Shown piece by piece: positions 1 through 64,000 of a stretch of DNA of 64,000 bases; positions within the stretch are counted from its first letter, which is position 1, and every line of letters begins with the position of its first letter. The notes under the pieces were generated by a model, which had not been told where the DNA came from, did no database searches, and saw only the letters and a list, made by a program, of their open reading frames with translations. Origin of the DNA: Spirochaeta thermophila DSM 6192 (GTDB lineage Bacteria > Spirochaetota > Spirochaetia > Winmispirales > Winmispiraceae); assembly GCF_000147075.1 (NCBI RefSeq), contig NC_014484.1, positions 2,001,501-2,065,500 on the forward strand, read 5' to 3'. Position numbers and translations under genes: made by a program.

Positions 1-333
1 CCCCTCCCTACCCACCGGCACCCTCGCCCCATCAAGCCGCACCGGCACCACACGCCGTATCCTCCCCTCATCCCACCCCCAACCGAACGGATTCCACAAC
101 GAGGCGAGGAGCCCCTCCCTCAGGAGCGGCCCCGCACACCCCACGGGACCCGCAACCCCCACCCTCCACCCGTCCCCCCACTCCCACACCCTCCCCCTCC
201 ACCCCCCCTCATCCACCCCCACCCGCACCCCGAACTCACCCCCCACATCCTGCCACACGGTGAGCGACCCCTCCCCCGCATACACCACGAGCACGACCCC
301 CATCCACATGGGCACGAACCACCGGGAAGCCAT
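1..333 (-). CDS. Exported protein, N-terminal part (runs off the left edge)
   Basis: The minus-strand frame starting at the ATG at 333 is open to the window edge, giving 111 codons of an incomplete gene. The first 19 residues form a signal-peptide-like stretch (MASRWF then a hydrophobic core ending VVYA), followed by a Gly/Val/Trp-rich segment that looks beta-stranded. I do not recognise the family. The gene is divergent from the PEGA-domain gene and shares its 145-bp upstream region. No strong Shine-Dalgarno precedes the ATG (only a GGCAGG). The C-rich + strand leaves other frames open too, so the frame choice rests mainly on the signal peptide. Confidence 0.5.
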   Translation of the reverse strand, partial: MASRWFVPMWMGVVLVVYAGEGSLTVWQDVGGEFGVRVGVDEGGWRGRVWEWGDGWRVGVAGPVGCAGPLLREGLLASLWNPFGWGWDEGRIRRVVPVRLDGARVPVGREG

Positions 334-390
334 CCTGCCCAGTAGGACACACAAACCCGCCACCCCACTTCACCACCCGCTCTTTTTTCC

Positions 391-419
391 TTGAAAGAGC
401 CTCCATATCGGGGTATAGT
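391..419 (+). promoter_or_regulatory. Sigma-70-type promoter of the PEGA-domain gene
   Basis: TTGAAA (391-396), a 17-nt spacer and TATAGT (414-419) make a near-consensus promoter. The predicted start lies near 426, giving a leader of about 53 nt that contains the Shine-Dalgarno AGAAGGAGG at 464-472. Confidence 0.75.
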
Positions 420-478
420 GTAAGGGATAGGACATGCACCTCCCCTGCTGGCCCACACCTCACCAGAAGGAGGTATCC

Positions 479-2452
479 ATGCGAGTTCGGAACTCCCTCA
501 TCCCCCTGGTACTTCTCGTCGCAACCGCCCTCTCCTCGGCCCCCGTCACCATCGCCGTCCTCCCCGTAGAGGGCATCGGCGTACCCGAGGAACAGGCAGC
601 CGCGGTCACCGACCTCCTCTACACCACCCTCACGGCCGTCCCCCTCTTCCAGGTGGTCGAACGGGCCAGACTCGAGGAGGTACTCACCGAACAGGAGATC
701 CAGGTCTCGGGGCTCACGGGCGCCCAACAGGCCGTCCGCATCGGCAACCTCACCAACGCCCGCAAGGTCCTCATCGCCTCGCTCGCAGCCTACAAGACCT
801 CCTATGTCGAGAGCATCCTCTCCGCGAGGGTGGTCGACGTGGAGAAGGGCACGGTGGAGGCCGCCGCGAGCGTGGAACTTTCCCCCACCACCTCGGTGGA
901 AGAGGCCGCAGAGACCCTCGTCCGACGCCTCGTCGAGGCGATCCCCCTCTCCGTCACCGTGGCCGCGGTGGAAGGACGCACGGTCTACCTCTCCGCAGGC
1001 GAACAGGCCGGGCTCGTCCCGGGCCGGGTGGTCACGGTGGTGAAGACCAGGCCCATCACCGACGAGACAGGCGCCATCATCATGAGGGAAGAACGCCCCT
1101 ATGCCCGGCTCCAGGTGGAGGAGGTCCAGCCGACCGGCGCCCGCGCCCTACTGGTGGAGGCAGAGGAGGAGCCCCAGGTCGGTGATACCGTGGTGCTCGA
1201 GGACAGACCCCTCGCGGAGGGCGCACCCCGGCTCGTGGTGAAGAGCATCCCCGAGGGGGCCATGGTCTACATCGACGGCACTTTTTCGGGCAAGACCCCC
1301 CTCACCCTCAAGGGCCTGTCCCCCGGCACCCATCAGGTGGAGATACGCGCCCCGGGTTACAAACCCTATGCGGGAAAAGTCCGGCTTGCAGAGGGCCAGC
1401 AGGCGGTGATCGAGCGCGAACTCGTCGCCGAGGTACAGGTGGAAGACCTCCTCCGCATAGGCAAGCTCCCCAGGGAGAAGACCGATCCCTCCACCGCACT
1501 CACCAGAGGCATCATCCCGGGAGGCGGCCTGGTCTACGACGGCTACACCAACCTGGGCCTCATGGCAGGAGGAGCCACCCTCATCCAGGCAGCGATAAGC
1601 GGGATCTTCCTCTCCAACCTCCTCGACGATGAGTCGCCACCCGACCACGAACCCTACAACCTCATCTCCGGCATCACCCTGGGAGCCTCGGCCCTCACCC
1701 TCTACCTCTACTCCCTCATGGACGGCGCCCTCACCGCCGACGACGACTACCTCTACCCCACCTACGCCGAGCTCGTGGTCTCGGGAGACGCCCACCACGT
1801 CTTTCAGACCCAGACGGCAGACCCCAACAGCTCGCAGACCTTCAACCAAGCCATGGCCGACGGGATTTCGAACACCTCCTGGTTCTTCGTGATCGCCCTC
1901 AGGTTCAGGGCGTCCAAGTACCAGTTCGGCCTCGAGATCGACGCCTCACAGGAGGAGGTGATGATGGGGTTCTCCTCCGCCTACCTCCTCCCCCTCTCGG
2001 AAGACCTCTCGCTCGGGGCGCAGGTGACCTTCAAGGGCAACTTCACCGACCCCTCCGACGTGGACCTTTCCCAGACCGACCCCTCCGAGCTCGCCCCCTC
2101 ACCCCCGGGCGGGATCACGGCCATCGGCGCACTCCTCGCCCTCTCCTCCCCTCACGTGGAACTCGACCTCTTCCTCTCGCCCTACGCGGTGGGCACGTGC
2201 TACGGTGTGTTCCACAACCCCTCCTGGAGCACGTGGACCTACAACGAGACGCGCTTCCTCCCCTACGGGTACGGCGGTTCGGTGGGCCTCAGTCTCTTCC
2301 CCTCACTCCGCGCCGGCATCCACCTCTGGGCCGAGGCCTACTCCTTCACACGGGGAGAGGAGACCCCTGTGGAAGGCTCAGAGAACCCCTCGTATGTGGA
2401 CGGGCTGCGATTCATACGAGGAGGAGCGGGGCTCGTGTACCGCTTCATGTGA
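479..2452 (+). CDS. Exported CsgG-like / PEGA-domain protein with C-terminal barrel-like region
   Basis: 657 residues from the ATG at 479, chosen because AGAAGGAGG sits just upstream and a signal peptide follows at once (MRVRNSLIPLVLLVATALSSA). Residues about 20-150 resemble the CsgG/LpoB-like fold (AVLPVEG opening, then VERARLEEVLTEQEI). About residues 250-320 are a PEGA domain (IPEGAMVYIDG, GTHQVEIRAPGYKPY), a surface or cell-wall associated beta module. The remaining 330 residues contain a Gly-rich hydrophobic stretch and then alternating aromatic/polar strands ending in YRF-type residues, as in outer-membrane barrels. It is probably an envelope assembly or anchoring protein; the exact role is unknown. 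It is a single gene with its own promoter and no close partner. Confidence 0.8.
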   Translation: MRVRNSLIPLVLLVATALSSAPVTIAVLPVEGIGVPEEQAAAVTDLLYTTLTAVPLFQVVERARLEEVLTEQEIQVSGLTGAQQAVRIGNLTNARKVLIASLAAYKTSYVESILSARVVDVEKGTVEAAASVELSPTTSVEEAAETLVRRLVEAIPLSVTVAAVEGRTVYLSAGEQAGLVPGRVVTVVKTRPITDETGAIIMREERPYARLQVEEVQPTGARALLVEAEEEPQVGDTVVLEDRPLAEGAPRLVVKSIPEGAMVYIDGTFSGKTPLTLKGLSPGTHQVEIRAPGYKPYAGKVRLAEGQQAVIERELVAEVQVEDLLRIGKLPREKTDPSTALTRGIIPGGGLVYDGYTNLGLMAGGATLIQAAISGIFLSNLLDDESPPDHEPYNLISGITLGASALTLYLYSLMDGALTADDDYLYPTYAELVVSGDAHHVFQTQTADPNSSQTFNQAMADGISNTSWFFVIALRFRASKYQFGLEIDASQEEVMMGFSSAYLLPLSEDLSLGAQVTFKGNFTDPSDVDLSQTDPSELAPSPPGGITAIGALLALSSPHVELDLFLSPYAVGTCYGVFHNPSWSTWTYNETRFLPYGYGGSVGLSLFPSLRAGIHLWAEAYSFTRGEETPVEGSENPSYVDGLRFIRGGAGLVYRFM

Positions 2453-2647
2453 GGCCCCGTAGCGAAGTCTCTCGATAATCTTTGCGCGAAACACCGGCAC
2501 CGCGGGATGGATGCGCACCTCGCCCATGCTGATATATCAGGAAAACTCGAAATTTTCCCCTTTTACTTGAAAAAAATACCGCATTGTGCCACCCTGTAAG
2601 GGTAATCACATGTATCCATCTTCATTTCATACGCGGAGGTTTCCCCC

Positions 2648-3982
2648 ATGGTTATCATGACCCTCAACTGCGGAAGCTCCTCTGTGAAGTACCAGATCTA
2701 CGACTGGGACAAGAAGCGGAGGCTCGCATCCGGTATCGTGGAACGCGTCACCCAGAAGGGATCCGTGATCGTCCACGAGGCCGCTGGAAAACCCGAGTAC
2801 AAGAAGGAACAGGATTGTCCCACCCACAGAGAGGCCATCCAGCTCATCATCGAGGCCGTCCTCCACCCCGAGTACGGGGCCATCTCCGACCTCTCGGAGA
2901 TCAAGGCCGTAGGCCACAGGGTGGTGCACGGAGGAGAGAAGTTCGCCCAGTCGGTGGTCATCACCGACGAAGTGATCGAGGTCTTCAAGAGCATCGCCCA
3001 CCTCGCTCCACTCCACAACCCGGCCAACATCCAGGGGATCGAGGCCGCCCGCCAGCTCCTGCCCGACGTGCCGCACTGCGCCATCATGGACACCGCCTGG
3101 CACCAGACCATGCCCGACCACTCCTACCTCTACGCCCTCCCCTACGAGTGGTACGAGAAGTACGGGGTACGGCGCTACGGGTTCCACGGCACCTCGTTCC
3201 TCTACACCTCACGGAGGGCGGCGGTGCTCCTCGGCAAGAAGCCCTCCGAGACCAACCTCATCATCGCCCACATCGGGAACGGGGCGAGCATCAATGCGGT
3301 GAAGAACGGGTGCTCCTACGACACCTCGATGGGCCTCACCCCGCTCGAAGGACTCGTGATGGGCACCCGCTGCGGCGACATAGACCCCGCCATTCCCTTC
3401 TACATCATGCAGCAGACCGGGCTCTCCCCCAAGGAAGTGGAGTCCATCCTCAACAAGAAGAGCGGCGTCCTCGGGATCACCGGGAAGTGGGTCGACCGCA
3501 GGGACGTGGAGATCGCGGCGGAACAGGGGGACAAGCGCGCGATCCTCTGCCAGACCATCGAGGGGTACCGGATCAAGAAGTACATCGGGGCCTACATGGC
3601 AGCCCTCGGCCGGGTGGACGCCATCGTCTTCACCGCAGGCGTGGGTGAGAAGGGGCCCATCATACGACAGATCGCCCTCGAAGGCCTCGAGGCCCTGGGG
3701 GTGAAGCTCGACCCGGAGCGCAACCGCGTCTCCATGACCCGTAACGCCGAGACCATCATCTCGACCGATGATTCGCCGGTGAAGGTCTTTGTCATCCCCA
3801 CCGACGAGGAGATGGTGATGACCGAGGACACCTACGCCCTCATGAACGGCACATACGATATCCACACCCGGTTCACCTACACCTTCGAGAGCCCCTCCTA
3901 CAGGAACGTGGAACGGCTCGAAAAGCTTCCCCGCGACATGGAGAAGTGGCCGGGTCTCGAGAAGATCATCCTCAACCCGTGA
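2648..3982 (+). CDS. ackA: Acetate kinase
   Basis: 444 residues. Converts acetyl phosphate plus ADP to acetate plus ATP, the substrate-level phosphorylation step of acetate-forming fermentation. Acetokinase signatures are all present: [11 protein letters not shown] at residues 5-15, VGHRVVHGG, the YGFHGTS segment carrying the active-site histidine, HIGNGAS and GTRCGDIDP. The start at 2648 follows GGAGG at 2634-2638; a second ATG three codons later is possible. The protein is about 40 residues longer than the usual 400, with an extra C-terminal tail ([12 protein letters not shown] to KIILNP). It is alone in its transcription unit: no phosphotransacetylase gene lies next to it. The 195-bp gap upstream is AT-richer than its surroundings and has a TTGAAA at 2567-2572, but I could not place a convincing -10 box. 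Confidence 0.96.
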
Positions 3983-4001
3983 AGCGGGAGATCGGACACG
4001 C

Positions 4002-4039
4002 GAGGAACGGGGAGCCCTACAGCTCCCCGTTCCTCTTTC
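4002..4039. terminator. Strong hairpin terminator between convergent ackA and the DJ-1 gene
   Basis: A perfect 14-bp stem, GAGGAACGGGGAGC (4002-4015) with its complement at 4022-4035, and a 6-nt loop, followed by TTTC. It lies 20 nt after the ackA stop and 10 nt before the end of the convergent gene, so it can serve ackA directly. Confidence 0.85.
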
Positions 4040-4048
4040 ATCGACCGA

Positions 4049-4597
4049 CTAGAGGATGAGGGTGGCCTTGCCCACCTTCTGGTAAGCCTCTTCCCCGGCG
4101 AAGGCGCGCACCAGCTCGAGCCCGAACAGGCCTGCGGTCCCCACGCCCCTGCTCGTGATGAGGTTGCCGTCTTTCACCACAGGAGAGGGCTCCCACGTAC
4201 CGCCCTCCACCTCCTTCTCCATTCCGGGATAGCAGGTGAAGCGCCTTCCTTCGAGGAGCCCCGCCTTGCCCAGCACCACCGCGGGAGCGGCACAGATCGC
4301 CCCGATGGTCTTTCCCGCCTTCATGCAGTGGGAGAGCCAGGCCCGCACCGCGTCCGAGGCGGCGAGGTTGCTCGAGCCCGGCATACCCCCCGGCAGCACC
4401 ATGCCGTCGAAGTCCTCGGGCGAAAGATCCGAGAGGAGAGCGTCGGTGACGATGCGCACGCCGCGCGAACCGGTCACCTCCTTGCCGGTGACGCCGGCCA
4501 CCACCACTTCCACGCCGGCGCGCCTCAGCAGGTCGATGGGGGTCACGGCCTCCACATCCTCGAATCCATCGGCGAGACATACTGCGACTCGTGCCAT
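4049..4597 (-). CDS. DJ-1/PfpI (YajL-like) family protein
   Basis: 182 residues. DJ-1 superfamily members are small glutamine-amidotransferase-like proteins linked to glyoxalase/deglycase or thiol-stress functions. The nucleophile-elbow cysteine is in GAICAAPAV (about residue 105) and the conserved N-terminal glutamate is in DGFEDVEAVTP. The oxyanion region LPGGMPGSSNLAAS is also intact. The start is the ATG at 4597, preceded by AAGGAGG; the longer frame upstream has no such site. It lies downstream of priA on the same strand (63-nt gap), so it may be read from the priA operon or from its own promoter. The substrate cannot be told from sequence. Confidence 0.9.
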   Translation of the reverse strand: MARVAVCLADGFEDVEAVTPIDLLRRAGVEVVVAGVTGKEVTGSRGVRIVTDALLSDLSPEDFDGMVLPGGMPGSSNLAASDAVRAWLSHCMKAGKTIGAICAAPAVVLGKAGLLEGRRFTCYPGMEKEVEGGTWEPSPVVKDGNLITSRGVGTAGLFGLELVRAFAGEEAYQKVGKATLIL

Positions 4598-4660
4598 ACA
4601 AGCCTCCTTGAGAGCGTGTTCTCTATCCAAGGGTACTCCGAAACGGGGTGATCGGCTACC

Positions 4661-6604
4661 TCATACCACCTGCACCGGATCCACGTCCACCTCGAGGTGC
4701 ACGCCCGAGGAAGGCCTGAAGAGGGGGAGGGTGCGGGCGAGGAGGCCGTGCATGGGGGCGAGTGAGGACGAGCGGAGGAAGAGGTGGTACCGATAGTTGC
4801 CGGCGATCCTCTCCATGGGGCAGGGGGCGGGGCCCAGGAGCTCGACACCCTCGGGCAGGTCGGCCGAAAGGAGGGAGGCGAATCCCCCGGCGTCCCTCTC
4901 CACCTTGCGCTCGTCCCTTCCCCGGAAGACAAGGCGGACGAGTCTCGAGAAGGGAGGGAAGAGTGTCTCCTTTCGCACCTCGAGTTCCTCCTCGTAGAAG
5001 CGACGGAGATCGTGCTCCCGGGCACACACGATGCCAGGATGATCGGGCAGATACGTCTGGATGACGACCCGACCACCCGGCATGAACCTGCCCGCACGGC
5101 CCGCGACCTGAACGAGGAGGGAGAAGACCCGTTCGGCGGCCCGGAAGTCGGGCATGTGCAACCCGGTATCGGCCAACACCACCCCCACGAGCCCGAGGCG
5201 GGGAAAGTTGAAGCCCTTGGCGATCATCTGCGTCCCGAGGAGTACGTCCACCTGGCCGGATTCCATCTCCTCGAGTACGCGCTCGAGTACGCCTTTCTTC
5301 CGGGCCGTGTCCGTGTCGAGTCGGGCGATGCGGTAGAAGGGAAAGGTTTCCCTGAGTTGCTTCTCCACCTGCTCGGTGCCCGGCCCGCTGTAGCGTACGT
5401 CCACGCTCCCGCACGAGGGACACACGTCGATGGGTCTGGTCCGGTAGCCGCAGTAGTGGCAGACCATCACCTCTTCGGCCCTGTGGTACGTGAGGGGGAG
5501 CGAGCAATGGCGGCAGGTCATCTCGAACCCGCAGGCCCTGCATCCCACGTAGTGGGCGAATCCCCGCCTGTTGAGGAAGAGGATGGTCTGCTTTCCCTCT
5601 TTCTTGGTACGCTCGATCTCCCTGAGGAGGGGTTTGGAGAGCGGGCCGGGATGGTCCTTGAGGGAGACGATCTCTATACGGGGGGGCTCTCCCCCCGCCA
5701 CACGCTCGGGAAGGTGGAAGAAGGGAAGCCGCCCTGTATGCATGAGATGGTAGGCTTCGAGCGAGGGGGTGGCGCTCCCCATGAGGAGGAGGGCGCCCTC
5801 GGTGCGGGCGCGGTGCATGGCCACCTGGCGGGCGTGGTACCGGGGGGTGGCACCCGACTTGTAGCTCGACTCGTGCTCCTCGTCGAGCACGATGAGCCCG
5901 AGGTCGCCGATGGGTGCGAAGACCGCGCTCCTGGCACCTATGACGAAGCGCACCTCGCCACGGACGATCCTCCGCCACTCGGCGAGCCGTTGTGAGGCGG
6001 TGAGGCGAGAATGGAGCACCGCCACGTCCTGGCCGAACCGGGCGCGGATGGTCTCCACCACCTGGCGGGTGAGGGCGATCTCGGGCACCAGGTAGAGCAC
6101 CCCCTTCCCTCGCTCGAGCATATGCTCGGCGACCGTGAGGTATACCTCGGTCTTGCCCGATCCGGTGACGCCCCAGAGGTAGAACATGGGGTGGGTGCAG
6201 GAGAGCACGGCCTCCACTGCCTCCCGTTGGGCCGGAGAGAGCCGGTGCCGCCGGTACGCCGCAGGTTCATCATACGGCACGGGCGCCTCGCGTTGCACCC
6301 TCCCGCCGGGGATCATGGCCGAGAGGGCCTCCCCCAGTCCGCATAGGTAGTAGGAACTCACCCATTGCGCAAGAGAGAGGACACGCCCGTCGAACAGGGG
6401 TTCTTCATCGAGCACCTTCTCCACGGGCTTGAGGTCCTCGGGTGCCACACCGGAAGGAGGATTCCCCCTCACCCCTACCACGTACCCGGTGAGCACCCGC
6501 CCCCTCACGGGCGCCCGTACCCGCACGCCCACGGGGACCTCTCCCTCCACCCGGTACGTGAGGGGTTCACGGAGGGGAAGATTGAAGGCCACGTCCACCC
6601 ACAT
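4661..6604 (-). CDS. priA: Primosomal protein N' (replication restart helicase PriA)
   Basis: 647 residues, a superfamily-2 helicase that reloads the replisome at stalled forks. The N-terminal DNA-binding domain is followed by the Walker A motif in WGVTGSGKTEVY (about residue 160), the DEEH box, and helicase motifs through LGTQMIAKGFNFPRLGLVGV. The zinc-binding cysteines appear as CRACG, CRHC, CHYCG and CPSCG. I chose the ATG at 6604: it has GAGGTGAGG immediately upstream and starts 4 nt after the uracil-DNA glycosylase stop, whereas the ATG 6 codons earlier overlaps that gene without a ribosome site. It is last in the long operon from 14.1 kb. It is shorter than E. coli PriA (732) but has all motifs. 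Confidence 0.96.
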   Translation of the reverse strand: MWVDVAFNLPLREPLTYRVEGEVPVGVRVRAPVRGRVLTGYVVGVRGNPPSGVAPEDLKPVEKVLDEEPLFDGRVLSLAQWVSSYYLCGLGEALSAMIPGGRVQREAPVPYDEPAAYRRHRLSPAQREAVEAVLSCTHPMFYLWGVTGSGKTEVYLTVAEHMLERGKGVLYLVPEIALTRQVVETIRARFGQDVAVLHSRLTASQRLAEWRRIVRGEVRFVIGARSAVFAPIGDLGLIVLDEEHESSYKSGATPRYHARQVAMHRARTEGALLLMGSATPSLEAYHLMHTGRLPFFHLPERVAGGEPPRIEIVSLKDHPGPLSKPLLREIERTKKEGKQTILFLNRRGFAHYVGCRACGFEMTCRHCSLPLTYHRAEEVMVCHYCGYRTRPIDVCPSCGSVDVRYSGPGTEQVEKQLRETFPFYRIARLDTDTARKKGVLERVLEEMESGQVDVLLGTQMIAKGFNFPRLGLVGVVLADTGLHMPDFRAAERVFSLLVQVAGRAGRFMPGGRVVIQTYLPDHPGIVCAREHDLRRFYEEELEVRKETLFPPFSRLVRLVFRGRDERKVERDAGGFASLLSADLPEGVELLGPAPCPMERIAGNYRYHLFLRSSSLAPMHGLLARTLPLFRPSSGVHLEVDVDPVQVV

Positions 6605-6608
6605 ACCC

Positions 6609-7370
6609 TCACCTCGAGGCATCGTGCACGCCCGCCCCCTCCCCGCGCAGGACGGAAGAGAGGAGCTTGAGGTCCTCCCAGACAGGCCTCCTCAGCGACG
6701 GATCCCTGAGGACCGCGCTCGGATGGTAGGTGGGCACCAGGGGAATGTCCCGGTACCGGTAGACCCTCCCCCGGAGGCGGGAGATGCCCTCCTGTGTACC
6801 GAGCAGAGTGGAGGCGGCGAACCTCCCCACCGTGAGGATGGCCCGCGGTCTCACGAGCGCGATCTGTGCTTCGAGGAAGGGGAGACAGGCCGAGATCTCG
6901 TCGGGACGGGGATCGCGGTTCCCCGGCGGCCTGCATTTCACCACATTCGTGATGAAGACATCCCGGCCTCGCTGCAGCCCTATGGCCGCGAGCCACTTGT
7001 CCAGGTACTGCCCGGCCCTCCCCACGAACGGCTCGCCCTTCACGTCTTCGTCCGCGCCGGGGGCCTCTCCCACCACCATCACCGGGAGGCCCACCCTCCC
7101 TATCCCCGGCACCGCATGCCGCCGGGTCCGGGCGAGGTCACACCGGTTACAGGCGCGCACCTGCTCGTGGAGGGCCCCGAGCGTGCGTGCCGGATCGTCT
7201 CCGCCGGTGGGTTTCCTCTCACTCCTCTCTCCTGATCCTGCCACGAGGGGAGGGGCTCCCGCCGGGACGGTGGGGGGGGCGGGGTGTGGGCGCTCCCATC
7301 CCCCATGGACGAGGTCTTCCACCAGGAACGAAAGCTCCCACAACTCCTTGTAGAGATCCTGCTCACTCAT
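6609..7370 (-). CDS. Uracil-DNA glycosylase, family 4 (Fe-S type)
   Basis: 253 residues; removes uracil from deaminated DNA, a repair activity typical of thermophiles. Motif 1 is GEAPGADED, and motif 3 is the HPSAV near the C-terminus. Four cysteines expected to hold the [4Fe-4S] cluster are CNRC (about residues 80-83), VVKCRPP and SACLPF. Residues 20-70 form a low-complexity Pro/Gly linker absent from minimal family members. The start is the ATG at 7370, inside an ATGAGTGA overlap with truA and preceded by GAGGTG. It is co-transcribed between truA and priA. Confidence 0.93.
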
Positions 7371-8109
7371 ACTGCACCTCATGGAGGAAGAGCCCCCACG
7401 CCGGGGCGCTGTCCGAGGCCGCCGATCTGTCCCTCGCCTCCAGGATCTTCCGCATCATCTCGGGGTCGGCCTTCTGTTTTTCGAGGTCGAGCATGGTACC
7501 CACCAGGGCCCGTACCATCCGCCAGAGGAAGGCGTTCCCCACGATACGGAACACCAGCTGAGACCCCTCGGGGAACCACGAAGCGGTGTGGATGAGGCGC
7601 ACCTTGGACGGGCTCGGATCCGACGGGCTGCAGAAGCTGGAGAAATCGTGCTCGCCCACAATGCAGGAGGCATACGCATTGAGGAGACGGACGTCCGGCA
7701 GGCGGTTCACCCACAGGCTGTAGCGCCTGAGGTGGGGATACGGCGAGGGCGAAGGAAAGACGTAGTAGCGGTACTCCCGACGCACCGCGCTGTAACGGGC
7801 GTGGAAGTCGGGAGGCACCTCCTCGGCCTGGAGGGCCTTCACATCGCGGGGCAGGAAGGAGTTGAGCGCAAGGGCGAACTTTTCCACCGGGAGGGAATCG
7901 ATGTCGGTGATGAAGTTGATACACTGCCCCACGGCATGTACCCCCGAATCAGTGCGGCCCGCCGCATGGACGTGCACCGGGTGCTTGTGCATCCTCGCCA
8001 AGGCATCCTCCACCACCCCTTGGACACTCCGGCCATTCGGCTGCCGCTGCCACCCCACGAAGTCCGTCCCATCGTAGGCGAGCACCACCTTGATGTTACG
8101 CTGACCCAT
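7363..8109 (-). CDS. truA: tRNA pseudouridine synthase A
   Basis: 248 residues; isomerises uridines 38-40 in the anticodon stem-loop of tRNA. The catalytic aspartate lies in AAGRTDSGVHAVGQ (about residue 52). The N-terminal AYDGTDFVGWQRQPNGRSVQG and the FLWRMVRALVGTML motif are typical. ATG at 8109 is preceded by GGAGGGGAG and overlaps the DUF2225 gene by 14 nt, indicating translational coupling in the operon. Confidence 0.96.
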   Translation of the reverse strand: MGQRNIKVVLAYDGTDFVGWQRQPNGRSVQGVVEDALARMHKHPVHVHAAGRTDSGVHAVGQCINFITDIDSLPVEKFALALNSFLPRDVKALQAEEVPPDFHARYSAVRREYRYYVFPSPSPYPHLRRYSLWVNRLPDVRLLNAYASCIVGEHDFSSFCSPSDPSPSKVRLIHTASWFPEGSQLVFRIVGNAFLWRMVRALVGTMLDLEKQKADPEMMRKILEARDRSAASDSAPAWGLFLHEVQYE

Positions 8110-8995
8110 CTACCGGCTCCCCTCCATCGGCCCCCAGGGACTCGAGCTCCTTCCGGATGAGGTCGTAGACGTCTCTTGCATTGTCGAGGAGCACCTGGGG
8201 CTTGTGCCTGGATGCCCTGCCCATGCCGAAGATGCGCGCGATGATCTGCTTGGCCCGCATGAGCGAGGCGATCCGCTTTTCCCTGTTCGATCGTGGACCA
8301 TACCGATAATCGAGGAGTCCTGCAAGATAGAGGACGCCGTCGTAGCCGTAGTTCTTGTCGAGGTCGGGTCCCTGGTACTTGAGGCGGGAGAGCACCTCCT
8401 CACCTTTCTGCTCCCTCTCCACCGCCAGGATGTAGAGAAAGCGTGCCTTCCGGTAGAGGTGACGCACGAGGAGGCCCCAGCCCTCATCCGGGAACTGGGC
8501 CTGGAGGTCGGAGGCGAGCCAGGCCCCGCGGAGGGCCGAGAGTCCCATCTTGAAGGTGGGAGCCGTGTCGGCCGGAAAGTGTTCGTAGCAGAGCATGGCC
8601 AGCACGTAACTCGCCACCCCTTCGTAGAGGCGCCGCGGGGCCGAGAAGGAGAGGTCGGGAAAGATCGAGAGGAGGAGCTCACGGCGCGCGTCGGTGGAGG
8701 CCTCGAGGGGAAGGAGGGCCTCGGCGGGGATCTCGAGGAAGTCCTCGGGATAGGCAGCGTAGAAGCATGAGGGACACACCGTCACAGGATACACGAGCGG
8801 GTAGACCGCCCCATACTTCTTCGAGGGCTCGTAGAGCCTTCGAAGCTCCAGCGTGAGGCGGCCCGCGATGAGACGCCCCCGCCCCGAGAGCAGGTCTTCC
8901 CTGAAGAACTCGGTCCTGCACACGGGACACTCCAACGGCCGCTTGGAAAAGTAGGTGAGCTTGAGACCCTTATCAGGGCTGGATTCCTGCGTCAT
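8096..8995 (-). CDS. DUF2225 family protein, Cys-pair N-terminus with helical C-terminus
   Basis: 299 residues. The N-terminal third has two Cys pairs, CPVC (about residue 19) and CPSCFYAAYPEDF (about residue 75), which define the DUF2225 family and probably hold zinc. The rest is helical and TPR-like (FKMGLSALRGAWLA; HLYRKARFLYILAVE). The function is not established; the family is widespread in Firmicutes and spirochaetes. ATG at 8995 overlaps the acpS stop as ATGA, so it is part of the same operon as acpS and truA. Confidence 0.8.
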   Translation of the reverse strand: MTQESSPDKGLKLTYFSKRPLECPVCRTEFFREDLLSGRGRLIAGRLTLELRRLYEPSKKYGAVYPLVYPVTVCPSCFYAAYPEDFLEIPAEALLPLEASTDARRELLLSIFPDLSFSAPRRLYEGVASYVLAMLCYEHFPADTAPTFKMGLSALRGAWLASDLQAQFPDEGWGLLVRHLYRKARFLYILAVEREQKGEEVLSRLKYQGPDLDKNYGYDGVLYLAGLLDYRYGPRSNREKRIASLMRAKQIIARIFGMGRASRHKPQVLLDNARDVYDLIRKELESLGADGGEPVDGSA

Positions 8996-9369
8996 ACATC
9001 CCCCTCTATGACCACCACGGCGATCGCCGCGTCTTTCTCATGGGTGAGCGAGAGGTGCGCACGGGCCCCCCCACGCCGTGCGAAGAGGTCGCGGGCCCTT
9101 CCGTGGAGCACGAGATAGGGTCGGCCGTGGGGATCGTTCTCCACCTGCACCTCGTTCAGCGAGAACCCGCGCAGCCCCGTCCCCAGGGCCTTTGCAAAGG
9201 CCTCCTTGGCCGCGAACCGTGCGGCGAGCGATCCGGCGACCCCTCCCCCCTTCCGTCGTATGCTCTCTATCTCGAGAGGGTGGAAGTAGCGGGCCACCAG
9301 TCCGGGGTTCTCCCACCAGTGTGCGATCCGGTCGATCCTCACCACATCGATGCCCACTCCCAGGATCAT
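8992..9369 (-). CDS. acpS: Holo-[acyl-carrier-protein] synthase
   Basis: 125 residues; transfers the phosphopantetheine arm of CoA to acyl carrier protein. Group I Sfp-superfamily motifs are clear: GVGIDVVRIDRI with the Mg-binding Asp (residue 8), RFAAKEAFAKALG with the Glu/Lys pair, and LSLTHEKDAAIAVVV. It overlaps cdaR upstream and the DUF2225 gene downstream by 4 nt each (ATGA), and has GGAGGGGGA directly before the ATG. Confidence 0.96.
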   Translation of the reverse strand: MILGVGIDVVRIDRIAHWWENPGLVARYFHPLEIESIRRKGGGVAGSLAARFAAKEAFAKALGTGLRGFSLNEVQVENDPHGRPYLVLHGRARDLFARRGGARAHLSLTHEKDAAIAVVVIEGDV

Positions 9370-10334
9370 TCCCCCTCCTCCGAGACGACTCCGGTAGCCG
9401 GGGACTCCCGAAACCTCACCCGTACACCCACCTGGCGAGGTGAGAAGTCGAGCACCACCACCTCCTGGGGAACGATCGGCCGCACCTCCAGCACATACTC
9501 ACCCGGTTCCTCCACCTCTGCACAGTCCACCACCAGGTGCACATCCTGCGGGGCGAGCCCCTCCATGGTCGAATACGGCCCCTGGATGGTGACCGACCCC
9601 TCCTCGGGAAGGCCTTCCATCTCGAGAGAAGGCGACAGGTCCACCGCCACCAGGGGGACCTTCTCAAAGGTCTGATGGATGATCCGTTCCCTCACGAGGA
9701 CACGCACCTCCACCACATCCCCTCCCGGGATCCTCACGGAAGGAGCGGGCCTCACCAGCCGCACGGTGAGGCTCGCATCCTCGGTCCTGCTGGAGAGGTC
9801 GATACGCTCCGTGCGTATCTGCGTCACCCCCTCGATCACGTCCCTGGGACCTTCCACCTCGACCGACGAGGGGATCACGAGCATCTGGACCACCTCGTAC
9901 CCGGGCGGCGGGGAACCCGCCACATCGGGTATCACCTGGAGCGACTTGGAGAGCTTCTCCACCAGTTCCACCGTGATCTGCGAGGGTTCTATGGAAAACT
10001 CGGCTTCCACACCCAGGGCGGATTCCCCCCGATCGAGATGGATCGGGACGGTGTAACGACCCGGCACCGTGTGGGAAGAGAGGTCCACGTACACGGACAG
10101 GTCCTCGGGGAGGAGGGCGTAGATATCCTCCTCCCTGCCCCGTATCCCCACCCGTACCTTCTCCGGAAGGGGACTCGCAGGGATGAGCGTCTCCGGGAGG
10201 CGGGCGCTCAAGGAGATCATCACATAGCGTTCCTCGAAGGCCGAGTACCTCTGGGCATAGAAGAGGAGGACGGCGAAGACGAGAGAGACGATTTTCGCGG
10301 GGAGGTGGTGGAACACGTTCCTCTTCGTCCTCAT
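9366..10334 (-). CDS. cdaR: CdaR-like YbbR-domain membrane protein, regulator of CdaA
   Basis: 322 residues. One N-terminal membrane segment (IVSLVFAVLLFYAQRY, about residues 14-30) is followed by an extracytoplasmic part made of repeated YbbR modules (VRVGIRGREEDIYAL, VEVEGPRDVIEGV, VTIQGPYSTMEGL). In Firmicutes CdaR contacts and modulates the c-di-AMP synthase CdaA, and the two genes sit side by side. Here cdaA lies immediately upstream with an ATGA overlap, which supports the same pairing. There is no glmM downstream; acpS follows instead. Confidence 0.88.
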   Translation of the reverse strand: MRTKRNVFHHLPAKIVSLVFAVLLFYAQRYSAFEERYVMISLSARLPETLIPASPLPEKVRVGIRGREEDIYALLPEDLSVYVDLSSHTVPGRYTVPIHLDRGESALGVEAEFSIEPSQITVELVEKLSKSLQVIPDVAGSPPPGYEVVQMLVIPSSVEVEGPRDVIEGVTQIRTERIDLSSRTEDASLTVRLVRPAPSVRIPGGDVVEVRVLVRERIIHQTFEKVPLVAVDLSPSLEMEGLPEEGSVTIQGPYSTMEGLAPQDVHLVVDCAEVEEPGEYVLEVRPIVPQEVVVLDFSPRQVGVRVRFRESPATGVVSEEGE

Positions 10335-11128
10335 ACCCCTTCCCCCTGTTCGATGCGGGTCCTCTCCCTCGGGAGTCCGAGCAACCCGGCGAGGACGGCC
10401 CTGAGCTCCTCGGGCGAGAGGTCGTAGAGGAGCTTGGATTCGTAGGCGAGCGAGAGGGCACCTGTCTCCTCCGAGACCACCAGGACCACCGCGTCCGACT
10501 GTTCGGCGAGTCCAAGAGCAGCCCGGTGACGGGCGCCGAAGGCCCGCCGTGCCTGGGGTTGCTCGGAGAGCGGGAGGAAACAGGCAGCCGCGACCACCCG
10601 CCCCTTCTCTATCACCACCGCACCATCGTGGAGCGGGGTGTCATGACCGAATATGGTGATGAGGAGCGAGGATGAGAGCTCGGCGTCCAGCCGGATTCCC
10701 GTCTCTATCGCGTTCCGCAGACTCATGCTCCGGGAGAGCACGATGAGCGCCCCCCGCCGCGCCGCAGAAAGGACCTCCATGGCATTGAGCACCGCGTCGA
10801 TGTCGAGGGAATACCTCCTCGCCCCGAGGCCGAAGACCTGTCCCTGGCCGAGCCGGGTGAAGATGCGCCTGAGCTCCGGCTGAAAGATCACGAACACGCC
10901 GAGCACCAGGCCCGGTGCGAGGAACGAGAGGATCCACCGGAGGGTCGAGAGCCCCAGGACGAAGGCGAGGAGGTAGAGCCCTCCGAGGAAGAGAAGCCCC
11001 CTCAGGACCGGGAGGGCGTTGGTCACGAGGAGCAGCTCGTACGTCTTGTAGATGAGGAATGCGAGTATCCCTATATCGAGGAGGGGGAGGAACACCGTGT
11101 CCCAGAGGGTCTTGAGCGTCTCTATCAT
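10331..11128 (-). CDS. cdaA: Diadenylate cyclase CdaA (DisA_N domain membrane protein)
   Basis: 265 residues; makes c-di-AMP from two ATP. Three N-terminal membrane segments (residues about 10-85) precede the diadenylate cyclase domain, which has the DGA motif in HDTPLHDGAVV and the RHR motif in FGARHRAALGL (the usual residue before RHR is Thr, here Ala). The start is the ATG at 11128, overlapping the folP stop; the longer frame upstream is read inside folP. Gene order folP-cdaA-cdaR places c-di-AMP synthesis in the same transcript as folate and isoprenoid synthesis. Confidence 0.94.
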   Translation of the reverse strand: MIETLKTLWDTVFLPLLDIGILAFLIYKTYELLLVTNALPVLRGLLFLGGLYLLAFVLGLSTLRWILSFLAPGLVLGVFVIFQPELRRIFTRLGQGQVFGLGARRYSLDIDAVLNAMEVLSAARRGALIVLSRSMSLRNAIETGIRLDAELSSSLLITIFGHDTPLHDGAVVIEKGRVVAAACFLPLSEQPQARRAFGARHRAALGLAEQSDAVVLVVSEETGALSLAYESKLLYDLSPEELRAVLAGLLGLPRERTRIEQGEGV

Positions 11129-11991
11129 GACTCCGCCGCAGGCCCGGAGGGGAGCGTCGCTCCTTCCACGGCCTCCTTCATGAGGATGAGATCCCTCGTG
11201 GCCTTGACATCGTGCACCCTGAGGATGGCCGCTCCTTTGAGGGCGGCGTGGTAGTGGCACGCGAGGGTACCGGAGAGTCTTTCCTCCACCTCTCTCCCCA
11301 GGGTGAGTCCGATGAAGGACTTGCGGGAGACTCCCACGAGCACAGGATACCCGGTGGAGACGAATACATCCAGGTGCTTCAAGAGCAGGAGGTTGTCTTC
11401 CCTTCGTTTCCCGAACCCGAATCCCGGGTCGATGATGATCTGGTCGCGGTGCACCCCTGCCTCGAGGGCGTGTTCCACAAACGAGAGGAGCTCCCTCCGC
11501 ACCTCCTCCACCGGATCGTCGTAGTGAGGATCGATCTGCATCGTGCGGGGTGTTCCGCGCATGTGCATGAGCACCACCGGCACCCCCCTCTCCGCGACGA
11601 GCCGTGCGAGGTCGGGATCGTCCCTGAGGGCCGAGATGTCGTTCACGATGTCGGCCCCTGCATCGAGGGCCTCCCGGGCCACACGGGCCTTCCGGGTATC
11701 CACCGAGATCGGCACGTCCACGAGCCTCCTCACCTCCCGGACCACGGGAACGAGCCGGGCGAGTTCCTCCTCTTCGGAGACATAGTCGCTCCCGGGACGC
11801 GAGGACTCGGCCCCTATGTCCAGGAGATCCGCCCCCTCCTCCACGAGGGCCACGGCCCTCCTCACCGCCTCCTCACCGGAGGCCCTGCTTCCGGGATAGA
11901 AGGAATCCGGCGTCGTGTTCACTATGCCCATGATGAGCGGCCGTCGTTCGTATGGAAGGAGGGCTCCAGATGCGAGTCTGAGGGCTTTCAT
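11125..11991 (-). CDS. folP: Dihydropteroate synthase
   Basis: 288 residues; condenses hydroxymethyl-dihydropterin diphosphate with p-aminobenzoate in folate synthesis. It is a TIM barrel with MGIVNTTPDSFYPGS, DIGAESSRPGS, DIVNDISAL and DPGFGFGK motifs. The start is uncertain: ATG at 11991 fits the family N-terminus (KALRLASGALLPYERRPLIMGI) but has no Shine-Dalgarno; a GTG at 12030 would add 13 residues. The ATG lies exactly 6 nt after an extended -10 box, so a leaderless internal transcript is possible in addition to read-through from dxs. Confidence 0.94.
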   Translation of the reverse strand: MKALRLASGALLPYERRPLIMGIVNTTPDSFYPGSRASGEEAVRRAVALVEEGADLLDIGAESSRPGSDYVSEEEELARLVPVVREVRRLVDVPISVDTRKARVAREALDAGADIVNDISALRDDPDLARLVAERGVPVVLMHMRGTPRTMQIDPHYDDPVEEVRRELLSFVEHALEAGVHRDQIIIDPGFGFGKRREDNLLLLKHLDVFVSTGYPVLVGVSRKSFIGLTLGREVEERLSGTLACHYHAALKGAAILRVHDVKATRDLILMKEAVEGATLPSGPAAES

Positions 11992-11997
11992 GGGGGC

Positions 11998-12006
11998 AGT
12001 ATACCA
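11998..12006 (-). promoter_or_regulatory. Extended -10 promoter in front of folP (leaderless candidate)
   Basis: On the minus strand TGG-TATACT is followed by six bases (GCCCCC) and then the folP ATG, so transcription would begin at the A of the start codon. The -35 region is poor (TGCACC), which is tolerated by TGn-extended promoters. It lies in the 48-nt gap after dxs. Confidence 0.5.
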
Positions 12007-12039
12007 CAAACACGCGGAAGGTGCACGCACTCCCGGCCG

Positions 12040-13935
12040 TCACGCAGAGTGGGAGTGGAGCCTCCGGGAACCGCCCACCCCCTCGCGGACCAGCTCCGCT
12101 ATGTGGGCCGCATCGAGGCCGTAGTCGGCGAGGAGCTCCTGCCTCGTCGCATGGGTGGGGAACTCGTCGGGCACGCCTTTGTGGACGAGCCGCACCCCTT
12201 CCACATCCACAGCGGCGAGGATGGTCTCTCCGACACCTCCCGAGGCCACCCCATCCTCCAGGAGGTACACGCCCCGATACCGCGAGAAGATCTTTCCAAG
12301 ATGGACGAGATCGAGCGGCTTGAGAAAGCGCAGGTGGTAGACATCCGCCGGTATCCCCTCGCCTGAGAGCAGTTCTGCAGCCGAGAGGAGCTCCCTGAGG
12401 TGCCCTCCGGCTCCCACCAGGAGGACGTGCGCCTCGCCGGTCTCCCGCAGGAACACCCCCCGTCCGGGGATGAGCTCCCCCTCACATGCCGAGAGAGGGG
12501 GAAGGCAGACATCCTTCGGGTACCGAAGGGCCACGGGGCCGCCCCTCTCGAGGGCCCAGCGAAGCATGAGGTGCATCTCGTCGGCAGTCGCAGGCATGAG
12601 GATGGTCATGCCCGGCACCGCCTTGAGCATGGGCACATCGAAGATACCCTGGTGGGTCTCTCCATCCCCGGGGACGAGGCCCGCCCGATCGATCGCAAAC
12701 ACCACTGGGAGCTTCGGGATGGCCACGTCGTGGATCACCTGGTCGATCGCCCGCTGAAGGAAGGTGGAATAGAGAGCAACCACGGGCCTGAGTCCGGCAC
12801 GTGCGAGACCTGCGGCGAGCCCCACCGCGTGCTGCTCTGCGATCCCCACGTCGTAGAACCGGTCCGGAAAGGCCTGCCTGAAGGGGGCGAGCCCTGTCCC
12901 CGTCTCCATGGCCGCCGTGATGGCCGTGATGCGCTCATCCTTCGAAGCCTCGCAGAGCAGGGCCTGGGAGAAGGCCTGGGTGAAGGTCACCTTTTCCGAG
13001 GAGCTCACCTCCCCGCTGTCCACGCAGAACGAGGAAACCCCGTGGTAGGTCGTGGGGTCCTCCTCGGCGTAGGGGTACCCCTTTCCCTTCCTCGTCTTCA
13101 CATGGACCACCACCGGCCGCTGCATCTCCCTCACGTCCTGGAACACCTGGACGAGTCGATCGATCCGGTGCCCGTCGACCGGCCCCACGTATTCGAACCC
13201 CAGGACCGAGAAGAGGTTCTGCTCATAGACCAGAGACTTCACACCGGCCTTCAGTCGTTCGACCATGTCCATGAGCCTTCCCCCGTAGTGGGGGATACCC
13301 GCGATGATCCCGTCCACCCACTCCCTGAAGTGCTGGTACGAACTGGTGGATGAGAGCCTGCTGAAGTAGTAGGAGAGGGCCCCCACGTTGGGGCTGATGG
13401 ACATGTCGTTGTCGTTGAGAACGATGATCAGGTCTTTCTTGAGGTGTCCCGCGTGATTGAGGGCCTCCAGGGCCATGCCACCGGTGAGGGCACCGTCCCC
13501 GATGACCGCCACCACCTTCCCCTCCTGCCGGAGGAGTTCCATGCCCATCCGGAGGCCCAGCCCTATGGAGAGCGAGGTGGAGGCGTGTCCCGTCTCCACC
13601 ACGTCGTGTTCGCTCTCTGACGGCTTGGGGAACCCGCTTATCCCTCCCCTCTGGCGAAGGGTGGGGAAGGCATCACGCCTGCCCGTGAGGATCTTGTGGG
13701 GATAACACTGGTGCCCCACGTCCCAGATGATCCTGTCCTTCGGGCTCTCGAAGACATAGTGGAGGGCAAGGGTGAGCTCTATCACGCCCAAATTGGATGC
13801 AAGATGTCCTCCCGTCCGGCTCACCGTCGCAAGGATGTACTCACGTATCTCCTCTGCCAGCTCGGAAAGCTGGGAGAAGGAAAGTCTCTTGACATCCTCT
13901 GGCCCCTCTACCTGAGAGAGGTACGTGAAGTTCAC
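12040..13935 (-). CDS. dxs: 1-Deoxy-D-xylulose-5-phosphate synthase
   Basis: 631 residues; thiamine-diphosphate enzyme joining pyruvate and glyceraldehyde 3-phosphate, first step of the MEP isoprenoid pathway. The thiamine/Mg motif runs from GDGALTGGMALEALNHAG to NDNDMSISPN (about residues 145-185), and the transketolase-like pyrimidine half contains DVGIAEQHAVGLAAGLA. DVGHQCYPHKILTGRR near residue 75 is typical. The start is GTG at 13935, with GGGCAGG upstream. It is the second gene of the operon, after the 31-residue basic peptide. Confidence 0.96.
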   Translation of the reverse strand: MNFTYLSQVEGPEDVKRLSFSQLSELAEEIREYILATVSRTGGHLASNLGVIELTLALHYVFESPKDRIIWDVGHQCYPHKILTGRRDAFPTLRQRGGISGFPKPSESEHDVVETGHASTSLSIGLGLRMGMELLRQEGKVVAVIGDGALTGGMALEALNHAGHLKKDLIIVLNDNDMSISPNVGALSYYFSRLSSTSSYQHFREWVDGIIAGIPHYGGRLMDMVERLKAGVKSLVYEQNLFSVLGFEYVGPVDGHRIDRLVQVFQDVREMQRPVVVHVKTRKGKGYPYAEEDPTTYHGVSSFCVDSGEVSSSEKVTFTQAFSQALLCEASKDERITAITAAMETGTGLAPFRQAFPDRFYDVGIAEQHAVGLAAGLARAGLRPVVALYSTFLQRAIDQVIHDVAIPKLPVVFAIDRAGLVPGDGETHQGIFDVPMLKAVPGMTILMPATADEMHLMLRWALERGGPVALRYPKDVCLPPLSACEGELIPGRGVFLRETGEAHVLLVGAGGHLRELLSAAELLSGEGIPADVYHLRFLKPLDLVHLGKIFSRYRGVYLLEDGVASGGVGETILAAVDVEGVRLVHKGVPDEFPTHATRQELLADYGLDAAHIAELVREGVGGSRRLHSHSA

Positions 13936-13964
13936 CGGCCTGCCCTCTTTCGAGTCATGAAACC

Positions 13965-14060
13965 TCAGCGTTTCTTCTTTTTATGGCGGTTCTTCCGGAG
14001 TTTCTTCTTCCTCTTGTGCTTGGCAATCTTCTTCCGCTTACGCTTTCTTCCGCACGGCAC
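13965..14060 (-). CDS. 31-residue Lys/Arg-rich protein, AURKAIP1/COX24-like or THX-like ribosomal peptide
   Basis: A GTG-started frame preceded by GAGGAGAG encodes 31 residues, of which 19 are Lys or Arg, ending RKNRHKKKKR then stop. The IAKHKRKKKLRKNRHKKKK pattern resembles the short AURKAIP1/COX24-domain proteins annotated in spirochaetes and Bacteroidetes, proposed to be ribosome-associated. It directly follows a strong promoter and is first in the dxs operon. Its reality is supported by the promoter, ribosome site, coding composition and the tight 29-nt gap to dxs; function is inferred. Confidence 0.75.
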   Translation of the reverse strand: MPCGRKRKRKKIAKHKRKKKLRKNRHKKKKR

Positions 14061-14093
14061 CGATCTCTCTCCTCACAAAGAAGTGGTGGATGC

Positions 14094-14122
14094 ATTATGC
14101 GAACCCCGCCCCCTTTCGTCAA
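14094..14122 (-). promoter_or_regulatory. Promoter of the long dxs-folP-cdaA-priA operon
   Basis: Minus-strand TTGACG (14122-14117), 17-nt spacer and CATAAT (14099-14094). The predicted start near 14087 leaves a leader of about 27 nt with GAGGAGAG before the GTG of the small basic gene. The genes from there to priA are on one strand with overlaps or gaps under 50 nt, and I saw no terminator between them. Confidence 0.75.
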
Positions 14123-14127
14123 GGGCC

Positions 14128-15138
14128 TCACCCCTGGAGTCGGTAGGTCTCCACGCTCACCCTGGAACCTACGGCCTCCACGAGCTTCCTGAAAGGCAGC
14201 TCACCTCTGTCGAGGAACGAGAAATCGCCCGAGACACCCGCATGGGCGATCTCCTGGGAGAGGGGGATGCTCCCCAGGAAAGGAACGCCGAGGCTCTCCG
14301 CGGTACGGGCCGTGAGCCCCTCGCCCCACACCTCGCCCGCCATGTTCTCTATGACACCCAACAAGGGTACCGAGAGCCGCTTGAAGGCGTCCACCCCGCG
14401 CCGCAGGTCCTCCTGGGCGAGGGGATGGGGCGTGGCCACCAGGAGGGCACCGGTGAGCGGCAGGAGCTGGCTCGCGCTGAGCTGCACGTCCCCCGTGCCC
14501 GGGGGGAGATCGAGGAGGAGGTAATCGAGTGCGGGCCACTCCACCTGGGTGATGAGCGACTGGAGCATGCTGTGGAGCATGGGACCGCGCCAGACCAGGG
14601 CCTGTCCCTCCTCCACGAGGAACCCCACACTCATCACCACGATCCCCTCCCTCGTCCGGGCAGGGACGATACGCTCACCCTCCGCCTCAGGCCCCTGCAC
14701 GGGCGGGAGGAGGCGGGGGATGTTGGGCCCGTAGATGTCGGCATCCAGGACCCCCACCTTGGCTCCCAACCTGTGGAAGAGATGGGCGAGGAGGGCGGTG
14801 ACCGTGGACTTACCCACCCCGCCTTTCCCGCTCCCCACCGCGAGCACGGTCTTCACGGGCACCGACAGCCTCTCCTGGATGCGGGTGTCCTGACGGACAC
14901 GCGCGCTCACACGGATGTCCACCTCCCGCACCTCGGGGAAGGCCGAGAGGAGGGCCTCCCTGCACTGCGCTGTGAGCGTCTCTTTGAGCGGACACCCCGG
15001 GGTGGTGAGCTCGAGGGTGAAGGCGATCCTCCCATCCTCTATCGAAAGGTCCTTCACGAACCCCAGCTCCACGATGTTCCTGCCGAGTTCGGGATCCGTG
15101 ACCTTCGACAACACCTCGTAGACTGCTTCAGGACTCAT
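14128..15138 (-). CDS. mrp: Mrp/NBP35-type P-loop ATPase, Fe-S cluster carrier
   Basis: 336 residues. The N-terminal MIP18/DUF59 domain (VTDPELGRNIVELGFVKDL; TTPGCPL) is followed by a MinD/ParA-like ATPase with a deviant Walker A, GSGKGGVGKST (about residue 103), LDADIYGPNIPRLL and LLLDLPPGTGDVQL. Mrp proteins bind and transfer Fe-S clusters; the usual CxxC near the C-terminus of the family is not evident here. The start ATG at 15138 has no Shine-Dalgarno but sits 6 nt after a promoter -10 box, so the mRNA is predicted to be leaderless. Confidence 0.93.
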   Translation of the reverse strand: MSPEAVYEVLSKVTDPELGRNIVELGFVKDLSIEDGRIAFTLELTTPGCPLKETLTAQCREALLSAFPEVREVDIRVSARVRQDTRIQERLSVPVKTVLAVGSGKGGVGKSTVTALLAHLFHRLGAKVGVLDADIYGPNIPRLLPPVQGPEAEGERIVPARTREGIVVMSVGFLVEEGQALVWRGPMLHSMLQSLITQVEWPALDYLLLDLPPGTGDVQLSASQLLPLTGALLVATPHPLAQEDLRRGVDAFKRLSVPLLGVIENMAGEVWGEGLTARTAESLGVPFLGSIPLSQEIAHAGVSGDFSFLDRGELPFRKLVEAVGSRVSVETYRLQG

Positions 15139-15144
15139 GGATCT

Positions 15145-15173
15145 AAGGTACTCACCCGATCCGGGGAAGGCAA
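15145..15173 (-). promoter_or_regulatory. Promoter of mrp, predicted leaderless
   Basis: Minus-strand TTGCCT (15173-15168), 17-nt spacer, TACCTT (15150-15145), then AGATCC and the mrp ATG. The expected start point coincides with the A of the ATG. Confidence 0.6.
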
Positions 15174-15195
15174 GCGCCGGCCTCCCCCCATGGGG

Positions 15196-16098
15196 TTACG
15201 GCCGCCCGTCCTCAGGGGGAGGGACGTCCCGAGCCGCGGCCACGTCGGAGAGGTCATGCGCCTCATCCATCACCCGGATCGGAAAGGGCGAGGTGACCGA
15301 TCCCGTGTAGACCGAGACGTGGGGGAAGGGTATCTCTATCCCCTCGGCATCGAACCGCTGCTTGATCTCGTGCATGATGGAATTCTTGAGCTTGAGGTAG
15401 TCGGTCTTTATGAACCATACCCCGAAGAAGATCTCGATCCCCGAGGCCCCGAAGGCCTTGAAGACGATGAGGGGCTCCGGCTCATCAAGACAATAGGGAT
15501 TCTTCTCGGCCACCTCGCGCAGTATACGGGCCACACGGGTGAAGTCCTCCTTATAGGCCACCGAGAGATCGATGTCAAGGCGCCGTATGGGATAGTAGGT
15601 GATGTTCACGAGCTCCTGGTTGATGAGTCTCTCCGAGGGGATACGTACGAACCTGTTGTCGAAGGTGCGCACCTTCACCGAAAGGAGGTCCACCGAGACC
15701 ACGAATCCGGTGAACTCGCCCACCTTGATGAGATCCCCTACGCTGAAGGGCCGCTCGGAGAGGAGGAAGATTCCGCTTATGAGGTTCGACATGCTCGTCT
15801 GGGCCGCGAACCCCACCGCTATACCGGCGATCCCCGCCGCCCCCAGGAGGGTGGCAGGGCTCACCCCGAGCCTTTGTAGGACTACCAGGATGAGCAGGAG
15901 AAGGCCCGAATAGTAGACGATCCTGGTGATGACCATGCTCGCATGAGGCGAGAGCTTGCGCAGCACCACCTTCCGGAGGAAGAGGCTCAGCAGCTTGAGT
16001 GCGAGAAACCCTCCCACCAGCAGGCCGAGGATCCCGAGGGCCTCCTTCCACCAGTCCATGGAGAGGAGCCCGGAGAGGTTCACGAACGGCCACTTCAT
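15196..16098 (-). CDS. mscS: Small-conductance mechanosensitive channel (MscS family)
   Basis: 300 residues. Three membrane segments (about residues 15-115) end in the pore-lining helix, rich in Gly/Ala (TLLGAAGIAGIAVGFAAQ), followed by the beta domain (GIFLLSERPFSVGDLIKVGE) and the cytoplasmic cage. It releases osmolytes on hypo-osmotic shock. The ATG at 16098 starts 2 nt after the DUF432-like gene, so the two are one transcription unit; the long frame upstream of this ATG overlaps that gene and is not used. The last 25 residues are acidic and Pro-rich. Confidence 0.94.
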   Translation of the reverse strand: MKWPFVNLSGLLSMDWWKEALGILGLLVGGFLALKLLSLFLRKVVLRKLSPHASMVITRIVYYSGLLLLILVVLQRLGVSPATLLGAAGIAGIAVGFAAQTSMSNLISGIFLLSERPFSVGDLIKVGEFTGFVVSVDLLSVKVRTFDNRFVRIPSERLINQELVNITYYPIRRLDIDLSVAYKEDFTRVARILREVAEKNPYCLDEPEPLIVFKAFGASGIEIFFGVWFIKTDYLKLKNSIMHEIKQRFDAEGIEIPFPHVSVYTGSVTSPFPIRVMDEAHDLSDVAAARDVPPPEDGRP

Positions 16099-16100
16099 AC

Positions 16101-16886
16101 TCAAAACCCCGTGAGGCTTCGGATGAGGGAAACCCCCATCACGAAGATGTTCCGGGCGGCCTTTTCCCTGGGACCAGAGACGAGCACCTCGCCCTCGGTA
16201 TACCCCGGAGCACCCCTCTCGAACTGCCACTGGAGTTCTCCGGTCTCTCCGCGGAACGAGAGCGATGCGCGGGAGGTGGTGAGCCTGTCCCCTCCGCGGT
16301 AGAGGGAGAGGAAGGCAACGGGCACGACGAGACGTTCCAGGAGGAGCTCCCCCTGCGTGCGGTTGCGGAGGGCCACCCCACAGAGGGCCCACATGCCCGC
16401 CGGCCGTGCCTCAGGCTCGGTCATGACCCTGGTCCTGAAGGAATAGCCGAGCACTCCCGACTCAGGAGACCCGGACCACGTGTTGGAGAACACCATCGGT
16501 GGGAGGTCGAGGACCGTGTGCTCGTAGGACTCCCCGTAAAGGACGAGCCGCACCCACAGGGGGATGTGGAAGAAGATGCGGTGTTCGTCGCCCGGGAAGA
16601 TCCGCAGAGGGGCCTCCGGAAACAGGATGAGGGGTTTGTCGGGCAGCGCAGGAAGGAGGGAGAAGGAACGGGCCGGCGCTCTGAGGAGGATGTCCTGGAC
16701 CACCACCTCCTCCGGAGGCCCGGTGATCGCGGCCCCCGGACGAACGTCGAGATCCACCTGTCGCGACCCGTACCGGTACGCGAGCCTGCACACCCCCCTC
16801 TCGTAGCCGAGGGAGAGCCTGAGCCGCCCCACCCGTACGCCGTATCCCCCTCCCTCCTCCAGGGTATAGGCCTCTTCCGGTTGCAT
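16101..16886 (-). CDS. DUF432-like protein paired with MscS
   Basis: 261 residues, soluble, no signal peptide or membrane segment. The pattern GGYGVRVGRLRLSLGYE, then RPGAAITGPPEEVVV with a beta-rich body (IFFHIPLWVRLVLYG; PPMVFSNTWSG; GVALRNRT) matches what I recall of DUF432, a family of unknown function described mainly in archaea; I hold the family name at moderate confidence. It precedes mscS by 2 nt, so a role in channel regulation or sensing is plausible but unproven. No Shine-Dalgarno; the ATG follows a -10 box by 6 nt. Confidence 0.7.
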   Translation of the reverse strand: MQPEEAYTLEEGGGYGVRVGRLRLSLGYERGVCRLAYRYGSRQVDLDVRPGAAITGPPEEVVVQDILLRAPARSFSLLPALPDKPLILFPEAPLRIFPGDEHRIFFHIPLWVRLVLYGESYEHTVLDLPPMVFSNTWSGSPESGVLGYSFRTRVMTEPEARPAGMWALCGVALRNRTQGELLLERLVVPVAFLSLYRGGDRLTTSRASLSFRGETGELQWQFERGAPGYTEGEVLVSGPREKAARNIFVMGVSLIRSLTGF

Positions 16887-16892
16887 GGAACC

Positions 16893-16921
16893 AGTCTACC
16901 CTGAAGGAGCGAGGATGCCAA
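16893..16921 (-). promoter_or_regulatory. Promoter of the DUF432-mscS unit, predicted leaderless
   Basis: Minus-strand TTGGCA (16921-16916), 17-nt spacer, TAGACT (16898-16893), then six bases (GGTTCC) and the ATG. Spacing puts the start point on the first base of the codon. The 60-nt gap to icd shows no terminator. Confidence 0.65.
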
Positions 16922-16946
16922 GGATATCCTCCCTAAGGAAGGTGGC

Positions 16947-18155
16947 TCACATGTGGGCGATGATCTGGTTCCCGAACTCGCTCGTGGAGACCTGCTCGGC
17001 CCCTTCCATGAGACGTGCGAAGTCGTAGGTGACCTTGCGGGAGGCGATCGCACCGGTGAGCCCCTTTTCGATGAGCGCGGCCGCCTCGTGCCAGCCGAGG
17101 TACTCGAACATCATCTTCCCCGAGAGGATCACGGAGCTCGGGTTCACCATGTCCTTCCCCGCATACTTGGGAGCGGTCCCGTGCGTGGCCTCGAAGATCG
17201 CATGTCCTGTCTCATAGTTGATGTTCGCCCCCGGGGCGATCCCGATCCCCCCCACCTGGGCTGCGAGGGCGTCGGAGATGTAGTCCCCGTTGAGGTTCAT
17301 GGTGGCGATCACGTCGAACTCCGCGGGTCTGGTGAGGATCTGCTGGAGGAAGGCGTCGGCGATGGCGTCCTTCACGAGCACTTTCCCTTCGGGCACGACG
17401 CCGTCGGGGACATCCCCCCAGATGACCACCCGATCGCCGAACTGCTCCTTCGCCACCTCGTACCCCCACGCCCTGAAGGCCCCCTCGGTGTACTTCATGA
17501 TGTTCCCCTTGTGCACGAGGGTCACGGAGCGCCTTCCGTGGTCGAGGGCGTACCTGATCGCGGCCCGTACGAGACGCTTCGTCCCCGTGGGGCTTATGGG
17601 CTTGACCCCGATCCCCGAATCCTCGCGGATCTGCCACCCGAACTCCCTCCTGCAGAAGTCGATGAGACGCTTCGTACGCTCATCCCCCGAGGGGAGCTCG
17701 AATCCGGCATACACGTCCTCGGTGTTCTCCCGGAAGACCACCATGTCCACCAGCTCTGGGTGTCGTACCGGTGAGGGGATGCCGGGATAGTACTTCACCG
17801 GTCTCAGACACACGTAGAGATCGAGCATCTGCCTGAGCGTCACGTTGAGGCTCCGGAAGCCCCCGCCGACGGGCGTGGTGAGGGGACCTTTGATCCCCAC
17901 CAGGTACTCTTTGAAGGCCTCGAGGGTCTCGTCCGGGAGCCACGTCCCCTTCTCCCGGTAGGCCCGTTCGCCGGCAAGCACCTCCATCCATGCGACCTTC
18001 CGTCTGCCGCCGTAGGCCTTCTGCACCGCTGCATCGAAGACGCGAACCGCCGCACGCCATATGTCGGGACCGGTCCCGTCTCCCTGGATGAAGGGGATGA
18101 CGGGCTCGTTAGGTACGACGAGTCCTCCAGCTTCCTTTCGTATCTTCTCTCCCAC
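16947..18155 (-). CDS. icd: Isocitrate dehydrogenase, NADP-dependent
   Basis: 402 residues; oxidative decarboxylation of isocitrate to 2-oxoglutarate. The substrate loop [23 protein letters not shown] contains the serine and arginines that bind isocitrate, and [27 protein letters not shown] is the Mg/isocitrate signature. The [11 protein letters not shown] segment has the Lys-Tyr pair of NADP-specific enzymes. The start is GTG at 18155, with AAGGAG 10 nt upstream. No citrate synthase or aconitase lies nearby, so it may serve glutamate synthesis. It is divergent from the TPR gene with overlapping promoters. Confidence 0.96.
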
Positions 18156-18197
18156 GGCTTCTTACTCCTTCCTGCAGGGGGATATGCATGGCATCTC

Positions 18198-18226
18198 ACT
18201 ATAGCGGGCCTGCACGCCCTTGCCAA
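18198..18226 (-). promoter_or_regulatory. Promoter of icd
   Basis: Minus-strand TTGGCA (18226-18221), 17-nt spacer, TATAGT (18203-18198). Its -35 box occupies the same bases as the -35 box of the divergent TPR-gene promoter. Confidence 0.75.
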
Positions 18227-18249
18227 CCCCTCGACTTACACTATAAGAT
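18220..18249 (+). promoter_or_regulatory. Promoter of the TPR-lytic transglycosylase unit, predicted leaderless
   Basis: TTGCCA (18220-18225), 18-nt spacer and TAAGAT (18244-18249), or TATAAG two bases earlier with a 16-nt spacer. Six bases (CGACCC) then separate TAAGAT from the GTG start at 18256; there is no Shine-Dalgarno. Confidence 0.65.
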
Positions 18250-18255
18250 CGACCC

Positions 18256-19314
18256 GTGAGCAGCACCGTCCGTACCACGCTCATCCTCCTCACCGTCGTC
18301 GTCCTCTCCCTGTCCTTTTTCTTCGTGCCCTCACCCCCATGGGTGGACGGGTATCTCCTTCCGGAACGACCTCCCGAACGGACACACATCGCCCGACTTC
18401 TCTCGTTGATCCCCGAGAGTTCACCCGAGACGAGACTCATCGCGGTCAAGGAGATAGCGGGTTTTCTCGCACAGGAAGGACTCTGGACGAAACGGGCCGC
18501 CTTCCTCTCCGGCCTCGCTTCCCGGACCCCCGATTCGCCTCTCACCGCCTACTACCTCTACCTCCTCGCCCGTCAGTACCAACGGGAGGGTGCCGAGCCT
18601 CTCGCCCTCCTCTACTACCGGAGGATCCTCGAGGGATATCCCGACCTGCTCATCGAAGGGGTGCCCCTCCACTTCCTCTGTCTCAGGGAGCTGGCCGACA
18701 AGGAGGAAGATCCGTACACCAGGATCCGCTACTACAACCTCCTCATCCAACGATACGCATCCCGGATCGATGCAGGCGTGGCCTACTACTTCCTTGCCAA
18801 GGCCTACGAACAGGCCGGGATGTGGGACGACGCCATCCGTACCTATCGGCTCTTCCTCAACTATCCCGCCACCAGCATCCCAGGGGAACCCGAGGCCTAC
18901 CTCAAGGTTCAGGAACTCCTTGCCTTCCACGATTCGCCCAAGAACTGGCTCTTCGACGATCTCGAGAGCCTGTTCGACGCCGTCACGTACGCCATCCGCA
19001 CCAGGAACGCCGCCCTCCTCTCGCGGTATCGGGCGAAGGTCAACTTCTTCTCCATCTCGTGGGAGCAGGAGCGGACCGCCAAGAACGCCCAGGTGATCTT
19101 CGACTTCACCCCCTTCTTCTCCGGAACCAGGGTCCGCTATGCGAGCGAACTCGATCCTTCCTCCACCCCGAGCGAGGCCTACCTGAGGACCTGGGGGTGG
19201 TCGTACAGGATAAACGTCTGGTATCTCTACTTCAGGCGGGTGAACTATCCTTTCGATCCCGACATCGACGGAAAGTGGGAATGGGCCGGTATCTATTTCG
19301 GCGAGAAGTTCTAG
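18256..19314 (+). CDS. Exported TPR-type protein, first gene of an envelope unit
   Basis: 352 residues from a GTG. An N-terminal hydrophobic signal or anchor (TLILLTVVVLSLSFFFV) is followed by helical repeats with TPR spacing between residues about 90 and 220 (ARQYQREGAEPLALLYYRRILEGYP; YFLAKAYEQAGMWDDAIRTYRLFL). The C-terminal 130 residues contain aromatic beta-type sequence (VIFDFTPFFSGTRVRY; WYLYFRRVNYPFDPD). It overlaps the lytic transglycosylase start by 34 nt, suggesting a joint role at the cell wall. The precise function is unknown. Confidence 0.85.
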   Translation: MSSTVRTTLILLTVVVLSLSFFFVPSPPWVDGYLLPERPPERTHIARLLSLIPESSPETRLIAVKEIAGFLAQEGLWTKRAAFLSGLASRTPDSPLTAYYLYLLARQYQREGAEPLALLYYRRILEGYPDLLIEGVPLHFLCLRELADKEEDPYTRIRYYNLLIQRYASRIDAGVAYYFLAKAYEQAGMWDDAIRTYRLFLNYPATSIPGEPEAYLKVQELLAFHDSPKNWLFDDLESLFDAVTYAIRTRNAALLSRYRAKVNFFSISWEQERTAKNAQVIFDFTPFFSGTRVRYASELDPSSTPSEAYLRTWGWSYRINVWYLYFRRVNYPFDPDIDGKWEWAGIYFGEKF

Positions 19315-20555
19315 TCTGCATCCTCATTTCGGCGGCCCTCCTCCCGGGGGATGAGGCGCCGTCACGCCCCCTCCGCACCGGACCGGCTGAGGTTCCTTCC
19401 TGGTCACACCACGCAGGTCCTCGGGGATACACCCTCCGGGTGCCCCCCCACCCGCTCATCGAGGCCGAACGGAAGCGGCTCCTTTCGAAAGAAGGAATCA
19501 CATGGCTCGCCCGCAGCCTCGAGCGTGCGAGGCCCTTCTGGCACTTCATCTCCCTCAGCATCATGGAAGCGGGACTCCCCTGGGAACTCGTCTACCTTCC
19601 GGTGGTGGAGTCGGCCTACAACGTACACGCGGTCTCCCGCTCGGGCGCCGTGGGGCTCTGGCAGTTCATGGAGAACTCCATGCACCCCTGGCTCACGAAG
19701 AACGAGTGGATCGATGAGCGGCGTGACTTCGTCCTCTCCACCCGGGCGGCCCTCGAAAAACTCTCCTACAACTACTCCGTCCTGGGAGACTGGCTCCTCG
19801 CCCTCGCCGCCTACAACTGCGGCCTCAACCGCATGCTCTCCATCATACACCTCACGGGGCTCAAGGATTACTTCGCCCTCGCCGAAGGAGGCCACCTCCC
19901 TCGCCAGACCACACACTACGTGGCCCGCTTCATCGCCGTGGTGGAAACGGCGTCCCAGGCGGCCCGGCACGGGCTCCCCATCTCGTGGGAGGAACCGTGG
20001 GAATGGGAAGGGCTCTCCGTGGACCGACCGGTCTCGCTCCGTCTCCTCTCCGAGCGGACCGGGGTGCCGCTCGACATCCTCGAGGAGGCGAACGCCTCCT
20101 TCCTCCTGGGGATCGCCCCTCCCTCCAGCGTGATCAGGATCCCCCGACACCATGCCACAGCAGTGAGGGAAGCCCTGGAATCGGTCCCCCTGCTGGACAT
20201 CACCCTCCACACCGTACGTACAGGCGACACACTCTCCGCCCTCTCACGGTACTACGGAGTCCCCCTCTCCCTCCTCTACCTCTACAACCCGGACGTCCGT
20301 CCACGCGCCCTCACGCCGGGCATGACCATCATCATCCCCCTCGTCTCCCCCCGAACCCCTCCACCCCCTGCCACCCTCCCCGCCTCCCTCAGGTGGGAAC
20401 ACCACACGGTCCAGGAGGGCGAATCCCTCTGGCGGATCGCGCGCACCTACGGCTCCACCGTGGAGTGGATCGCCCTCGCGAACGGCCTCTCACCTTCCGC
20501 GGTCATCCATCCGGGAATGCGGCTCAAGATACCCGTGCCCCTGGTCGAGGAATAA
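19281..20555 (+). CDS. Lytic transglycosylase with two LysM domains (MltD-like)
   Basis: 424 residues; cleaves peptidoglycan glycan strands. The signal peptide (MGRYLFRREVLVCILISAALLPG) justifies the ATG at 19281 even though it overlaps the upstream gene. The SLT domain has the catalytic Glu in PVVESAYN, then SRSGAVGLWQFM and AAYNCG. Two LysM repeats follow: HTVRTGDTLSALSRYYG (about residue 313) and HTVQEGESLWRIARTYG (about residue 375), separated by a Pro-rich linker. A much longer open frame upstream is a shadow of the TPR gene. Confidence 0.93.
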   Translation: MGRYLFRREVLVCILISAALLPGDEAPSRPLRTGPAEVPSWSHHAGPRGYTLRVPPHPLIEAERKRLLSKEGITWLARSLERARPFWHFISLSIMEAGLPWELVYLPVVESAYNVHAVSRSGAVGLWQFMENSMHPWLTKNEWIDERRDFVLSTRAALEKLSYNYSVLGDWLLALAAYNCGLNRMLSIIHLTGLKDYFALAEGGHLPRQTTHYVARFIAVVETASQAARHGLPISWEEPWEWEGLSVDRPVSLRLLSERTGVPLDILEEANASFLLGIAPPSSVIRIPRHHATAVREALESVPLLDITLHTVRTGDTLSALSRYYGVPLSLLYLYNPDVRPRALTPGMTIIIPLVSPRTPPPPATLPASLRWEHHTVQEGESLWRIARTYGSTVEWIALANGLSPSAVIHPGMRLKIPVPLVEE

Positions 20556-20558
20556 GAG

Positions 20559-21413
20559 ATGAGGCGCGTCTTCCTCTTCGCAGGCATCCTCCTCTCGCTC
20601 CCCGCCCTCACCCAGGAGGCCCCTCCTGCCATCCACTGGCGGCTGGACTGGGAGGCCCAGACCCTCCAACTCTCCCTCGCCCTCTCCCCCCCTCAGGGCC
20701 GGCTCACCCCCGACGCACCCCACCGCACCCTCCAACACATCCAGACGCTCCTGCCCCTCTCTCTCAGACAGACCCTCTCCACCCTCCGCATCTCCTCCCG
20801 CATCACCGGGGAGGACTTCTTCCGCTCCAACCCCGATCGCCTCCTCTCCCTCCTCGCCCTCCCCGAGACCAAGCACCCCGACCTCATCACCTACAGCCAG
20901 GACCTTTCGCGTATCACCGCCCGCTACACCTTCTCCATACCCCGCGAAATCCTCCCACACCTCCTCCTCCACCACGACCCCGACCCCCTCCCCGAGCGCA
21001 TCGGATGGGTACCCGCCGACACCTTCTCCGGACTCGTCATCGATGCGAAGGGCACCTTCCCCGTATATGGAAAGGAAGGGGAAACCGCCGCACTCACCCC
21101 CTCCCTCTTCCCCCGCCTCTACAGCACCACCGGGGAGCTCGTCCTGAGCGAACGCATGATCCATCCCCAGGTACTCACCCGTTGGGGAGTCGTGGCCTTC
21201 ACCACCTCCTACCGGGAGGAACCCCATCTCGAGCGCATAGGGGCACATCCCCTACGCATCCGGGCGGAAGCCGTCTTCGGCCAGGGGAGGACCGATCTCG
21301 TGATTCCCGAGGAAGCGGTGAGGATGCTCCTCGCCCATCCCGAGAACCGACGCATCCTCACCGAGGGAAGGATCCTCGTCATCTGCGAAAGCGTAGTGCA
21401 AGAAGGGCCATGA
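20559..21413 (+). CDS. Exported protein of unknown function
   Basis: 284 residues, with signal peptide MRRVFLFAGILLSLPALTQ and no lipobox. The segment TFSGLVIDAKGTFPVYGKE, then LFPRLYSTTGELVLSE, resembles the LPP20/FlgT-like pattern of a conserved Asp-Ala followed by P-x-x-x-P-R-hydrophobic-Y, but the match is partial and I would not name the family. It begins 3 nt after the lytic transglycosylase stop and ends inside the convergent M20 gene by 35 nt. Shared operon suggests periplasmic or envelope function. Confidence 0.75.
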   Translation: MRRVFLFAGILLSLPALTQEAPPAIHWRLDWEAQTLQLSLALSPPQGRLTPDAPHRTLQHIQTLLPLSLRQTLSTLRISSRITGEDFFRSNPDRLLSLLALPETKHPDLITYSQDLSRITARYTFSIPREILPHLLLHHDPDPLPERIGWVPADTFSGLVIDAKGTFPVYGKEGETAALTPSLFPRLYSTTGELVLSERMIHPQVLTRWGVVAFTTSYREEPHLERIGAHPLRIRAEAVFGQGRTDLVIPEEAVRMLLAHPENRRILTEGRILVICESVVQEGP

Positions 21414-22647
21414 CCCCCGCGTCCTTCACCATGTGCTCGATGACGCAGTACTCATTGGGCTGGTGAGCGGTCTCGTCCACGGTCGACCACACCACACAGT
21501 CGAACCCCTCGTTCCGAAGGGGAGCGGCCACCGTGCCCCCTCCTATCCCCATGGGACGCGCCTCGACACCGTAGACCTCCTTCACCGCGGCCTTCAGGAC
21601 ATCCACGAGCGGGGCATCCGCAGGCGTGGGCCTCGAGACGATCCGCTGTATCACCTCCACCGAGATCTCCACACCGTAGACCGCCTCCACCTCGCGGCAG
21701 AGGGCCTCGATCGCCCCCATGACCTCGGCAAGGTCCACCTCCGGGAGCACCCGGCAGTCCATGTAGAACACATCCTCGCCCGGCACGGTGTTGATGTTGG
21801 GCACGTTGGGGTCCTTACGGGAAGGCACGAAGGTGGAACAGGGAGGCACGAACAGATCGTTCCGCCGGGGGAACCGCTCATCGAGGCGGGAGAGCCTCAC
21901 CACCAGATCCGAAGCCGCCACAAAGGCGTTCTTCCCCAGATCGGGCCTCGAGGCATGGCACTGGCGCCCCCGTGTGGTGAACTTGAGCCACAGGAGCTGC
22001 TTCTCCGCCACCTCGATCATGGAGCCGTCGGGGAGCCCCCCGTCCGGCACCAGGAACACGTCCCCCTCCTTGAAGAGACTCCTGTGGGAGGTCACGAGCG
22101 CCTGGATACCGTAGCGGTTGCCGAACTCCTCGTCCGCCACGAAGAGGAGCTTCAGGGGCCTCTCGGGCGCAAGGCCGAGGGCCACCAGGGCACGCGCCGC
22201 GAAGATCGAACTCGTCATCGACTGCTGGTTGTCCTCGGTTCCCCGTCCGTAGATACGCCCGTCCTTTACCACCGCGGTGAACGGATCCCCGTTCCACAGT
22301 GCGACTTCGCCCGGCGGCACCACGTCAAGGTGCGTCATGATCCAGAAGGCAGGTCCGTTCCTGTCGTGCCAGAGTTCCACCAGGATCGAAGGCCTGGAAC
22401 CGCGCTCGGCCCGCTCGTCAGGCACCTCCACCACCGAGAGGGATGCCGCCACCCCCTTCTCGCGCGCCTCGCGCAGGAGATGGGCCTCCAGCCACTCGAC
22501 GAGGGCCTGGGCCTTCTCCCACTCTCCTCGACCACCCACCTCGGGCGAGAGGGCGGGGTGAGAGGTGAGCAGCCGCTGAAGCTCGACCATCTCCTCGGTG
22601 TGGGCCTCCATGTAGGAAAGCACTCTCTTGCTCGTATCCTCGTGCAT
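21379..22647 (-). CDS. M20-family metallopeptidase / deacylase
   Basis: 422 residues. The dinuclear zinc site is visible: THLDVV (His), YGRGTEDNQQS (bridging Asp), VADEEFGN (catalytic and ligand Glu pair), and a late His in DETAHQPNEY. The dimerisation lid lies about residues 215-330 (QLLWLKFTTRGRQCHASRP). Members cleave dipeptides or N-acyl amino acids; the substrate here cannot be assigned between dipeptidase and DapE/ArgE types. ATG at 22647 has AAGGAG upstream and lies 1 nt after the yigZ stop. The 3' end overlaps the convergent gene by 35 nt. Confidence 0.9.
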   Translation of the reverse strand: MHEDTSKRVLSYMEAHTEEMVELQRLLTSHPALSPEVGGRGEWEKAQALVEWLEAHLLREAREKGVAASLSVVEVPDERAERGSRPSILVELWHDRNGPAFWIMTHLDVVPPGEVALWNGDPFTAVVKDGRIYGRGTEDNQQSMTSSIFAARALVALGLAPERPLKLLFVADEEFGNRYGIQALVTSHRSLFKEGDVFLVPDGGLPDGSMIEVAEKQLLWLKFTTRGRQCHASRPDLGKNAFVAASDLVVRLSRLDERFPRRNDLFVPPCSTFVPSRKDPNVPNINTVPGEDVFYMDCRVLPEVDLAEVMGAIEALCREVEAVYGVEISVEVIQRIVSRPTPADAPLVDVLKAAVKEVYGVEARPMGIGGGTVAAPLRNEGFDCVVWSTVDETAHQPNEYCVIEHMVKDAGVMALLALRFRR

Positions 22648-22648
22648 G

Positions 22649-23266
22649 TCACGCTCCTTCCTCTTCCAGAATGTCGACGTCGCTCCCCGATCCGAGATCC
22701 CGAAGCCCCTTCGAGAAGCCCTCGAGGCACCGCAGGGGGAGACGACACGTGAGCGAGACCTCGGAAGTGAACTCCTGCTCGAGCACCGTCACCTCGTACT
22801 CCTCGAGCAAGGGCCCCAATCGTGAGAACAGAGGATAGGGAACCACGAGCCGGATCCGCGCCATGGGGACGAAGGGCCGCACGGGGAGACGGTCGAGGGC
22901 CCTGCGGGCCGCTTCAGCATAGGCATGGACGAGCCCGCCCGTACCGAGCTTCACGCCGCCGAAGTAGCGGACCACCGTGACCACCACGTTCCAGAGCCTC
23001 CTCCCCCTGATGAGGGCCATGACGGGTCTCGCAGCCGTACCGTGAGGCTCGCCGTCGTCGCTCATCCCCTGGACCTCCGAACGCGGACTTCCCACCACAT
23101 AGGCGTAGACCACGTGTGTGGCATCACTCCACTCCCTCCGTCTCCCCTCGATGACATCCCGTGCCTCTGCGACCGAAAAAGCCGGCACCGCATGGGCGAT
23201 GAAGCGGGAACGCCGCATCTCCAACTCAGCCCTCGCCTCTCCTGCAGGAACGAGGAACTCGGACAT
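22649..23266 (-). CDS. yigZ: IMPACT/YigZ family protein
   Basis: 205 residues. The UPF0029 N-terminal domain carries the signature SDDGEPHGTAARP and the YFGGVKLGTGGLVHAYAEAA segment (about residues 70-125); the C-terminal ferredoxin-like domain follows. In eukaryotes IMPACT binds GCN1; the bacterial role is unclear, probably ribosome or translation related. The ATG has no Shine-Dalgarno and lies 6 nt after a -10 box. It is co-directional with the M20 gene. Confidence 0.92.
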   Translation of the reverse strand: MSEFLVPAGEARAELEMRRSRFIAHAVPAFSVAEARDVIEGRRREWSDATHVVYAYVVGSPRSEVQGMSDDGEPHGTAARPVMALIRGRRLWNVVVTVVRYFGGVKLGTGGLVHAYAEAARRALDRLPVRPFVPMARIRLVVPYPLFSRLGPLLEEYEVTVLEQEFTSEVSLTCRLPLRCLEGFSKGLRDLGSGSDVDILEEEGA

Positions 23267-23272
23267 GGCACA

Positions 23273-23301
23273 AGAGTACCGGATACGCTCCGATGTGGCA
23301 A
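23273..23301 (-). promoter_or_regulatory. Promoter of yigZ, predicted leaderless
   Basis: Minus-strand TTGCCA (23301-23296), 17-nt spacer, TACTCT (23278-23273), then TGTGCC and the ATG. It fills the short gap after the AraR-like gene, separating yigZ from the sugar operon. Confidence 0.65.
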
Positions 23302-23304
23302 CGC

Positions 23305-24420
23305 CTATCGGGAGGGAGATCCCATGGACTCGCGCTCCACGATCCCGGGCACCAGCTTCACCACCCTCGGGGAACGATCCCCGGAATCGATGGCCTCGAA
23401 GAGGAGGTCGGCGGCCTTCCTTCCCAGCTCTTCCTTGGGATGGACGAGCGAGGTGAGAGGTATCTCGGCGTAGTGGGCGTACTCCGAATCGTCGAACCCC
23501 AGGATGGAGACATCTCCGGGCACCGACAACCCCGCCTTCCTGATCTCCTGCAACCCCTGAATCGCACAGAGATCGTTGTAGAAGAAGAGGGCGGTGGGCC
23601 GTCGTTCAGGAGGGAGGGAGAGGAACGCCGCCACCAGCTTACGGGCGGGATCCATCCCCGGTTGGTCCTCCGCTTCGGTGAACCCCCACACCCACTCCTC
23701 CCGGAGTTCACCCCCTCGGGAACGGACCACCTCGCGGAACCCCTGGAGGCGGAGGACACCCGGCACCACGTCCTTCTTGTAGACGATTCCCACCCTCCTG
23801 TGCCCCCAGTTCATGAGGTAAGAGGCGGCGAGCCTTCCCCCTTCCACATCGTCGGGTGTTACGAAGGAGAAGGGGAGATCCTCGTAGTAGCAATCCATGA
23901 ACACCACGGGAATCGAGAGCCTCTCCAGGGCCGAGAGGAGCCGGGTGTTCGACTTGAGGTGCGCGCTCATCGCAGGTTCTATGATGAGTCCCTCGATCCC
24001 CCGCTGGAGCATGTTCTGGAGGAGATGCCACTCCTTCTCCGTATCGCCTCCGGAGTTCCCCAGGATGAGGCTGTAGCGCCTCTCGTAGGCGCAGTCCTCT
24101 ATACCCTGCAGGATGGAAGGGTAGATGTACTTCTTGGTGAGGGGGGTGATCACCCCCACGAGATAGGGCTTCTTCTCGCTCCCCCGCCGTTTCCCCTTGT
24201 AGAACGTGCCCTTACCCTGGATACGATAGACGACTCCCTCCTGGACCAGGAGGTCGATGGCCTGGCGCACCGTGTTCCTGCTCACCCCATAGGTCTGGAT
24301 GAGAGTGGGCTCGGAGGGGATCCTGTCCCCCTCCTTGAGCCCTTCCTTTTCTATGTTGTGCATCAGGATGTCGTAGAGCTGACGGTACTTGGGTATGTGG
24401 AGATCGTCTCGAATGTGCAT
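23305..24420 (-). CDS. AraR-type transcriptional regulator (GntR DNA-binding head, LacI-like sugar-binding body)
   Basis: 371 residues. Residues 8-75 are a GntR winged helix (KYRQLYDILMHNIEKEGLKEGDRIPSEPTL; YGVSRNTVRQAIDLLV; YRIQGKGTFY). From about 85 on, a periplasmic-binding-like fold (LVGVITPLTKKYIYPSILQGIE; FMDCYYEDLPFSFVTPDD; ILGFDDSEYAHY) binds the inducing sugar. This hybrid is the AraR architecture, usually a repressor relieved by a pentose. It closes the operon with GH43 and the ABC transporter, and an AraR-like operator sits at the operon promoter, so autoregulation through the operon is likely. ATG at 24420 has GAGG upstream. Confidence 0.92.
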   Translation of the reverse strand: MHIRDDLHIPKYRQLYDILMHNIEKEGLKEGDRIPSEPTLIQTYGVSRNTVRQAIDLLVQEGVVYRIQGKGTFYKGKRRGSEKKPYLVGVITPLTKKYIYPSILQGIEDCAYERRYSLILGNSGGDTEKEWHLLQNMLQRGIEGLIIEPAMSAHLKSNTRLLSALERLSIPVVFMDCYYEDLPFSFVTPDDVEGGRLAASYLMNWGHRRVGIVYKKDVVPGVLRLQGFREVVRSRGGELREEWVWGFTEAEDQPGMDPARKLVAAFLSLPPERRPTALFFYNDLCAIQGLQEIRKAGLSVPGDVSILGFDDSEYAHYAEIPLTSLVHPKEELGRKAADLLFEAIDSGDRSPRVVKLVPGIVERESMGSPSR

Positions 24421-24429
24421 GTCTGCCTC

Positions 24430-24465
24430 GCATACGGAAGTCTTATCTTATGACCTCCAGTATGC
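24430..24465 (-). other. Intercistronic hairpin before the regulator gene
   Basis: Inverted repeat GCATACGGAAGTC (24430-24442) against GACCTCCAGTATGC (24452-24465) with one bulged base, one G-U pair and a 9-nt loop. It fills the gap between the GH43 stop and the regulator ribosome site, so it could shield the upstream mRNA from exonucleases or dampen regulator translation. Confidence 0.5.
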
Positions 24466-24476
24466 CGCAAAAAAGA

Positions 24477-26123
24477 CTATCCGTCCAGCGCTTCATAAAG
24501 AAAGTAATCGAAGTCCGCCCACACCCCCGTCCCCCTGAGGTCCTGGCATGCGATCCCCACGAACATGCCCGTGAAGCCCAGCGGTACCACGTAGTCGTCA
24601 GAGAGCTTCCACGAGGGGAGCACAGGTCCAATCTCCTTCCACTCCACTCCGTCGATCGAGTAGGAGAAGCGGACGTCGTAGAGATCCATCTCGACCCTGA
24701 GGAAGACCGGCCCCTCATCGGGGAGCACCACCTCGTCGTCTCCCAAGGGCATGGAGAGGATGCCCCTATCGTAGACCAGGATCCCCAAGACTCTCCGTCC
24801 CCCGTCGTCCGCAGAGATGTGGAGATAGTACTGGTTCGACTCGTCGTAGCGTACGAGGAGGCCCGCCATGTGCTGAAAGCTCGTCGGCGAGAACTCCACG
24901 GCCGTCTGGGCCCGCCATCTGAAGTGTTCCACCCTCCGGGCCAGGAGGCTCTGGTCGAACTCCGAGAGGATCGACTCGCGTCCGTAGAGGCGCACGAAAC
25001 CCGGCCGCTCGGTGAGCGAGTACTTCCCCTCAAGCGGCATCCTGAGGAACTGGTACTCGGGCCTCAAGCCCGGGCCGTCGAAATCGTCCTTGAACACGGC
25101 CCCACCCCGCTTCTCCACAGGATCACCGGGCAGGCGCACCTCGGTCTGCGGATGGGGGCCTCCCTCCACGTGGGGCCAGTCATCCTCGCCCCATCGCACC
25201 GCCTGGAGGGCCGTCTCCCTCCCGAGCGGGCAGTAGAGGGTTCCCGGAAGGGGCCTGCCGCACAGGTGGACGAGTACCCACAGGTCGTCGGTGTAGGGAC
25301 ACATGCTCGCGTGTCCCGCCTTCTGGAGACCCTCGGCAAGGTACGGGCGGACGTCCCCTCCATACTCCACCGCCCGATCGAACCCCTCCCTGTCCCTCAC
25401 GCTCGTGAGGATGGGATTCTCCGGGTGCACCTCGTACGGGCCGGTGATGCTCCTCGATCGCGCACACGTGACCGCATGGGCATAGGTGGTCCCGCCCTCC
25501 GCGACGATGAGGTAGTACCAGCCGTTCCGCTTGTAGAGGTGCGGCCCTTCCGTGAGGCCGATGGAAGTGCCGGTGAAGATCTTGTACACCGGCCCCACGA
25601 GGCGCTTGGCCCCGGGATCGTACTCCTGGAGGAGGATCCCCGAGAAGTGGTTGTGTCCCGCACGGTAGTCCCACTCCATGTTGAGGAGCCACTTTTTCCC
25701 ATCGTCGTCGTGGAAGAGCGAAGGATCGAACCCGCTCGAATTGAGGTAGACCGGCTCGCTCCACGGACCTCTCACGTCTTCGGCCATGGTGAGGAAGTTG
25801 TGCACATCCTTGGGCCCCTCGGAGTTCCCCCGATCGGTCCAGGTGCGCACGATCGAGAAGATGAGGTAGAACCGCTCGCCGTCGTGGCTCAGGCACGGGG
25901 CCCACACCCCCGCCGAGGCCCGCACCCCCTGGAGGGGGAGCGCCCCCGGGTCGTCCAGGGGGCGGCTCACGAGCTCCCAGTTCACCAGATCCCTGCTGTG
26001 GTGGATCTGGACACCAGGAAACCACTCGAAGGTGGACGTGGCGATGTAGTAGTCGTCTCCCACACGCACGATGGAAGGATCGGGATTGAAGCCGGGGAGA
26101 ATCGGATTCCGTATGGTCCGCAT
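24477..26123 (-). CDS. Glycoside hydrolase family 43 beta-xylosidase (XynB-like)
   Basis: 548 residues, cytoplasmic (no signal peptide). The five-bladed propeller opens with NPILPGFNPDPSIVRVGDDYY carrying the catalytic base Asp; SGFDPSLFHDDDGK holds the pKa-modulating Asp and LTEGPHLYKRNGWYY the acid Glu. The C-terminal 200 residues form the DUF1349-like beta-sandwich typical of GH43 subfamily 11 enzymes (FRWRAQTAVEFSPTSFQHMAGLLVRYD). It cleaves xylose or arabinose units from short imported oligosaccharides. It lies 2 nt after the second permease gene. Confidence 0.93.
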   Translation of the reverse strand: MRTIRNPILPGFNPDPSIVRVGDDYYIATSTFEWFPGVQIHHSRDLVNWELVSRPLDDPGALPLQGVRASAGVWAPCLSHDGERFYLIFSIVRTWTDRGNSEGPKDVHNFLTMAEDVRGPWSEPVYLNSSGFDPSLFHDDDGKKWLLNMEWDYRAGHNHFSGILLQEYDPGAKRLVGPVYKIFTGTSIGLTEGPHLYKRNGWYYLIVAEGGTTYAHAVTCARSRSITGPYEVHPENPILTSVRDREGFDRAVEYGGDVRPYLAEGLQKAGHASMCPYTDDLWVLVHLCGRPLPGTLYCPLGRETALQAVRWGEDDWPHVEGGPHPQTEVRLPGDPVEKRGGAVFKDDFDGPGLRPEYQFLRMPLEGKYSLTERPGFVRLYGRESILSEFDQSLLARRVEHFRWRAQTAVEFSPTSFQHMAGLLVRYDESNQYYLHISADDGGRRVLGILVYDRGILSMPLGDDEVVLPDEGPVFLRVEMDLYDVRFSYSIDGVEWKEIGPVLPSWKLSDDYVVPLGFTGMFVGIACQDLRGTGVWADFDYFLYEALDG

Positions 26124-26125
26124 GC

Positions 26126-26989
26126 CTACTCCTTGAGTGCGCCGAGGCTGATGCCCTCGATGATGAACCTCGAGGCGATCGAGTACACGATGAGGATGGG
26201 CAGCAGGGAAAGGGCGATCGCCAGGTAGAGCATACCGAAGTCGGTCTTGTAGGTACTGGTATTGAGCTGTCCGATGATGATGGGCACCGTGAACTTCTCA
26301 TTCGAAAAGAGCACGACGAGGGGGAGCAGGTAGTTGTTCCAGTTCCCCACGAAGGCGAAGATCCCCATGGTGGCGAGCCCCGGGGTCAGGAGCGGAAGCC
26401 CCAACCAGTGGAAGATCCGCAACTCCCCTGCACCCTCGATGCGGGCCGCCTGGAGCATCTCCTGATCGATGATCGAGGAGGCGTACTGGCGCAGGAAGAA
26501 GACCGCGAAGGCGTTCGCCCCTCCCGGCAGGATGAGGGCCCAGAAGGTGTCGAGCATGTGGTACGCACTCAGGAGCTGGAAGTAGCCTATGATACCCAGC
26601 TGCGCGGGCACCATGATCACCCCCAGGACCACGGCGAACAGGAACCGTTTTGCCGGGAAGTTGTAGAAGGCGAACCCGAACCCCGCGAGGGCGGCCACGT
26701 AGAGGCCGAGGAGGGTGGCGGACGTCGCCACGAAGAAGCTGTTCCTCAGTCCCCGAAAAATGTTGAGATTCTCACCCTTCCCTTTGCCCCACAGGGTGAT
26801 GAAGTTCTTTCCCAGGGAACTCCCGGGGAGGAGACTCAGGCCCTGATTGATCTCCATGCTCGAACGCGTGGCGTTCACGAACGTGATGTAGAAGGGAAGG
26901 AGACAGATCACCGCGAGGATGATGAGGAACAAGTAGACCACCACCCGCTGGATGAGTATCCGTGTTGAATAGGATTCCATTCCGATCAT
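26126..26989 (-). CDS. Sugar ABC transporter permease (MalG type)
   Basis: 287 residues with six predicted membrane segments. The cytoplasmic EAA loop that contacts the ATPase reads QEMLQAARIEGAGELRIFHWLGLPLLTPGL. ATG at 26989 overlaps the first permease stop (ATGA) and has AGGAGG upstream. It belongs to the CUT1 family, which imports oligosaccharides. No ATPase gene occurs in the operon, so a shared MsmX-type ATPase encoded elsewhere is expected. Confidence 0.94.
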   Translation of the reverse strand: MIGMESYSTRILIQRVVVYLFLIILAVICLLPFYITFVNATRSSMEINQGLSLLPGSSLGKNFITLWGKGKGENLNIFRGLRNSFFVATSATLLGLYVAALAGFGFAFYNFPAKRFLFAVVLGVIMVPAQLGIIGYFQLLSAYHMLDTFWALILPGGANAFAVFFLRQYASSIIDQEMLQAARIEGAGELRIFHWLGLPLLTPGLATMGIFAFVGNWNNYLLPLVVLFSNEKFTVPIIIGQLNTSTYKTDFGMLYLAIALSLLPILIVYSIASRFIIEGISLGALKE

Positions 26990-27879
26990 CGTTTCCTCCT
27001 GTTCTCTCGACCCGCGAGTACGAAGTAGAGGAGTGAGAAGAGCACGATCAGGAAGAAGAGTACCCAGGCCACCGATGCCGCATAGCCCATGCGGTGGTAG
27101 CGGAAGCCACGGTCGTAGAGGTATATCACCGTGGTGGTGACCGCCTGACCGCTCTCCCCTGCGAGTCCCATACGGAGGATGTAGGGGATATCGAAGATCT
27201 GCATACCTCCTATGAGACTGGTGATGAGCACGAAGGTGATCACCGGGGCGAGGAGCGGCATGGTGATGGACCAGAAGGCCTGCCAGGCGCTCGCGCCGTC
27301 CACATAGGCCGCCTCATAGTACGTCTTCGGGATACCCTGGATCCCCGTGGTGAGGATGATGGCCGTATAGCCGAACCAGAGCCAGGTCTGAACGATTGAG
27401 ACGATGAACTGGGTCCTCACGGGATCCCTGAACCAATCGATGAAGGCCTCTTCGTTGGCCCCGAAGAGGATCTGGTTGAGCGCTCCGTGCTTCCAGTCGA
27501 GGAGCACGTTGATGAGCAGGGCGATGGTCGCCGCGGTCACCAGGTTGGGGAAGTAGTAGACCGCCCGGAACACGCTTATCCCCTTGATCCTGTACCTGAT
27601 GTCGGTGAAGAAGAAGGCCACGAGAAAGGCGAGGGCCAGCTGCATGAGGATGTTGGGGAGCCAGATCCGCCAGGTGTTCAAGAAGGCGAGCCAGAAGTAC
27701 TTGTCCACGATGAGGTCGGCGTAGTTCTTCAGGCCCACCCAGTCCATCTTCTTGAGGCCGTCGTAGTTGGTGAAACTCAACATGAGGGTGTTGATGATGG
27801 GATAGAACTGGAACACAATCAAGAAGAGGAAGAACGGGGCGACGAACCCGAGCCCCACGATCTGTAAGTATCGTTTCAC
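26986..27879 (-). CDS. Sugar ABC transporter permease (MalF type)
   Basis: 297 residues with six membrane segments; the EAA loop is YYEAAYVDGASAWQAFWSITMPLLAPV. I chose the GTG at 27879 because GGAGGG lies just before it; the ATG 4 codons upstream has only hairpin sequence in front of it. It pairs with the MalG-type permease to form the pore of a CUT1 importer. Confidence 0.93.
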   Translation of the reverse strand: MKRYLQIVGLGFVAPFFLFLIVFQFYPIINTLMLSFTNYDGLKKMDWVGLKNYADLIVDKYFWLAFLNTWRIWLPNILMQLALAFLVAFFFTDIRYRIKGISVFRAVYYFPNLVTAATIALLINVLLDWKHGALNQILFGANEEAFIDWFRDPVRTQFIVSIVQTWLWFGYTAIILTTGIQGIPKTYYEAAYVDGASAWQAFWSITMPLLAPVITFVLITSLIGGMQIFDIPYILRMGLAGESGQAVTTTVIYLYDRGFRYHRMGYAASVAWVLFFLIVLFSLLYFVLAGRENRRKR

Positions 27880-27897
27880 GGTTCCCTCCATGAAAAT

Positions 27898-27926
27898 GGG
27901 GGCTGCAGAGGTGCTCTGCAGCCCCC
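27898..27926 (-). other. Intercistronic hairpin between the binding-protein and permease genes
   Basis: A perfect 13-bp stem, GGGGGCTGCAGAG (27898-27910) with its complement at 27914-27926 and a 3-nt loop, followed on the transcribed strand by ATTTTC. It can partly terminate transcription or protect the upstream mRNA, giving more binding protein than permease. Confidence 0.75.
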
Positions 27927-27942
27927 GTAATGCTTCACATGC

Positions 27943-29205
27943 TTACTCCACGGTGAGCTCAGGATAGGCGTTCTTCACCTGTTCCTTGATCCACTGGATC
28001 GCATCTTCCTTGCTCTTCACACCGTTGGCGTAATCGGCCACCGCCCGGTTGATGAAGCCGAGGATGTTCTGGTCCTTTCCGGTCACGAGCGAACCGTTCA
28101 CCTTCGGCGCGAGCTCCGCGAAGAAGGCATAGTGGTTCTGGCCACCGAGATAGGGTTCGGAGAAGGTGTCCTTGATCTTCTCCACCACCTTCCGGTTGCT
28201 GATGAAGTCGCCCGTCTCCTTCGCCCACCACTCGAGGGTCTCCTCTTCGAGGGTGAACATGTGGACGAACTTCCAGGCGTTCTCCTTGTTCTTGCTGTCG
28301 GAGTAGATACCGAGCCAGGTACCGCCCCAGAAGTAGAAGGCCGGAGGAGAAGTGAGTCCCCAGTCACCCTCTGAATCGGGGGCATTGGCCTTGAGTACGT
28401 AGTGAAGGAACCACGTACAACCGAAGTAGGCGAAGATATTGGAGTCCTTCTTCATCCCGTCGTACCAGGCGGGCCCCCACTGTCCTGCCTCGGCGGTGAG
28501 GCCTTCGTCACGAAGGGTCTTCACGAAGTCGAAGTAGGGCAGATACACATCGTCCAGGATGAACTTCCCGTCCTCCACGAAGGCGTGCTTCCGCTGGGCG
28601 TAGGGGATCCACTGGGTCTCCACCAAGGTGGGGAGGAACTTCACGCTATCACCGCTCTTCGCCTTCATCATACGGGCGGTCTCGAGCATCTTGTCCAGGC
28701 TGGCGAAGTACTTACCCACTTCCTGAGGATCGTCGGTTCCGAGGTACTCCTTCGCGATCCCCCTCCTGTAGAACACACCGCCGGGGGTCGTCTGCCAGGT
28801 GAGTCCCCTCAGCTTGCCGTCCGCGTCCGTCGCCATCTCGACGGCATAGGGATACATGTCGGACACATCGGCGTTGTACGGAGGACCGGAGAGGTCGTCC
28901 CAGTAGCCGCTCTCCACCAGCTCCCGCACGAACTGCTGTTCACCGGTGAACACGTCGGGCACGTTCACACCGGAGACGAGCACCTGTCTGAGCTTCGTCA
29001 TGTAGTCCTCGTGGGGCACGATGGTGAACTCGTAGTCGATGCCGGTCTTCTCCTTGAACCGATCGAGGGGCCTCTGGAGCTCGTCGGTGAAGGACCATAC
29101 CACGATCTTGGCAGGAGCAGCTGCCGCAGCCTCCTCCTTCTTCGCACATCCTGCGAGGAGCACTGCCACAACGAGTCCTACCAGAAGAAAGGAGAGCTTC
29201 TTCAT
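27943..29205 (-). CDS. Sugar-binding lipoprotein of the ABC transporter
   Basis: 420 residues. The start ATG at 29205 follows AGGAGGT and opens a lipoprotein signal, MKKLSFLLVGLVVAVLLAGC, with the lipobox LAGC at residues 17-20. The mature protein is a family-1 extracellular solute-binding protein (KIVVWSFTDELQRPLDRFKEKTGIDYEFTIVP; ENAWKFVHMFT). It captures the oligosaccharide for the two permeases. It is the first gene of the operon, directly behind the promoter and operator. Confidence 0.94.
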   Translation of the reverse strand: MKKLSFLLVGLVVAVLLAGCAKKEEAAAAAPAKIVVWSFTDELQRPLDRFKEKTGIDYEFTIVPHEDYMTKLRQVLVSGVNVPDVFTGEQQFVRELVESGYWDDLSGPPYNADVSDMYPYAVEMATDADGKLRGLTWQTTPGGVFYRRGIAKEYLGTDDPQEVGKYFASLDKMLETARMMKAKSGDSVKFLPTLVETQWIPYAQRKHAFVEDGKFILDDVYLPYFDFVKTLRDEGLTAEAGQWGPAWYDGMKKDSNIFAYFGCTWFLHYVLKANAPDSEGDWGLTSPPAFYFWGGTWLGIYSDSKNKENAWKFVHMFTLEEETLEWWAKETGDFISNRKVVEKIKDTFSEPYLGGQNHYAFFAELAPKVNGSLVTGKDQNILGFINRAVADYANGVKSKEDAIQWIKEQVKNAYPELTVE

Positions 29206-29233
29206 ACGGTACCTCCTGGTAGATAGGATATTA

Positions 29234-29249
29234 GGTTGTAGGAACAACC
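29234..29249. promoter_or_regulatory. Candidate AraR-type operator of the sugar operon
   Basis: Perfect palindrome GGTTGT-AGGA-ACAACC apart from its 4-nt centre. Its core TTGTANGNACAA matches the B. subtilis AraR operator consensus ATTTGTACGTACAAAT as I remember it. Its edge falls on the predicted transcription start (29249), a good position for repression. Confidence 0.65.
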
Positions 29250-29255
29250 AGAGAA

Positions 29256-29284
29256 AGTATAGCATGTGTTCCGGGATGTGACAA
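29256..29284 (-). promoter_or_regulatory. Promoter of the sugar-utilisation operon
   Basis: Minus-strand TTGTCA (29284-29279), 17-nt spacer, TATACT (29261-29256) with TGC just before it (extended -10). Predicted start near 29249. Confidence 0.8.
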
Positions 29285-29326
29285 GAAGAAATTTCACGCA
29301 ATCAACTATTCCACGGCGGACGAAGA

Positions 29327-29355
29327 TTGCCCCCCGACGGTCTTCTCTCTATACT
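29327..29355 (+). promoter_or_regulatory. Promoter of mgsA-rdgB-pepF
   Basis: TTGCCC (29327-29332), 17-nt spacer, TATACT (29350-29355); ATG of mgsA 33 nt downstream of the -10 box, with GAGAGGAG between. Confidence 0.75.
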
Positions 29356-29387
29356 ACAGCTGTACATCCCCGCGAGAGGAGACGCAC

Positions 29388-29882
29388 ATGGACTTCGTGA
29401 AGACCATAGGCCTCGTGGCCCACGACAACCGGAAACAGGACCTCATCGAATGGGTGAGGTGGAACTACAAGACCCTCATACAACACAGGCTGGTCTGCAC
29501 GGGCACCACCGGGAAGCTCGTCCAGCGCACCATAGAGGAGCTCATGGAGCCCGGCGACCGACAGGCCCACCCCATCGTCCAGCTCAAATCGGGACCCCTC
29601 GGAGGAGACCAGCAGATGGGCGCCATGATCGCCGAAGGGAAGATAGACATCCTCATCTTCCTCTGGGATCCCATGGAACCACAACCTCACGACGTGGATG
29701 TGAAGGCACTCCTCAGGATCGCCGTGCTTTACAACATCCCCGTTGCCAACAACAGGTCGACGGCCGACTTCATCATCTCCTCCCCCCTCTTCTATCAACG
29801 GTACGAGCCCGTCCGGAAGGACTATTCCGTGTACCTCAGACGGAGCATCCCCGGCGTCGACGCCCGAGGAGGAGCCTCGTGA
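29388..29882 (+). CDS. mgsA: Methylglyoxal synthase
   Basis: 164 residues; converts dihydroxyacetone phosphate to methylglyoxal and phosphate, a bypass that relieves phosphosugar overload. The phosphate-binding TGTTGKL (about residues 38-44) and the catalytic GPLGGDQQMGAMI (Asp about residue 74), then FLWDPMEPQPHDVDVKAL, are all conserved. First gene of a three-gene unit; its stop overlaps the rdgB GTG. Confidence 0.96.
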   Translation: MDFVKTIGLVAHDNRKQDLIEWVRWNYKTLIQHRLVCTGTTGKLVQRTIEELMEPGDRQAHPIVQLKSGPLGGDQQMGAMIAEGKIDILIFLWDPMEPQPHDVDVKALLRIAVLYNIPVANNRSTADFIISSPLFYQRYEPVRKDYSVYLRRSIPGVDARGGAS

Positions 29883-30463
29883 CCATCTACCTCGCGAGCA
29901 ACAACCGCCACAAGAAAGAGGAGATCGCCCCCCTCCTCTCGCCTCATCCCCTTCTCCTTCCGGAAGACGCAGGGATCGAATTTCACTGTGAGGAAAGGGG
30001 GGCCACCTTCCTGGAAAATGCCCTCACCAAGGCCCAGACACTCTACGACCTGGTGAAAGCACCAGTCCTCGCCGACGACTCGGGCCTCTCGGTGGAGGCA
30101 TTGGGTGGTGCTCCGGGTGTGCGATCGGCTCGTTTCGGGGAGGAGGCGGGAAGGAGCCTCTCCACAGAGGAGAAGAACGCCCTCCTTCTCAGGATGCTCC
30201 ATGGCGAGAGCGACAGGAGGGCGGCCTTCGTATCTTGCATGGTGCTCCTCCTCTCCCCGCAACGGTTCTACATCGTCCAGGAAACCCTCGAGGGCGCCAT
30301 CGCGCACGAAGCACGGGGCACCCACGGCTTCGGCTACGATCCCATCTTTCTCCTCCCCGACGGACGGCACCTTGCCGAGCTCTCACTCGAGGAGAAGAAC
30401 CGTATCTCCCACAGGGGCAAGGCCGCCCGGAAACTACGCCTACTCATGGAGGACCTCACATGA
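29879..30463 (+). CDS. rdgB: XTP/dITP diphosphatase (RdgB/HAM1)
   Basis: 194 residues; hydrolyses non-canonical purine nucleoside triphosphates such as ITP and XTP. Motifs: LASNNRHKKEEI, GATFLENALTKA, VLADDSGLSVEALGGAPGVRSARF and the C-terminal HGFGYDPIF and SHRGKA. Starts with GTG at 29879, in a GTGA overlap with mgsA, with GAGGAGG before it. Confidence 0.95.
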   Translation: MTIYLASNNRHKKEEIAPLLSPHPLLLPEDAGIEFHCEERGATFLENALTKAQTLYDLVKAPVLADDSGLSVEALGGAPGVRSARFGEEAGRSLSTEEKNALLLRMLHGESDRRAAFVSCMVLLLSPQRFYIVQETLEGAIAHEARGTHGFGYDPIFLLPDGRHLAELSLEEKNRISHRGKAARKLRLLMEDLT

Positions 30464-32262
30464 CCGACCTTCCTACCCGAGACCAACAGAGCCAGGAAGA
30501 CTGCTGGGATCTCTCCTCCCTCTTTCCCTCGGACAGAGCATGGGAGGAGGCACTCACCAAGGTCAAAGGCATGCTCCCCGACCTCACCTCGTACAGGGGA
30601 AGACTCGCCGGGGGAGATGCATCCACCGTGGGGGGCTTCCTCCGCCGGTACTTCGAGGTCCTCGAGGAGATGGAGGCCCTGGGCGTCTACGCCTACCTCC
30701 GTCTCTCAGAGGACGGCGGAGACCCCGACCGCCAGAGGCTCTGGAATACCTACCTCTCCTGGAGCACGGAGTTCCAGAGCGCACTCAGCTTCGTGGAGCC
30801 CGAGCTCGTCCGCCTGAGCGGGACAGTGGTGGAGGAACTCCTCCATCGCGAAGACCTTGTCGACTTCCGCATATGGCTCGAGAAGCTCCTCCGCTACCGT
30901 CCCCACATCCTCCCCGAGGAGCAGGAACGCATCCTCGCCACCCTCTCCCTCCCCCGCTCCCTCGCGAGACGCACCTTCTCCTCACTCAACGACGTCGACC
31001 TCGCCTTCGGGACCATCTCCACCCCGGAGGGGGAACGCCCCCTCACCCACGGGACCTACCTCTGGTTCATGGAGCACCCCGATCGGAGCCTCCGGGAACA
31101 GGCGTACACCCGCTACCTCGAGGTCTACAAGTCCCATCAGCATACCCTCGCCACCCTCTACGCCACCCAGGTCCAGCAGGACGCCGCCGAAGCCCGGCTC
31201 AGGAACCACCCCTCCTCCCTCCACGCCGCCCTCTTCGCCGACAACGTGCCGGTGGATCTCTACACCCACCTGATCACCCAGGTGGAGACGGCCATCCCTC
31301 TCCTCCACGAGTACTGGAAGTTGCGCGCCGACCTCCTCGAGCTACACCCCTTGCGACTCTTCGACACCAAGGTCCCCCTCGTGAAGGAGGTGGAGGTCCA
31401 CTATCCGTACGAACAGGCCGTGGACCTCGTCGCAGAGGCACTCTCCCCCCTGGGAGAGGACTATACCCGCACCATGCGGGAGGGCCTCCTCGGCGGATGG
31501 GTGGACCGCTACGAAAACAGGGGAAAGCGATCCGGCGCCTTCTCCTACGGCAGCTACAGGGGGGCCCCCTACATCCTCCTCAACTACGACCCCCGGGTCA
31601 TCCGCCACGTCTTCACCCTCGCCCACGAGGCGGGCCACTCCATGCACTCCTACTACAGCGCCCGCTCCAATCCCTTCCCCCACTACCAGTACTCCATCTT
31701 CGAAGCCGAGGTCGCATCCACCTTCAACGAGGAACTCCTCCTCCATCGTCTCCTCTCCACCACGGAGGACCCGAGACTCACCCTCCACCTCCATAACCGC
31801 CACGTGGACGAGATCATAGGGACCTACTTCAGACAGACGATGTTCGCCGAGTTCGAGCTCGTCTGTCATCGGGCGGCCGAGGAGGGGCACCCCCTCACCA
31901 CGGACTTCTTCCTCGAGACGTACCGCGGGCTGCTTGAGAAGTACTTCGGTCCCGCCGTCTCGATAGAGGAACTCGACTCCTACGAGTGTCTCCGGATCCC
32001 TCACTTCTACCGCTCCTTCTACGTCTATCAGTACGCCACCGGTATCACCGCAGCCGTCACCCTCTCAAAGGCCGTGATAGAGGGGAAGGAAGGCGCCGTG
32101 GAGGCCTACCTCAGGTTCCTCTCACGCGGCGGGAGCAGCTTTCCACTCGAGACACTCGGGGAAGCAGGGGTGGACCTCCTCTCCGAGGGTCCCTACCAGG
32201 TGCTCCACCACGTCTTCGCGGAGCACCTCGAGGCGCTCAAAACAGGGCTCGAGAGGACGTGA
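30460..32262 (+). CDS. pepF: Oligopeptidase F (M3B metallopeptidase)
   Basis: 600 residues. Zinc site HEAGHSMHSYY (HExxH, about residue 389) with the third ligand Glu in FEAEVASTFNE. All-helical thimet-like fold; degrades peptides of roughly 7-17 residues in the cytoplasm. The start is the ATG at 30460, overlapping the rdgB stop (ATGA); the longer frame is rdgB shadow. The 3' end is 4 bp from the convergent lnt with no terminator visible. Confidence 0.95.
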   Translation: MTDLPTRDQQSQEDCWDLSSLFPSDRAWEEALTKVKGMLPDLTSYRGRLAGGDASTVGGFLRRYFEVLEEMEALGVYAYLRLSEDGGDPDRQRLWNTYLSWSTEFQSALSFVEPELVRLSGTVVEELLHREDLVDFRIWLEKLLRYRPHILPEEQERILATLSLPRSLARRTFSSLNDVDLAFGTISTPEGERPLTHGTYLWFMEHPDRSLREQAYTRYLEVYKSHQHTLATLYATQVQQDAAEARLRNHPSSLHAALFADNVPVDLYTHLITQVETAIPLLHEYWKLRADLLELHPLRLFDTKVPLVKEVEVHYPYEQAVDLVAEALSPLGEDYTRTMREGLLGGWVDRYENRGKRSGAFSYGSYRGAPYILLNYDPRVIRHVFTLAHEAGHSMHSYYSARSNPFPHYQYSIFEAEVASTFNEELLLHRLLSTTEDPRLTLHLHNRHVDEIIGTYFRQTMFAEFELVCHRAAEEGHPLTTDFFLETYRGLLEKYFGPAVSIEELDSYECLRIPHFYRSFYVYQYATGITAAVTLSKAVIEGKEGAVEAYLRFLSRGGSSFPLETLGEAGVDLLSEGPYQVLHHVFAEHLEALKTGLERT

Positions 32263-32266
32263 GACC

Positions 32267-33877
32267 TCAACGCGAACGGAGGAGGCGTGTCCTGAGGTGC
32301 AGGACGAGCCCCCCTGCGAGGAGGAGGGAGGCGAGAGCGAGGACGAACCAGGCGAACCAGTCGCCCCAACGGGTATAGAGGGTCGTGCGTCCGGTGAAGA
32401 CAGGCACCTCACAGACGAGGTAGTCCTGCACGAACGGGGGGAGGGTGGCGAGGATCTCGCCGTTGGGGGAGACGGCGGTGGTGATCCCTCCGTTCGTACT
32501 ACGCACGAGGGACCGCCTGTTCTCCACCGCCCTGAAGACCGAGATCGTCATGTGTTGCATCGCATTGCTCGGGAGCCCGGACCAGCTGTCGTTGGTGAGG
32601 TTCACGAGCACCTCCGCCCCCCGCCGGACGAACTCCCGGGAAAGATACCCGAAGGTGTCCTCGAAGCACACGAGGGTGGAAATCCTCACCTTGCCCAGGT
32701 CGAACACCGTGTAATCGGAGCCCTTCTCCCAGAAGTGGGTGTCGGCGTTCTTGAGCCACTGGTAGATCGCAGGGAACTGTCTCTCATAGGGGAAGTGTTC
32801 GGTGAAGGGCACGAGATGGATCTTGCGGTACGGCCCGAGGAGCTCGCCGTCCTTCCACACGTAGACCGCATTGTAGTCCACGCGAGAGATCCTGCCCTGC
32901 GCATCCTTCACCGGCCGGCCGTCGTCGTTCCCGAACACGAACACCGTATCCCGTGAGTCGAGGTAGGTGAGGAGGCGGTCGACCAGCGCAGTGGACTCGG
33001 GATCCCTTCCCACGTGGAGGTGCCAGTAGATGCTGGGCACGAAGGCGGTCTCGGACCACACCACGGCCTCGATCCCGGGATCCTCCTCGAGAGCCTCGTC
33101 GCTCAACCGCATGAGGCGCTCGAGCCCGTCACGGTAGGCCGCGAGCCCGCCCTTCCACGGATCCTTGTCGTGCTGGACGAGTGCAACCTTCCACCTCGGA
33201 GCCGTCGAGTAGTCCACCGGCGCGAAGAGGCCGTAGGCGAGGACAACGAGGAGAAGGAGGCCGTATCCGGCTATGACCCATCGCTCCTTGGCGCACCACT
33301 CCCTCAGACGGTGCACCCCATGCATCAGGCCCCATCCAAGGAAGGCCGAAGGGAAGACCACGAGGAGAGAGACACCCCAGACCCCGGTCACGTCCGCGAT
33401 CTGGATGAGAGGGAGGAAGGCGTACTGGGAATACCCCATGATCCCGTAGGCGTAGCCCAGGAAGCCGGTGGTCTTGAGGTACTCGTACGCGATCCAGACG
33501 AGGGTCTGCACCAGATACCCCCGCCTGGGAAACAGGACGTCGGCGAGTTTGAGCAGGGGGAAGACCATCAGGAAATAGGTGGCATAGATCACCGGCACGA
33601 TGATGATCGCCAACGGATGGAACGGAGCGAGCCAATAGTTGAAGAGGGCGTACGAAAGGAAGCCGTAGAAGATGCCGTAGAACGGCATCTCGATCCAACG
33701 GCCGTACCGCACCACCGGGAACACCGGAACCAGTGCGACGTAGGCGAGAAGGGGAATCCCTGCGAGCACGACATGATTGGGAAAAGAGAGGGCGAAAAGA
33801 ACGCTGCTCACCACCAGGAGACAGAACCTCCCGCCTCCCGTCCGTCCCTCACACCAGACCCGCATCCGGTTGCTCAC
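32267..33877 (-). CDS. lnt: Apolipoprotein N-acyltransferase
   Basis: 536 residues; adds the third acyl chain to lipoproteins, final step of maturation. Several N-terminal membrane segments are followed by a nitrilase-like domain whose triad is visible as Glu in VVWSETAF, Lys in GPYRKIHLVPF and Cys in STLVCFEDTF. A last membrane segment closes the protein. I prefer the GTG at 33877 (GGGAGAGGG five bases upstream); a GTG at 33922 overlapping the HU gene is also possible. It fits a cell rich in lipoproteins, such as a spirochaete. Confidence 0.94.
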   Translation of the reverse strand: MSNRMRVWCEGRTGGGRFCLLVVSSVLFALSFPNHVVLAGIPLLAYVALVPVFPVVRYGRWIEMPFYGIFYGFLSYALFNYWLAPFHPLAIIIVPVIYATYFLMVFPLLKLADVLFPRRGYLVQTLVWIAYEYLKTTGFLGYAYGIMGYSQYAFLPLIQIADVTGVWGVSLLVVFPSAFLGWGLMHGVHRLREWCAKERWVIAGYGLLLLVVLAYGLFAPVDYSTAPRWKVALVQHDKDPWKGGLAAYRDGLERLMRLSDEALEEDPGIEAVVWSETAFVPSIYWHLHVGRDPESTALVDRLLTYLDSRDTVFVFGNDDGRPVKDAQGRISRVDYNAVYVWKDGELLGPYRKIHLVPFTEHFPYERQFPAIYQWLKNADTHFWEKGSDYTVFDLGKVRISTLVCFEDTFGYLSREFVRRGAEVLVNLTNDSWSGLPSNAMQHMTISVFRAVENRRSLVRSTNGGITTAVSPNGEILATLPPFVQDYLVCEVPVFTGRTTLYTRWGDWFAWFVLALASLLLAGGLVLHLRTRLLRSR

Positions 33878-33903
33878 CAGTGCCCTCTCCCGGGAAAGGT
33901 CTC

Positions 33904-34212
33904 TCACATCCTCACGTTCCACACGGAATCTTTCAGTTCTTTGCCCGGACGGAAGACCGCCACCCCATGATCCTCGACCTTCACGATCTCACCCGTCTTG
34001 GGATTGCGGGCACGATCCCTGCCCTTCCTCACGCGGATCTCGAAGGTCCCGAACCCCCGCAGTTCCACGGTCTTTCCTTCCACAAGTGCCCGCTTCACCT
34101 CGGAAAAAAAGGAATCGATGACGAACTGGATATCCTTCTTGCTCAGGTCACAGTGCTGCGAAATATTCTCAACGATCTGGGCCTTGGTCAGTTTTTCCGT
34201 CTTCCTTGCCAC
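33904..34212 (-). CDS. HU/IHF-family DNA-binding protein
   Basis: 102 residues. TKAQIVENISQHCDLSKKDI starts the helical dimer core; VELRGFGTFEIRVRKGRDRARNPKTGEIV is the DNA-binding arm with the conserved RNP. The GTG at 34212 has AAGGAG at ideal spacing; the GTG two codons earlier does not. The N- and C-termini are each a few residues longer than HU (90). It lies between rpsT and lnt on one strand. Confidence 0.94.
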   Translation of the reverse strand: MARKTEKLTKAQIVENISQHCDLSKKDIQFVIDSFFSEVKRALVEGKTVELRGFGTFEIRVRKGRDRARNPKTGEIVKVEDHGVAVFRPGKELKDSVWNVRM

Positions 34213-34227
34213 AGGCACTCCTTTTGC

Positions 34228-34244
34228 CAGGGGGCTCCCCCCTG
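34228..34244 (-). other. GC-rich hairpin just upstream of the HU ribosome site
   Basis: CAGGGGG (34228-34234) pairs with CCCCCTG (34238-34244) across a 3-nt loop, in the 33-nt gap after rpsT. It could be an attenuator or an mRNA processing/stability element; there is no T-run. Confidence 0.5.
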
Positions 34245-34251
34245 AGGGATG

Positions 34252-34518
34252 TTATCCCGCACTCATGGCATTCAACTTCTTGTAGAGGCGGGACTTCTTC
34301 CGGGCCGCCGTGTTCGGGTGGATGATGCCTTTCCTCGCATAGGTGTCGAGATACTTCACCGCCACACGCAGCTGGGCCTCGGCCTTCTCCTTGTCGCCCT
34401 CGCTCACCGCAGCCAGGAACTTCTTCACCTCGGTCCGTATGCGGCTCTTCGCAGCCTTGTTCCGCAGATAGCGCTTCACACTCTGCCTGTGCCGCTTCAA
34501 TGCACTCTTGGTAGCCAA
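34252..34518 (-). CDS. rpsT: 30S ribosomal protein S20
   Basis: 88 residues, basic and helical: ATKSALKRHRQSVKRYLRNK, then NTAARKKSRLYKKLN. Binds 16S rRNA early in 30S assembly. The start codon is TTG at 34518 preceded by GGAGGAG, as in E. coli where the UUG start of rpsT is part of autogenous control. Has its own promoter in the gap upstream. Confidence 0.97.
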   Translation of the reverse strand: MATKSALKRHRQSVKRYLRNKAAKSRIRTEVKKFLAAVSEGDKEKAEAQLRVAVKYLDTYARKGIIHPNTAARKKSRLYKKLNAMSAG

Positions 34519-34544
34519 AACACTCCTCCCGACTCTTAGTACTT

Positions 34545-34573
34545 AAGATAACACACAAGTATCGACAGGTCAA
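34545..34573 (-). promoter_or_regulatory. Promoter of rpsT
   Basis: Minus-strand TTGACC (34573-34568), 17-nt spacer, TATCTT (34550-34545). Leader about 20 nt including the Shine-Dalgarno. Confidence 0.75.
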
Positions 34574-34588
34574 TATTTTAAAACAGAT

Positions 34589-34759
34589 TCACACGAAATC
34601 CTTCGGCCTCCGCTCGGTCCGCTTGCATTTCTCGCAGACGGCCTGGAGTTTCATCTTGCCGTTCTGGAACACGGCCTTCATCTTCACCTCGCCGCCGCAC
34701 GGACAGAAGAACTTCTGCGCACCACGGCCCACTTTCGCGTTCTTGCTTATCTTCCCCAT
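34589..34759 (-). CDS. 56-residue zinc-ribbon protein
   Basis: ATG at 34759 is preceded by GGAGGAGAAAG. The 56 residues are basic and contain two CxxC-type pairs, FFCPCGGEV (residues 19 and 21) and VCEKCKRTE (residues 42 and 45), as in a rubredoxin-like or ribosomal-type zinc ribbon. It has its own promoter and sits directly ahead of rpsT, so a ribosome or translation-associated role is plausible. I recall similar small unnamed proteins in spirochaetes but cannot name the family. Confidence 0.82.
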   Translation of the reverse strand: MGKISKNAKVGRGAQKFFCPCGGEVKMKAVFQNGKMKLQAVCEKCKRTERRPKDFV

Positions 34760-34792
34760 CTTTCTCCTCCGAAATCCTTTACGGTGGAAGGA

Positions 34793-34822
34793 ATACTAGC
34801 ACACGCACGCTCGATGTGTCAA
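34793..34822 (-). promoter_or_regulatory. Promoter of the zinc-ribbon gene, -35 overlapping the PSP1 stop codon
   Basis: Minus-strand TTGACA (34822-34817), 18-nt spacer, TAGTAT (34798-34793). The TGA inside TTGACA is the PSP1 stop codon. A 7-bp inverted repeat GCTCGAT/ATCGAGC (34809-34815 and 34822-34828) encloses the -35 box and could form a hairpin at the end of the PSP1 message. Confidence 0.7.
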
Positions 34823-35748
34823 TCGAGCGACGAGAGGGCTCCCTCCCTGAAGGTCCACGTCTTCCCGTCCTCGTCCCAGACGAAGGCATCCCCTGGGAGC
34901 ACGAGCCGCTGCCCTTCGGGCCCTGCGAGGATCACCTTCCGGGTGAGGACGTTCACCTCCAGCACCTTGTACTGGGCGTCTGCGTAGCGGAGACGCGTAT
35001 TCTCCGGCGGGAAGTGGGCCCTCTCGACCTCGTAGGTCTCGGCCTCGTAGGCGAGACAGCAGAGGAGCCTTCCACAGGGTCCCGAAATCTTCATCGAGTT
35101 GAGGGAGAGGTTCTGCGCCTTGGCCATCCTGATGGAAACCGGGACGAGGTGATCGGTGACGGCATGGCAACAGAGTCCACGGCCGCAGATCCCCACCCCG
35201 CCCAGGAGACGGGTCTCATCCCGGACGCCGATCTGACGGAGCTCTATCCGTTTCTTGAAGACCGCCACGAGATCCCGGACAAGGGCCCGGAAATCGACCC
35301 TCCCCTCAGCGGTGAAGAAGAAGAGGATCTTCGGCTCGTCCGTGAGATAGTGCACCGAGACCAGCTTCATGTCGAGACGGTGCTCCTCGATCTTCTGGAT
35401 GCAGATCCGGAAGGCCCGGTCCTCTTCCACCTTGAGGTGTTCATACCGCTCGATATCCTCGGCCGTGGCCTTGCGGTGGATGCGCCGGAGCACCTCTTCG
35501 GGCTTCCTCCCCTGGAGGAATCGGGAGATGTCCCGCACCGGTCCGAGCACCTTCCCCAGATCCTTCCCGTACTTGCTCTCTACGATCACATGATCTCCGG
35601 GGAGCGGGGTCCACCCGTGTGGCTCTCTGCAGATCTCGGTCTCGCTCGTATGGACAACCTTCACCACCCACGCAGCGGGGCTCCCCTCAGTGCGAGGTTC
35701 ACACCCCCCGCAGGAGGCACAGGGGCTCTGCCGTTCGTTCATATCCAA
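34819..35748 (-). CDS. PSP1-domain protein (RicT/YaaT-like)
   Basis: 309 residues. The PSP1 C-terminal domain is clear: ILFFFTAEGRVDFRALVRDLV, RIELRQIGVRDE, GGVGICGRGLCCH and SGPCGRLLCCLAYE, with the conserved cysteines that hold Fe-S clusters in the RicT (YaaT) complex of B. subtilis. The N-terminus adds a Cys-rich SPCASCGGCEP. YaaT-type proteins affect RNase Y-dependent mRNA maturation and DNA replication control in Bacillus. It follows the YaaR-like gene by 14 nt, a pairing also seen in the B. subtilis tmk region. Confidence 0.92.
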   Translation of the reverse strand: MDMNERQSPCASCGGCEPRTEGSPAAWVVKVVHTSETEICREPHGWTPLPGDHVIVESKYGKDLGKVLGPVRDISRFLQGRKPEEVLRRIHRKATAEDIERYEHLKVEEDRAFRICIQKIEEHRLDMKLVSVHYLTDEPKILFFFTAEGRVDFRALVRDLVAVFKKRIELRQIGVRDETRLLGGVGICGRGLCCHAVTDHLVPVSIRMAKAQNLSLNSMKISGPCGRLLCCLAYEAETYEVERAHFPPENTRLRYADAQYKVLEVNVLTRKVILAGPEGQRLVLPGDAFVWDEDGKTWTFREGALSSLD

Positions 35749-35762
35749 CGACTCTACTCGTT

Positions 35763-36263
35763 TCAGGAAAATAAATCAACGAGGAGGCCCTGGATCTCCT
35801 CCACCCGTGCGAGAAGGGAGAGCTGATCCACCTGTTGCAAGAGGATCCCCGAGACCAGACGTTCCAGCTTCTCGTCGATCACCCTCACCAGGGCGTACTT
35901 CTTCCTCCGGACGAGGTGGGATCCTGAAGTGTGCTCTTCGAGCGTGAGCATGCGCTTCACGGCGTAGGAGAGGAGGCGTTTCACCGCCTCCCTGTAGGCC
36001 CGCGCCTGGGAGAGCGTAGGATGTTCCTTGAGGCGCTCGCCGGCTTCGTGCACCCCATCGACGAGGGCTTCGAGGCTCTCTATCGCCCCCCCACCCTCAT
36101 CCGCTCCGAGGGGCCTCTCCACCTCCTGCGCCGTCTCCCTTGAGAACAGGGAGCGGAAGGAAACACGCTTCCCTCTCCGGGGTTTCCTCCCACGGGGAGG
36201 CGCACCTGCTTCGGGATGGAGCGAGGCGAAGAAGTAGCCGGCTCCGGGCTCCACCGGTTCCAT
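35763..36263 (-). CDS. YaaR-like (DUF327) protein
   Basis: 166 residues, cytoplasmic and helical. The C-terminal half, HPTLSQARAYREAVKRLLSYAVKRM, then HLVRRKKYALVRVIDEKLERL, matches the YaaR/DUF327 pattern. The N-terminus is Pro/Arg-rich. The start is the ATG at 36263, overlapping the bactofilin stop (ATGA). Function unknown; the position beside a PSP1 gene supports the family call. Confidence 0.8.
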   Translation of the reverse strand: MEPVEPGAGYFFASLHPEAGAPPRGRKPRRGKRVSFRSLFSRETAQEVERPLGADEGGGAIESLEALVDGVHEAGERLKEHPTLSQARAYREAVKRLLSYAVKRMLTLEEHTSGSHLVRRKKYALVRVIDEKLERLVSGILLQQVDQLSLLARVEEIQGLLVDLFS

Positions 36264-36643
36264 CAGCCCGCCGCCCTGGAAGGATGGATGACCGGCGTGT
36301 CCCCGTCCTGGGCTGCCTCCGGACGGACCGCACACCGGGCATGGAAGACCGCACCCTCGTCGATCCTGAGGGCTGGCGCCCGCACGGTTCCCATCACCAC
36401 TCCGGAGGAGAGGAGATGCACACCTTTCCTCACCTCCATCTCGCCCCTGAAGACCCCACCGACCGTCACCTTCCCCGCCCTGAGCACTCCCTCACACCGG
36501 GCGTTCTTTCCGATGACCACCTCTCCACTCACCTCGATGGTCCCTATCACATCCCCGTCGACACGGAGGAAGTGGGCACCCTTTATGGTGCCCTCCAGGA
36601 GTGTACCTGCACCGATGATGGAATTGACGTGTGTCTCGCTCAT
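36263..36643 (-). CDS. Bactofilin (CcmA/BacA-like)
   Basis: 126 residues. The central region is a short-repeat beta helix typical of bactofilins: GAGTLLEGTIKGAHFLRVDGDVIGTI, EVVIGKNARCEGVLRAGKVTVGGVFRGEMEV. These proteins polymerise without nucleotide and position cell-wall enzymes, setting cell shape. ATG at 36643 shares one base with the stop of the M23 peptidase gene (TGATG). The M23-bactofilin pairing is known from Helicobacter and alphaproteobacteria and fits control of helical shape. Confidence 0.92.
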   Translation of the reverse strand: MSETHVNSIIGAGTLLEGTIKGAHFLRVDGDVIGTIEVSGEVVIGKNARCEGVLRAGKVTVGGVFRGEMEVRKGVHLLSSGVVMGTVRAPALRIDEGAVFHARCAVRPEAAQDGDTPVIHPSRAAG

Positions 36644-37677
36644 CAATCCTCTACCACCACATGCTGGTGAGAGATATTCAAGAACTTGAGAGGATCGATC
36701 ACCTCGGAACCGATCATCACCTCGTAGTGGAGGTGCCGACCCGTGGAGAGGCCGGTGGACCCCATCATCCCGATCACCTGGCCCTGATGGACCTCCTGAC
36801 CCTTCTTCACCAGATAGTACTGGAGATGGGCGTACCGGGTATAGAATCCATAGCGATGGCGGATGACCACGTAGTTCCCCCAGCCCAGGGGATCCGACTT
36901 CGCCTCCACCACCTTGCCGTTCGCGGTGGCCAAGATGGGCACCGCATAGGGATAGGCGATATCCACCCCCTTGTGAAGGTACCAGTACTTGTAGAAGGGA
37001 TGGATCGAGGGACCGAAGTACTGGGTGATGATACCCCTGCCGCCCTGGACGGGCCATATGCTCGGGATGTTCACCAACAGTTCCTTCTGGGCATTCAACA
37101 CGTTCTGCACCTGTGAAAGCGAATCGACCGCCTGCTGGAGGGAAACCTTCAGCTCCCTGATCTCCGCGAGTTCCTTGATGTCCCCTGCACTGAGGGAGAG
37201 CTCGTGAGAGATCCCCGCGAGATCACCCTCTTCCTGGAGATCCTCGCCGGGATCGTCCCCCGTCTCCCCCAGAAGCGAGGCGGTCTGGGCGAGGGACTGC
37301 TTGAAAAGGGCCGCCACCTCCCGCAGTTCCGAGAGCTCACCCTTCACCTTGTCCAGGTTCGCCTCCACGGAGGAGAGCGAGGCCTCCTTCTGTTCGAGGA
37401 GGGCCGTGATGCCCGTGACCCTTGAGCCGGTCCACACGAAGCCCGCTACCACCCCCACGAGGAGGACCCCCAGAAAGAGGAGGAGGAAGAGGGACACCTG
37501 GATATTGATCACCTTGTCTTCGAAGTGGGGGATGAGCATGATGGTGTACTTCTTTTTTGCAATGCCCCCGAGCCTGCCGAGGATCCCACCTATCGCCTGC
37601 CCCAACCGTTTGATGCGCCAGAAGGCCTTCCTGCTCGCCGCCTCTTCCAGACGTTTATAATTACGTGTCACTGACAC
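36643..37677 (-). CDS. Membrane-anchored M23 (LytM-type) peptidase
   Basis: 344 residues. One membrane segment (VSLFLLLFLGVLLVGVVAGFV, about residues 61-81), then a coiled coil (about 90-185), then an M23 domain: LHKGVDIAYP (His and Asp zinc ligands) and GRHLHYEVMI (HxH). These residues are intact, so an active endopeptidase cutting peptidoglycan cross-links is expected. The start is GTG at 37677, lying inside a 15-bp palindrome. It is the first gene of the shape cluster. Confidence 0.93.
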   Translation of the reverse strand: MSVTRNYKRLEEAASRKAFWRIKRLGQAIGGILGRLGGIAKKKYTIMLIPHFEDKVINIQVSLFLLLFLGVLLVGVVAGFVWTGSRVTGITALLEQKEASLSSVEANLDKVKGELSELREVAALFKQSLAQTASLLGETGDDPGEDLQEEGDLAGISHELSLSAGDIKELAEIRELKVSLQQAVDSLSQVQNVLNAQKELLVNIPSIWPVQGGRGIITQYFGPSIHPFYKYWYLHKGVDIAYPYAVPILATANGKVVEAKSDPLGWGNYVVIRHRYGFYTRYAHLQYYLVKKGQEVHQGQVIGMMGSTGLSTGRHLHYEVMIGSEVIDPLKFLNISHQHVVVED

Positions 37678-37678
37678 G
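37664..37678. repeat. 15-bp palindrome across the M23 gene start
   Basis: CGTGTCA-C-TGACACG, two perfect 7-bp arms around one base, covering the GTG start codon and the next codons. It could be a protein-binding site or a short hairpin affecting initiation. Confidence 0.5.
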
Positions 37679-37709
37679 GAGGCACCCCTTTTTCACATCT
37701 CTTGATCAA

Positions 37710-37739
37710 AGAGTAGCATGAAGGGAAAGAGTTTGTCAA
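37710..37739 (-). promoter_or_regulatory. Promoter of the M23-bactofilin-YaaR-PSP1 operon
   Basis: Minus-strand TTGACA (37739-37734), 18-nt spacer, TACTCT (37715-37710) with TGC before it (extended -10). Predicted leader about 26 nt. Confidence 0.7.
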
Positions 37740-37753
37740 ACGGAAATAATCGA

Positions 37754-37782
37754 TTGACGGGAGGGGGAGATCATGGTATGGT
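37754..37782 (+). promoter_or_regulatory. Promoter of tatD-dusB
   Basis: TTGACG (37754-37759), 17-nt spacer, TATGGT (37777-37782) with TGG before it. Divergent from the shape-operon promoter, with 14 nt between the two -35 boxes. Confidence 0.7.
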
Positions 37783-37823
37783 AGTGACAAGTTCCCGACA
37801 TCACCATACAAAGCAGGAGACAT

Positions 37824-38597
37824 ATGCGATTGTTCGACTCGCATGCACATATAGGATTGATCCACGAAGACCCCATCGAGCAGCTCATCGTCGTCCAGGA
37901 GGCGAAGCAGGCGGGGGTGGTGGGCATCGTGAGCATCTGCAACAGCCTGCGTGATTTCTCCACCGTCTATGAAAACCTCAAGTCGGTCTCTCATGTGTAC
38001 CACGCCGTGGGGGTCGCGCCTTCAGAGGTCACCAGTCCGGGGAGAGACTGGGAACTCAAGATCGAGGAGAGCGTACGCCTCCCCCGTGTTGTAGCTATCG
38101 GCGAAACAGGCCTGGATTATTACCGAAAATTCGGCGATCGGGACTCCCAGATCGAACTCTTCATCAGGCAGCTTGAACTGGCCGAGAAGTTCGACCTCCC
38201 CGTGATCATTCACAACCGTGAGGCCGGCAAGGACGTGCTCGAGATACTGCGGGAAAAGCTCCCCCCCCGCGGCGGCATTCTGCACTGCTTCTCCGAGAAC
38301 TGGGACTTCGCCCGGAAGGCCCTCGAGCTCAATCTCTACATCTCCTTCGCGGGAAACGTGACCTACAGGAACGCCCGCGATCTCCAGGAAGTCGCGCGCA
38401 AGATCCCCCTCGATCGCATGCTGGTGGAGACCGAGAGTCCCTTCATGGTCCCGTCGGTCTATCGGGGGAAGCGCAACCGTCCCTCATACCTGGCGGAGAC
38501 CGTGAAGTTTCTCGCCGAGATCAGGGAGGAGAGCGCCGAGGAGATCGCCGAGGTCACGTGTCAAAACGCCCTCACCTTCTTCCGGATAGCACAATAG
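37824..38597 (+). CDS. TatD-family metal-dependent hydrolase
   Basis: 257 residues, TIM-barrel hydrolase; TatD proteins are Mg-dependent 3'-5' exonucleases. Metal ligands: FDSHAHI (HxH), AIGETGLDYYR (Glu), IIHNRE (His) and GILHCFSE (His). The last expected ligand, Asp in the usual ETD(S/A)P, is Glu here (VETESPFMVP). Start ATG at 37824 with AGGAGA upstream. Co-transcribed with dusB, 7 nt downstream. Confidence 0.92.
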   Translation: MRLFDSHAHIGLIHEDPIEQLIVVQEAKQAGVVGIVSICNSLRDFSTVYENLKSVSHVYHAVGVAPSEVTSPGRDWELKIEESVRLPRVVAIGETGLDYYRKFGDRDSQIELFIRQLELAEKFDLPVIIHNREAGKDVLEILREKLPPRGGILHCFSENWDFARKALELNLYISFAGNVTYRNARDLQEVARKIPLDRMLVETESPFMVPSVYRGKRNRPSYLAETVKFLAEIREESAEEIAEVTCQNALTFFRIAQ

Positions 38598-38604
38598 ATC
38601 GCTC

Positions 38605-39606
38605 ATGAACGGACATACCCGTACGGAGCCTCTGCGGATAGGGGACCGTCTCATCCCAGGCAACCTGTTCCTCGCCCCGCTCGCAGGTGTCTCGGACCTC
38701 CCCTTCCGGGAGGTCTGCATCTCCTTCGGCGCATCCATGACCTATACGGAGATGGTCTCGGCGGAAGGGATCGTCTACCACACGGGGAAGACCTTTTCGC
38801 TCGTCCAAAGAGGCCCGGAGGAGAGGTTCTGGGGCATACAGCTGTTCAGTTCACGTCCCGATATGCTCGCCCGTGCCGTGGAGGTGCTCAGTCCCCTCGC
38901 CCCCACCCTCTTCGACCTCAACTGTGGATGTCCCGTCCCCAAGGTGGTGAAGACCGGTGCAGGGGCGGCGCTCATGAGAGACCCGGAACGCGTGTACGCC
39001 ATGGTGAAGGCCATGAGACAGGCCTCGCCCGTACCGGTGACCGTGAAGATCCGCTCGGGATGGGACGAGCACTCGCTCACCTACCGGGAGGTGGCCCAGG
39101 CGGCCTTCGAGGCGGGGGCGGGAGCGGTCTGCCTCCATCCCCGCACCCGGGCCCAAGGCTATGCCGGAGCCGCCCGATGGGAACACATCGCAGACCTCAA
39201 GGCGCGACATCCCTCACACCCGATCATCGCTTCGGGCGACATCCTCTCCCCCGAGGCCGCGAGGGCGGTCGTGGAGGAGACGGGCTGTGACGCCGTCCTC
39301 GTCGCCCGCGGCGCCCTCGGCGCTCCGTGGATCTTCCGCCAGATCCGCGATCTGCAGGAGAAGGGCGGGTATGCGCCCATCTCCCTTCGGGAGCGGGTGG
39401 AGACGATGCGCGCGCATCTCGAGCGGGCCATCGCATACAAGGGGGAAGGGATCGCCTGCAGGGAGATGAGGAAGCACATGGGCTGGTACGTGAAAGGCCT
39501 CCCCGGCGCCGCACGGGTGAGGGAACGTCTGGTGAGGGCCTCGACCCGGGAGGCCTACCTCGCCATCCTGGCGGAACTCCTCCCGGACGGGGAATCGGTC
39601 CGCTAG
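38605..39606 (+). CDS. dusB: tRNA-dihydrouridine synthase (DusB type)
   Basis: 333 residues, FMN-dependent reduction of uridines in tRNA D-loops. FLAPLAGVSDLPFRE opens the barrel; FDLNCGCPVPKVVKTGAGAAL carries the catalytic Cys; HPRTRAQGYAG and the phosphate-binding IIASGDIL and VARGALGAPWIF follow. DusB is often ancestral in bacteria. Its last 4 nt overlap the convergent rlmB. Confidence 0.95.
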   Translation: MNGHTRTEPLRIGDRLIPGNLFLAPLAGVSDLPFREVCISFGASMTYTEMVSAEGIVYHTGKTFSLVQRGPEERFWGIQLFSSRPDMLARAVEVLSPLAPTLFDLNCGCPVPKVVKTGAGAALMRDPERVYAMVKAMRQASPVPVTVKIRSGWDEHSLTYREVAQAAFEAGAGAVCLHPRTRAQGYAGAARWEHIADLKARHPSHPIIASGDILSPEAARAVVEETGCDAVLVARGALGAPWIFRQIRDLQEKGGYAPISLRERVETMRAHLERAIAYKGEGIACREMRKHMGWYVKGLPGAARVRERLVRASTREAYLAILAELLPDGESVR

Positions 39607-40328
39607 AACCACCCCTGCTGCCTGCGCACCTCGTACATGAGGATGCCGGCCGCCACCGACACGTTGAACGAGTCCACGTGCCCGCGGGCAGGGATGGCGA
39701 CGAGCAGGTCGACTTCCTCCCGGAGGAGGCGGGAAAGCCCCTTGCCCTCGGCCCCGAGCACCAGACAGACCCGGCCCGAGAGATCCACCTCGTGTACAGG
39801 CTGCCCTTCCATGTCGGCACCGTAGACCCAGAACCCCGCCTCCTTCACGTGGAGGAGGGCCCGCCGGAGGTTCGTCTCCACCACCACGGGCACGAAGGCA
39901 TCGGCCCCGCTCGAGCTCTTGGAGATGGTCGCGGCGTCCTTCACCGCACGCCGTTCCGGGAGGATCACGCCAAGAGCTCCGAACTGATCCGCGGAACGGA
40001 GGATGGCGCCCACGTTGTGCGGGTCCTGGAGGTGATCGAGCGCCACGAGGAGGGCGTTCTCCTCCGCTCGTTCGCACAGATCATCGAGGGTGGCCTCCTT
40101 GAAGGTGCGGAGCACTTCGAGCGCGAACCCCCTGTGGGATCCCACGTATCTGGAGAGCTCCTGTGCGGAACAGACCTCGCTCCGTATGCCGGCCTCCCGT
40201 GCGAGCGAGAGGAAGTGGCGGTGATGGTGCGGATCGGTCACATAGAGGCAGACCACCCGCTCCCTCACCCCTGGGTCCACGAGATAGGTCTCAACGGCCC
40301 TCTTCCCCGTGATGTACACCGAGCGCAT
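39603..40328 (-). CDS. rlmB: SpoU/TrmH-family 2'-O-methyltransferase (RlmB-like)
   Basis: 241 residues. The N-terminal substrate-binding domain (YITGKRAVETYL) is followed by the SPOUT knot: LDHLQDPHNVGAILRSADQFG (motif 1), LVLGAEGKGLSRLL (motif 2) and IPARGHVDSFNVSVAAGILMYE (motif 3). RlmB methylates G2251 of 23S rRNA; the exact target here is inferred. ATG at 40328, 3 nt after the calcium-loop gene stop. Confidence 0.93.
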   Translation of the reverse strand: MRSVYITGKRAVETYLVDPGVRERVVCLYVTDPHHHRHFLSLAREAGIRSEVCSAQELSRYVGSHRGFALEVLRTFKEATLDDLCERAEENALLVALDHLQDPHNVGAILRSADQFGALGVILPERRAVKDAATISKSSSGADAFVPVVVETNLRRALLHVKEAGFWVYGADMEGQPVHEVDLSGRVCLVLGAEGKGLSRLLREEVDLLVAIPARGHVDSFNVSVAAGILMYEVRRQQGWF

Positions 40329-40331
40329 GTC

Positions 40332-40775
40332 TCATTCCCCTTCCTCGGCGGCATAGTCCTTCACGAGATCGATCTCTCCGTCGAAGTCCGTATCCTGCTC
40401 GTACCTCCGGACGAAGACTCCGTCCTCGAGGAAGACCCACAGATCGATCACATCGTCGAAATTGGTATCCACCTCCTCCCGAATGAGGATACCCTTCTCG
40501 TAATAGTAGAAGTCGTCCATCCTTCCATCGAGATTGTAGTCCATTTCCTCGTAGAGCTTCCTCCCCTCCTCGTCCATCTGTGCCCGGTAGTCGACGGTAC
40601 CGTCGTAGTTCGTGTCGTAGACGAACCAAAAGGTGTCCTCCTCTCCCAGCTCGAGCCACTGATCCTCCACCCCGTCATCGTTCTCGTCCACCGGATTCAT
40701 CCTCTCCTGCCCGACGAGGGGGAAGGCCCCCCCCAACAAGACCACCAGGGCGATCACAAGTCCCGTACGGTTCAC
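40332..40775 (-). CDS. Exported protein with five EF-hand-like Asp loops
   Basis: 147 residues from a GTG (AAGGAG upstream). Signal peptide (NRTGLVIALVVLLGGAFPLVG) then five copies of a DxNxDGxxD-type loop: DENDDGVEDQW, DTNYDGTVDYR, DYNLDGRMDDF, DTNFDDVIDLW, DTDFDGEIDLV, about 20 residues apart. Such loops bind calcium in EF-hand and thrombospondin-3 type proteins. The family is not one I can name. It forms a unit with rlmB, an unexpected partner. Confidence 0.85.
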   Translation of the reverse strand: MNRTGLVIALVVLLGGAFPLVGQERMNPVDENDDGVEDQWLELGEEDTFWFVYDTNYDGTVDYRAQMDEEGRKLYEEMDYNLDGRMDDFYYYEKGILIREEVDTNFDDVIDLWVFLEDGVFVRRYEQDTDFDGEIDLVKDYAAEEGE

Positions 40776-40861
40776 TGTAGACTCCTTGGTCCGCGTTTTG
40801 GCTCCCTAGCGTAGTTATCGTCAGGGGAGAGGAACACGCTTGAGGAAAACGTGCCGCATCC

Positions 40862-43945
<3,084 letters not shown>

Positions 43946-43946
43946 G

Positions 43947-44639
43947 TCACTCCTCTCCTTTTCCTTCGGAAGTTGTATCCGGCGTGTGTTCCTGAGTACA
44001 GACGGCCTGGGTCTCCTCGGACCGATTGCGCGCAGGCATACCCACCTTCACGCGCGCAGGCCGGAGTATGCGTCCATGAAGGGCGTAGCCCTTTTCGTAC
44101 TCCTCTATCACAGTGGGTTCCTCGAAGTCCCCCTCCTCCATCTGAAGGGCCTCGTGACGATTCGGATCGAAGGGCTGTCCCGCTGCCGAGAACTTCACCA
44201 GTCCCCATCGGGACTCGAGAACTGCATGGAGCCGCTCCGAGATCATGGCCACACCCTCGTGAAGGGTCTTCACGTCATCGGTCTGCTCGGCCGCCTCTAT
44301 CGCCCGCTCGAAGTCGTCGAGCACGGGGAGGAGGTCCTCGAGGAGTTTCTGGGTGAGGAACTTCGCCCGTTCCTCGGTCTCCCGCTGCATGCGTTTCTTG
44401 TAGTTCTCGAAGTCGGCCCGTGCCCTGAGGTACGCGTCCCGGAGAAAGGCGTTCTCCTCCTCGAGCGCGGCACTGCGCTCCTTGAGCCTCGCAAGTTCCT
44501 CCTCAGGGGTGAGCTCGCGCCCTGCCCCTCCCTCCGAGGAGGGGTGGGCCGCATCCCCTTCCTGGACATCGGTCCCAGGCGCGGAGGATCCGGCGTCTCC
44601 CGAGGCCTCATCCTGCGGTCGTGTCTCTTCGTTATCCAT
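43947..44639 (-). CDS. grpE: Nucleotide exchange factor GrpE
   Basis: 230 residues. An acidic disordered N-terminus, long helix ([33 protein letters not shown]), four-helix bundle, and beta domain with [10 protein letters not shown] and [18 protein letters not shown] chose ATG at 44639 for its AGAGGAG site; an ATG 15 codons earlier is possible. No CIRCE element (HrcA box) is visible upstream, and there is no hrcA gene beside it. Confidence 0.95.
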
Positions 44640-44733
44640 GCGCTCCTCTTTGTCCTGGAGTTCCTCGTTCTTCTCCCGTGTCATTCCCCGACTCCGCACT
44701 TTTAGAGTATGAAACTTGTTGTCAGTCCGAAAA

Positions 44734-44760
44734 ATACTAACAGAGGGAAAGCACCGTCAA
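44734..44760 (-). promoter_or_regulatory. Possible promoter of grpE-dnaK-dnaJ
   Basis: Minus-strand TTGACG (44760-44755) and TAGTAT (44739-44734) separated by only 15 nt, shorter than usual. Heat-shock sigma elements were not recognised. Confidence 0.35.
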
Positions 44761-44776
44761 CCCGCCTCGCACGGCG

Positions 44777-47700
44777 CTACTGCTTCGGGATCTCGAGGAT
44801 GAGTTCGACCTCCCCTCTGCTGAGCCTGGTGGCACGCGCGATCTCCTCCACGCTCCATCCCTGCCGTGCGAGCTTGATGACCGTCTCCCGCTCCGAGAGC
44901 GTGGGAGCGCCGCGATCCTTCCTCCGTTTCTCCTCCCCCTCGAGCAGGGTGCCCAGGAGCTTCACCTGCTCCTCCGCCTTCTTCGCCACCTCCTCGAGGC
45001 GGGTCTCGGTCCGGGCGAGCCACTCCCTCGCCTTCTGGAGACGCCCGGCCCGTTCCTCCATCTCGTCAAGCAGCGCATCCAGGGTGCCGAGCTTCTCCAC
45101 GGCCTCCCTTATCTGCCCCTCCTCCGACTCCACCCGTTCCACCTGGATCCTGATCTCCTCCACCCGCTCCGGGAGGGCGTTCAAGACCTCGCGGTAGCCT
45201 TCCAGCTCTTCCTCTATCTTCTGGATCATCTGGAAGTTGCGGTCCACGGCCTCGGTGGTCACCTCGAGCACCTGTCTCCGCTTCTCGAGGCGCTCGAAGG
45301 CCCGCTCCACCTGGCCCTGGGCCTCTTCGATGGCCCTGAGTCGGGCCTGGATGGCCTGGATCTCGTCGTGGCTGTCGGTGATCTGCTGGAGCTTCAGATC
45401 CACCGCCTGGGAGAGGCCGAGAAGCCGTTTGAAGTCGTCCTCGAGGCTGTCTATGCGTCTCCGCTCGGAGAGGAACCGCGCGAGCCTGCCCGACACCTCT
45501 TCCCCGAGCTTCTTCACCTGCTGGAACTGCCCCTCCATGCTCCTCGTCTCCTTGAGGTGCGCCTCCACCCTGGAGATCTCCTCCTTGAGGAGGGCCAGGT
45601 TGCGCTCGAGCACCTCCTTGAGGTGATCGGCCCGGTCGAATATCCTCGTCTGTTCGATGAAGGCCTTCTGACGACGCTCTATCTCGGTGAGCGTGGCAGA
45701 CAACCGTGCACCGTCGTCCTCGAGCTTGGCGAACAGGCGCTGCTGGAGGGTGGTGAACTGGTTCCTGGTATCCACCAGGAAGTGCTTGAACTCCCGTGTC
45801 CTGTCCTCCACCTCCTGGAGCACCCCCTCACGATACTGCTCGAAGCGATCCTGGAGGGCACCGTAGCGCTCCGCGAAGGCCTGGAATGCCTCCTCCGTGA
45901 CCCGATCGAGGCGCCCGGAGAGGGTGGCCATCCCCTCCTCCACCTCCTCCAGGCGGGCGACGAGGGCCTCCCTCCGCTCCTCGGCCGCATCGAGGACCTG
46001 CTGGCGCTCCGCATCGAAGGTCTCCCTGATGATCTGTAGGCTCTCCCCCATCTGGGATCTGAGCAGATCGATCTGGCCGGAGAGGTCGCCCCGCGCAGAG
46101 GAGAGCTTTGCCGCAAGATCCGACTGCCAACGGGTCAAGTCCTCCCTCGCGGCCTGGAGCACGGCCTCCACCGAGGTCTCGTGCTGCCTGAGACGTTCCC
46201 GCACCTCGTCGAGACGCTGATCCACGTCGGCCCGGTGGGAGAGGATCTGCTCCTCCACCTTCTGCGCATGGGCGGCGAGCTCCTGGGCCACCGAAGCCTC
46301 GGCCTGCCGTCGCAGCTCCTCGATCCTCGCTGCGATCGTCTCCTGAAAGCCCTTGAGGGTCTCCTCCTGGGCGTCGAGCCTCTCCCTCAGGCTCTGTTCG
46401 AACTGGCCCACCTGGTCTTGAAAGCGCTCCAGCTGGGAGTAGAGCCTGGTCTGGAGTTCCGAGAGCCTGGCACGCATCTGCCCGGTATGGGTCTCCTCTA
46501 GCCTGGCCCGTTCCTCCTCCTGCCGAGCTCCCACCTCCACGAGCTTCCGCTCGAACTCCTCCTCCCATGCAGCGACCCTCGCTCCCAACTCCTCGCCGCG
46601 GGCCTCGAGGTCCTTGAAGAACCCCTCCTCGAAGGCCGTGAGCCTCGAAGAGATGCGGTCGTACGCCTCCTGTTTGAGGGCCTCCACTTCCTGCTGGAGG
46701 GTTCCGAGTTCGGCGCGAACCTCCTCCATCCGTGCGAACACCGCCTCCCTGTCCCTCTCGCCGGCCTCCTTGAGCCCCTGGTAGAAGCGCTCCTGTTCCT
46801 GGCGGATACGTTCCCTGGTGGCCTCCAGCATCCTGGAAAGGGCATCCTCAAGATCCTGGATCTGGGCGCTCACGCCCTCGACCCTGCGCATCCGGTACTC
46901 CAGGTCACCCGCATACTCGGCGAGCTGGGCCTCCAAGGCGGCGAGGACCTCCTGCTCCCTCTGCACCCCCCGCTGCTCCACCGCCTTCCACATCTCATCC
47001 TGCCGCCCCTGCATCCGCTCCCTCAAGGCGCCGAGCTCGGCCTCGAGCCGCTCCTCCGCCGAGGCGAGGAGCCTGCGCACCTCGTCCGCCACCTCGCCCA
47101 CCCGCATCCCCAGGGCCGCCTCCTGTTCCTCCACCTGCCGCACCCGCCCCTCGAGCCGCGCTTCCACCTCACCCAGGCGCTCCTCGTGCGTCCGCACGAA
47201 GGCCACCACCCTACCCTCGAAGTCCCCCAGCTGGCCCTCCACACGCTCCTCCGCCCCGAGGAGCCGCTCCTGCACCTCGGCCTCCCAGCGGGCGATCCGT
47301 TCGTCGAGCTGTCCGAGCTGGCCCTGGAGACGCTCCTGGAAGGCTTCCACCTCCCGGCCGAACTCCCGGACCATACGCTCCACCTCGCTCCTCACCGTCC
47401 CCACCATCTCCCGTCCGCGCTCCTCCACGGCCGAAGCCGCTCCCGAAAGCTCCTGCTCGAGCCGAACGAGGGCCTGCTCGAGATCCTCGCGCACCTGCGC
47501 CATCCTTCCACGGCCCTCCTCCTCGAAGTTCCTCAGCCGCTCATCCACCCCTTCCACACGCCGTACCACCCCCTCCTGCCACTCCGTGACCCGCCCCTCC
47601 AACGCCGCCACTTCATCCCGAAGCCCTGCCTCGTACTCCTTCATCCGCTCCCTCACCCCCCCCATCGTCGCATCGAGCTCCCCCCTCACCCGCTCGAGCC

Positions 47701-49846
47701 AGTCCCTGCTCTCCTGGACGAACCCGTCCACATCGGCGAGAAGGCCCTCCCGGACCTCCTCGAGCCTCGCCTCGAGCTCGGTCCTGAGCCCACCCAACCT
47801 CGAGTCCTGCAGCTCCTCGAGCCGCGCCACACGCCCCTCCATCGCAGCCACACGCTCCCCCACCCCCTGCTCCAAGGCCTCCATGCGGAGGGAGAGCCGC
47901 TCCTCCCAGGACGCCGCCTCATCCAGCACCCGCTCCAGCTCCTTCTCCACCTGCTGCTCACGCTGCTGGAGCACGGCACGGATCTTCGCGAAACCGTGTT
48001 CCACCATATCCCTCGCCTCGACCCTCCGCTTCTCCAACAGCGCACGCACCTCGTCCCTGAGCGACTCCCCCTCCTCCGCCGCGAATCCCTTGAGCTCCCT
48101 GAACCGCTCCTCCAACACCCCTACGACCCGCTCCTGTTCCTCCCTGAGCACCTCCTGCGCCCGTCCCAGCTCCTCCCTGAGGCGTGCCGCCTCATCCTGG
48201 AAGGCCCGCTCCAATGCCCCGAACGTCTCCCGCTGCCGGGCCTCGAACTCGCCGGCCTGCGCAGTGAGCCGCGAGATCCGCTCCTCGAGGGAGGAGGTGT
48301 AGTCCTCCATCCTCGCGGTCCACCCGTCCACCTGCTCCTTGAGTTCGGAGAAGACCTCCTCCACCCTTCCCCTCGCCTGATCCAGTTCCTCCTTGAGGTC
48401 CTCGAGCTGCTGCACCGCATCGGCCCGCAGGCTCCCCGTCTGGGCCTCCACGTCCTGGTGCACCCTGAGGAGGATCCCCTCCACCTCCTCCCGCACCCGC
48501 TCCCTCGCTTCCTCGACCCGCTCCCCGAGCTCCTGCTCCAGCCGGAACACCCCGGCCTCCACCTCCTCCGCCTTGCCCTGCACCATCCGCTCCACCTCCT
48601 GGAGCTCCTCGTCCACCCGGTTCGCCCACGTCTCCACCTCGGTCAGCAGCTCGGAGGTCTTGCGCTCCAACGACGTACGCACCTCGGCGAGGGCCTCGCC
48701 GAGCGCCGCCTCACGACCCGCGAGCCACTCCCTGATCTGGGCATCCTTCGCCTCCAGGAGGCTCCTCGCCTCCCCCTCCCAGAGCCCCACATCGGCCCGC
48801 ACACGGGAGAGCTGCTCCTCCACCCCGCTCCGCACCTCCTCCACACGACCCGCCACCTCGCCGGAGAAACGCTCCAGGGAGGAGAGGAGCCCCTCCTCCC
48901 GCTTCTTCACGAGCGCCACCACCCTGGCGAAGGCCTGATCCTCCAGTGCGGCCGCACGCTTCGCGGCATCCTCCAGGGCCTTCCCATGCTCGGCCGCCAC
49001 GGCCCTGCATCGCTCCCGCAGCCCCTCCACGAGCCCATCCACCCCTTCCCTCTCCCGGGCGAGACGCCGTTCGAGGTCCTCGAGGAGCGTCTCCACCTGG
49101 CCGGTGAGCTCCTCCACACGCCCTCGGATCCGCTCCAGCACACCCTCCCCCTCCTGCTCGAGGGCCGCCTTGAGCTCGCCGAACCGCTCCTTGAGGAGGG
49201 CCTCGGCCTCGACCCCCAGCGTCCGCAGTTTCTCGCCCTGGCGCTCCACGGCCGCAGCGAGATCCTCCTGCCGCTCCCGAGCCGCCTCCACCTCGCGGTG
49301 GAGGTCCTCCACCTCCTTCCTCGCCTGCAACTGCACCTCGGCCTTCACCTGGGACAACTGCTCACCGTTGAGCTGGGCGAACCGCTTGAGCATCCCGGGC
49401 AGGGCCTTCTCCACCTTCTCCAGCTGGGCGGCCACCACCCGGACCCGCTTGCCCACCCGATCGATGAACTCCGATTCGTTCCTGATCCGGGAGAGGTTCT
49501 CCTCGGCCCGAGCCGTCATATCCACCAGCTCGGCGAGGACCCTGTCGTATTCCTGGATCCGCTTCTCGAGCTCACCCACCTCCCTGTCACGCTCACGGAT
49601 CTGACCGAGCCGCTCCTCCATGTAGGAGAGCATCTCGCGGAGGGTATTCTGATAGGTGTCGATTTCTATGGTGATGTCGCGGAGCCTCGCCGTACGCTCC
49701 TGGACGAGGGCGTCGAGATCCTCCTTCACCCTGTCCGCATACCTCCTCACCTTCTCGAGGCTCCGGTTGTTCCTGTCGAGCTGACGGAAGACGACGAGCG
49801 CCGCGGCCACCAGGCCGAGGATGACAATGTCCATCACGGTAATCAT
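44777..49846 (-). CDS. Giant membrane-anchored coiled-coil protein (SpiroCoCo family)
   Basis: 1689 residues. The ATG at 49846 has GGGAGGGG upstream; an ATG four codons earlier lacks it. One N-terminal membrane helix (DIVILGLVAAALVVF, residues 6-20) is followed by about 1600 residues of almost unbroken Glu/Arg/Leu/Val coiled coil with no Walker motifs, so it is not an SMC ATPase. The last 45 residues (LSERETVIKLARQGWSVEEIARATRLSRGEVELILEIP) are a helix-turn-helix. This matches the architecture annotated as SpiroCoCo in spirochaetes; the function is not known to me, presumably structural along the membrane. It shares its strand with grpE and the HAD gene. Confidence 0.92.
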   Translation of the reverse strand: MITVMDIVILGLVAAALVVFRQLDRNNRSLEKVRRYADRVKEDLDALVQERTARLRDITIEIDTYQNTLREMLSYMEERLGQIRERDREVGELEKRIQEYDRVLAELVDMTARAEENLSRIRNESEFIDRVGKRVRVVAAQLEKVEKALPGMLKRFAQLNGEQLSQVKAEVQLQARKEVEDLHREVEAARERQEDLAAAVERQGEKLRTLGVEAEALLKERFGELKAALEQEGEGVLERIRGRVEELTGQVETLLEDLERRLAREREGVDGLVEGLRERCRAVAAEHGKALEDAAKRAAALEDQAFARVVALVKKREEGLLSSLERFSGEVAGRVEEVRSGVEEQLSRVRADVGLWEGEARSLLEAKDAQIREWLAGREAALGEALAEVRTSLERKTSELLTEVETWANRVDEELQEVERMVQGKAEEVEAGVFRLEQELGERVEEARERVREEVEGILLRVHQDVEAQTGSLRADAVQQLEDLKEELDQARGRVEEVFSELKEQVDGWTARMEDYTSSLEERISRLTAQAGEFEARQRETFGALERAFQDEAARLREELGRAQEVLREEQERVVGVLEERFRELKGFAAEEGESLRDEVRALLEKRRVEARDMVEHGFAKIRAVLQQREQQVEKELERVLDEAASWEERLSLRMEALEQGVGERVAAMEGRVARLEELQDSRLGGLRTELEARLEEVREGLLADVDGFVQESRDWLERVRGELDATMGGVRERMKEYEAGLRDEVAALEGRVTEWQEGVVRRVEGVDERLRNFEEEGRGRMAQVREDLEQALVRLEQELSGAASAVEERGREMVGTVRSEVERMVREFGREVEAFQERLQGQLGQLDERIARWEAEVQERLLGAEERVEGQLGDFEGRVVAFVRTHEERLGEVEARLEGRVRQVEEQEAALGMRVGEVADEVRRLLASAEERLEAELGALRERMQGRQDEMWKAVEQRGVQREQEVLAALEAQLAEYAGDLEYRMRRVEGVSAQIQDLEDALSRMLEATRERIRQEQERFYQGLKEAGERDREAVFARMEEVRAELGTLQQEVEALKQEAYDRISSRLTAFEEGFFKDLEARGEELGARVAAWEEEFERKLVEVGARQEEERARLEETHTGQMRARLSELQTRLYSQLERFQDQVGQFEQSLRERLDAQEETLKGFQETIAARIEELRRQAEASVAQELAAHAQKVEEQILSHRADVDQRLDEVRERLRQHETSVEAVLQAAREDLTRWQSDLAAKLSSARGDLSGQIDLLRSQMGESLQIIRETFDAERQQVLDAAEERREALVARLEEVEEGMATLSGRLDRVTEEAFQAFAERYGALQDRFEQYREGVLQEVEDRTREFKHFLVDTRNQFTTLQQRLFAKLEDDGARLSATLTEIERRQKAFIEQTRIFDRADHLKEVLERNLALLKEEISRVEAHLKETRSMEGQFQQVKKLGEEVSGRLARFLSERRRIDSLEDDFKRLLGLSQAVDLKLQQITDSHDEIQAIQARLRAIEEAQGQVERAFERLEKRRQVLEVTTEAVDRNFQMIQKIEEELEGYREVLNALPERVEEIRIQVERVESEEGQIREAVEKLGTLDALLDEMEERAGRLQKAREWLARTETRLEEVAKKAEEQVKLLGTLLEGEEKRRKDRGAPTLSERETVIKLARQGWSVEEIARATRLSRGEVELILEIPKQ

Positions 49847-49865
49847 ATCCCCTCCCATACCCCCT

Positions 49866-50528
49866 TCAGGACGATCGCATACCCCGCACCCACGCGAGGA
49901 GCTCGGGATAGGTGCTGAAACTCACGTCGGCGATCGAACCCTTCGGAGGCCTGCGTACGAGGTGGGCGGTCCTGAGGCCCGCCGCATGTCCGCCCACTAT
50001 ATCATAGGCATAGCTGTTGCCCACGTAGAGGATCTGTTCCGGCACGAAACCCAACCGTTCGGCGAGGAGGAGGAAGGGCTCGGGATTCGGCTTGAGGTAT
50101 CCCGACTCCTCGGTGCACATCGCCACGTCCCAGAACCCGTCGAGCCCGAGGAACTCCAGCTTGGCCAATACGGGAAAATCCGAGAGCACCGCGAGACGAT
50201 ACCCATCCTCCGCCAGGGCCGAGAGCACCTCTCTCAGATGAGGGTAGGGCCTGAGACGTCTGAGCGATTGCTCCCATCGGGTGTAGATCTTCTCCTCGAT
50301 GAGGGAACGCGCCTCCTCCTCGGAGATGCCCATCCTGCCTGCGAGCATCCTCGCCTGTACGGCCCTGAAGTCGTCGATAGGCCGCACCCTCCTGATCTCG
50401 CTCCGTACCCGTCCGAAGTGCCACACCAGGCGAGGATGCCTCAGCCCCAGCCCGAGGGAGGCGAGGTACATCATGTAGTGCGGATAGAGCGTACCGTCCA
50501 GATCGAATGCGATCGCCTTAAGGTCCAT
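49866..50528 (-). CDS. HAD-superfamily hydrolase
   Basis: 220 residues. Motif I is AFDLDGTLYPHYM (nucleophile Asp at residue 9), motif II LAVLSDFP, motif III/IV GYLKPNPEPF and YVGNSYAYDIVGGHAAG. The helical cap between residues 15 and 85 marks subfamily I, like phosphoglycolate phosphatase and pyrimidine 5'-nucleotidases; the substrate is not predictable. ATG at 50528 with AGAGAGAGG upstream. Ends 19 nt before the SpiroCoCo gene, so both can be one transcript. Confidence 0.92.
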   Translation of the reverse strand: MDLKAIAFDLDGTLYPHYMMYLASLGLGLRHPRLVWHFGRVRSEIRRVRPIDDFRAVQARMLAGRMGISEEEARSLIEEKIYTRWEQSLRRLRPYPHLREVLSALAEDGYRLAVLSDFPVLAKLEFLGLDGFWDVAMCTEESGYLKPNPEPFLLLAERLGFVPEQILYVGNSYAYDIVGGHAAGLRTAHLVRRPPKGSIADVSFSTYPELLAWVRGMRSS

Positions 50529-50553
50529 GCAGCCTCTCTCTGGTTTTGGTAGT

Positions 50554-50582
50554 ATAATACGGGCAGTCGGTCGAAAATGCAA
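50554..50582 (-). promoter_or_regulatory. Promoter of the HAD-SpiroCoCo unit
   Basis: Minus-strand TTGCAT (50582-50577), 17-nt spacer, TATTAT (50559-50554). Confidence 0.75.
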
Positions 50583-50643
50583 GGCATAGTGCAAGTGACG
50601 GAATCTTCGAGACATAGGACTTTCGGGGAGGAATGCGGAACGA

Positions 50644-51393
50644 TCAGAGCCTCGCGATGAGGCTCGCGAGATAGCCCGCCCCGAACCCGTTGTCGATGTT
50701 CACCACCGCGAGCCCCGGGGCGCAGCTCGTGAGCATGGCGAGGAGAGGCGTCATCCCCTCGAGGGCGGCGCCGTAGCCCACGCTCGTGGGCACGCCGATC
50801 ACCGGCCTGTCCACGAGGCCGGCCACCACGCCGGGAAGGGCGCCCTCCATCCCGGCCACCACCACCAGCGCACGCAAGGAGCGCATCTCCTCGAGGCGGG
50901 CGAGGAGTCGGTTGATCCCCGCCACCCCCACATCGTAGACCCGCTCCACCCCCACCCCGTAGAACTCGCAGGTGATCGCAGCCTCCTCGGCCACCGGCAC
51001 ATCCGAGGTGCCGCCGGTGACCACCCCCACACGGTGGGGGCAGGAAGGAGGCGGACTCGCCACATGGGTACAGCACCGCGCCTCGGCATGGTACACGAGC
51101 CGTGGGAACCGTTCGAGGAGAGGCCCCAGCTGGTCCTCCCTCACCCGCGAGACGAGGAGGTTCTCCCCCCGCGAGAGAAAGACCTCCACGATCTCCAGGA
51201 GGTGCTCCGTCTTCTTCCCCTCCGCGAAGACGACCTCGCCCCGACCCGTACGCACGGGCCTCGCCATGTCGAGCGTGGAGTGTCCGAGCCGTACGAAGGA
51301 GAGCTCCTCGAGCCGGGAGATCGCCTCCTCCTCGGGCACCCGCCCCTCCCGGTAGGCGGCCAGCAGACGACGCATCCGCTCACGCCGATCCAC
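50644..51393 (-). CDS. larB: LarB, pyridinium-3,5-biscarboxylate synthase
   Basis: 249 residues; carboxylates and hydrolyses nicotinic acid adenine dinucleotide, the first step to the nickel-pincer cofactor. The C-terminal half is PurE-like: VGVVTGGTSDVPVAEEAAITCEFYGV and VVVAGMEGALPGVVAGL, IGVPTSVGYGA. GTG at 51393 has GGAGGGTACCT upstream and overlaps larE by 14 nt. No larA or other recipient enzyme is in the window. Confidence 0.95.
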   Translation of the reverse strand: MDRRERMRRLLAAYREGRVPEEEAISRLEELSFVRLGHSTLDMARPVRTGRGEVVFAEGKKTEHLLEIVEVFLSRGENLLVSRVREDQLGPLLERFPRLVYHAEARCCTHVASPPPSCPHRVGVVTGGTSDVPVAEEAAITCEFYGVGVERVYDVGVAGINRLLARLEEMRSLRALVVVAGMEGALPGVVAGLVDRPVIGVPTSVGYGAALEGMTPLLAMLTSCAPGLAVVNIDNGFGAGYLASLIARL

Positions 51394-52207
51394 AGGTACC
51401 CTCCTTGACGGACATACTCCCCGTCCTGTAGCCCTCCAGATCGAGGGTCACATAGCGGTACCCGAGTTCCTTGCACCGGGCCACGATCCCCTCCCGGTCC
51501 CCGGAGGAGAGGAAACGCTCGAGGTCGTCACCCCCGAGCTCGATCCGGGCCAGCTCCCCGTGATGACGCACCCGCACCTGCCGGAAACCCGCCCTGAGGA
51601 ACAGGAGCTCGGCCTCCTCGATACGCCTGAAGAGGGCCTCGTCGACACGAACACCGTGCGGAATCCGGGTGATGAGGCACGAGTACGGCGGCTTGTCCCA
51701 GGTGGGAAGTCCGAACGCGCGGGAGAGATCCCGTATCCGTTCCTTGGTGAGACCGGCCTCCCGCAGCGGGCTCCTCACCCCCAGCTCCCTCAGGGCGCGC
51801 ATCCCCGGCCTGTCCTCCTCGGGGTCGCTCGCATTGGTGCCGTCGCACACCACCGGATACCCGTCCTCCTCCGCCATCCGCTTGATGGCCCCGAAAAGGA
51901 TCCGCTTGCACCGGTAGCACCGATCGGGAGGGTTCTCCCGGACCTCCTCGACGAACGGCACCTCGATGAGGCGGTGTGTCAGGTCGAACCGCTGCGCGAG
52001 CTCGGCCGCCTCCGCGGCCTCCCAGCGTGCCACATGGGGCGGAAGGAGGGTATAGGCCCTCACCGCATCTTTCCCGAGCACCTCCCTCGCCACCACGGCG
52101 AGGAAGGTGCTGTCCACCCCTCCAGAGAAACCGACCGCGATCCTGCCATATCCCTTGAGGACCTCCACGAGCCTATCTGCCTCTTTTTCGATAAGAGAAA
52201 GATCCAT
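51380..52207 (-). CDS. larE: LarE, sulfur-donating pincer cofactor enzyme
   Basis: 275 residues; ATP-pyrophosphatase fold with PP-loop AVGFSGGVDSTFLAVV (about residue 26). In LarE a cysteine is sacrificed to give its sulfur; the equivalent segment here is KPPYSCLITRIPHG. ATP-binding DRCYRCKRILF and VVCDGTNASD are conserved. The start is uncertain among ATGs at 52207, 52225 and 52231; 52207 has a GGGGGCGG site and fits the family N-terminus. Confidence 0.93.
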   Translation of the reverse strand: MDLSLIEKEADRLVEVLKGYGRIAVGFSGGVDSTFLAVVAREVLGKDAVRAYTLLPPHVARWEAAEAAELAQRFDLTHRLIEVPFVEEVRENPPDRCYRCKRILFGAIKRMAEEDGYPVVCDGTNASDPEEDRPGMRALRELGVRSPLREAGLTKERIRDLSRAFGLPTWDKPPYSCLITRIPHGVRVDEALFRRIEEAELLFLRAGFRQVRVRHHGELARIELGGDDLERFLSSGDREGIVARCKELGYRYVTLDLEGYRTGSMSVKEGTCGSA

Positions 52208-52244
52208 ATCCGCCCCCTGATTCATGAGCATTTCACCCCGAAAA

Positions 52245-53606
52245 TCATAGACGCCCATCCCCTTCCTGTCCATACGCGTCTGCGAGGTACCTTCCCAGGA
52301 GGGCCCTGAGCCGGGGGATGGGTATCCCGGTCCGCCGGGAGGACGCTTCCAGGTCGCGGTACTCCCACTTGACCGAGGAAGGTTCCCCCCCGAGCGAGGC
52401 CCGCTTCAATCTGAACGTGCCGTAAGGGGTCTGGACCTCCTCGAAAGAACGCTCGAGCTCCACCTTGCCCACGGTGTGGAGCCTGCACCCGAACGTGGTG
52501 GTATGCCGGAGGAGGAGATGCACCATCCTCTCGGCGAGGGCCTGATCGGCGAGGACCGAAACCTCATGGCCCGGACGCCCCCGCTTCATGATCACGGGTC
52601 GCACCACCACATCGCGGGCCCCGGCCTCGAGGAGGACATCCACCGCCCGGCTCACATCCTCGGGGAGCATGTCGTCGACCGTACAGGAGACCACCACCTG
52701 CTCCGTGCGGGCAAGCCCCTCGGAAGCCTCCCCCAGGTAGACCCTGAGCACGTTCGGTACGGAGAGCCTGCGGGTTCCCACCCCGTAGCCCACCCGCAGG
52801 GGCACGAATGCGGGCCGCTCCACGAACCGGTCCACCACCGCCGCCAGGACGGCCGCCCCCGTGGGGGTGGTGAGCTCCCTCTCCACGAGTCCCATACGCA
52901 CCGGCATACCCTTCACGATCTCCGCCGTGGCGGGTGCGGGCACGGGGAGGACGCCATGGGCGCACCTCACCCACCCCCCGCCGAGCTGCACGGGCGAGGC
53001 CCACACCTCGTCCACACCGAGGTACTCGAGCGCGAGGGCCGCCCCTACCACATCGACCAGGGCATCCTTGGCCCCCACCTCGTGGAAGTGCACCTCCTCG
53101 GGGGTGCTGCCGTGGACCTTCGCCTCGGCCTCGGCGATCGTGCGGAATATGGCCAGCGACCGTCTCTTCACCCCTTCGGACAAGCCGCTCCGTTCGATGA
53201 GCGCAGCGATCTCCCCGAACGTGCGGTGCTCGTGATGGTGGTGATGGGCAGATCCCTCCCCATGGTGGGAGCGACCTTCGTCGTGGTGGACATGGGGGGC
53301 GTGCCCATGCCCATGGGCTGCCCCTTCGGCATGGCTATGTCCCGCATGACCATGATCCTCCTCATGAGGATGCGACCCTTCGGCATCCTCCTCCACCCAC
53401 TCCTCCACGCCCCTCACCTTGATCCGTTTCCCCTTTATCCCGGCGCGTTCCTCCTCCCACACGTCGAACTCGAGCGGCTCGCCGAGTCCCAGCAGGGAGA
53501 GTCCTTCCCTCACGTATTCCACCGGAACCCCCAGGTCGACGAGCGCCCCCAGGTTCATATCCCCTGCGATACCCACACTGCAATCGTAGTAGAGAATCTT
53601 TCTCAC
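52245..53606 (-). CDS. larC: LarC, nickel-inserting cofactor enzyme, one uninterrupted frame
   Basis: 453 residues from a GTG with GGGAGGA upstream; inserts Ni into the dithiolated pincer using CTP. YYDCSVGIAGDMNLGALVDLG opens the protein; EVHFHEVGAKDALVDVVGAALAL and CTVDDMLPEDVSRAVDVLLEAGARDV follow. Residues about 78-125 form a His/Gly/Glu-rich insert with some 20 histidines, a likely nickel reservoir. In Lactobacillus plantarum larC is read through a frameshift; here it is a single frame. Confidence 0.95.
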   Translation of the reverse strand: MRKILYYDCSVGIAGDMNLGALVDLGVPVEYVREGLSLLGLGEPLEFDVWEEERAGIKGKRIKVRGVEEWVEEDAEGSHPHEEDHGHAGHSHAEGAAHGHGHAPHVHHDEGRSHHGEGSAHHHHHEHRTFGEIAALIERSGLSEGVKRRSLAIFRTIAEAEAKVHGSTPEEVHFHEVGAKDALVDVVGAALALEYLGVDEVWASPVQLGGGWVRCAHGVLPVPAPATAEIVKGMPVRMGLVERELTTPTGAAVLAAVVDRFVERPAFVPLRVGYGVGTRRLSVPNVLRVYLGEASEGLARTEQVVVSCTVDDMLPEDVSRAVDVLLEAGARDVVVRPVIMKRGRPGHEVSVLADQALAERMVHLLLRHTTTFGCRLHTVGKVELERSFEEVQTPYGTFRLKRASLGGEPSSVKWEYRDLEASSRRTGIPIPRLRALLGRYLADAYGQEGDGRL

Positions 53607-53625
53607 CGAGTCCTCCCGAAAAAAC

Positions 53626-53654
53626 TTGAGGATTTCCCCATTCTGTCACATACT
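53626..53654 (+). promoter_or_regulatory. Promoter of the cyclase-like gene
   Basis: TTGAGG (53626-53631), 17-nt spacer, CATACT (53649-53654). The ATG is 9 nt downstream, so the leader would be about 3 nt. Confidence 0.6.
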
Positions 53655-53663
53655 GGAAATATA

Positions 53664-55736
53664 ATGAAGATTCACCGCCTGCTGTACCTTCTGGTGCTGG
53701 GGGGAGGGTTGCTCGGCGCATTGGAGGGTGAGGGGGGAATCTATCGTCTCGAACGAGAGGACCTCACGCACGGCACCTTCCTCGAAGGGAACGTGCCCTT
53801 CTACTGGGAAAGGCTCATCCAGGAACCGCCGCGTGAGGGCCCCACGCTCCTCCTCCCGGTCGACAGACCGTGGACGCGGGCCGTCAACCCGAGAACCGGT
53901 GTACCGTTCCCGGCCGCTGGGTACGCCACCTACCGGTTCCATATCATCCTCCCTCAGCACCCTCCGGAGGAACCTCTCGCCATCAGGCTCCAGAACATCA
54001 CGAGCGCCCATCGCCTCGTCCTCGGGGGAAAGACCATCCTCGAGGAAGGCCGGGTCTCGCCCGATGCCGCCCGCCATGTCGCGGGCATCCGCACCCGGAT
54101 GATCACCTTCTGGCCTCCCTCGGGGGAATTCGACCTCTGGCTCCAGGTCCAGAACGTGGAGGACCGCCTCGGAGGCCTCCAGAATCCCCCTTACCTGGGC
54201 TACGCCTCGGCCGTACGATCCTTCCACGAGCGCAAACTCATGCTCGACCTGTTCGTCTTCGGGAGTATCCTCATCATCGCCGTCTACCACCTCATCCTCT
54301 TCTTCACCCGCTCGAAGGAAAAGGAATACCTCTTCTTCGGGCTCTTCGCCTCTTCCCTCGCCCTCCGTGCCGGACTCACCGAGACACGGTTCCTCCACGA
54401 CCTCCTCTCCTTCCTCCCCTGCCCCCTCCTCATCCGGGCGGAGATCATCTCCGTCTATGTCGCGGCCGCGTCGCTGTTCCTCTACTTCCATCGGCTTTTC
54501 CCCCACGAGGAGCTACGCCCCCTCTCCGTCCTCCACTACACCGTCACCGGCGCCTTCATCCTCATGGGGGTGTTCCTTCCGTTCCGTCTCTTCACCGAAC
54601 TCCACATCTACTACGAGTACTACCTCGTCGCCTCGTGTCTGGTGTTGCTCGCCTGGCTCGTACGGGCCCTCGTCCATCGGAGGGAACAGGCCCTCCTCTT
54701 CACCATAGGCATGCTCGTCCTCACCTTCACGGTGATGAACGACGTGCTCTTCAGCATCTACCAGAGGGGGAGCGGGTACCTCTCCCAGTACGGCCTCATC
54801 GTCTTCCTCCTCGTCCAGGCCCTCATCCTCGCCCGCACGTACGCTCACGTGTACAATGCCATGAGGGAGGCCTCCTGGAAGGCCGAGACCATGGCCACCC
54901 TCTACTCCCGTTTCGTGCCGTTCACCATACTGCGCCTCCTGGGCAAGGAGGGGATGGAAGGTCTGAGAGGGGGCGAACACACCACCTGCGAGCTCTCGGT
55001 GATGGTCTGTTCGCTCATGCCCCTCGTCTCGCTCTCGGAGAAGATAGCCCCGCACCAGACGAGCGCCTTCCTCTCCTCCTACGCCCGCCAGATCATCCCC
55101 GTGGTGAAGGACCACGGCGGGATCTTCGAGTCCTTCCTGGGAGAGAAGATGACCTTCCTCTTCCCCGGCGAGCCCGAGGAAGCGGTGCAGAGCATCTTCG
55201 CCCTGTTCCGCTTCCTGCGTGAGTACAACGCGGGCCGTGCCGCCGCAGGTTACGAACCTGCAGGTCTCTCCATCGGCGCCTCCCATGGCCGGGCACTCCT
55301 CGCCATGGTCTCCGCGGGCGAGAGACTCGCCTATACCGGCATCGGGGAGGTCTTCTCCCTGGCCGCCGAGGTGGAGGGGCTCACCAGGGTGTTCGGAGCC
55401 GCGGCCCTCATCACCGACCAGCTCTTCCCCGCCCTCGCGAGGGTGGAAGAGTCCTCCTACCGGTTCCTGGGCCGGCTCCGCACCCCCCAGAGGGTGATCC
55501 CCCTCTTCGAGGTCATAGACCCTGAGGACGCGGTGAAGCGATCGACCGCGTCCATGTTCGAACGAGCGCTCTACGCCTACTGCCTGGGAGCACTGGACGA
55601 GGCCGAGAAGGGCTTCCTGGAGGTGCTCTCCCACGCACCCGAGGACAAGGCGGCGGCCTTCTACCTCAAACGCGTGCAGCTCCACACCAGGGAGGGGACC
55701 CAGCGACTCGAGAGCGGCCATCCCGAAATCCTCTGA
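53664..55736 (+). CDS. Seven-helix membrane sensor with degenerate class III cyclase domain
   Basis: 690 residues. Signal peptide (IHRLLYLLVLGGGLLGALEG), an extracytoplasmic beta-rich sensor domain (to about residue 185, 7TMR-DISM extracellular style), seven membrane helices (about 195-395, starting LDLFVFGSILIIAVYHLIL), and a cyclase-like domain (about 430-610). The domain keeps the family outline (FESFLGEKMTFLFPGEPEEAV; GLSIGASHGRALLAMVS; GEVFSLAAEVEGLT) but the two metal-binding aspartates look replaced: VMVCSLMP where FxDI is expected, and LGEK where xGD is expected. A TPR-like tail closes it. Probably a signalling protein without catalysis. Confidence 0.85.
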   Translation: MKIHRLLYLLVLGGGLLGALEGEGGIYRLEREDLTHGTFLEGNVPFYWERLIQEPPREGPTLLLPVDRPWTRAVNPRTGVPFPAAGYATYRFHIILPQHPPEEPLAIRLQNITSAHRLVLGGKTILEEGRVSPDAARHVAGIRTRMITFWPPSGEFDLWLQVQNVEDRLGGLQNPPYLGYASAVRSFHERKLMLDLFVFGSILIIAVYHLILFFTRSKEKEYLFFGLFASSLALRAGLTETRFLHDLLSFLPCPLLIRAEIISVYVAAASLFLYFHRLFPHEELRPLSVLHYTVTGAFILMGVFLPFRLFTELHIYYEYYLVASCLVLLAWLVRALVHRREQALLFTIGMLVLTFTVMNDVLFSIYQRGSGYLSQYGLIVFLLVQALILARTYAHVYNAMREASWKAETMATLYSRFVPFTILRLLGKEGMEGLRGGEHTTCELSVMVCSLMPLVSLSEKIAPHQTSAFLSSYARQIIPVVKDHGGIFESFLGEKMTFLFPGEPEEAVQSIFALFRFLREYNAGRAAAGYEPAGLSIGASHGRALLAMVSAGERLAYTGIGEVFSLAAEVEGLTRVFGAAALITDQLFPALARVEESSYRFLGRLRTPQRVIPLFEVIDPEDAVKRSTASMFERALYAYCLGALDEAEKGFLEVLSHAPEDKAAAFYLKRVQLHTREGTQRLESGHPEIL

Positions 55737-55753
55737 GACGCCACACACATGAA

Positions 55754-55777
55754 GAGGGCGTCCGGCTGGGCGCCCTC
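55754..55777. terminator. Hairpin between the convergent cyclase-like gene and trpB2
   Basis: Ten-base stem GAGGGCGTCC (55754-55763) with GGGCGCCCTC (55768-55777), one T-G wobble, 4-nt loop. No long T-run. It lies midway in the 62-nt gap. Confidence 0.65.
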
Positions 55778-55798
55778 TCGTCCGTGCGGAGAACGGAT

Positions 55799-57151
55799 TC
55801 AGATCCGGGGGAGCGCCGAGAGTGCCTCCCTGATCTTCTCCTCGGGATACTCGTAATCCTCGAGCCTGCCCTCGAAGTACTGCTGGTAGGCCGCCATGTC
55901 GAAGTGCCCGTGACCCGATGCGTTCACCAGGATGACCCGCTCCTTCCCTTCTTCCTTCGCCGCGAGGGCCTCGTCCACGCAGGCCTTGATCGCATGGGCC
56001 GTCTCGGGCGCCACGATGAACCCCTCGGTGCGGGCGAAGAGGACCGCGGCCTCGAAGACCGCCCTCTGATGGTAGGCACGGGCCTCGACCACCCCCTCCT
56101 TCACCAGACGCGAGACGATGGGCGCCATGCCGTGATACCGCAGGCCTCCTGCATGGATGCCCGGCGGGACGAAGTCGTGCCCCAGGGTGTGCATCCTGAC
56201 GATGGGGGTCATCTTCCCCGTGTCGCCGTAGTCGTACGTATAGACGCCCTTGGTGAGGGTGGGACACGCCGAAGGCTCCACCGCCACGAGGCGCACGTCC
56301 TTCCCATGGATCTTGTCGTAGGCGAAGGGAAGGGCGATACCCCCGAAGTTCGATCCCCCACCCACACAGCCTATGACCACATCGGGATAGTCACCCGCGA
56401 GCTCGAGCTGTTTCTTGCACTCGAGGCCGATCACCGTCTGATGGAGCAGCACATGGTTGAGGACCGAACCGAGGGCGTAGTGGGTGTCCTCCCGTTCCAC
56501 CGCCTCCTCCACGGCCTCGCTTATGGCGATACCGAGGGAACCGGGCGAGTCGGGATCCTTCTCGAGGATGGCCTTGCCCACCTTGGTGCGGGGTGAGGGA
56601 CTGGGTATGCACTCGGCGCCCCACGTCTCCATCATGATGCGCCTGTAGGGCTTGCCCTCGTAGCTCACCTTCACCATGTAGACCCGCACCTCCATCCCGA
56701 AGAGCCTGCCCGCGAAGGCGAGGCTGCTCCCCCACTGGCCCGCCCCCGTCTCCGTGGTGAGCCTGGTGATCCCTTCCTTCCTGTTGTAGTAGGCCTGGGC
56801 CACCGAGGTATTGGACTTGTGGGAACCCGGAGGAGAGGCACCCTCCCACTTGAAGTAGATACGAGCCGGGGTCCCGAGGGCCTGTTCCAGCTGGTAGGCC
56901 CGGTAGAGCGGCGTGGGCCGCCAGAGGGCGAGGATCTTCCGCACTTCCTCGGGAATTTCGATCCACCGCTCGCCGCTCATCTCCTGTTCGATGAGGGCCC
57001 GGGGGAAGAGGGCGGAGAGTTCATCCGGCGCGAGCGGCTGCTTCGTGACCGGATGGAGGGGCGGGTCGAGCGGCCCGCCCGGCAGATCCGCGAGGATGTT
57101 GTACCAGTGCGAGGGAAGATCCTTTTCACTGAGCAGGATTTTTCTTTGCAT
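55799..57151 (-). CDS. trpB: Tryptophan synthase beta chain, TrpB2 type
   Basis: 450 residues; PLP enzyme joining indole and serine. The PLP lysine is in [17 protein letters not shown]; the phosphate-binding loop is [23 protein letters not shown] is the carboxylate loop. Length, the N-terminal [16 protein letters not shown] and [12 protein letters not shown] mark the TrpB2 subgroup, common in archaea and thermophiles and not tied to a TrpA subunit. No trpA or other trp genes are here. It follows trpR with a 26-nt overlap and has GGAGGAAG before its ATG. Confidence 0.95.
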
Positions 57152-57440
57152 GCGCTTCCTCCATACGTTCGAGCAGTTCCCACGTGACCGAGGAAGGATT
57201 CTTGAGGATCTTCGCTCCCCTCGTCACCTTGCACAGGCTCACCCCCAGACGGTCGGCCACCTCGCGCTGGGTGTACCCGTGCGCGAGGAGCACCATGAGC
57301 TCCCACCTGAGGGCGAAGCGGGCGCGTTCGGCAGGGGTGAAGAGCTCATCGAAGAAACGGGCGAGCTTCTCCGGGTCATCGACCGAGGCGATGGCCTCCA
57401 CGAGCTCGTTGTAGTAGTTGCGTACATCGTTTTTTCCCAT
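57126..57440 (-). CDS. trpR: TrpR-family transcriptional regulator
   Basis: 104 residues, all helical. The helix-turn-helix is [25 protein letters not shown] (about residues 58-82), and [26 protein letters not shown] is the typical Trp repressor core. It overlaps trpB2, so a tryptophan-responsive, self-regulated two-gene operon is likely. The ATG lies 6 nt after a -10 box and lacks a Shine-Dalgarno. Confidence 0.92.
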
Positions 57441-57446
57441 AGAAAC

Positions 57447-57475
57447 ATGATAACCTGATATATGAGATTTGTAAA
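57447..57475 (-). promoter_or_regulatory. Promoter of trpR-trpB2, predicted leaderless
   Basis: Minus-strand TTTACA (57475-57470), 17-nt spacer, TATCAT (57452-57447), then GTTTCT and the ATG. The start point coincides with the first base of trpR. Confidence 0.7.
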
Positions 57476-57484
57476 GGGAAATCT
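57465..57484. promoter_or_regulatory. Candidate operator over the trpR -35 box
   Basis: Inverted repeat AGATTT (57465-57470), 8 nt, AAATCT (57479-57484), covering the -35 hexamer. Likely site for TrpR itself; it does not resemble the E. coli trp operator sequence. Confidence 0.45.
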
Positions 57485-57486
57485 AC

Positions 57487-57515
57487 AAAAAAACTCCGGT
57501 GATCCGGCACCGGAG
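57487..57515 (-). terminator. Rho-independent terminator of the SDH-type protease gene
   Basis: Minus-strand stem CTCCGGTG with CACCGGAG, loop of 6, then seven T. It stops transcription 25 nt after the protease gene and 12 nt before the trpR promoter. Confidence 0.92.
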
Positions 57516-57539
57516 CGGGATCCCCCGTAGGGGCCACCA

Positions 57540-58394
57540 TCATGTGCGCGACGATCCGTTCCTGAACCGGGGAGTTCCCCCCTCTTTCGTCCTGGGCGAG
57601 GGGATGTACTCCACCGAGGGCCTCCTCTGTGCGGTCTGGGGGTAGAGGGCCATGATCTCGTACACCTCGGCCGGCATCTCGGTGCTCACGGTGAGCCCCA
57701 GCTCGCGGGCCTCGTCCACGGTGATGGGATAGTCGTGCGTGAACTCGCCGGTGGCGAGCCTGGTGGCGATCTCCTCTGCCTTGTCCCCGGGGAGACGCCC
57801 TTCGAGCAGGGTCTTCACCACCCGCTTCACCTGGCAGATGGCCTTCTCCGCCACGTCGGCGAGGATGATGGTCTCGTCGTCCACCTCGGCGATGGGCTTC
57901 CGCTCGAGGACCTTGAGGATGCTCGCCGCAGGCTGCTGGCCGATCTGTGGATCCACCGGGCCGAGCACCGCGTTCTCGTCCATCACCACCTCGTCGGCGG
58001 CCAGGGCGATGAGCGTGCCGCCCGACATCGCATAGTGGGGGACAAAGACCGTGACCTTCGCCGGATGCTTCTTCAGGGCGTAGGCGATCTGCTCGGCGGC
58101 GACCACGAGGCCTCCCGGGGTGTGGAGGATGAGGTCGATCGGGACATCGTCGTCGGTCATCTTGATGGCCCTGAGCACGGCCTCGGAGTCGTCGATGTCG
58201 ATGTACCTCACGAGAGGAAACCCGAGAAACCCCATGGTCTCCTGGCGATGGATGAGGGTGATGACCCTGCTCTTGCGCTTCCGCTCGAGGGTTCTCAGGG
58301 CCCTCAGGCGGGCGGTCTCCAGCATGTTCTGCCTGACGACCGGCTGAAGGGAGGAGATGATGAGAAACAGCCAGAACAGCCACCACAAGTCCAT
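57540..58394 (-). CDS. SDH/SppA-type membrane serine protease (PF01972-like)
   Basis: 284 residues. One N-terminal membrane segment (LWWLFWLFLIISSL), then a Clp/SppA-like fold: IDLILHTPGGLVVAAEQIAYAL, FVPHYAMSGGTLIALAADEVVMDENAVLGPVDPQIG with the nucleophile Ser in YAMSGG. This is the serine dehydrogenase proteinase (SDH, DUF114) type. The C-terminus is basic and Pro-rich. ATG at 58394 with AAGGAGG. Downstream of rhomboid by 46 nt. Confidence 0.9.
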   Translation of the reverse strand: MDLWWLFWLFLIISSLQPVVRQNMLETARLRALRTLERKRKSRVITLIHRQETMGFLGFPLVRYIDIDDSEAVLRAIKMTDDDVPIDLILHTPGGLVVAAEQIAYALKKHPAKVTVFVPHYAMSGGTLIALAADEVVMDENAVLGPVDPQIGQQPAASILKVLERKPIAEVDDETIILADVAEKAICQVKRVVKTLLEGRLPGDKAEEIATRLATGEFTHDYPITVDEARELGLTVSTEMPAEVYEIMALYPQTAQRRPSVEYIPSPRTKEGGTPRFRNGSSRT

Positions 58395-58440
58395 GTGCGC
58401 CTCCTTGCGATCATGATGTGCGGACGTGCACTACGCTCCC

Positions 58441-59136
58441 CTACCAGGGGAAGTACTCGTCGCGGAAGACCCGGCGCCTGTAGGTGCGGGCCCTGAAGGC
58501 GGGGAGCATGAGCGCTCCTGCGACGAATCCTCCCACGTGGGCCCACCACGCCACGCCTCCGAAGGCCCCCACCCCGGTGACGATGGTGGCGAACCCGTTG
58601 AGGAGCTGGGAGAGGAACCACCCTCCTATGTAGAAGAGGGCGGGGATCTCCACGAACATGGGGAGGAAGAAGAGCGGGATGAGGGTGATCACCCTCGCCC
58701 GGGGGAACATGAGCACGTAGGCTGCGAGCACCCCGCTTATGGCGCCGCTCGCCCCCACCATGGGGACGGGTGAGTCGGGGAAGAGGGCGATGTGCGTGAC
58801 CGAGGCCGCGATCCCGGAGAGCAGGTAGAAGGCGAGGTAGCGGACGCTCCCGAGCCTGTCCTCCACGTTGTCGCCGAAGATGTAGAGGGCGAGCATGTTG
58901 CTGAACAGGTGCGCCCATCCGCCGTGGAGGAACATGGCGGTGATGAACTGCACGAACACGCCCGGGTGCCCGCTTCCCACCACCCGGGCGGGAACGAGCC
59001 CCCACCTCCCCACCACGAACTCCGCTTCGGGTCCCAGCCCCGCCATCCAGAGGAAGACGAGGACGTTCGTGACGATGAGTCCCCAGTTCACCCAGGGGAA
59101 CGACCACGAGCGCACGGTATCCTTGATCGGCAGCAT
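58441..59136 (-). CDS. Rhomboid-family intramembrane serine protease
   Basis: 231 residues with six membrane segments. Catalytic Ser in VGASGAISGVLAAYV (GxSG) and His in WWAHVGGFVAGAL; FLHGGWAHLFSNMLALYIFGDNVED is the typical loop and helix 2. Cleaves membrane proteins within the bilayer. ATG at 59136 with GAGGAGG. Same unit as the SDH-type protease. Confidence 0.94.
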   Translation of the reverse strand: MLPIKDTVRSWSFPWVNWGLIVTNVLVFLWMAGLGPEAEFVVGRWGLVPARVVGSGHPGVFVQFITAMFLHGGWAHLFSNMLALYIFGDNVEDRLGSVRYLAFYLLSGIAASVTHIALFPDSPVPMVGASGAISGVLAAYVLMFPRARVITLIPLFFLPMFVEIPALFYIGGWFLSQLLNGFATIVTGVGAFGGVAWWAHVGGFVAGALMLPAFRARTYRRRVFRDEYFPW

Positions 59137-59240
59137 GCGGCCTCCTCGATTTCTTCGCCGTGGGAAAAAATACTAAGGAATCACACGGCCGTCATCCTCG
59201 CAAGGGTGTCTCTCCGGGAGAAAATCGATCGTCTTTTTTG

Positions 59241-59269
59241 TTTACAATCGTGCCAAAATCCATTACCAT
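59241..59269 (+). promoter_or_regulatory. Promoter of the CDGSH gene
   Basis: TTTACA (59241-59246), 17-nt spacer, TACCAT (59264-59269); leader about 31 nt with GGGGAG. Confidence 0.6.
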
Positions 59270-59306
59270 GGTTGTACTGAGTTCATTGTAACAAGGGGAG
59301 AACTCC

Positions 59307-59537
59307 ATGAGCGAGAAGAAAGGTCCTATCGAAGTGAAAGAGCATCCGGGGGTGGTCCACTACTGCATGTGCGGGAAGAGCACCACCCTTCCCTACTGCG
59401 ACGGCAAGAGCCACGAGGGCACGGGTTTCACGCCCTACGAGTACGAGGTGGAAAAGGAAGAGGTGGTGAGGCTGTGCACGTGCGGCCAGTCGAGCAACAA
59501 GCCGTTCTGCGACGGCACCCACATGCTCTGTCCCTGA
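59307..59537 (+). CDS. Small protein with two CDGSH iron-sulfur motifs
   Basis: 76 residues. Two CDGSH-type sites, CMCGKSTTLPYCDGKSH (residues about 20-36) and CTCGQSSNKPFCDGTH, each with CxC, Cys and His for a [2Fe-2S] cluster. Tandem CDGSH proteins are electron or cluster carriers of unknown partner. Single gene ending in a hairpin. Confidence 0.94.
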   Translation: MSEKKGPIEVKEHPGVVHYCMCGKSTTLPYCDGKSHEGTGFTPYEYEVEKEEVVRLCTCGQSSNKPFCDGTHMLCP

Positions 59538-59546
59538 GGGGAGGCC

Positions 59547-59570
59547 GGGGTGCAGGAGATCCTGCACCCC
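59547..59570. terminator. Hairpin after the CDGSH gene, shared with the convergent ABC permease
   Basis: Perfect stem GGGGTGCAGG/CCTGCACCCC (10 bp) with loop AGAT. No T-run on either strand; it may act with Rho or as a 3' stabiliser. Confidence 0.7.
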
Positions 59571-59577
59571 CCATACC

Positions 59578-60363
59578 CTAGGGGTGGTCGGCCCTCGTCC
59601 AGTGGAGGAGCGAGCCTGCGTACCCCGCGGCCGAGGTGAGGACCACCAGCACATAGCTCAGCGGCGAGAGGAGGCGGAGGGCCTCCTCGCCCGCGGCGCC
59701 TGAATGGATGGCCACCACCGACCAGGGGAAGTACTCGCCTCCCCCCACGAGGGGGAAGAGCTGACCCAGCACCACGCACAGTACGAGTACACCCAGGGGG
59801 CCGAAGACCCCGCGTGAGAAGAGGGCCGCACACCCTATCACCGTGCCCAGGGCCACCCCGAGCGCACCCGTGACAAGGAGCCTCGCAAGTCCGGCCTCGA
59901 GGACATCGAGACCCCACCCGGGAAGGGAAAGCCCCCACCCGGCGGGCAGTCCCAGTACGATCACCTCGAGGAGGAGCACCGCGCTCCAGAGAAAGTAGAC
60001 CGTGTGCCGGGCGTGGACGAGGAGCCCCCTCCCCCCGGGGGCCACGAGGAGGTCCCGGTAGGTCCCGTAGGTGAAGTCCCTGCCGAACACAAAACTCGCG
60101 ACGAACCCTCCCACCACCATGCCGGCGACGGCCGTCATCTGCGTGAGGACGGCGAGGTATCCCTCCCAGGTGGTGACGGTGGAAAAGAGGGCCATCTTGG
60201 TCCGCAGGAGTCCCGAGGAAGGGATGAGATCGGGGTGCTGCATGAGGTACATGAGGAGCACCACCACCGTGGTACCGAACCCCATGGCGAGAAGGCTGAG
60301 CCACACCAGGGGCGATCTCCGGAGGGAGAGGAGTTCTGCCCGAACCATGCGTCCGTAGGTCAT
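59578..60363 (-). CDS. ABC-2 type exporter permease
   Basis: 261 residues, about six membrane segments (LVWLSLLAMGFGTTVVVLLMYLM first), with the ABC-2 pattern FGRDFTYGTYRDLLVAPGGRG between the second and third helices. Starts at ATG 60363, overlapping the ATPase stop by 4 nt. With the ATPase it forms an exporter; the substrate is unknown (drug, lipid or bacteriocin-type systems share this layout). Confidence 0.9.
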   Translation of the reverse strand: MTYGRMVRAELLSLRRSPLVWLSLLAMGFGTTVVVLLMYLMQHPDLIPSSGLLRTKMALFSTVTTWEGYLAVLTQMTAVAGMVVGGFVASFVFGRDFTYGTYRDLLVAPGGRGLLVHARHTVYFLWSAVLLLEVIVLGLPAGWGLSLPGWGLDVLEAGLARLLVTGALGVALGTVIGCAALFSRGVFGPLGVLVLCVVLGQLFPLVGGGEYFPWSVVAIHSGAAGEEALRLLSPLSYVLVVLTSAAGYAGSLLHWTRADHP

Positions 60364-61271
60364 ACTGGAACCTCCTGGCCGATGAGTCGCATGAAGAGGG
60401 CCTCGAGGCTCTCCTGTCGGAGCTCCATGGTCCTGGGAGGCACGCCCTCGTGTACGAGGAGGGCGGCGATGCGCTCCGGGGCACCGAGGGCCGCTTCCCC
60501 GGTACACACGATCCTCCCGTGATCCAGGACCGCCTCGTAGCCTGCCGACCGGAGCACCGCGAGGGCACGCCCGTCGTCCACGGTGGTGATCACCAGCGAG
60601 CGTGTCACCTGTGTGTCGAGTTCCTTTCCGGAGAACTGCGCGACCATCCTTCCCCGATGGATGATGCCTATGTGGTCGGCCACCCGCGAGAGTTCGTCGA
60701 GCATGTGGCTCGAGACGAGGACCGCCGCGCCCTCATCCGCCCTCTTCCGGAGCATGGCGCGCAGCTCCACGATCCCGGCCGGGTCGAGTCCATTGCCCGG
60801 CTCGTCCAGGAGGAGGAGTCGGGGATCCCCAAGGAAGGCCTTGGCGAGTGCGAGACGCTGGCGGTTTCCCTGGGAGAGGTGACGGGCCTGGACGCGGGCA
60901 TAGGGCAGGAGGCCGAGCTCCTCCATCACCTCGGGCACCGCACGGGAGGGGTCGAGGCCTTTGAGGAGGGCGGCGTGACGCAGGTTTTCCTCGGCGGTGA
61001 GGAGCGGATAGGCCGCGGCCTGCTCCACGAGGGCACCCACTCTCTGGAAGACCGAGGGGTCGGCGCCGAGGGGCTTCCCGAAGAGGGAGACGCTCCCGGT
61101 GGTGGGTCGGATCATCCCGAGGAGCATACGGATGGTGGTGGTCTTGCCGGCGCCGTTGAGGCCGACGAATCCGAAGATCGTCCCCGGCTCGAGGACGAGA
61201 TCGAGGTCCCGGACGGCCCAGACATCGCGGAACCGCTTCCCGAGTCCCCGGGCGTTCACCAGGTCAGTCAT
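60360..61271 (-). CDS. ABC exporter ATP-binding protein
   Basis: 303 residues. Walker A GLNGAGKTTTIRMLLG, signature LSQGNRQRLALAKAFLG, Walker B LLLLDEPGNGLDP and switch His in SSHML. The C-terminal 90 residues are the extra domain found in CcmA/DrrA-type exporters. ATG at 61271 overlaps the tetR stop (ATGA). Confidence 0.95.
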   Translation of the reverse strand: MTDLVNARGLGKRFRDVWAVRDLDLVLEPGTIFGFVGLNGAGKTTTIRMLLGMIRPTTGSVSLFGKPLGADPSVFQRVGALVEQAAAYPLLTAEENLRHAALLKGLDPSRAVPEVMEELGLLPYARVQARHLSQGNRQRLALAKAFLGDPRLLLLDEPGNGLDPAGIVELRAMLRKRADEGAAVLVSSHMLDELSRVADHIGIIHRGRMVAQFSGKELDTQVTRSLVITTVDDGRALAVLRSAGYEAVLDHGRIVCTGEAALGAPERIAALLVHEGVPPRTMELRQESLEALFMRLIGQEVPV

Positions 61272-61963
61272 GGTTCCTCCTCGGCGTCGATGTGTGGCTC
61301 CTCGAGGCGGGAGAGGAACGAGAGTGCCTCGTCCCCCCTGAACCAGCCCCCCACCGTGCTCCTCACCACATAGGTGAAGACGAGGGGTGTGAGCACGTGT
61401 TCGTCGAGTTCCGTCTCGAGGAGGGAGAGGAGCCCCTCCCAGAAGGCGCGGGAGAGCGCCCATGCGAGGGGCTCGTGGAGCGTCCGGTCGAGGGTCCCGT
61501 CCTCCGCAAGGTGGTGGAGGATGTTGCCCGCCATGGCCTGGACGAAGCGAGGGAGCGTGCCTGCGAAGGGGCTGCCTTCGCTCTTCTTGCACAGGAGGAC
61601 GAGCGGGATCCGTTGGTCCACGATGAAGTCGAAGAAGGATCGGAAGCCCTCGAGCTTCTCACCCTCGGCCCATGCGGGGCCGTGCCACCCCTCCTCATGG
61701 TGATGGCGGAAGAGGTCGAGGAGCGAGGCGTAGAGGTCTCCCACGAGGGCCTCGAAGAGGGCCTCCTTCGAGGGGAAGTAGGTGTAGAGGTTGGAGGTCG
61801 AGGTGCCGGCGAGACGGGCGATGCGGCGCATCGATGCGCCCGAAAACCCGTGTTCCATGAACTCCTCCTGCGCCGCCCTCAGGATACGCATGCGCACATC
61901 GTCCTTTTTATACTGCACGGCGCTCCTCTCGGGTCCTTGGTGCGGCGAGAGGGATGATGCCAT
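61268..61963 (-). CDS. TetR-family regulator of the ABC exporter
   Basis: 231 residues. HTH at residues about 28-75: RILRAAQEEFMEHGFSGASMRRIARLAGTSTSNLYTYFPSKEALFEAL. The ligand domain is unassigned. First gene of a tetR-ATPase-permease operon, consistent with repression of the exporter until a ligand binds. Start at ATG 61963 is preferred; ATG 61996 would add 11 residues and lies at the predicted transcription start. Confidence 0.92.
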   Translation of the reverse strand: MASSLSPHQGPERSAVQYKKDDVRMRILRAAQEEFMEHGFSGASMRRIARLAGTSTSNLYTYFPSKEALFEALVGDLYASLLDLFRHHHEEGWHGPAWAEGEKLEGFRSFFDFIVDQRIPLVLLCKKSEGSPFAGTLPRFVQAMAGNILHHLAEDGTLDRTLHEPLAWALSRAFWEGLLSLLETELDEHVLTPLVFTYVVRSTVGGWFRGDEALSFLSRLEEPHIDAEEEP

Positions 61964-61988
61964 CGGGGGATGAGTCCCTCTCAAAAAC

Positions 61989-62000
61989 GAACACATGTTC
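61989..62000. promoter_or_regulatory. Candidate TetR operator
   Basis: GAACA-CA-TGTTC, a 12-bp palindrome immediately downstream of the tetR -10 box, overlapping the predicted start of transcription. Confidence 0.5.
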
Positions 62001-62001
62001 A

Positions 62002-62031
62002 ATAATACGACATGGTTTCTCCTCATGTCAA
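62002..62031 (-). promoter_or_regulatory. Promoter of the tetR-ABC exporter operon
   Basis: Minus-strand consensus TTGACA (62031-62026), 18-nt spacer, TATTAT (62007-62002). Confidence 0.8.
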
Positions 62032-62076
62032 GCAGTACTTTATCTTTCACGCGTCCGTCTGGTAGGCTTTCCGTCC

Positions 62077-63318
62077 ATGGAGGGACTTCCCGACTATACG
62101 CGCACCCCGGCCTTCGAGCGGCGGGTAAGGCGTCACGTGAAGGCACAGGAGCACCGCATCTTCGTGGAGGGGGTGGAGGCGTTTCTCCCCGAGCTCGAGG
62201 CGGAGCTGGTAGCCCTGGGGTATGCGCCCGTACGGGAGCAGGGGGGATTCGGGGTGCGGGGACGGCAGGAGGATGTGTACCGCCTCAACCTCCACCTCGC
62301 GGTGGCCTCCCGGGTCTGGATCGAGACGGCTTCGTTCCACGCGACGGCCACGGAGGGGGTCTTCCGAGGGGCGGCGCGGGTGCCGTGGGAGGTCTTCCTC
62401 AACCCGCTCCTCCCGATACGCGTGGAGGCACGGCTCGTACACAGTCCGATCGGCCACGAGGGTCGGGCGGCGGGGGCGGTGCGGGATGCGGTGGCGCACC
62501 GGTTCAGGGAGGCGGTGGGGACCGCGGTGCGCTGGGACGAGGGGACCGGGGGAGCGTGGGTGCAGCGGGTGCGGCTGGTGGGGGTGCGCAACCGGTGCCG
62601 CATCCTCCTGGATACGACGGGGCCTGCCCTCTCGTTCCGCGGCTACCGGGTGGTGCAGGGCGAGGCGCCGCTCAGGGAGCACCTGGCGGCCGGGGTGGTG
62701 CGGCGGGCGCTGAGGGTGTGCGGCGCATGGCCGCGGGTGCCGGATGACCTGGTGGTGGCGGATCCGTTCTGCGGGTCCGGCACGCTCGCGGTGGAGGCGG
62801 CCTTCGTGGTGTACGGGGTGGCGCCGGGGAGGGGAAGGGGGTTCCTGTTCGAGCGGATGCCCTGGCACAGGGAGGGCGCGTGGGGCTTCGTACGGAGGAT
62901 GGCGGGAGGGGAGGCGAAAGGGGGTCGGGTGATCGCGGGGGATGTGGACGGCGAGGCGGTGGAGGCGGCGCGGGCGAATGCACGCCGGGCGGGAGTCGAA
63001 AGCGGGATCCGCTTCCTCCAGAGGGACTTCTTCGCCCTGGACGCGGGGCAACTGGGGAGCGAGCGGGGCCTCCTCGTGAGCAACCTGCCGTACGGCGGAC
63101 GCCTCCCCCTTCCCCGGGACCTTCACTCACACGTGCTCCGCCACTTCGTGCAGGCCTTCCCCGGCTGGCGGGGGCTCTTCCTCCTTCCCTCACGCCTCGG
63201 GTCGGCCTTCCCTCCGGGGCTCTCGATGCGCCTCGTGGCCCGATTCAACCACGGGGGCATACCCGTCTCTGCGCTCTACGTCGGTCCACGGCGGGTGGAC
63301 AGCGATTCCAAAGCGTAG
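62077..63318 (+). CDS. THUMP-domain class I methyltransferase (RlmL/Trm14-like)
   Basis: 413 residues. N-terminal ferredoxin-like and THUMP region (VEGVEAFLPELEAELVALGY; YRLNLHLAVASRVWIETASF), then a Rossmann methyltransferase with ADPFCGSGTLAVEAA (about residue 227) and the catalytic SNLPYGGRLPL (N-L-P-Y, about 335). Such enzymes make N2-methylguanosine in 23S rRNA or tRNA. ATG at 62077 has no clear Shine-Dalgarno; a weak TGG-TAGGCT box ends 8 nt before it. The gene is strikingly G-rich on the coding strand compared with C-rich neighbours. Confidence 0.9.
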   Translation: MEGLPDYTRTPAFERRVRRHVKAQEHRIFVEGVEAFLPELEAELVALGYAPVREQGGFGVRGRQEDVYRLNLHLAVASRVWIETASFHATATEGVFRGAARVPWEVFLNPLLPIRVEARLVHSPIGHEGRAAGAVRDAVAHRFREAVGTAVRWDEGTGGAWVQRVRLVGVRNRCRILLDTTGPALSFRGYRVVQGEAPLREHLAAGVVRRALRVCGAWPRVPDDLVVADPFCGSGTLAVEAAFVVYGVAPGRGRGFLFERMPWHREGAWGFVRRMAGGEAKGGRVIAGDVDGEAVEAARANARRAGVESGIRFLQRDFFALDAGQLGSERGLLVSNLPYGGRLPLPRDLHSHVLRHFVQAFPGWRGLFLLPSRLGSAFPPGLSMRLVARFNHGGIPVSALYVGPRRVDSDSKA

Positions 63319-63340
63319 TATATTTACACTACAGTCGATA

Positions 63341-63355
63341 TTGGAATCATTACAG
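63341..63355. promoter_or_regulatory. Candidate PerR box upstream of perR
   Basis: TTGGAATCATTACAG matches 10 of 14 defined positions of the PerR consensus TTATAATNATTATAA as I remember it. It ends 7 nt before the ATG. A TTTACA at 63323-63328 may be the -35 box; the -10 box is unclear. Confidence 0.5.
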
Positions 63356-63362
63356 AGTGTAT

Positions 63363-63800
63363 ATGAACAGAAAAGCAGAGGCCTTACGGGAAAAAGATGC
63401 AGTGGCCGTCCTCAGGGAACACGGGATAAAGGTCTCCCACCAGAGGGTCCTCATCCTCGAGTACCTGCTCGAGCACGACACGCATCCTACGGTGGATACC
63501 ATCTATCAGGACCTCCTCCCCCACGTCCCCGGACTCTCCAAGACCACCGTCTACAATACGGTGAGGCTCTTCGTCGAGAAGGGCATCGCCCAGGAGCTCA
63601 CCATAGAGGGGACGGAATTCCGCTACGACATCGCCGACCCATCCCATGCCCATTTCAAGTGTGTGCGCTGTGGCGCCCTCTACGACCTCCCCCTCCCTCA
63701 GGAACTCTCCGCAGCGCTCACGGTTCCTCCCGGTTTCAGACTCGAGGAATCGCACCTCTACCTCAAGGGACTCTGTCCCTCCTGCACACGCACGAATTGA
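63363..63800 (+). CDS. perR: Fur-family peroxide regulator (PerR-like)
   Basis: 145 residues. Winged helix KVSHQRVLILEYLLEHDTHPTVDTIYQDL and TTVYNTVRLFVEKG; metal site DPSHAHFKC; structural zinc CVRCG and CPSC. The residues and the downstream dps gene favour PerR over Fur or Zur. The ATG at 63363 has only a weak GAG upstream. Expected to repress dps, and itself, until peroxide oxidises the iron-site histidines. Confidence 0.88.
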   Translation: MNRKAEALREKDAVAVLREHGIKVSHQRVLILEYLLEHDTHPTVDTIYQDLLPHVPGLSKTTVYNTVRLFVEKGIAQELTIEGTEFRYDIADPSHAHFKCVRCGALYDLPLPQELSAALTVPPGFRLEESHLYLKGLCPSCTRTN

Positions 63801-63852
63801 GCGACGGGAATCCAAGGGGTAGACGGGAGAGGTGGTTTTTGGTATACTCAAA

Positions 63853-63867
63853 TTGTACTAATTACAA
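63853..63867. promoter_or_regulatory. Candidate PerR box upstream of dps
   Basis: TTGTACTAATTACAA matches 12 of 14 defined positions of the PerR consensus. It covers the -35 box and part of the spacer of the dps promoter. Confidence 0.65.
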
Positions 63868-63880
63868 GTTAGTATAAAAT
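63853..63880 (+). promoter_or_regulatory. Promoter of dps
   Basis: TTGTAC (63853-63858), 16-nt spacer, TAAAAT (63875-63880). The leader, about 13 nt, carries TTGGAGGTG. Confidence 0.6.
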
Positions 63881-63899
63881 TCAATTTTGGAGGTGCCAC

Positions 63900-64000
63900 A
63901 TGGCTACCGTATCCTATCCCGAAACCGCACGGTTTCTCAACGAGTACCTCGCCGATCTCTCGGTGCTCTACCAGAAACTCAGATCCTTCCACTGGAACGT
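63900..64000 (+). CDS. dps: Dps-family ferritin-like protein, N-terminal part (cut by window end)
   Basis: 33 codons from an ATG preceded by TTGGAGGTG. ARFLNEYLADLSVLYQKLRSFHWNV is the first helix of Dps, with the ferroxidase His in FHWNV. Dps stores iron with hydrogen peroxide as oxidant and protects DNA. It follows perR by 99 nt with its own promoter and PerR box. Confidence 0.88.
   Translation, partial: MATVSYPETARFLNEYLADLSVLYQKLRSFHWN

Follow-up and report, generated by a model that had tools for sequence, protein, structure and literature searches.

Comparison of a solitary spirochaete receptor with its relatives suggests, as the somewhat more probable reading, that spirochaetes independently invented an asymmetric membrane cyclase. 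It would consist of tandem 7TM genes, one encoding a domain that keeps the metal Asp (Me-only) and the other a domain that keeps the Asn/Arg residues (NR-only) together with a KGK motif, and two genomes carry both in a single frame. On the same reading the family repeatedly gave rise to fully dead, non-catalytic signalling receptors, arranged in tandem in one family and represented in another by the solitary protein described here. The gene for this 690-residue 7TMR-DISM receptor, with its dead class III cyclase domain, occupies positions 53664..55736 on the forward strand of the window (the whole 64,000-nucleotide stretch of Spirochaeta thermophila DSM 6192 DNA that was analysed, from a genome of one contig and 2,472,645 bases), and is an intact open reading frame with no internal stop.

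Successive features, all on the forward strand, confirmed the layout of a membrane receptor. A signal-peptide-like hydrophobic N-terminus (residues 1-22, 53664..53729; hydropathy peak 3-21, model helix 2-17) is followed by a putative periplasmic sensor domain (residues 26-180, 53739..54203), beta-rich as judged from the strands of an AlphaFold2 model with pLDDT blocks of 88-94 from residue 31 onward, and without any Pfam match, in a search with the whole chain, that would assign it to DISMED1 or DISMED2. Next comes a 7TMR-DISM_7TM membrane domain (residues 193-390, 54240..54833; PF07695, E 3.1e-23), which bears out the 7TMR-DISM-like sensor proposed in the preliminary description; the membrane part as a whole (residues 181-415) comprised seven long helices in the model and six peaks by a simple hydropathy scan. 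An RFVP coupler (residues 416-419, 54909..54920), in which F417, V418 and P419 were invariant across 13 aligned sequences, and F417 and P419 across 38, connects the last membrane helix to the catalytically dead class III cyclase-fold domain (residues 439-618, 54978..55517), identified by phmmer and by structural match. The chain ends in a weakly TPR-like tail of three model helices (residues 623-677, 55530..55694), for which the match to TPR_2 fell short of the cut-off (E 0.13).

When compared with solved cyclases by phmmer, the whole chain gave a value of 7.5e-8 and its best stretch 1.5e-7 (6fht). The AlphaFold2 model, built from 38 aligned sequences (mean pLDDT 87.7) and compared with PDB structures mainly over residues 418-662, had OaPAC 8qfg (VIA) as its best structural match (Z 21.1, rmsd 2.9 over 199 residues). 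Class III cyclases, some of them photoactivated, made up the top matches, with Z values of 17-21 over the best 50 rows (CyaB 19.3, CyaC and Cya2 19.0), and Foldseek concurred, Rv1625c being one of its matches. The Pfam cyclase model PF00211 (Guanylate_cyc) did not match the protein at E<=1, a whole-genome search with the same model at E<=0.001 recovered four other genes and not this one, and an NCBIfam search returned no cyclase call. By its predicted fold and its descent the cytoplasmic domain belongs with the cyclases, as the class III outline recognised earlier from the sequence had indicated; unlike CyaB, CyaC, Cya2, OaPAC and Rv1625c, it has lost all six canonical catalytic residues.

The catalytic columns, placed by alignment to active relatives and labelled according to the roles established for class III cyclases, were altered throughout. 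The metal-1 and metal-2 Asp columns read Ser450 (55011..55013) and Glu494 (55143..55145), the specificity Lys and Asp columns Ser490 (55131..55133) and Glu562 (55347..55349), and the transition-state Asn and Arg columns Ser565 (55356..55358) and Glu569 (55368..55370). With all six positions changed, the KGK motif was also gone, the corresponding region (55473..55496, located by alignment and by regular expression over relatives) reading RLRTPQRV; in mammalian C2 this motif holds phosphate. Chance or misalignment is an unlikely cause, because 156 of the 216 distinct cyclase domains treated by the same alignment approach retained both metal Asp, Asn and Arg, and because an ortholog in a second genus (G002) had the same six losses. 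Of the 55 columns that did not vary among five active relatives, a hand count found 24 retained in the window protein and 25 in that ortholog, the six catalytic columns being among those lost from both, and coupler and fold residues among those retained. The preliminary description had placed Ser and Glu at the two metal-ligand positions, and the alignment to cyclases that it called for found no intact Asp at either; its confinement of the loss to these Asp residues was too narrow, as the Lys, Asp, Asn, Arg and KGK positions, which it missed, have been lost too.

These losses bear directly on two alternative functions. One, that the non-catalytic domain serves as a nucleotide sensor, binding its ligand in the old cleft as an allosteric signal, accords with the intact fold of the predicted model, but is improbable because the two Asp for metal, the Lys and Asp for base and the KGK for phosphate are gone from the window protein and, likewise, from the ortholog; the earlier suggestion that the domain may bind nucleotide is thereby disfavoured. 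The other, that the protein is an enzyme with unusual chemistry in which Glu494 and nearby acids hold a metal, or which catalyses some other reaction, draws on the Glu common to the metal-2 column of both proteins, yet appears very unlikely, given that the Asn and Arg columns read Ser and Glu here and Pro and Ile in the ortholog, and that the base-recognition residues differ as well.

The gene has nevertheless been retained. Comparison with the sister species G001, at 98% identity, gave a dN/dS of 0.151 for the whole gene; for the cyclase core it was 0.111. The number of changes behind these values was small, 26 synonymous and 12 nonsynonymous. Over their aligned lengths, three co-resident cyclase genes had values of 0.061-0.191, and the fourth, L043, gave 0.252, its sensor half having diverged strongly between the two species. 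In this last, active receptor (L043 1692-3800 versus L044 1664-3766) the cyclase half was near-identical, but identity in the sensor half, which takes up the first 400 columns, was only 34-76%. The ortholog in G002, which belongs to the same family, shares 44% identity and is syntenic: as in the window, it converges with a pyridoxal-phosphate enzyme gene (TrpB-like; 55799..57151, reverse strand, PF00291) and a TrpR-family gene (57126..57440, reverse strand, PF01371), at 76% and 69% identity, respectively. That the gene is a decaying pseudogene could be argued from the long cyclase branch of the ortholog (1.28 changes per column in the tree), but is scarcely credible given the frame kept open in three genomes, the dN/dS of 0.15 and the synteny conserved across genera. 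On these comparisons the protein is a pseudo-enzyme kept by selection, its catalytic residues lost, and not a decaying one; alignment, fold model, ortholog and dN/dS together support the pseudo-cyclase on a 7TMR-DISM sensor originally proposed.

None of the examined neighbours was a cyclase gene. A reverse-strand cluster at 50644-53606 of the window, resembling larC, larE and larB, matched nickel insertion (PF01969), a NAD-synthase-like fold and an AIR-carboxylase-like protein; a functional link to the divergent nickel-insertion gene was considered and rejected, there being no match within 18 kb around the G002 ortholog. Further along the same strand (44777-49858) lies a gene for a 1693-residue protein with repeated apolipoprotein-type (coiled-coil-like) matches.

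Matches above 400 bits to the window protein were confined to G000, G001 and G002 among the 394 genomes of the class searched, G002 having two, the dead ortholog and an active sibling. A quick maximum-likelihood tree was built from 139 domains, with SH-aLRT support only and 40 of its 128 inner branches weak; in it the window type and the dead ortholog formed one clade (SH-aLRT 100), the sister of which was an active G002 cyclase (90). The active sibling (L035) is a full-length homologue with 36% identity to the window protein and the same coupler and tail, and retains all six catalytic residues where the window protein has none; this type was not found in the window genome or the sister species. 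Between the two dead proteins, identity was 42% in the cyclase domain, 44% in the membrane part and 51% in the tail, whereas three comparisons among active relatives gave 46-53% for the cyclase domain and 20-25% for the membrane part, from which it follows that constraint on the dead cyclase domain has relaxed. The tail was considered as a special output and rejected, since its identity was not high once the overall closeness of the pair was allowed for.

Evidence for the asymmetric cyclase came from 78 classified loci, 77 of them from spirochaete family f24, which were selected by match to a pair member and aligned to a profile rebuilt from the same loci. Me-only and NR-only domains were adjacent in 43 of these, always on one strand; as L134 and L305 are one locus, the distinct complementary loci number 42, comprising 41 in f24 (L164 6860-10860, L223 and L228, for example, and 38 more) and L166 from another family (G056). 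The other 35 loci comprised 15 with one full domain, 13 dead-dead, two single dead, two single Me-only, two single NR-only and one NR-only plus dead. Some losses were incomplete, the second metal Asp being retained in 5/43 NR-only domains and Arg in 2/43 Me-only domains; the doubly counted locus had a gap at the first metal Asp. One of the two open reading frames was shorter (473-570 aa) at L226, L227 and L237. A 7TM domain was identified by Pfam in both members of the split pair L164 and in both single-frame proteins (vide infra), and is probably present in the other pair loci as well, judging by their long homologous matches.

A KGK-type motif, which is independent of the class assignment, came after most NR-only (43 of 49) and full (72 of 85) domains, but after few Me-only (2 of 46) and no dead ones (0 of 35; rows not fully de-duplicated), a distribution that agrees with the two classes. 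In the tree, which includes pair loci up to L262 only, most f24 Me-only members fell in a cluster of 27 rows, of which 26 were Me-only (SH-aLRT 94), and an f24 NR-only cluster of 27 rows contained 23 NR-only, three partial and one dead (SH-aLRT 98). Over the whole tree the labels changed three times for Me-only and seven times for NR-only, the extra changes arising partly from L166, L051 and L171 and from dead or partial rows lying within the clades. L260 and one L262 member, both on very long branches, meet in the tree. Our reading is that the f24 pairs may be assigned one origin and the G056 pair another. At L166 (7565-18237, reverse strand) there are four consecutive cyclase-like genes, an Me-only and an NR-only one, each with HAMP, and then two dead ones; PF07695 had no match there at E<=0.01, and we read the locus as a separate origin of the complementary pattern. 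Adjacent complementary genes would imply that their products form mixed dimers. The window protein itself was considered as half of such a pair and rejected, both halves of the catalytic set having been lost and the examined neighbours not being cyclases.

In two genomes both complementary halves were present in one frame, as a 7TM-cyclase-7TM-cyclase array with two PF07695 and two PF00211 stretches: L239 (G328; 1944-5885, forward strand, 1314 aa) and L240 (G288; 2028-5843, reverse strand, 1272 aa). Between the first-half KGK and the putative membrane re-entry segment of L240 there was no ATG, GTG or TTG, except for a TTG inside the segment itself; L239 has an in-frame ATG ahead of its second signal-like segment, and separate translation of its halves is therefore possible. 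Both may possibly be single chains at the protein level. Among the matches listed from the 274 f24 genomes searched, there were no other frames of at least 1272 aa.

A domain census reduced 311 matched domains to 216 distinct ones, namely 156 full, 26 Me-only, 25 NR-only, six dead and three partial, with loci L004, L015, L016 and L035 excluded, matches shorter than 100 aa dropped and the G001 copy standing in for the window protein. Apart from the loci fetched around pairs, non-full domains were limited to the window clade (two) and the singletons L051 and L171. The 13 dead-dead loci were L262, L307, L313, L314, L316-L323 and L325. Pairwise comparison among five of them gave dN/dS values of 0.10-0.24 for the gene as a whole and of 0.045-0.218 for the cyclase region alone, several of the underlying dS values being above 1 and saturated. 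With ratios well below 1, these five are under purifying selection, and dead cyclase domains have thus been selectively kept more than once.

What such a receptor does can be approached through the known active site of class III cyclases, in which, as a figure legend of PMC4886424 also states, one chain supplies the metal Asp and the other chain the remaining residues; the complementary pairs fit this division. By this logic the window protein should be able neither to work alone nor to complete any partner. We tentatively favour, at somewhat short of even chances, the view that the dead receptor has been retained for signalling and that its output is a mixed dimer which silences a catalytically competent membrane cyclase in its own cell. 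Ligand binding outside would move the membrane helices, the RFVP coupler would pass this movement to the cyclase fold, and the output would be protein contact through dimerisation of that fold, not cAMP. The partner would be an active co-resident membrane cyclase, for example of the L043 type, which is present in all three genomes of the family (L043, L044 and L036 in G000, G001 and G002, respectively). Since an active site needs metal Asp and Asn/Arg from separate chains, the mixed dimer would have no complete one and the partner would be silenced, much as RetS acts on GacS.

In keeping with such a role, the identity between the pair members in G025 is 27%, close to that of the window protein with its closest active paralog (24%), and dead cyclase-fold receptors have been retained elsewhere, as in the 13 dead-dead tandem pairs. 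Against silencing stand the lack of an adjacent partner gene, the failure to find an L035-type sibling in the window genome or sister species, the relaxed constraint on the dead domain and the few changes behind its dN/dS. Nearly as likely is a dead, retained homodimer, the fold of which transmits the signal via its surface or the helical tail to a non-cyclase partner; the retained coupler and tail, the absence of an adjacent active cyclase and the failure to find a close active sibling in two of the three genomes are in its favour, but the tail identity of the dead pair is not special beside that of the membrane part. The earlier proposal of relay through dimerisation thus remains plausible.

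Among 7TMR-DISM receptors (RetS, LadS, NicD and RgsP), the 7TMR-DISM_7TM domain likewise stands behind an N-terminal beta domain, but the output is a kinase, GGDEF or EAL domain instead of a class III cyclase fold. RetS, a 7TMR-DISM kinase, is described in part of PMC4866733 as blocking GacS autophosphorylation, and RgsP in part of PMC6107284 as a 7TMR-DISM receptor with an inactive nucleotide-cyclase-type domain, GGDEF. Rv2561 and MUL_2491, for which a passage of PMC4886424 reports a class III-like fold with non-conserved metal Asp, are described there as cytosolic and without membrane domains, unlike the window protein, which is a membrane receptor. The passages available from PMC2447327 mention one pseudogene and do not otherwise touch on inactive cyclases, and no paper on such pseudo-cyclases was apparent among the open-licence papers surveyed, those on spirochaetes included. 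That selection has retained a receptor devoid of catalytic residues suggests that signalling through the class III fold need not involve cAMP synthesis.

The C1 and C2 halves of mammalian membrane adenylyl cyclases divide the metal Asp and Asn/Arg between them. This TM1-C1-TM2-C2 arrangement resembles only the paired and single-frame spirochaete relatives; it has a hexahelical anchor, whereas the window protein has a 7TMR-DISM membrane domain and keeps neither half. The fungal NeoR rhodopsin-cyclases, given in part of PMC8815786 as natural heterodimeric cyclase receptors, are eukaryotic and have rhodopsin sensors, unlike the spirochaete receptors. In the relevant passages of a 2022 review (PMC9552081), a fused dimeric class III cyclase is stated to be unknown in bacteria, bacterial members of the class to homodimerise, and the advantage of fusion to be an open question; natural heterodimeric or fused bacterial class III cyclases were not apparent among the open-licence papers surveyed, again with those on spirochaetes included. 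The paired genes provide a bacterial setting in which to ask why membrane cyclases are asymmetric and fused in animals, and with both split and single-frame forms among related species the advantage of fusion would become testable.

Open reading frames of ~1070-1105 aa were considered as further fusions and rejected on the two examined, L038 (2866-6072, reverse strand) and L039 (2356-5670, reverse strand), which carry a histidine kinase and a receiver between the membrane part and the cyclase. Each is thus a single protein combining 7TM, kinase, receiver and class III cyclase domains, and the cyclase domains of both retained their catalytic residues.
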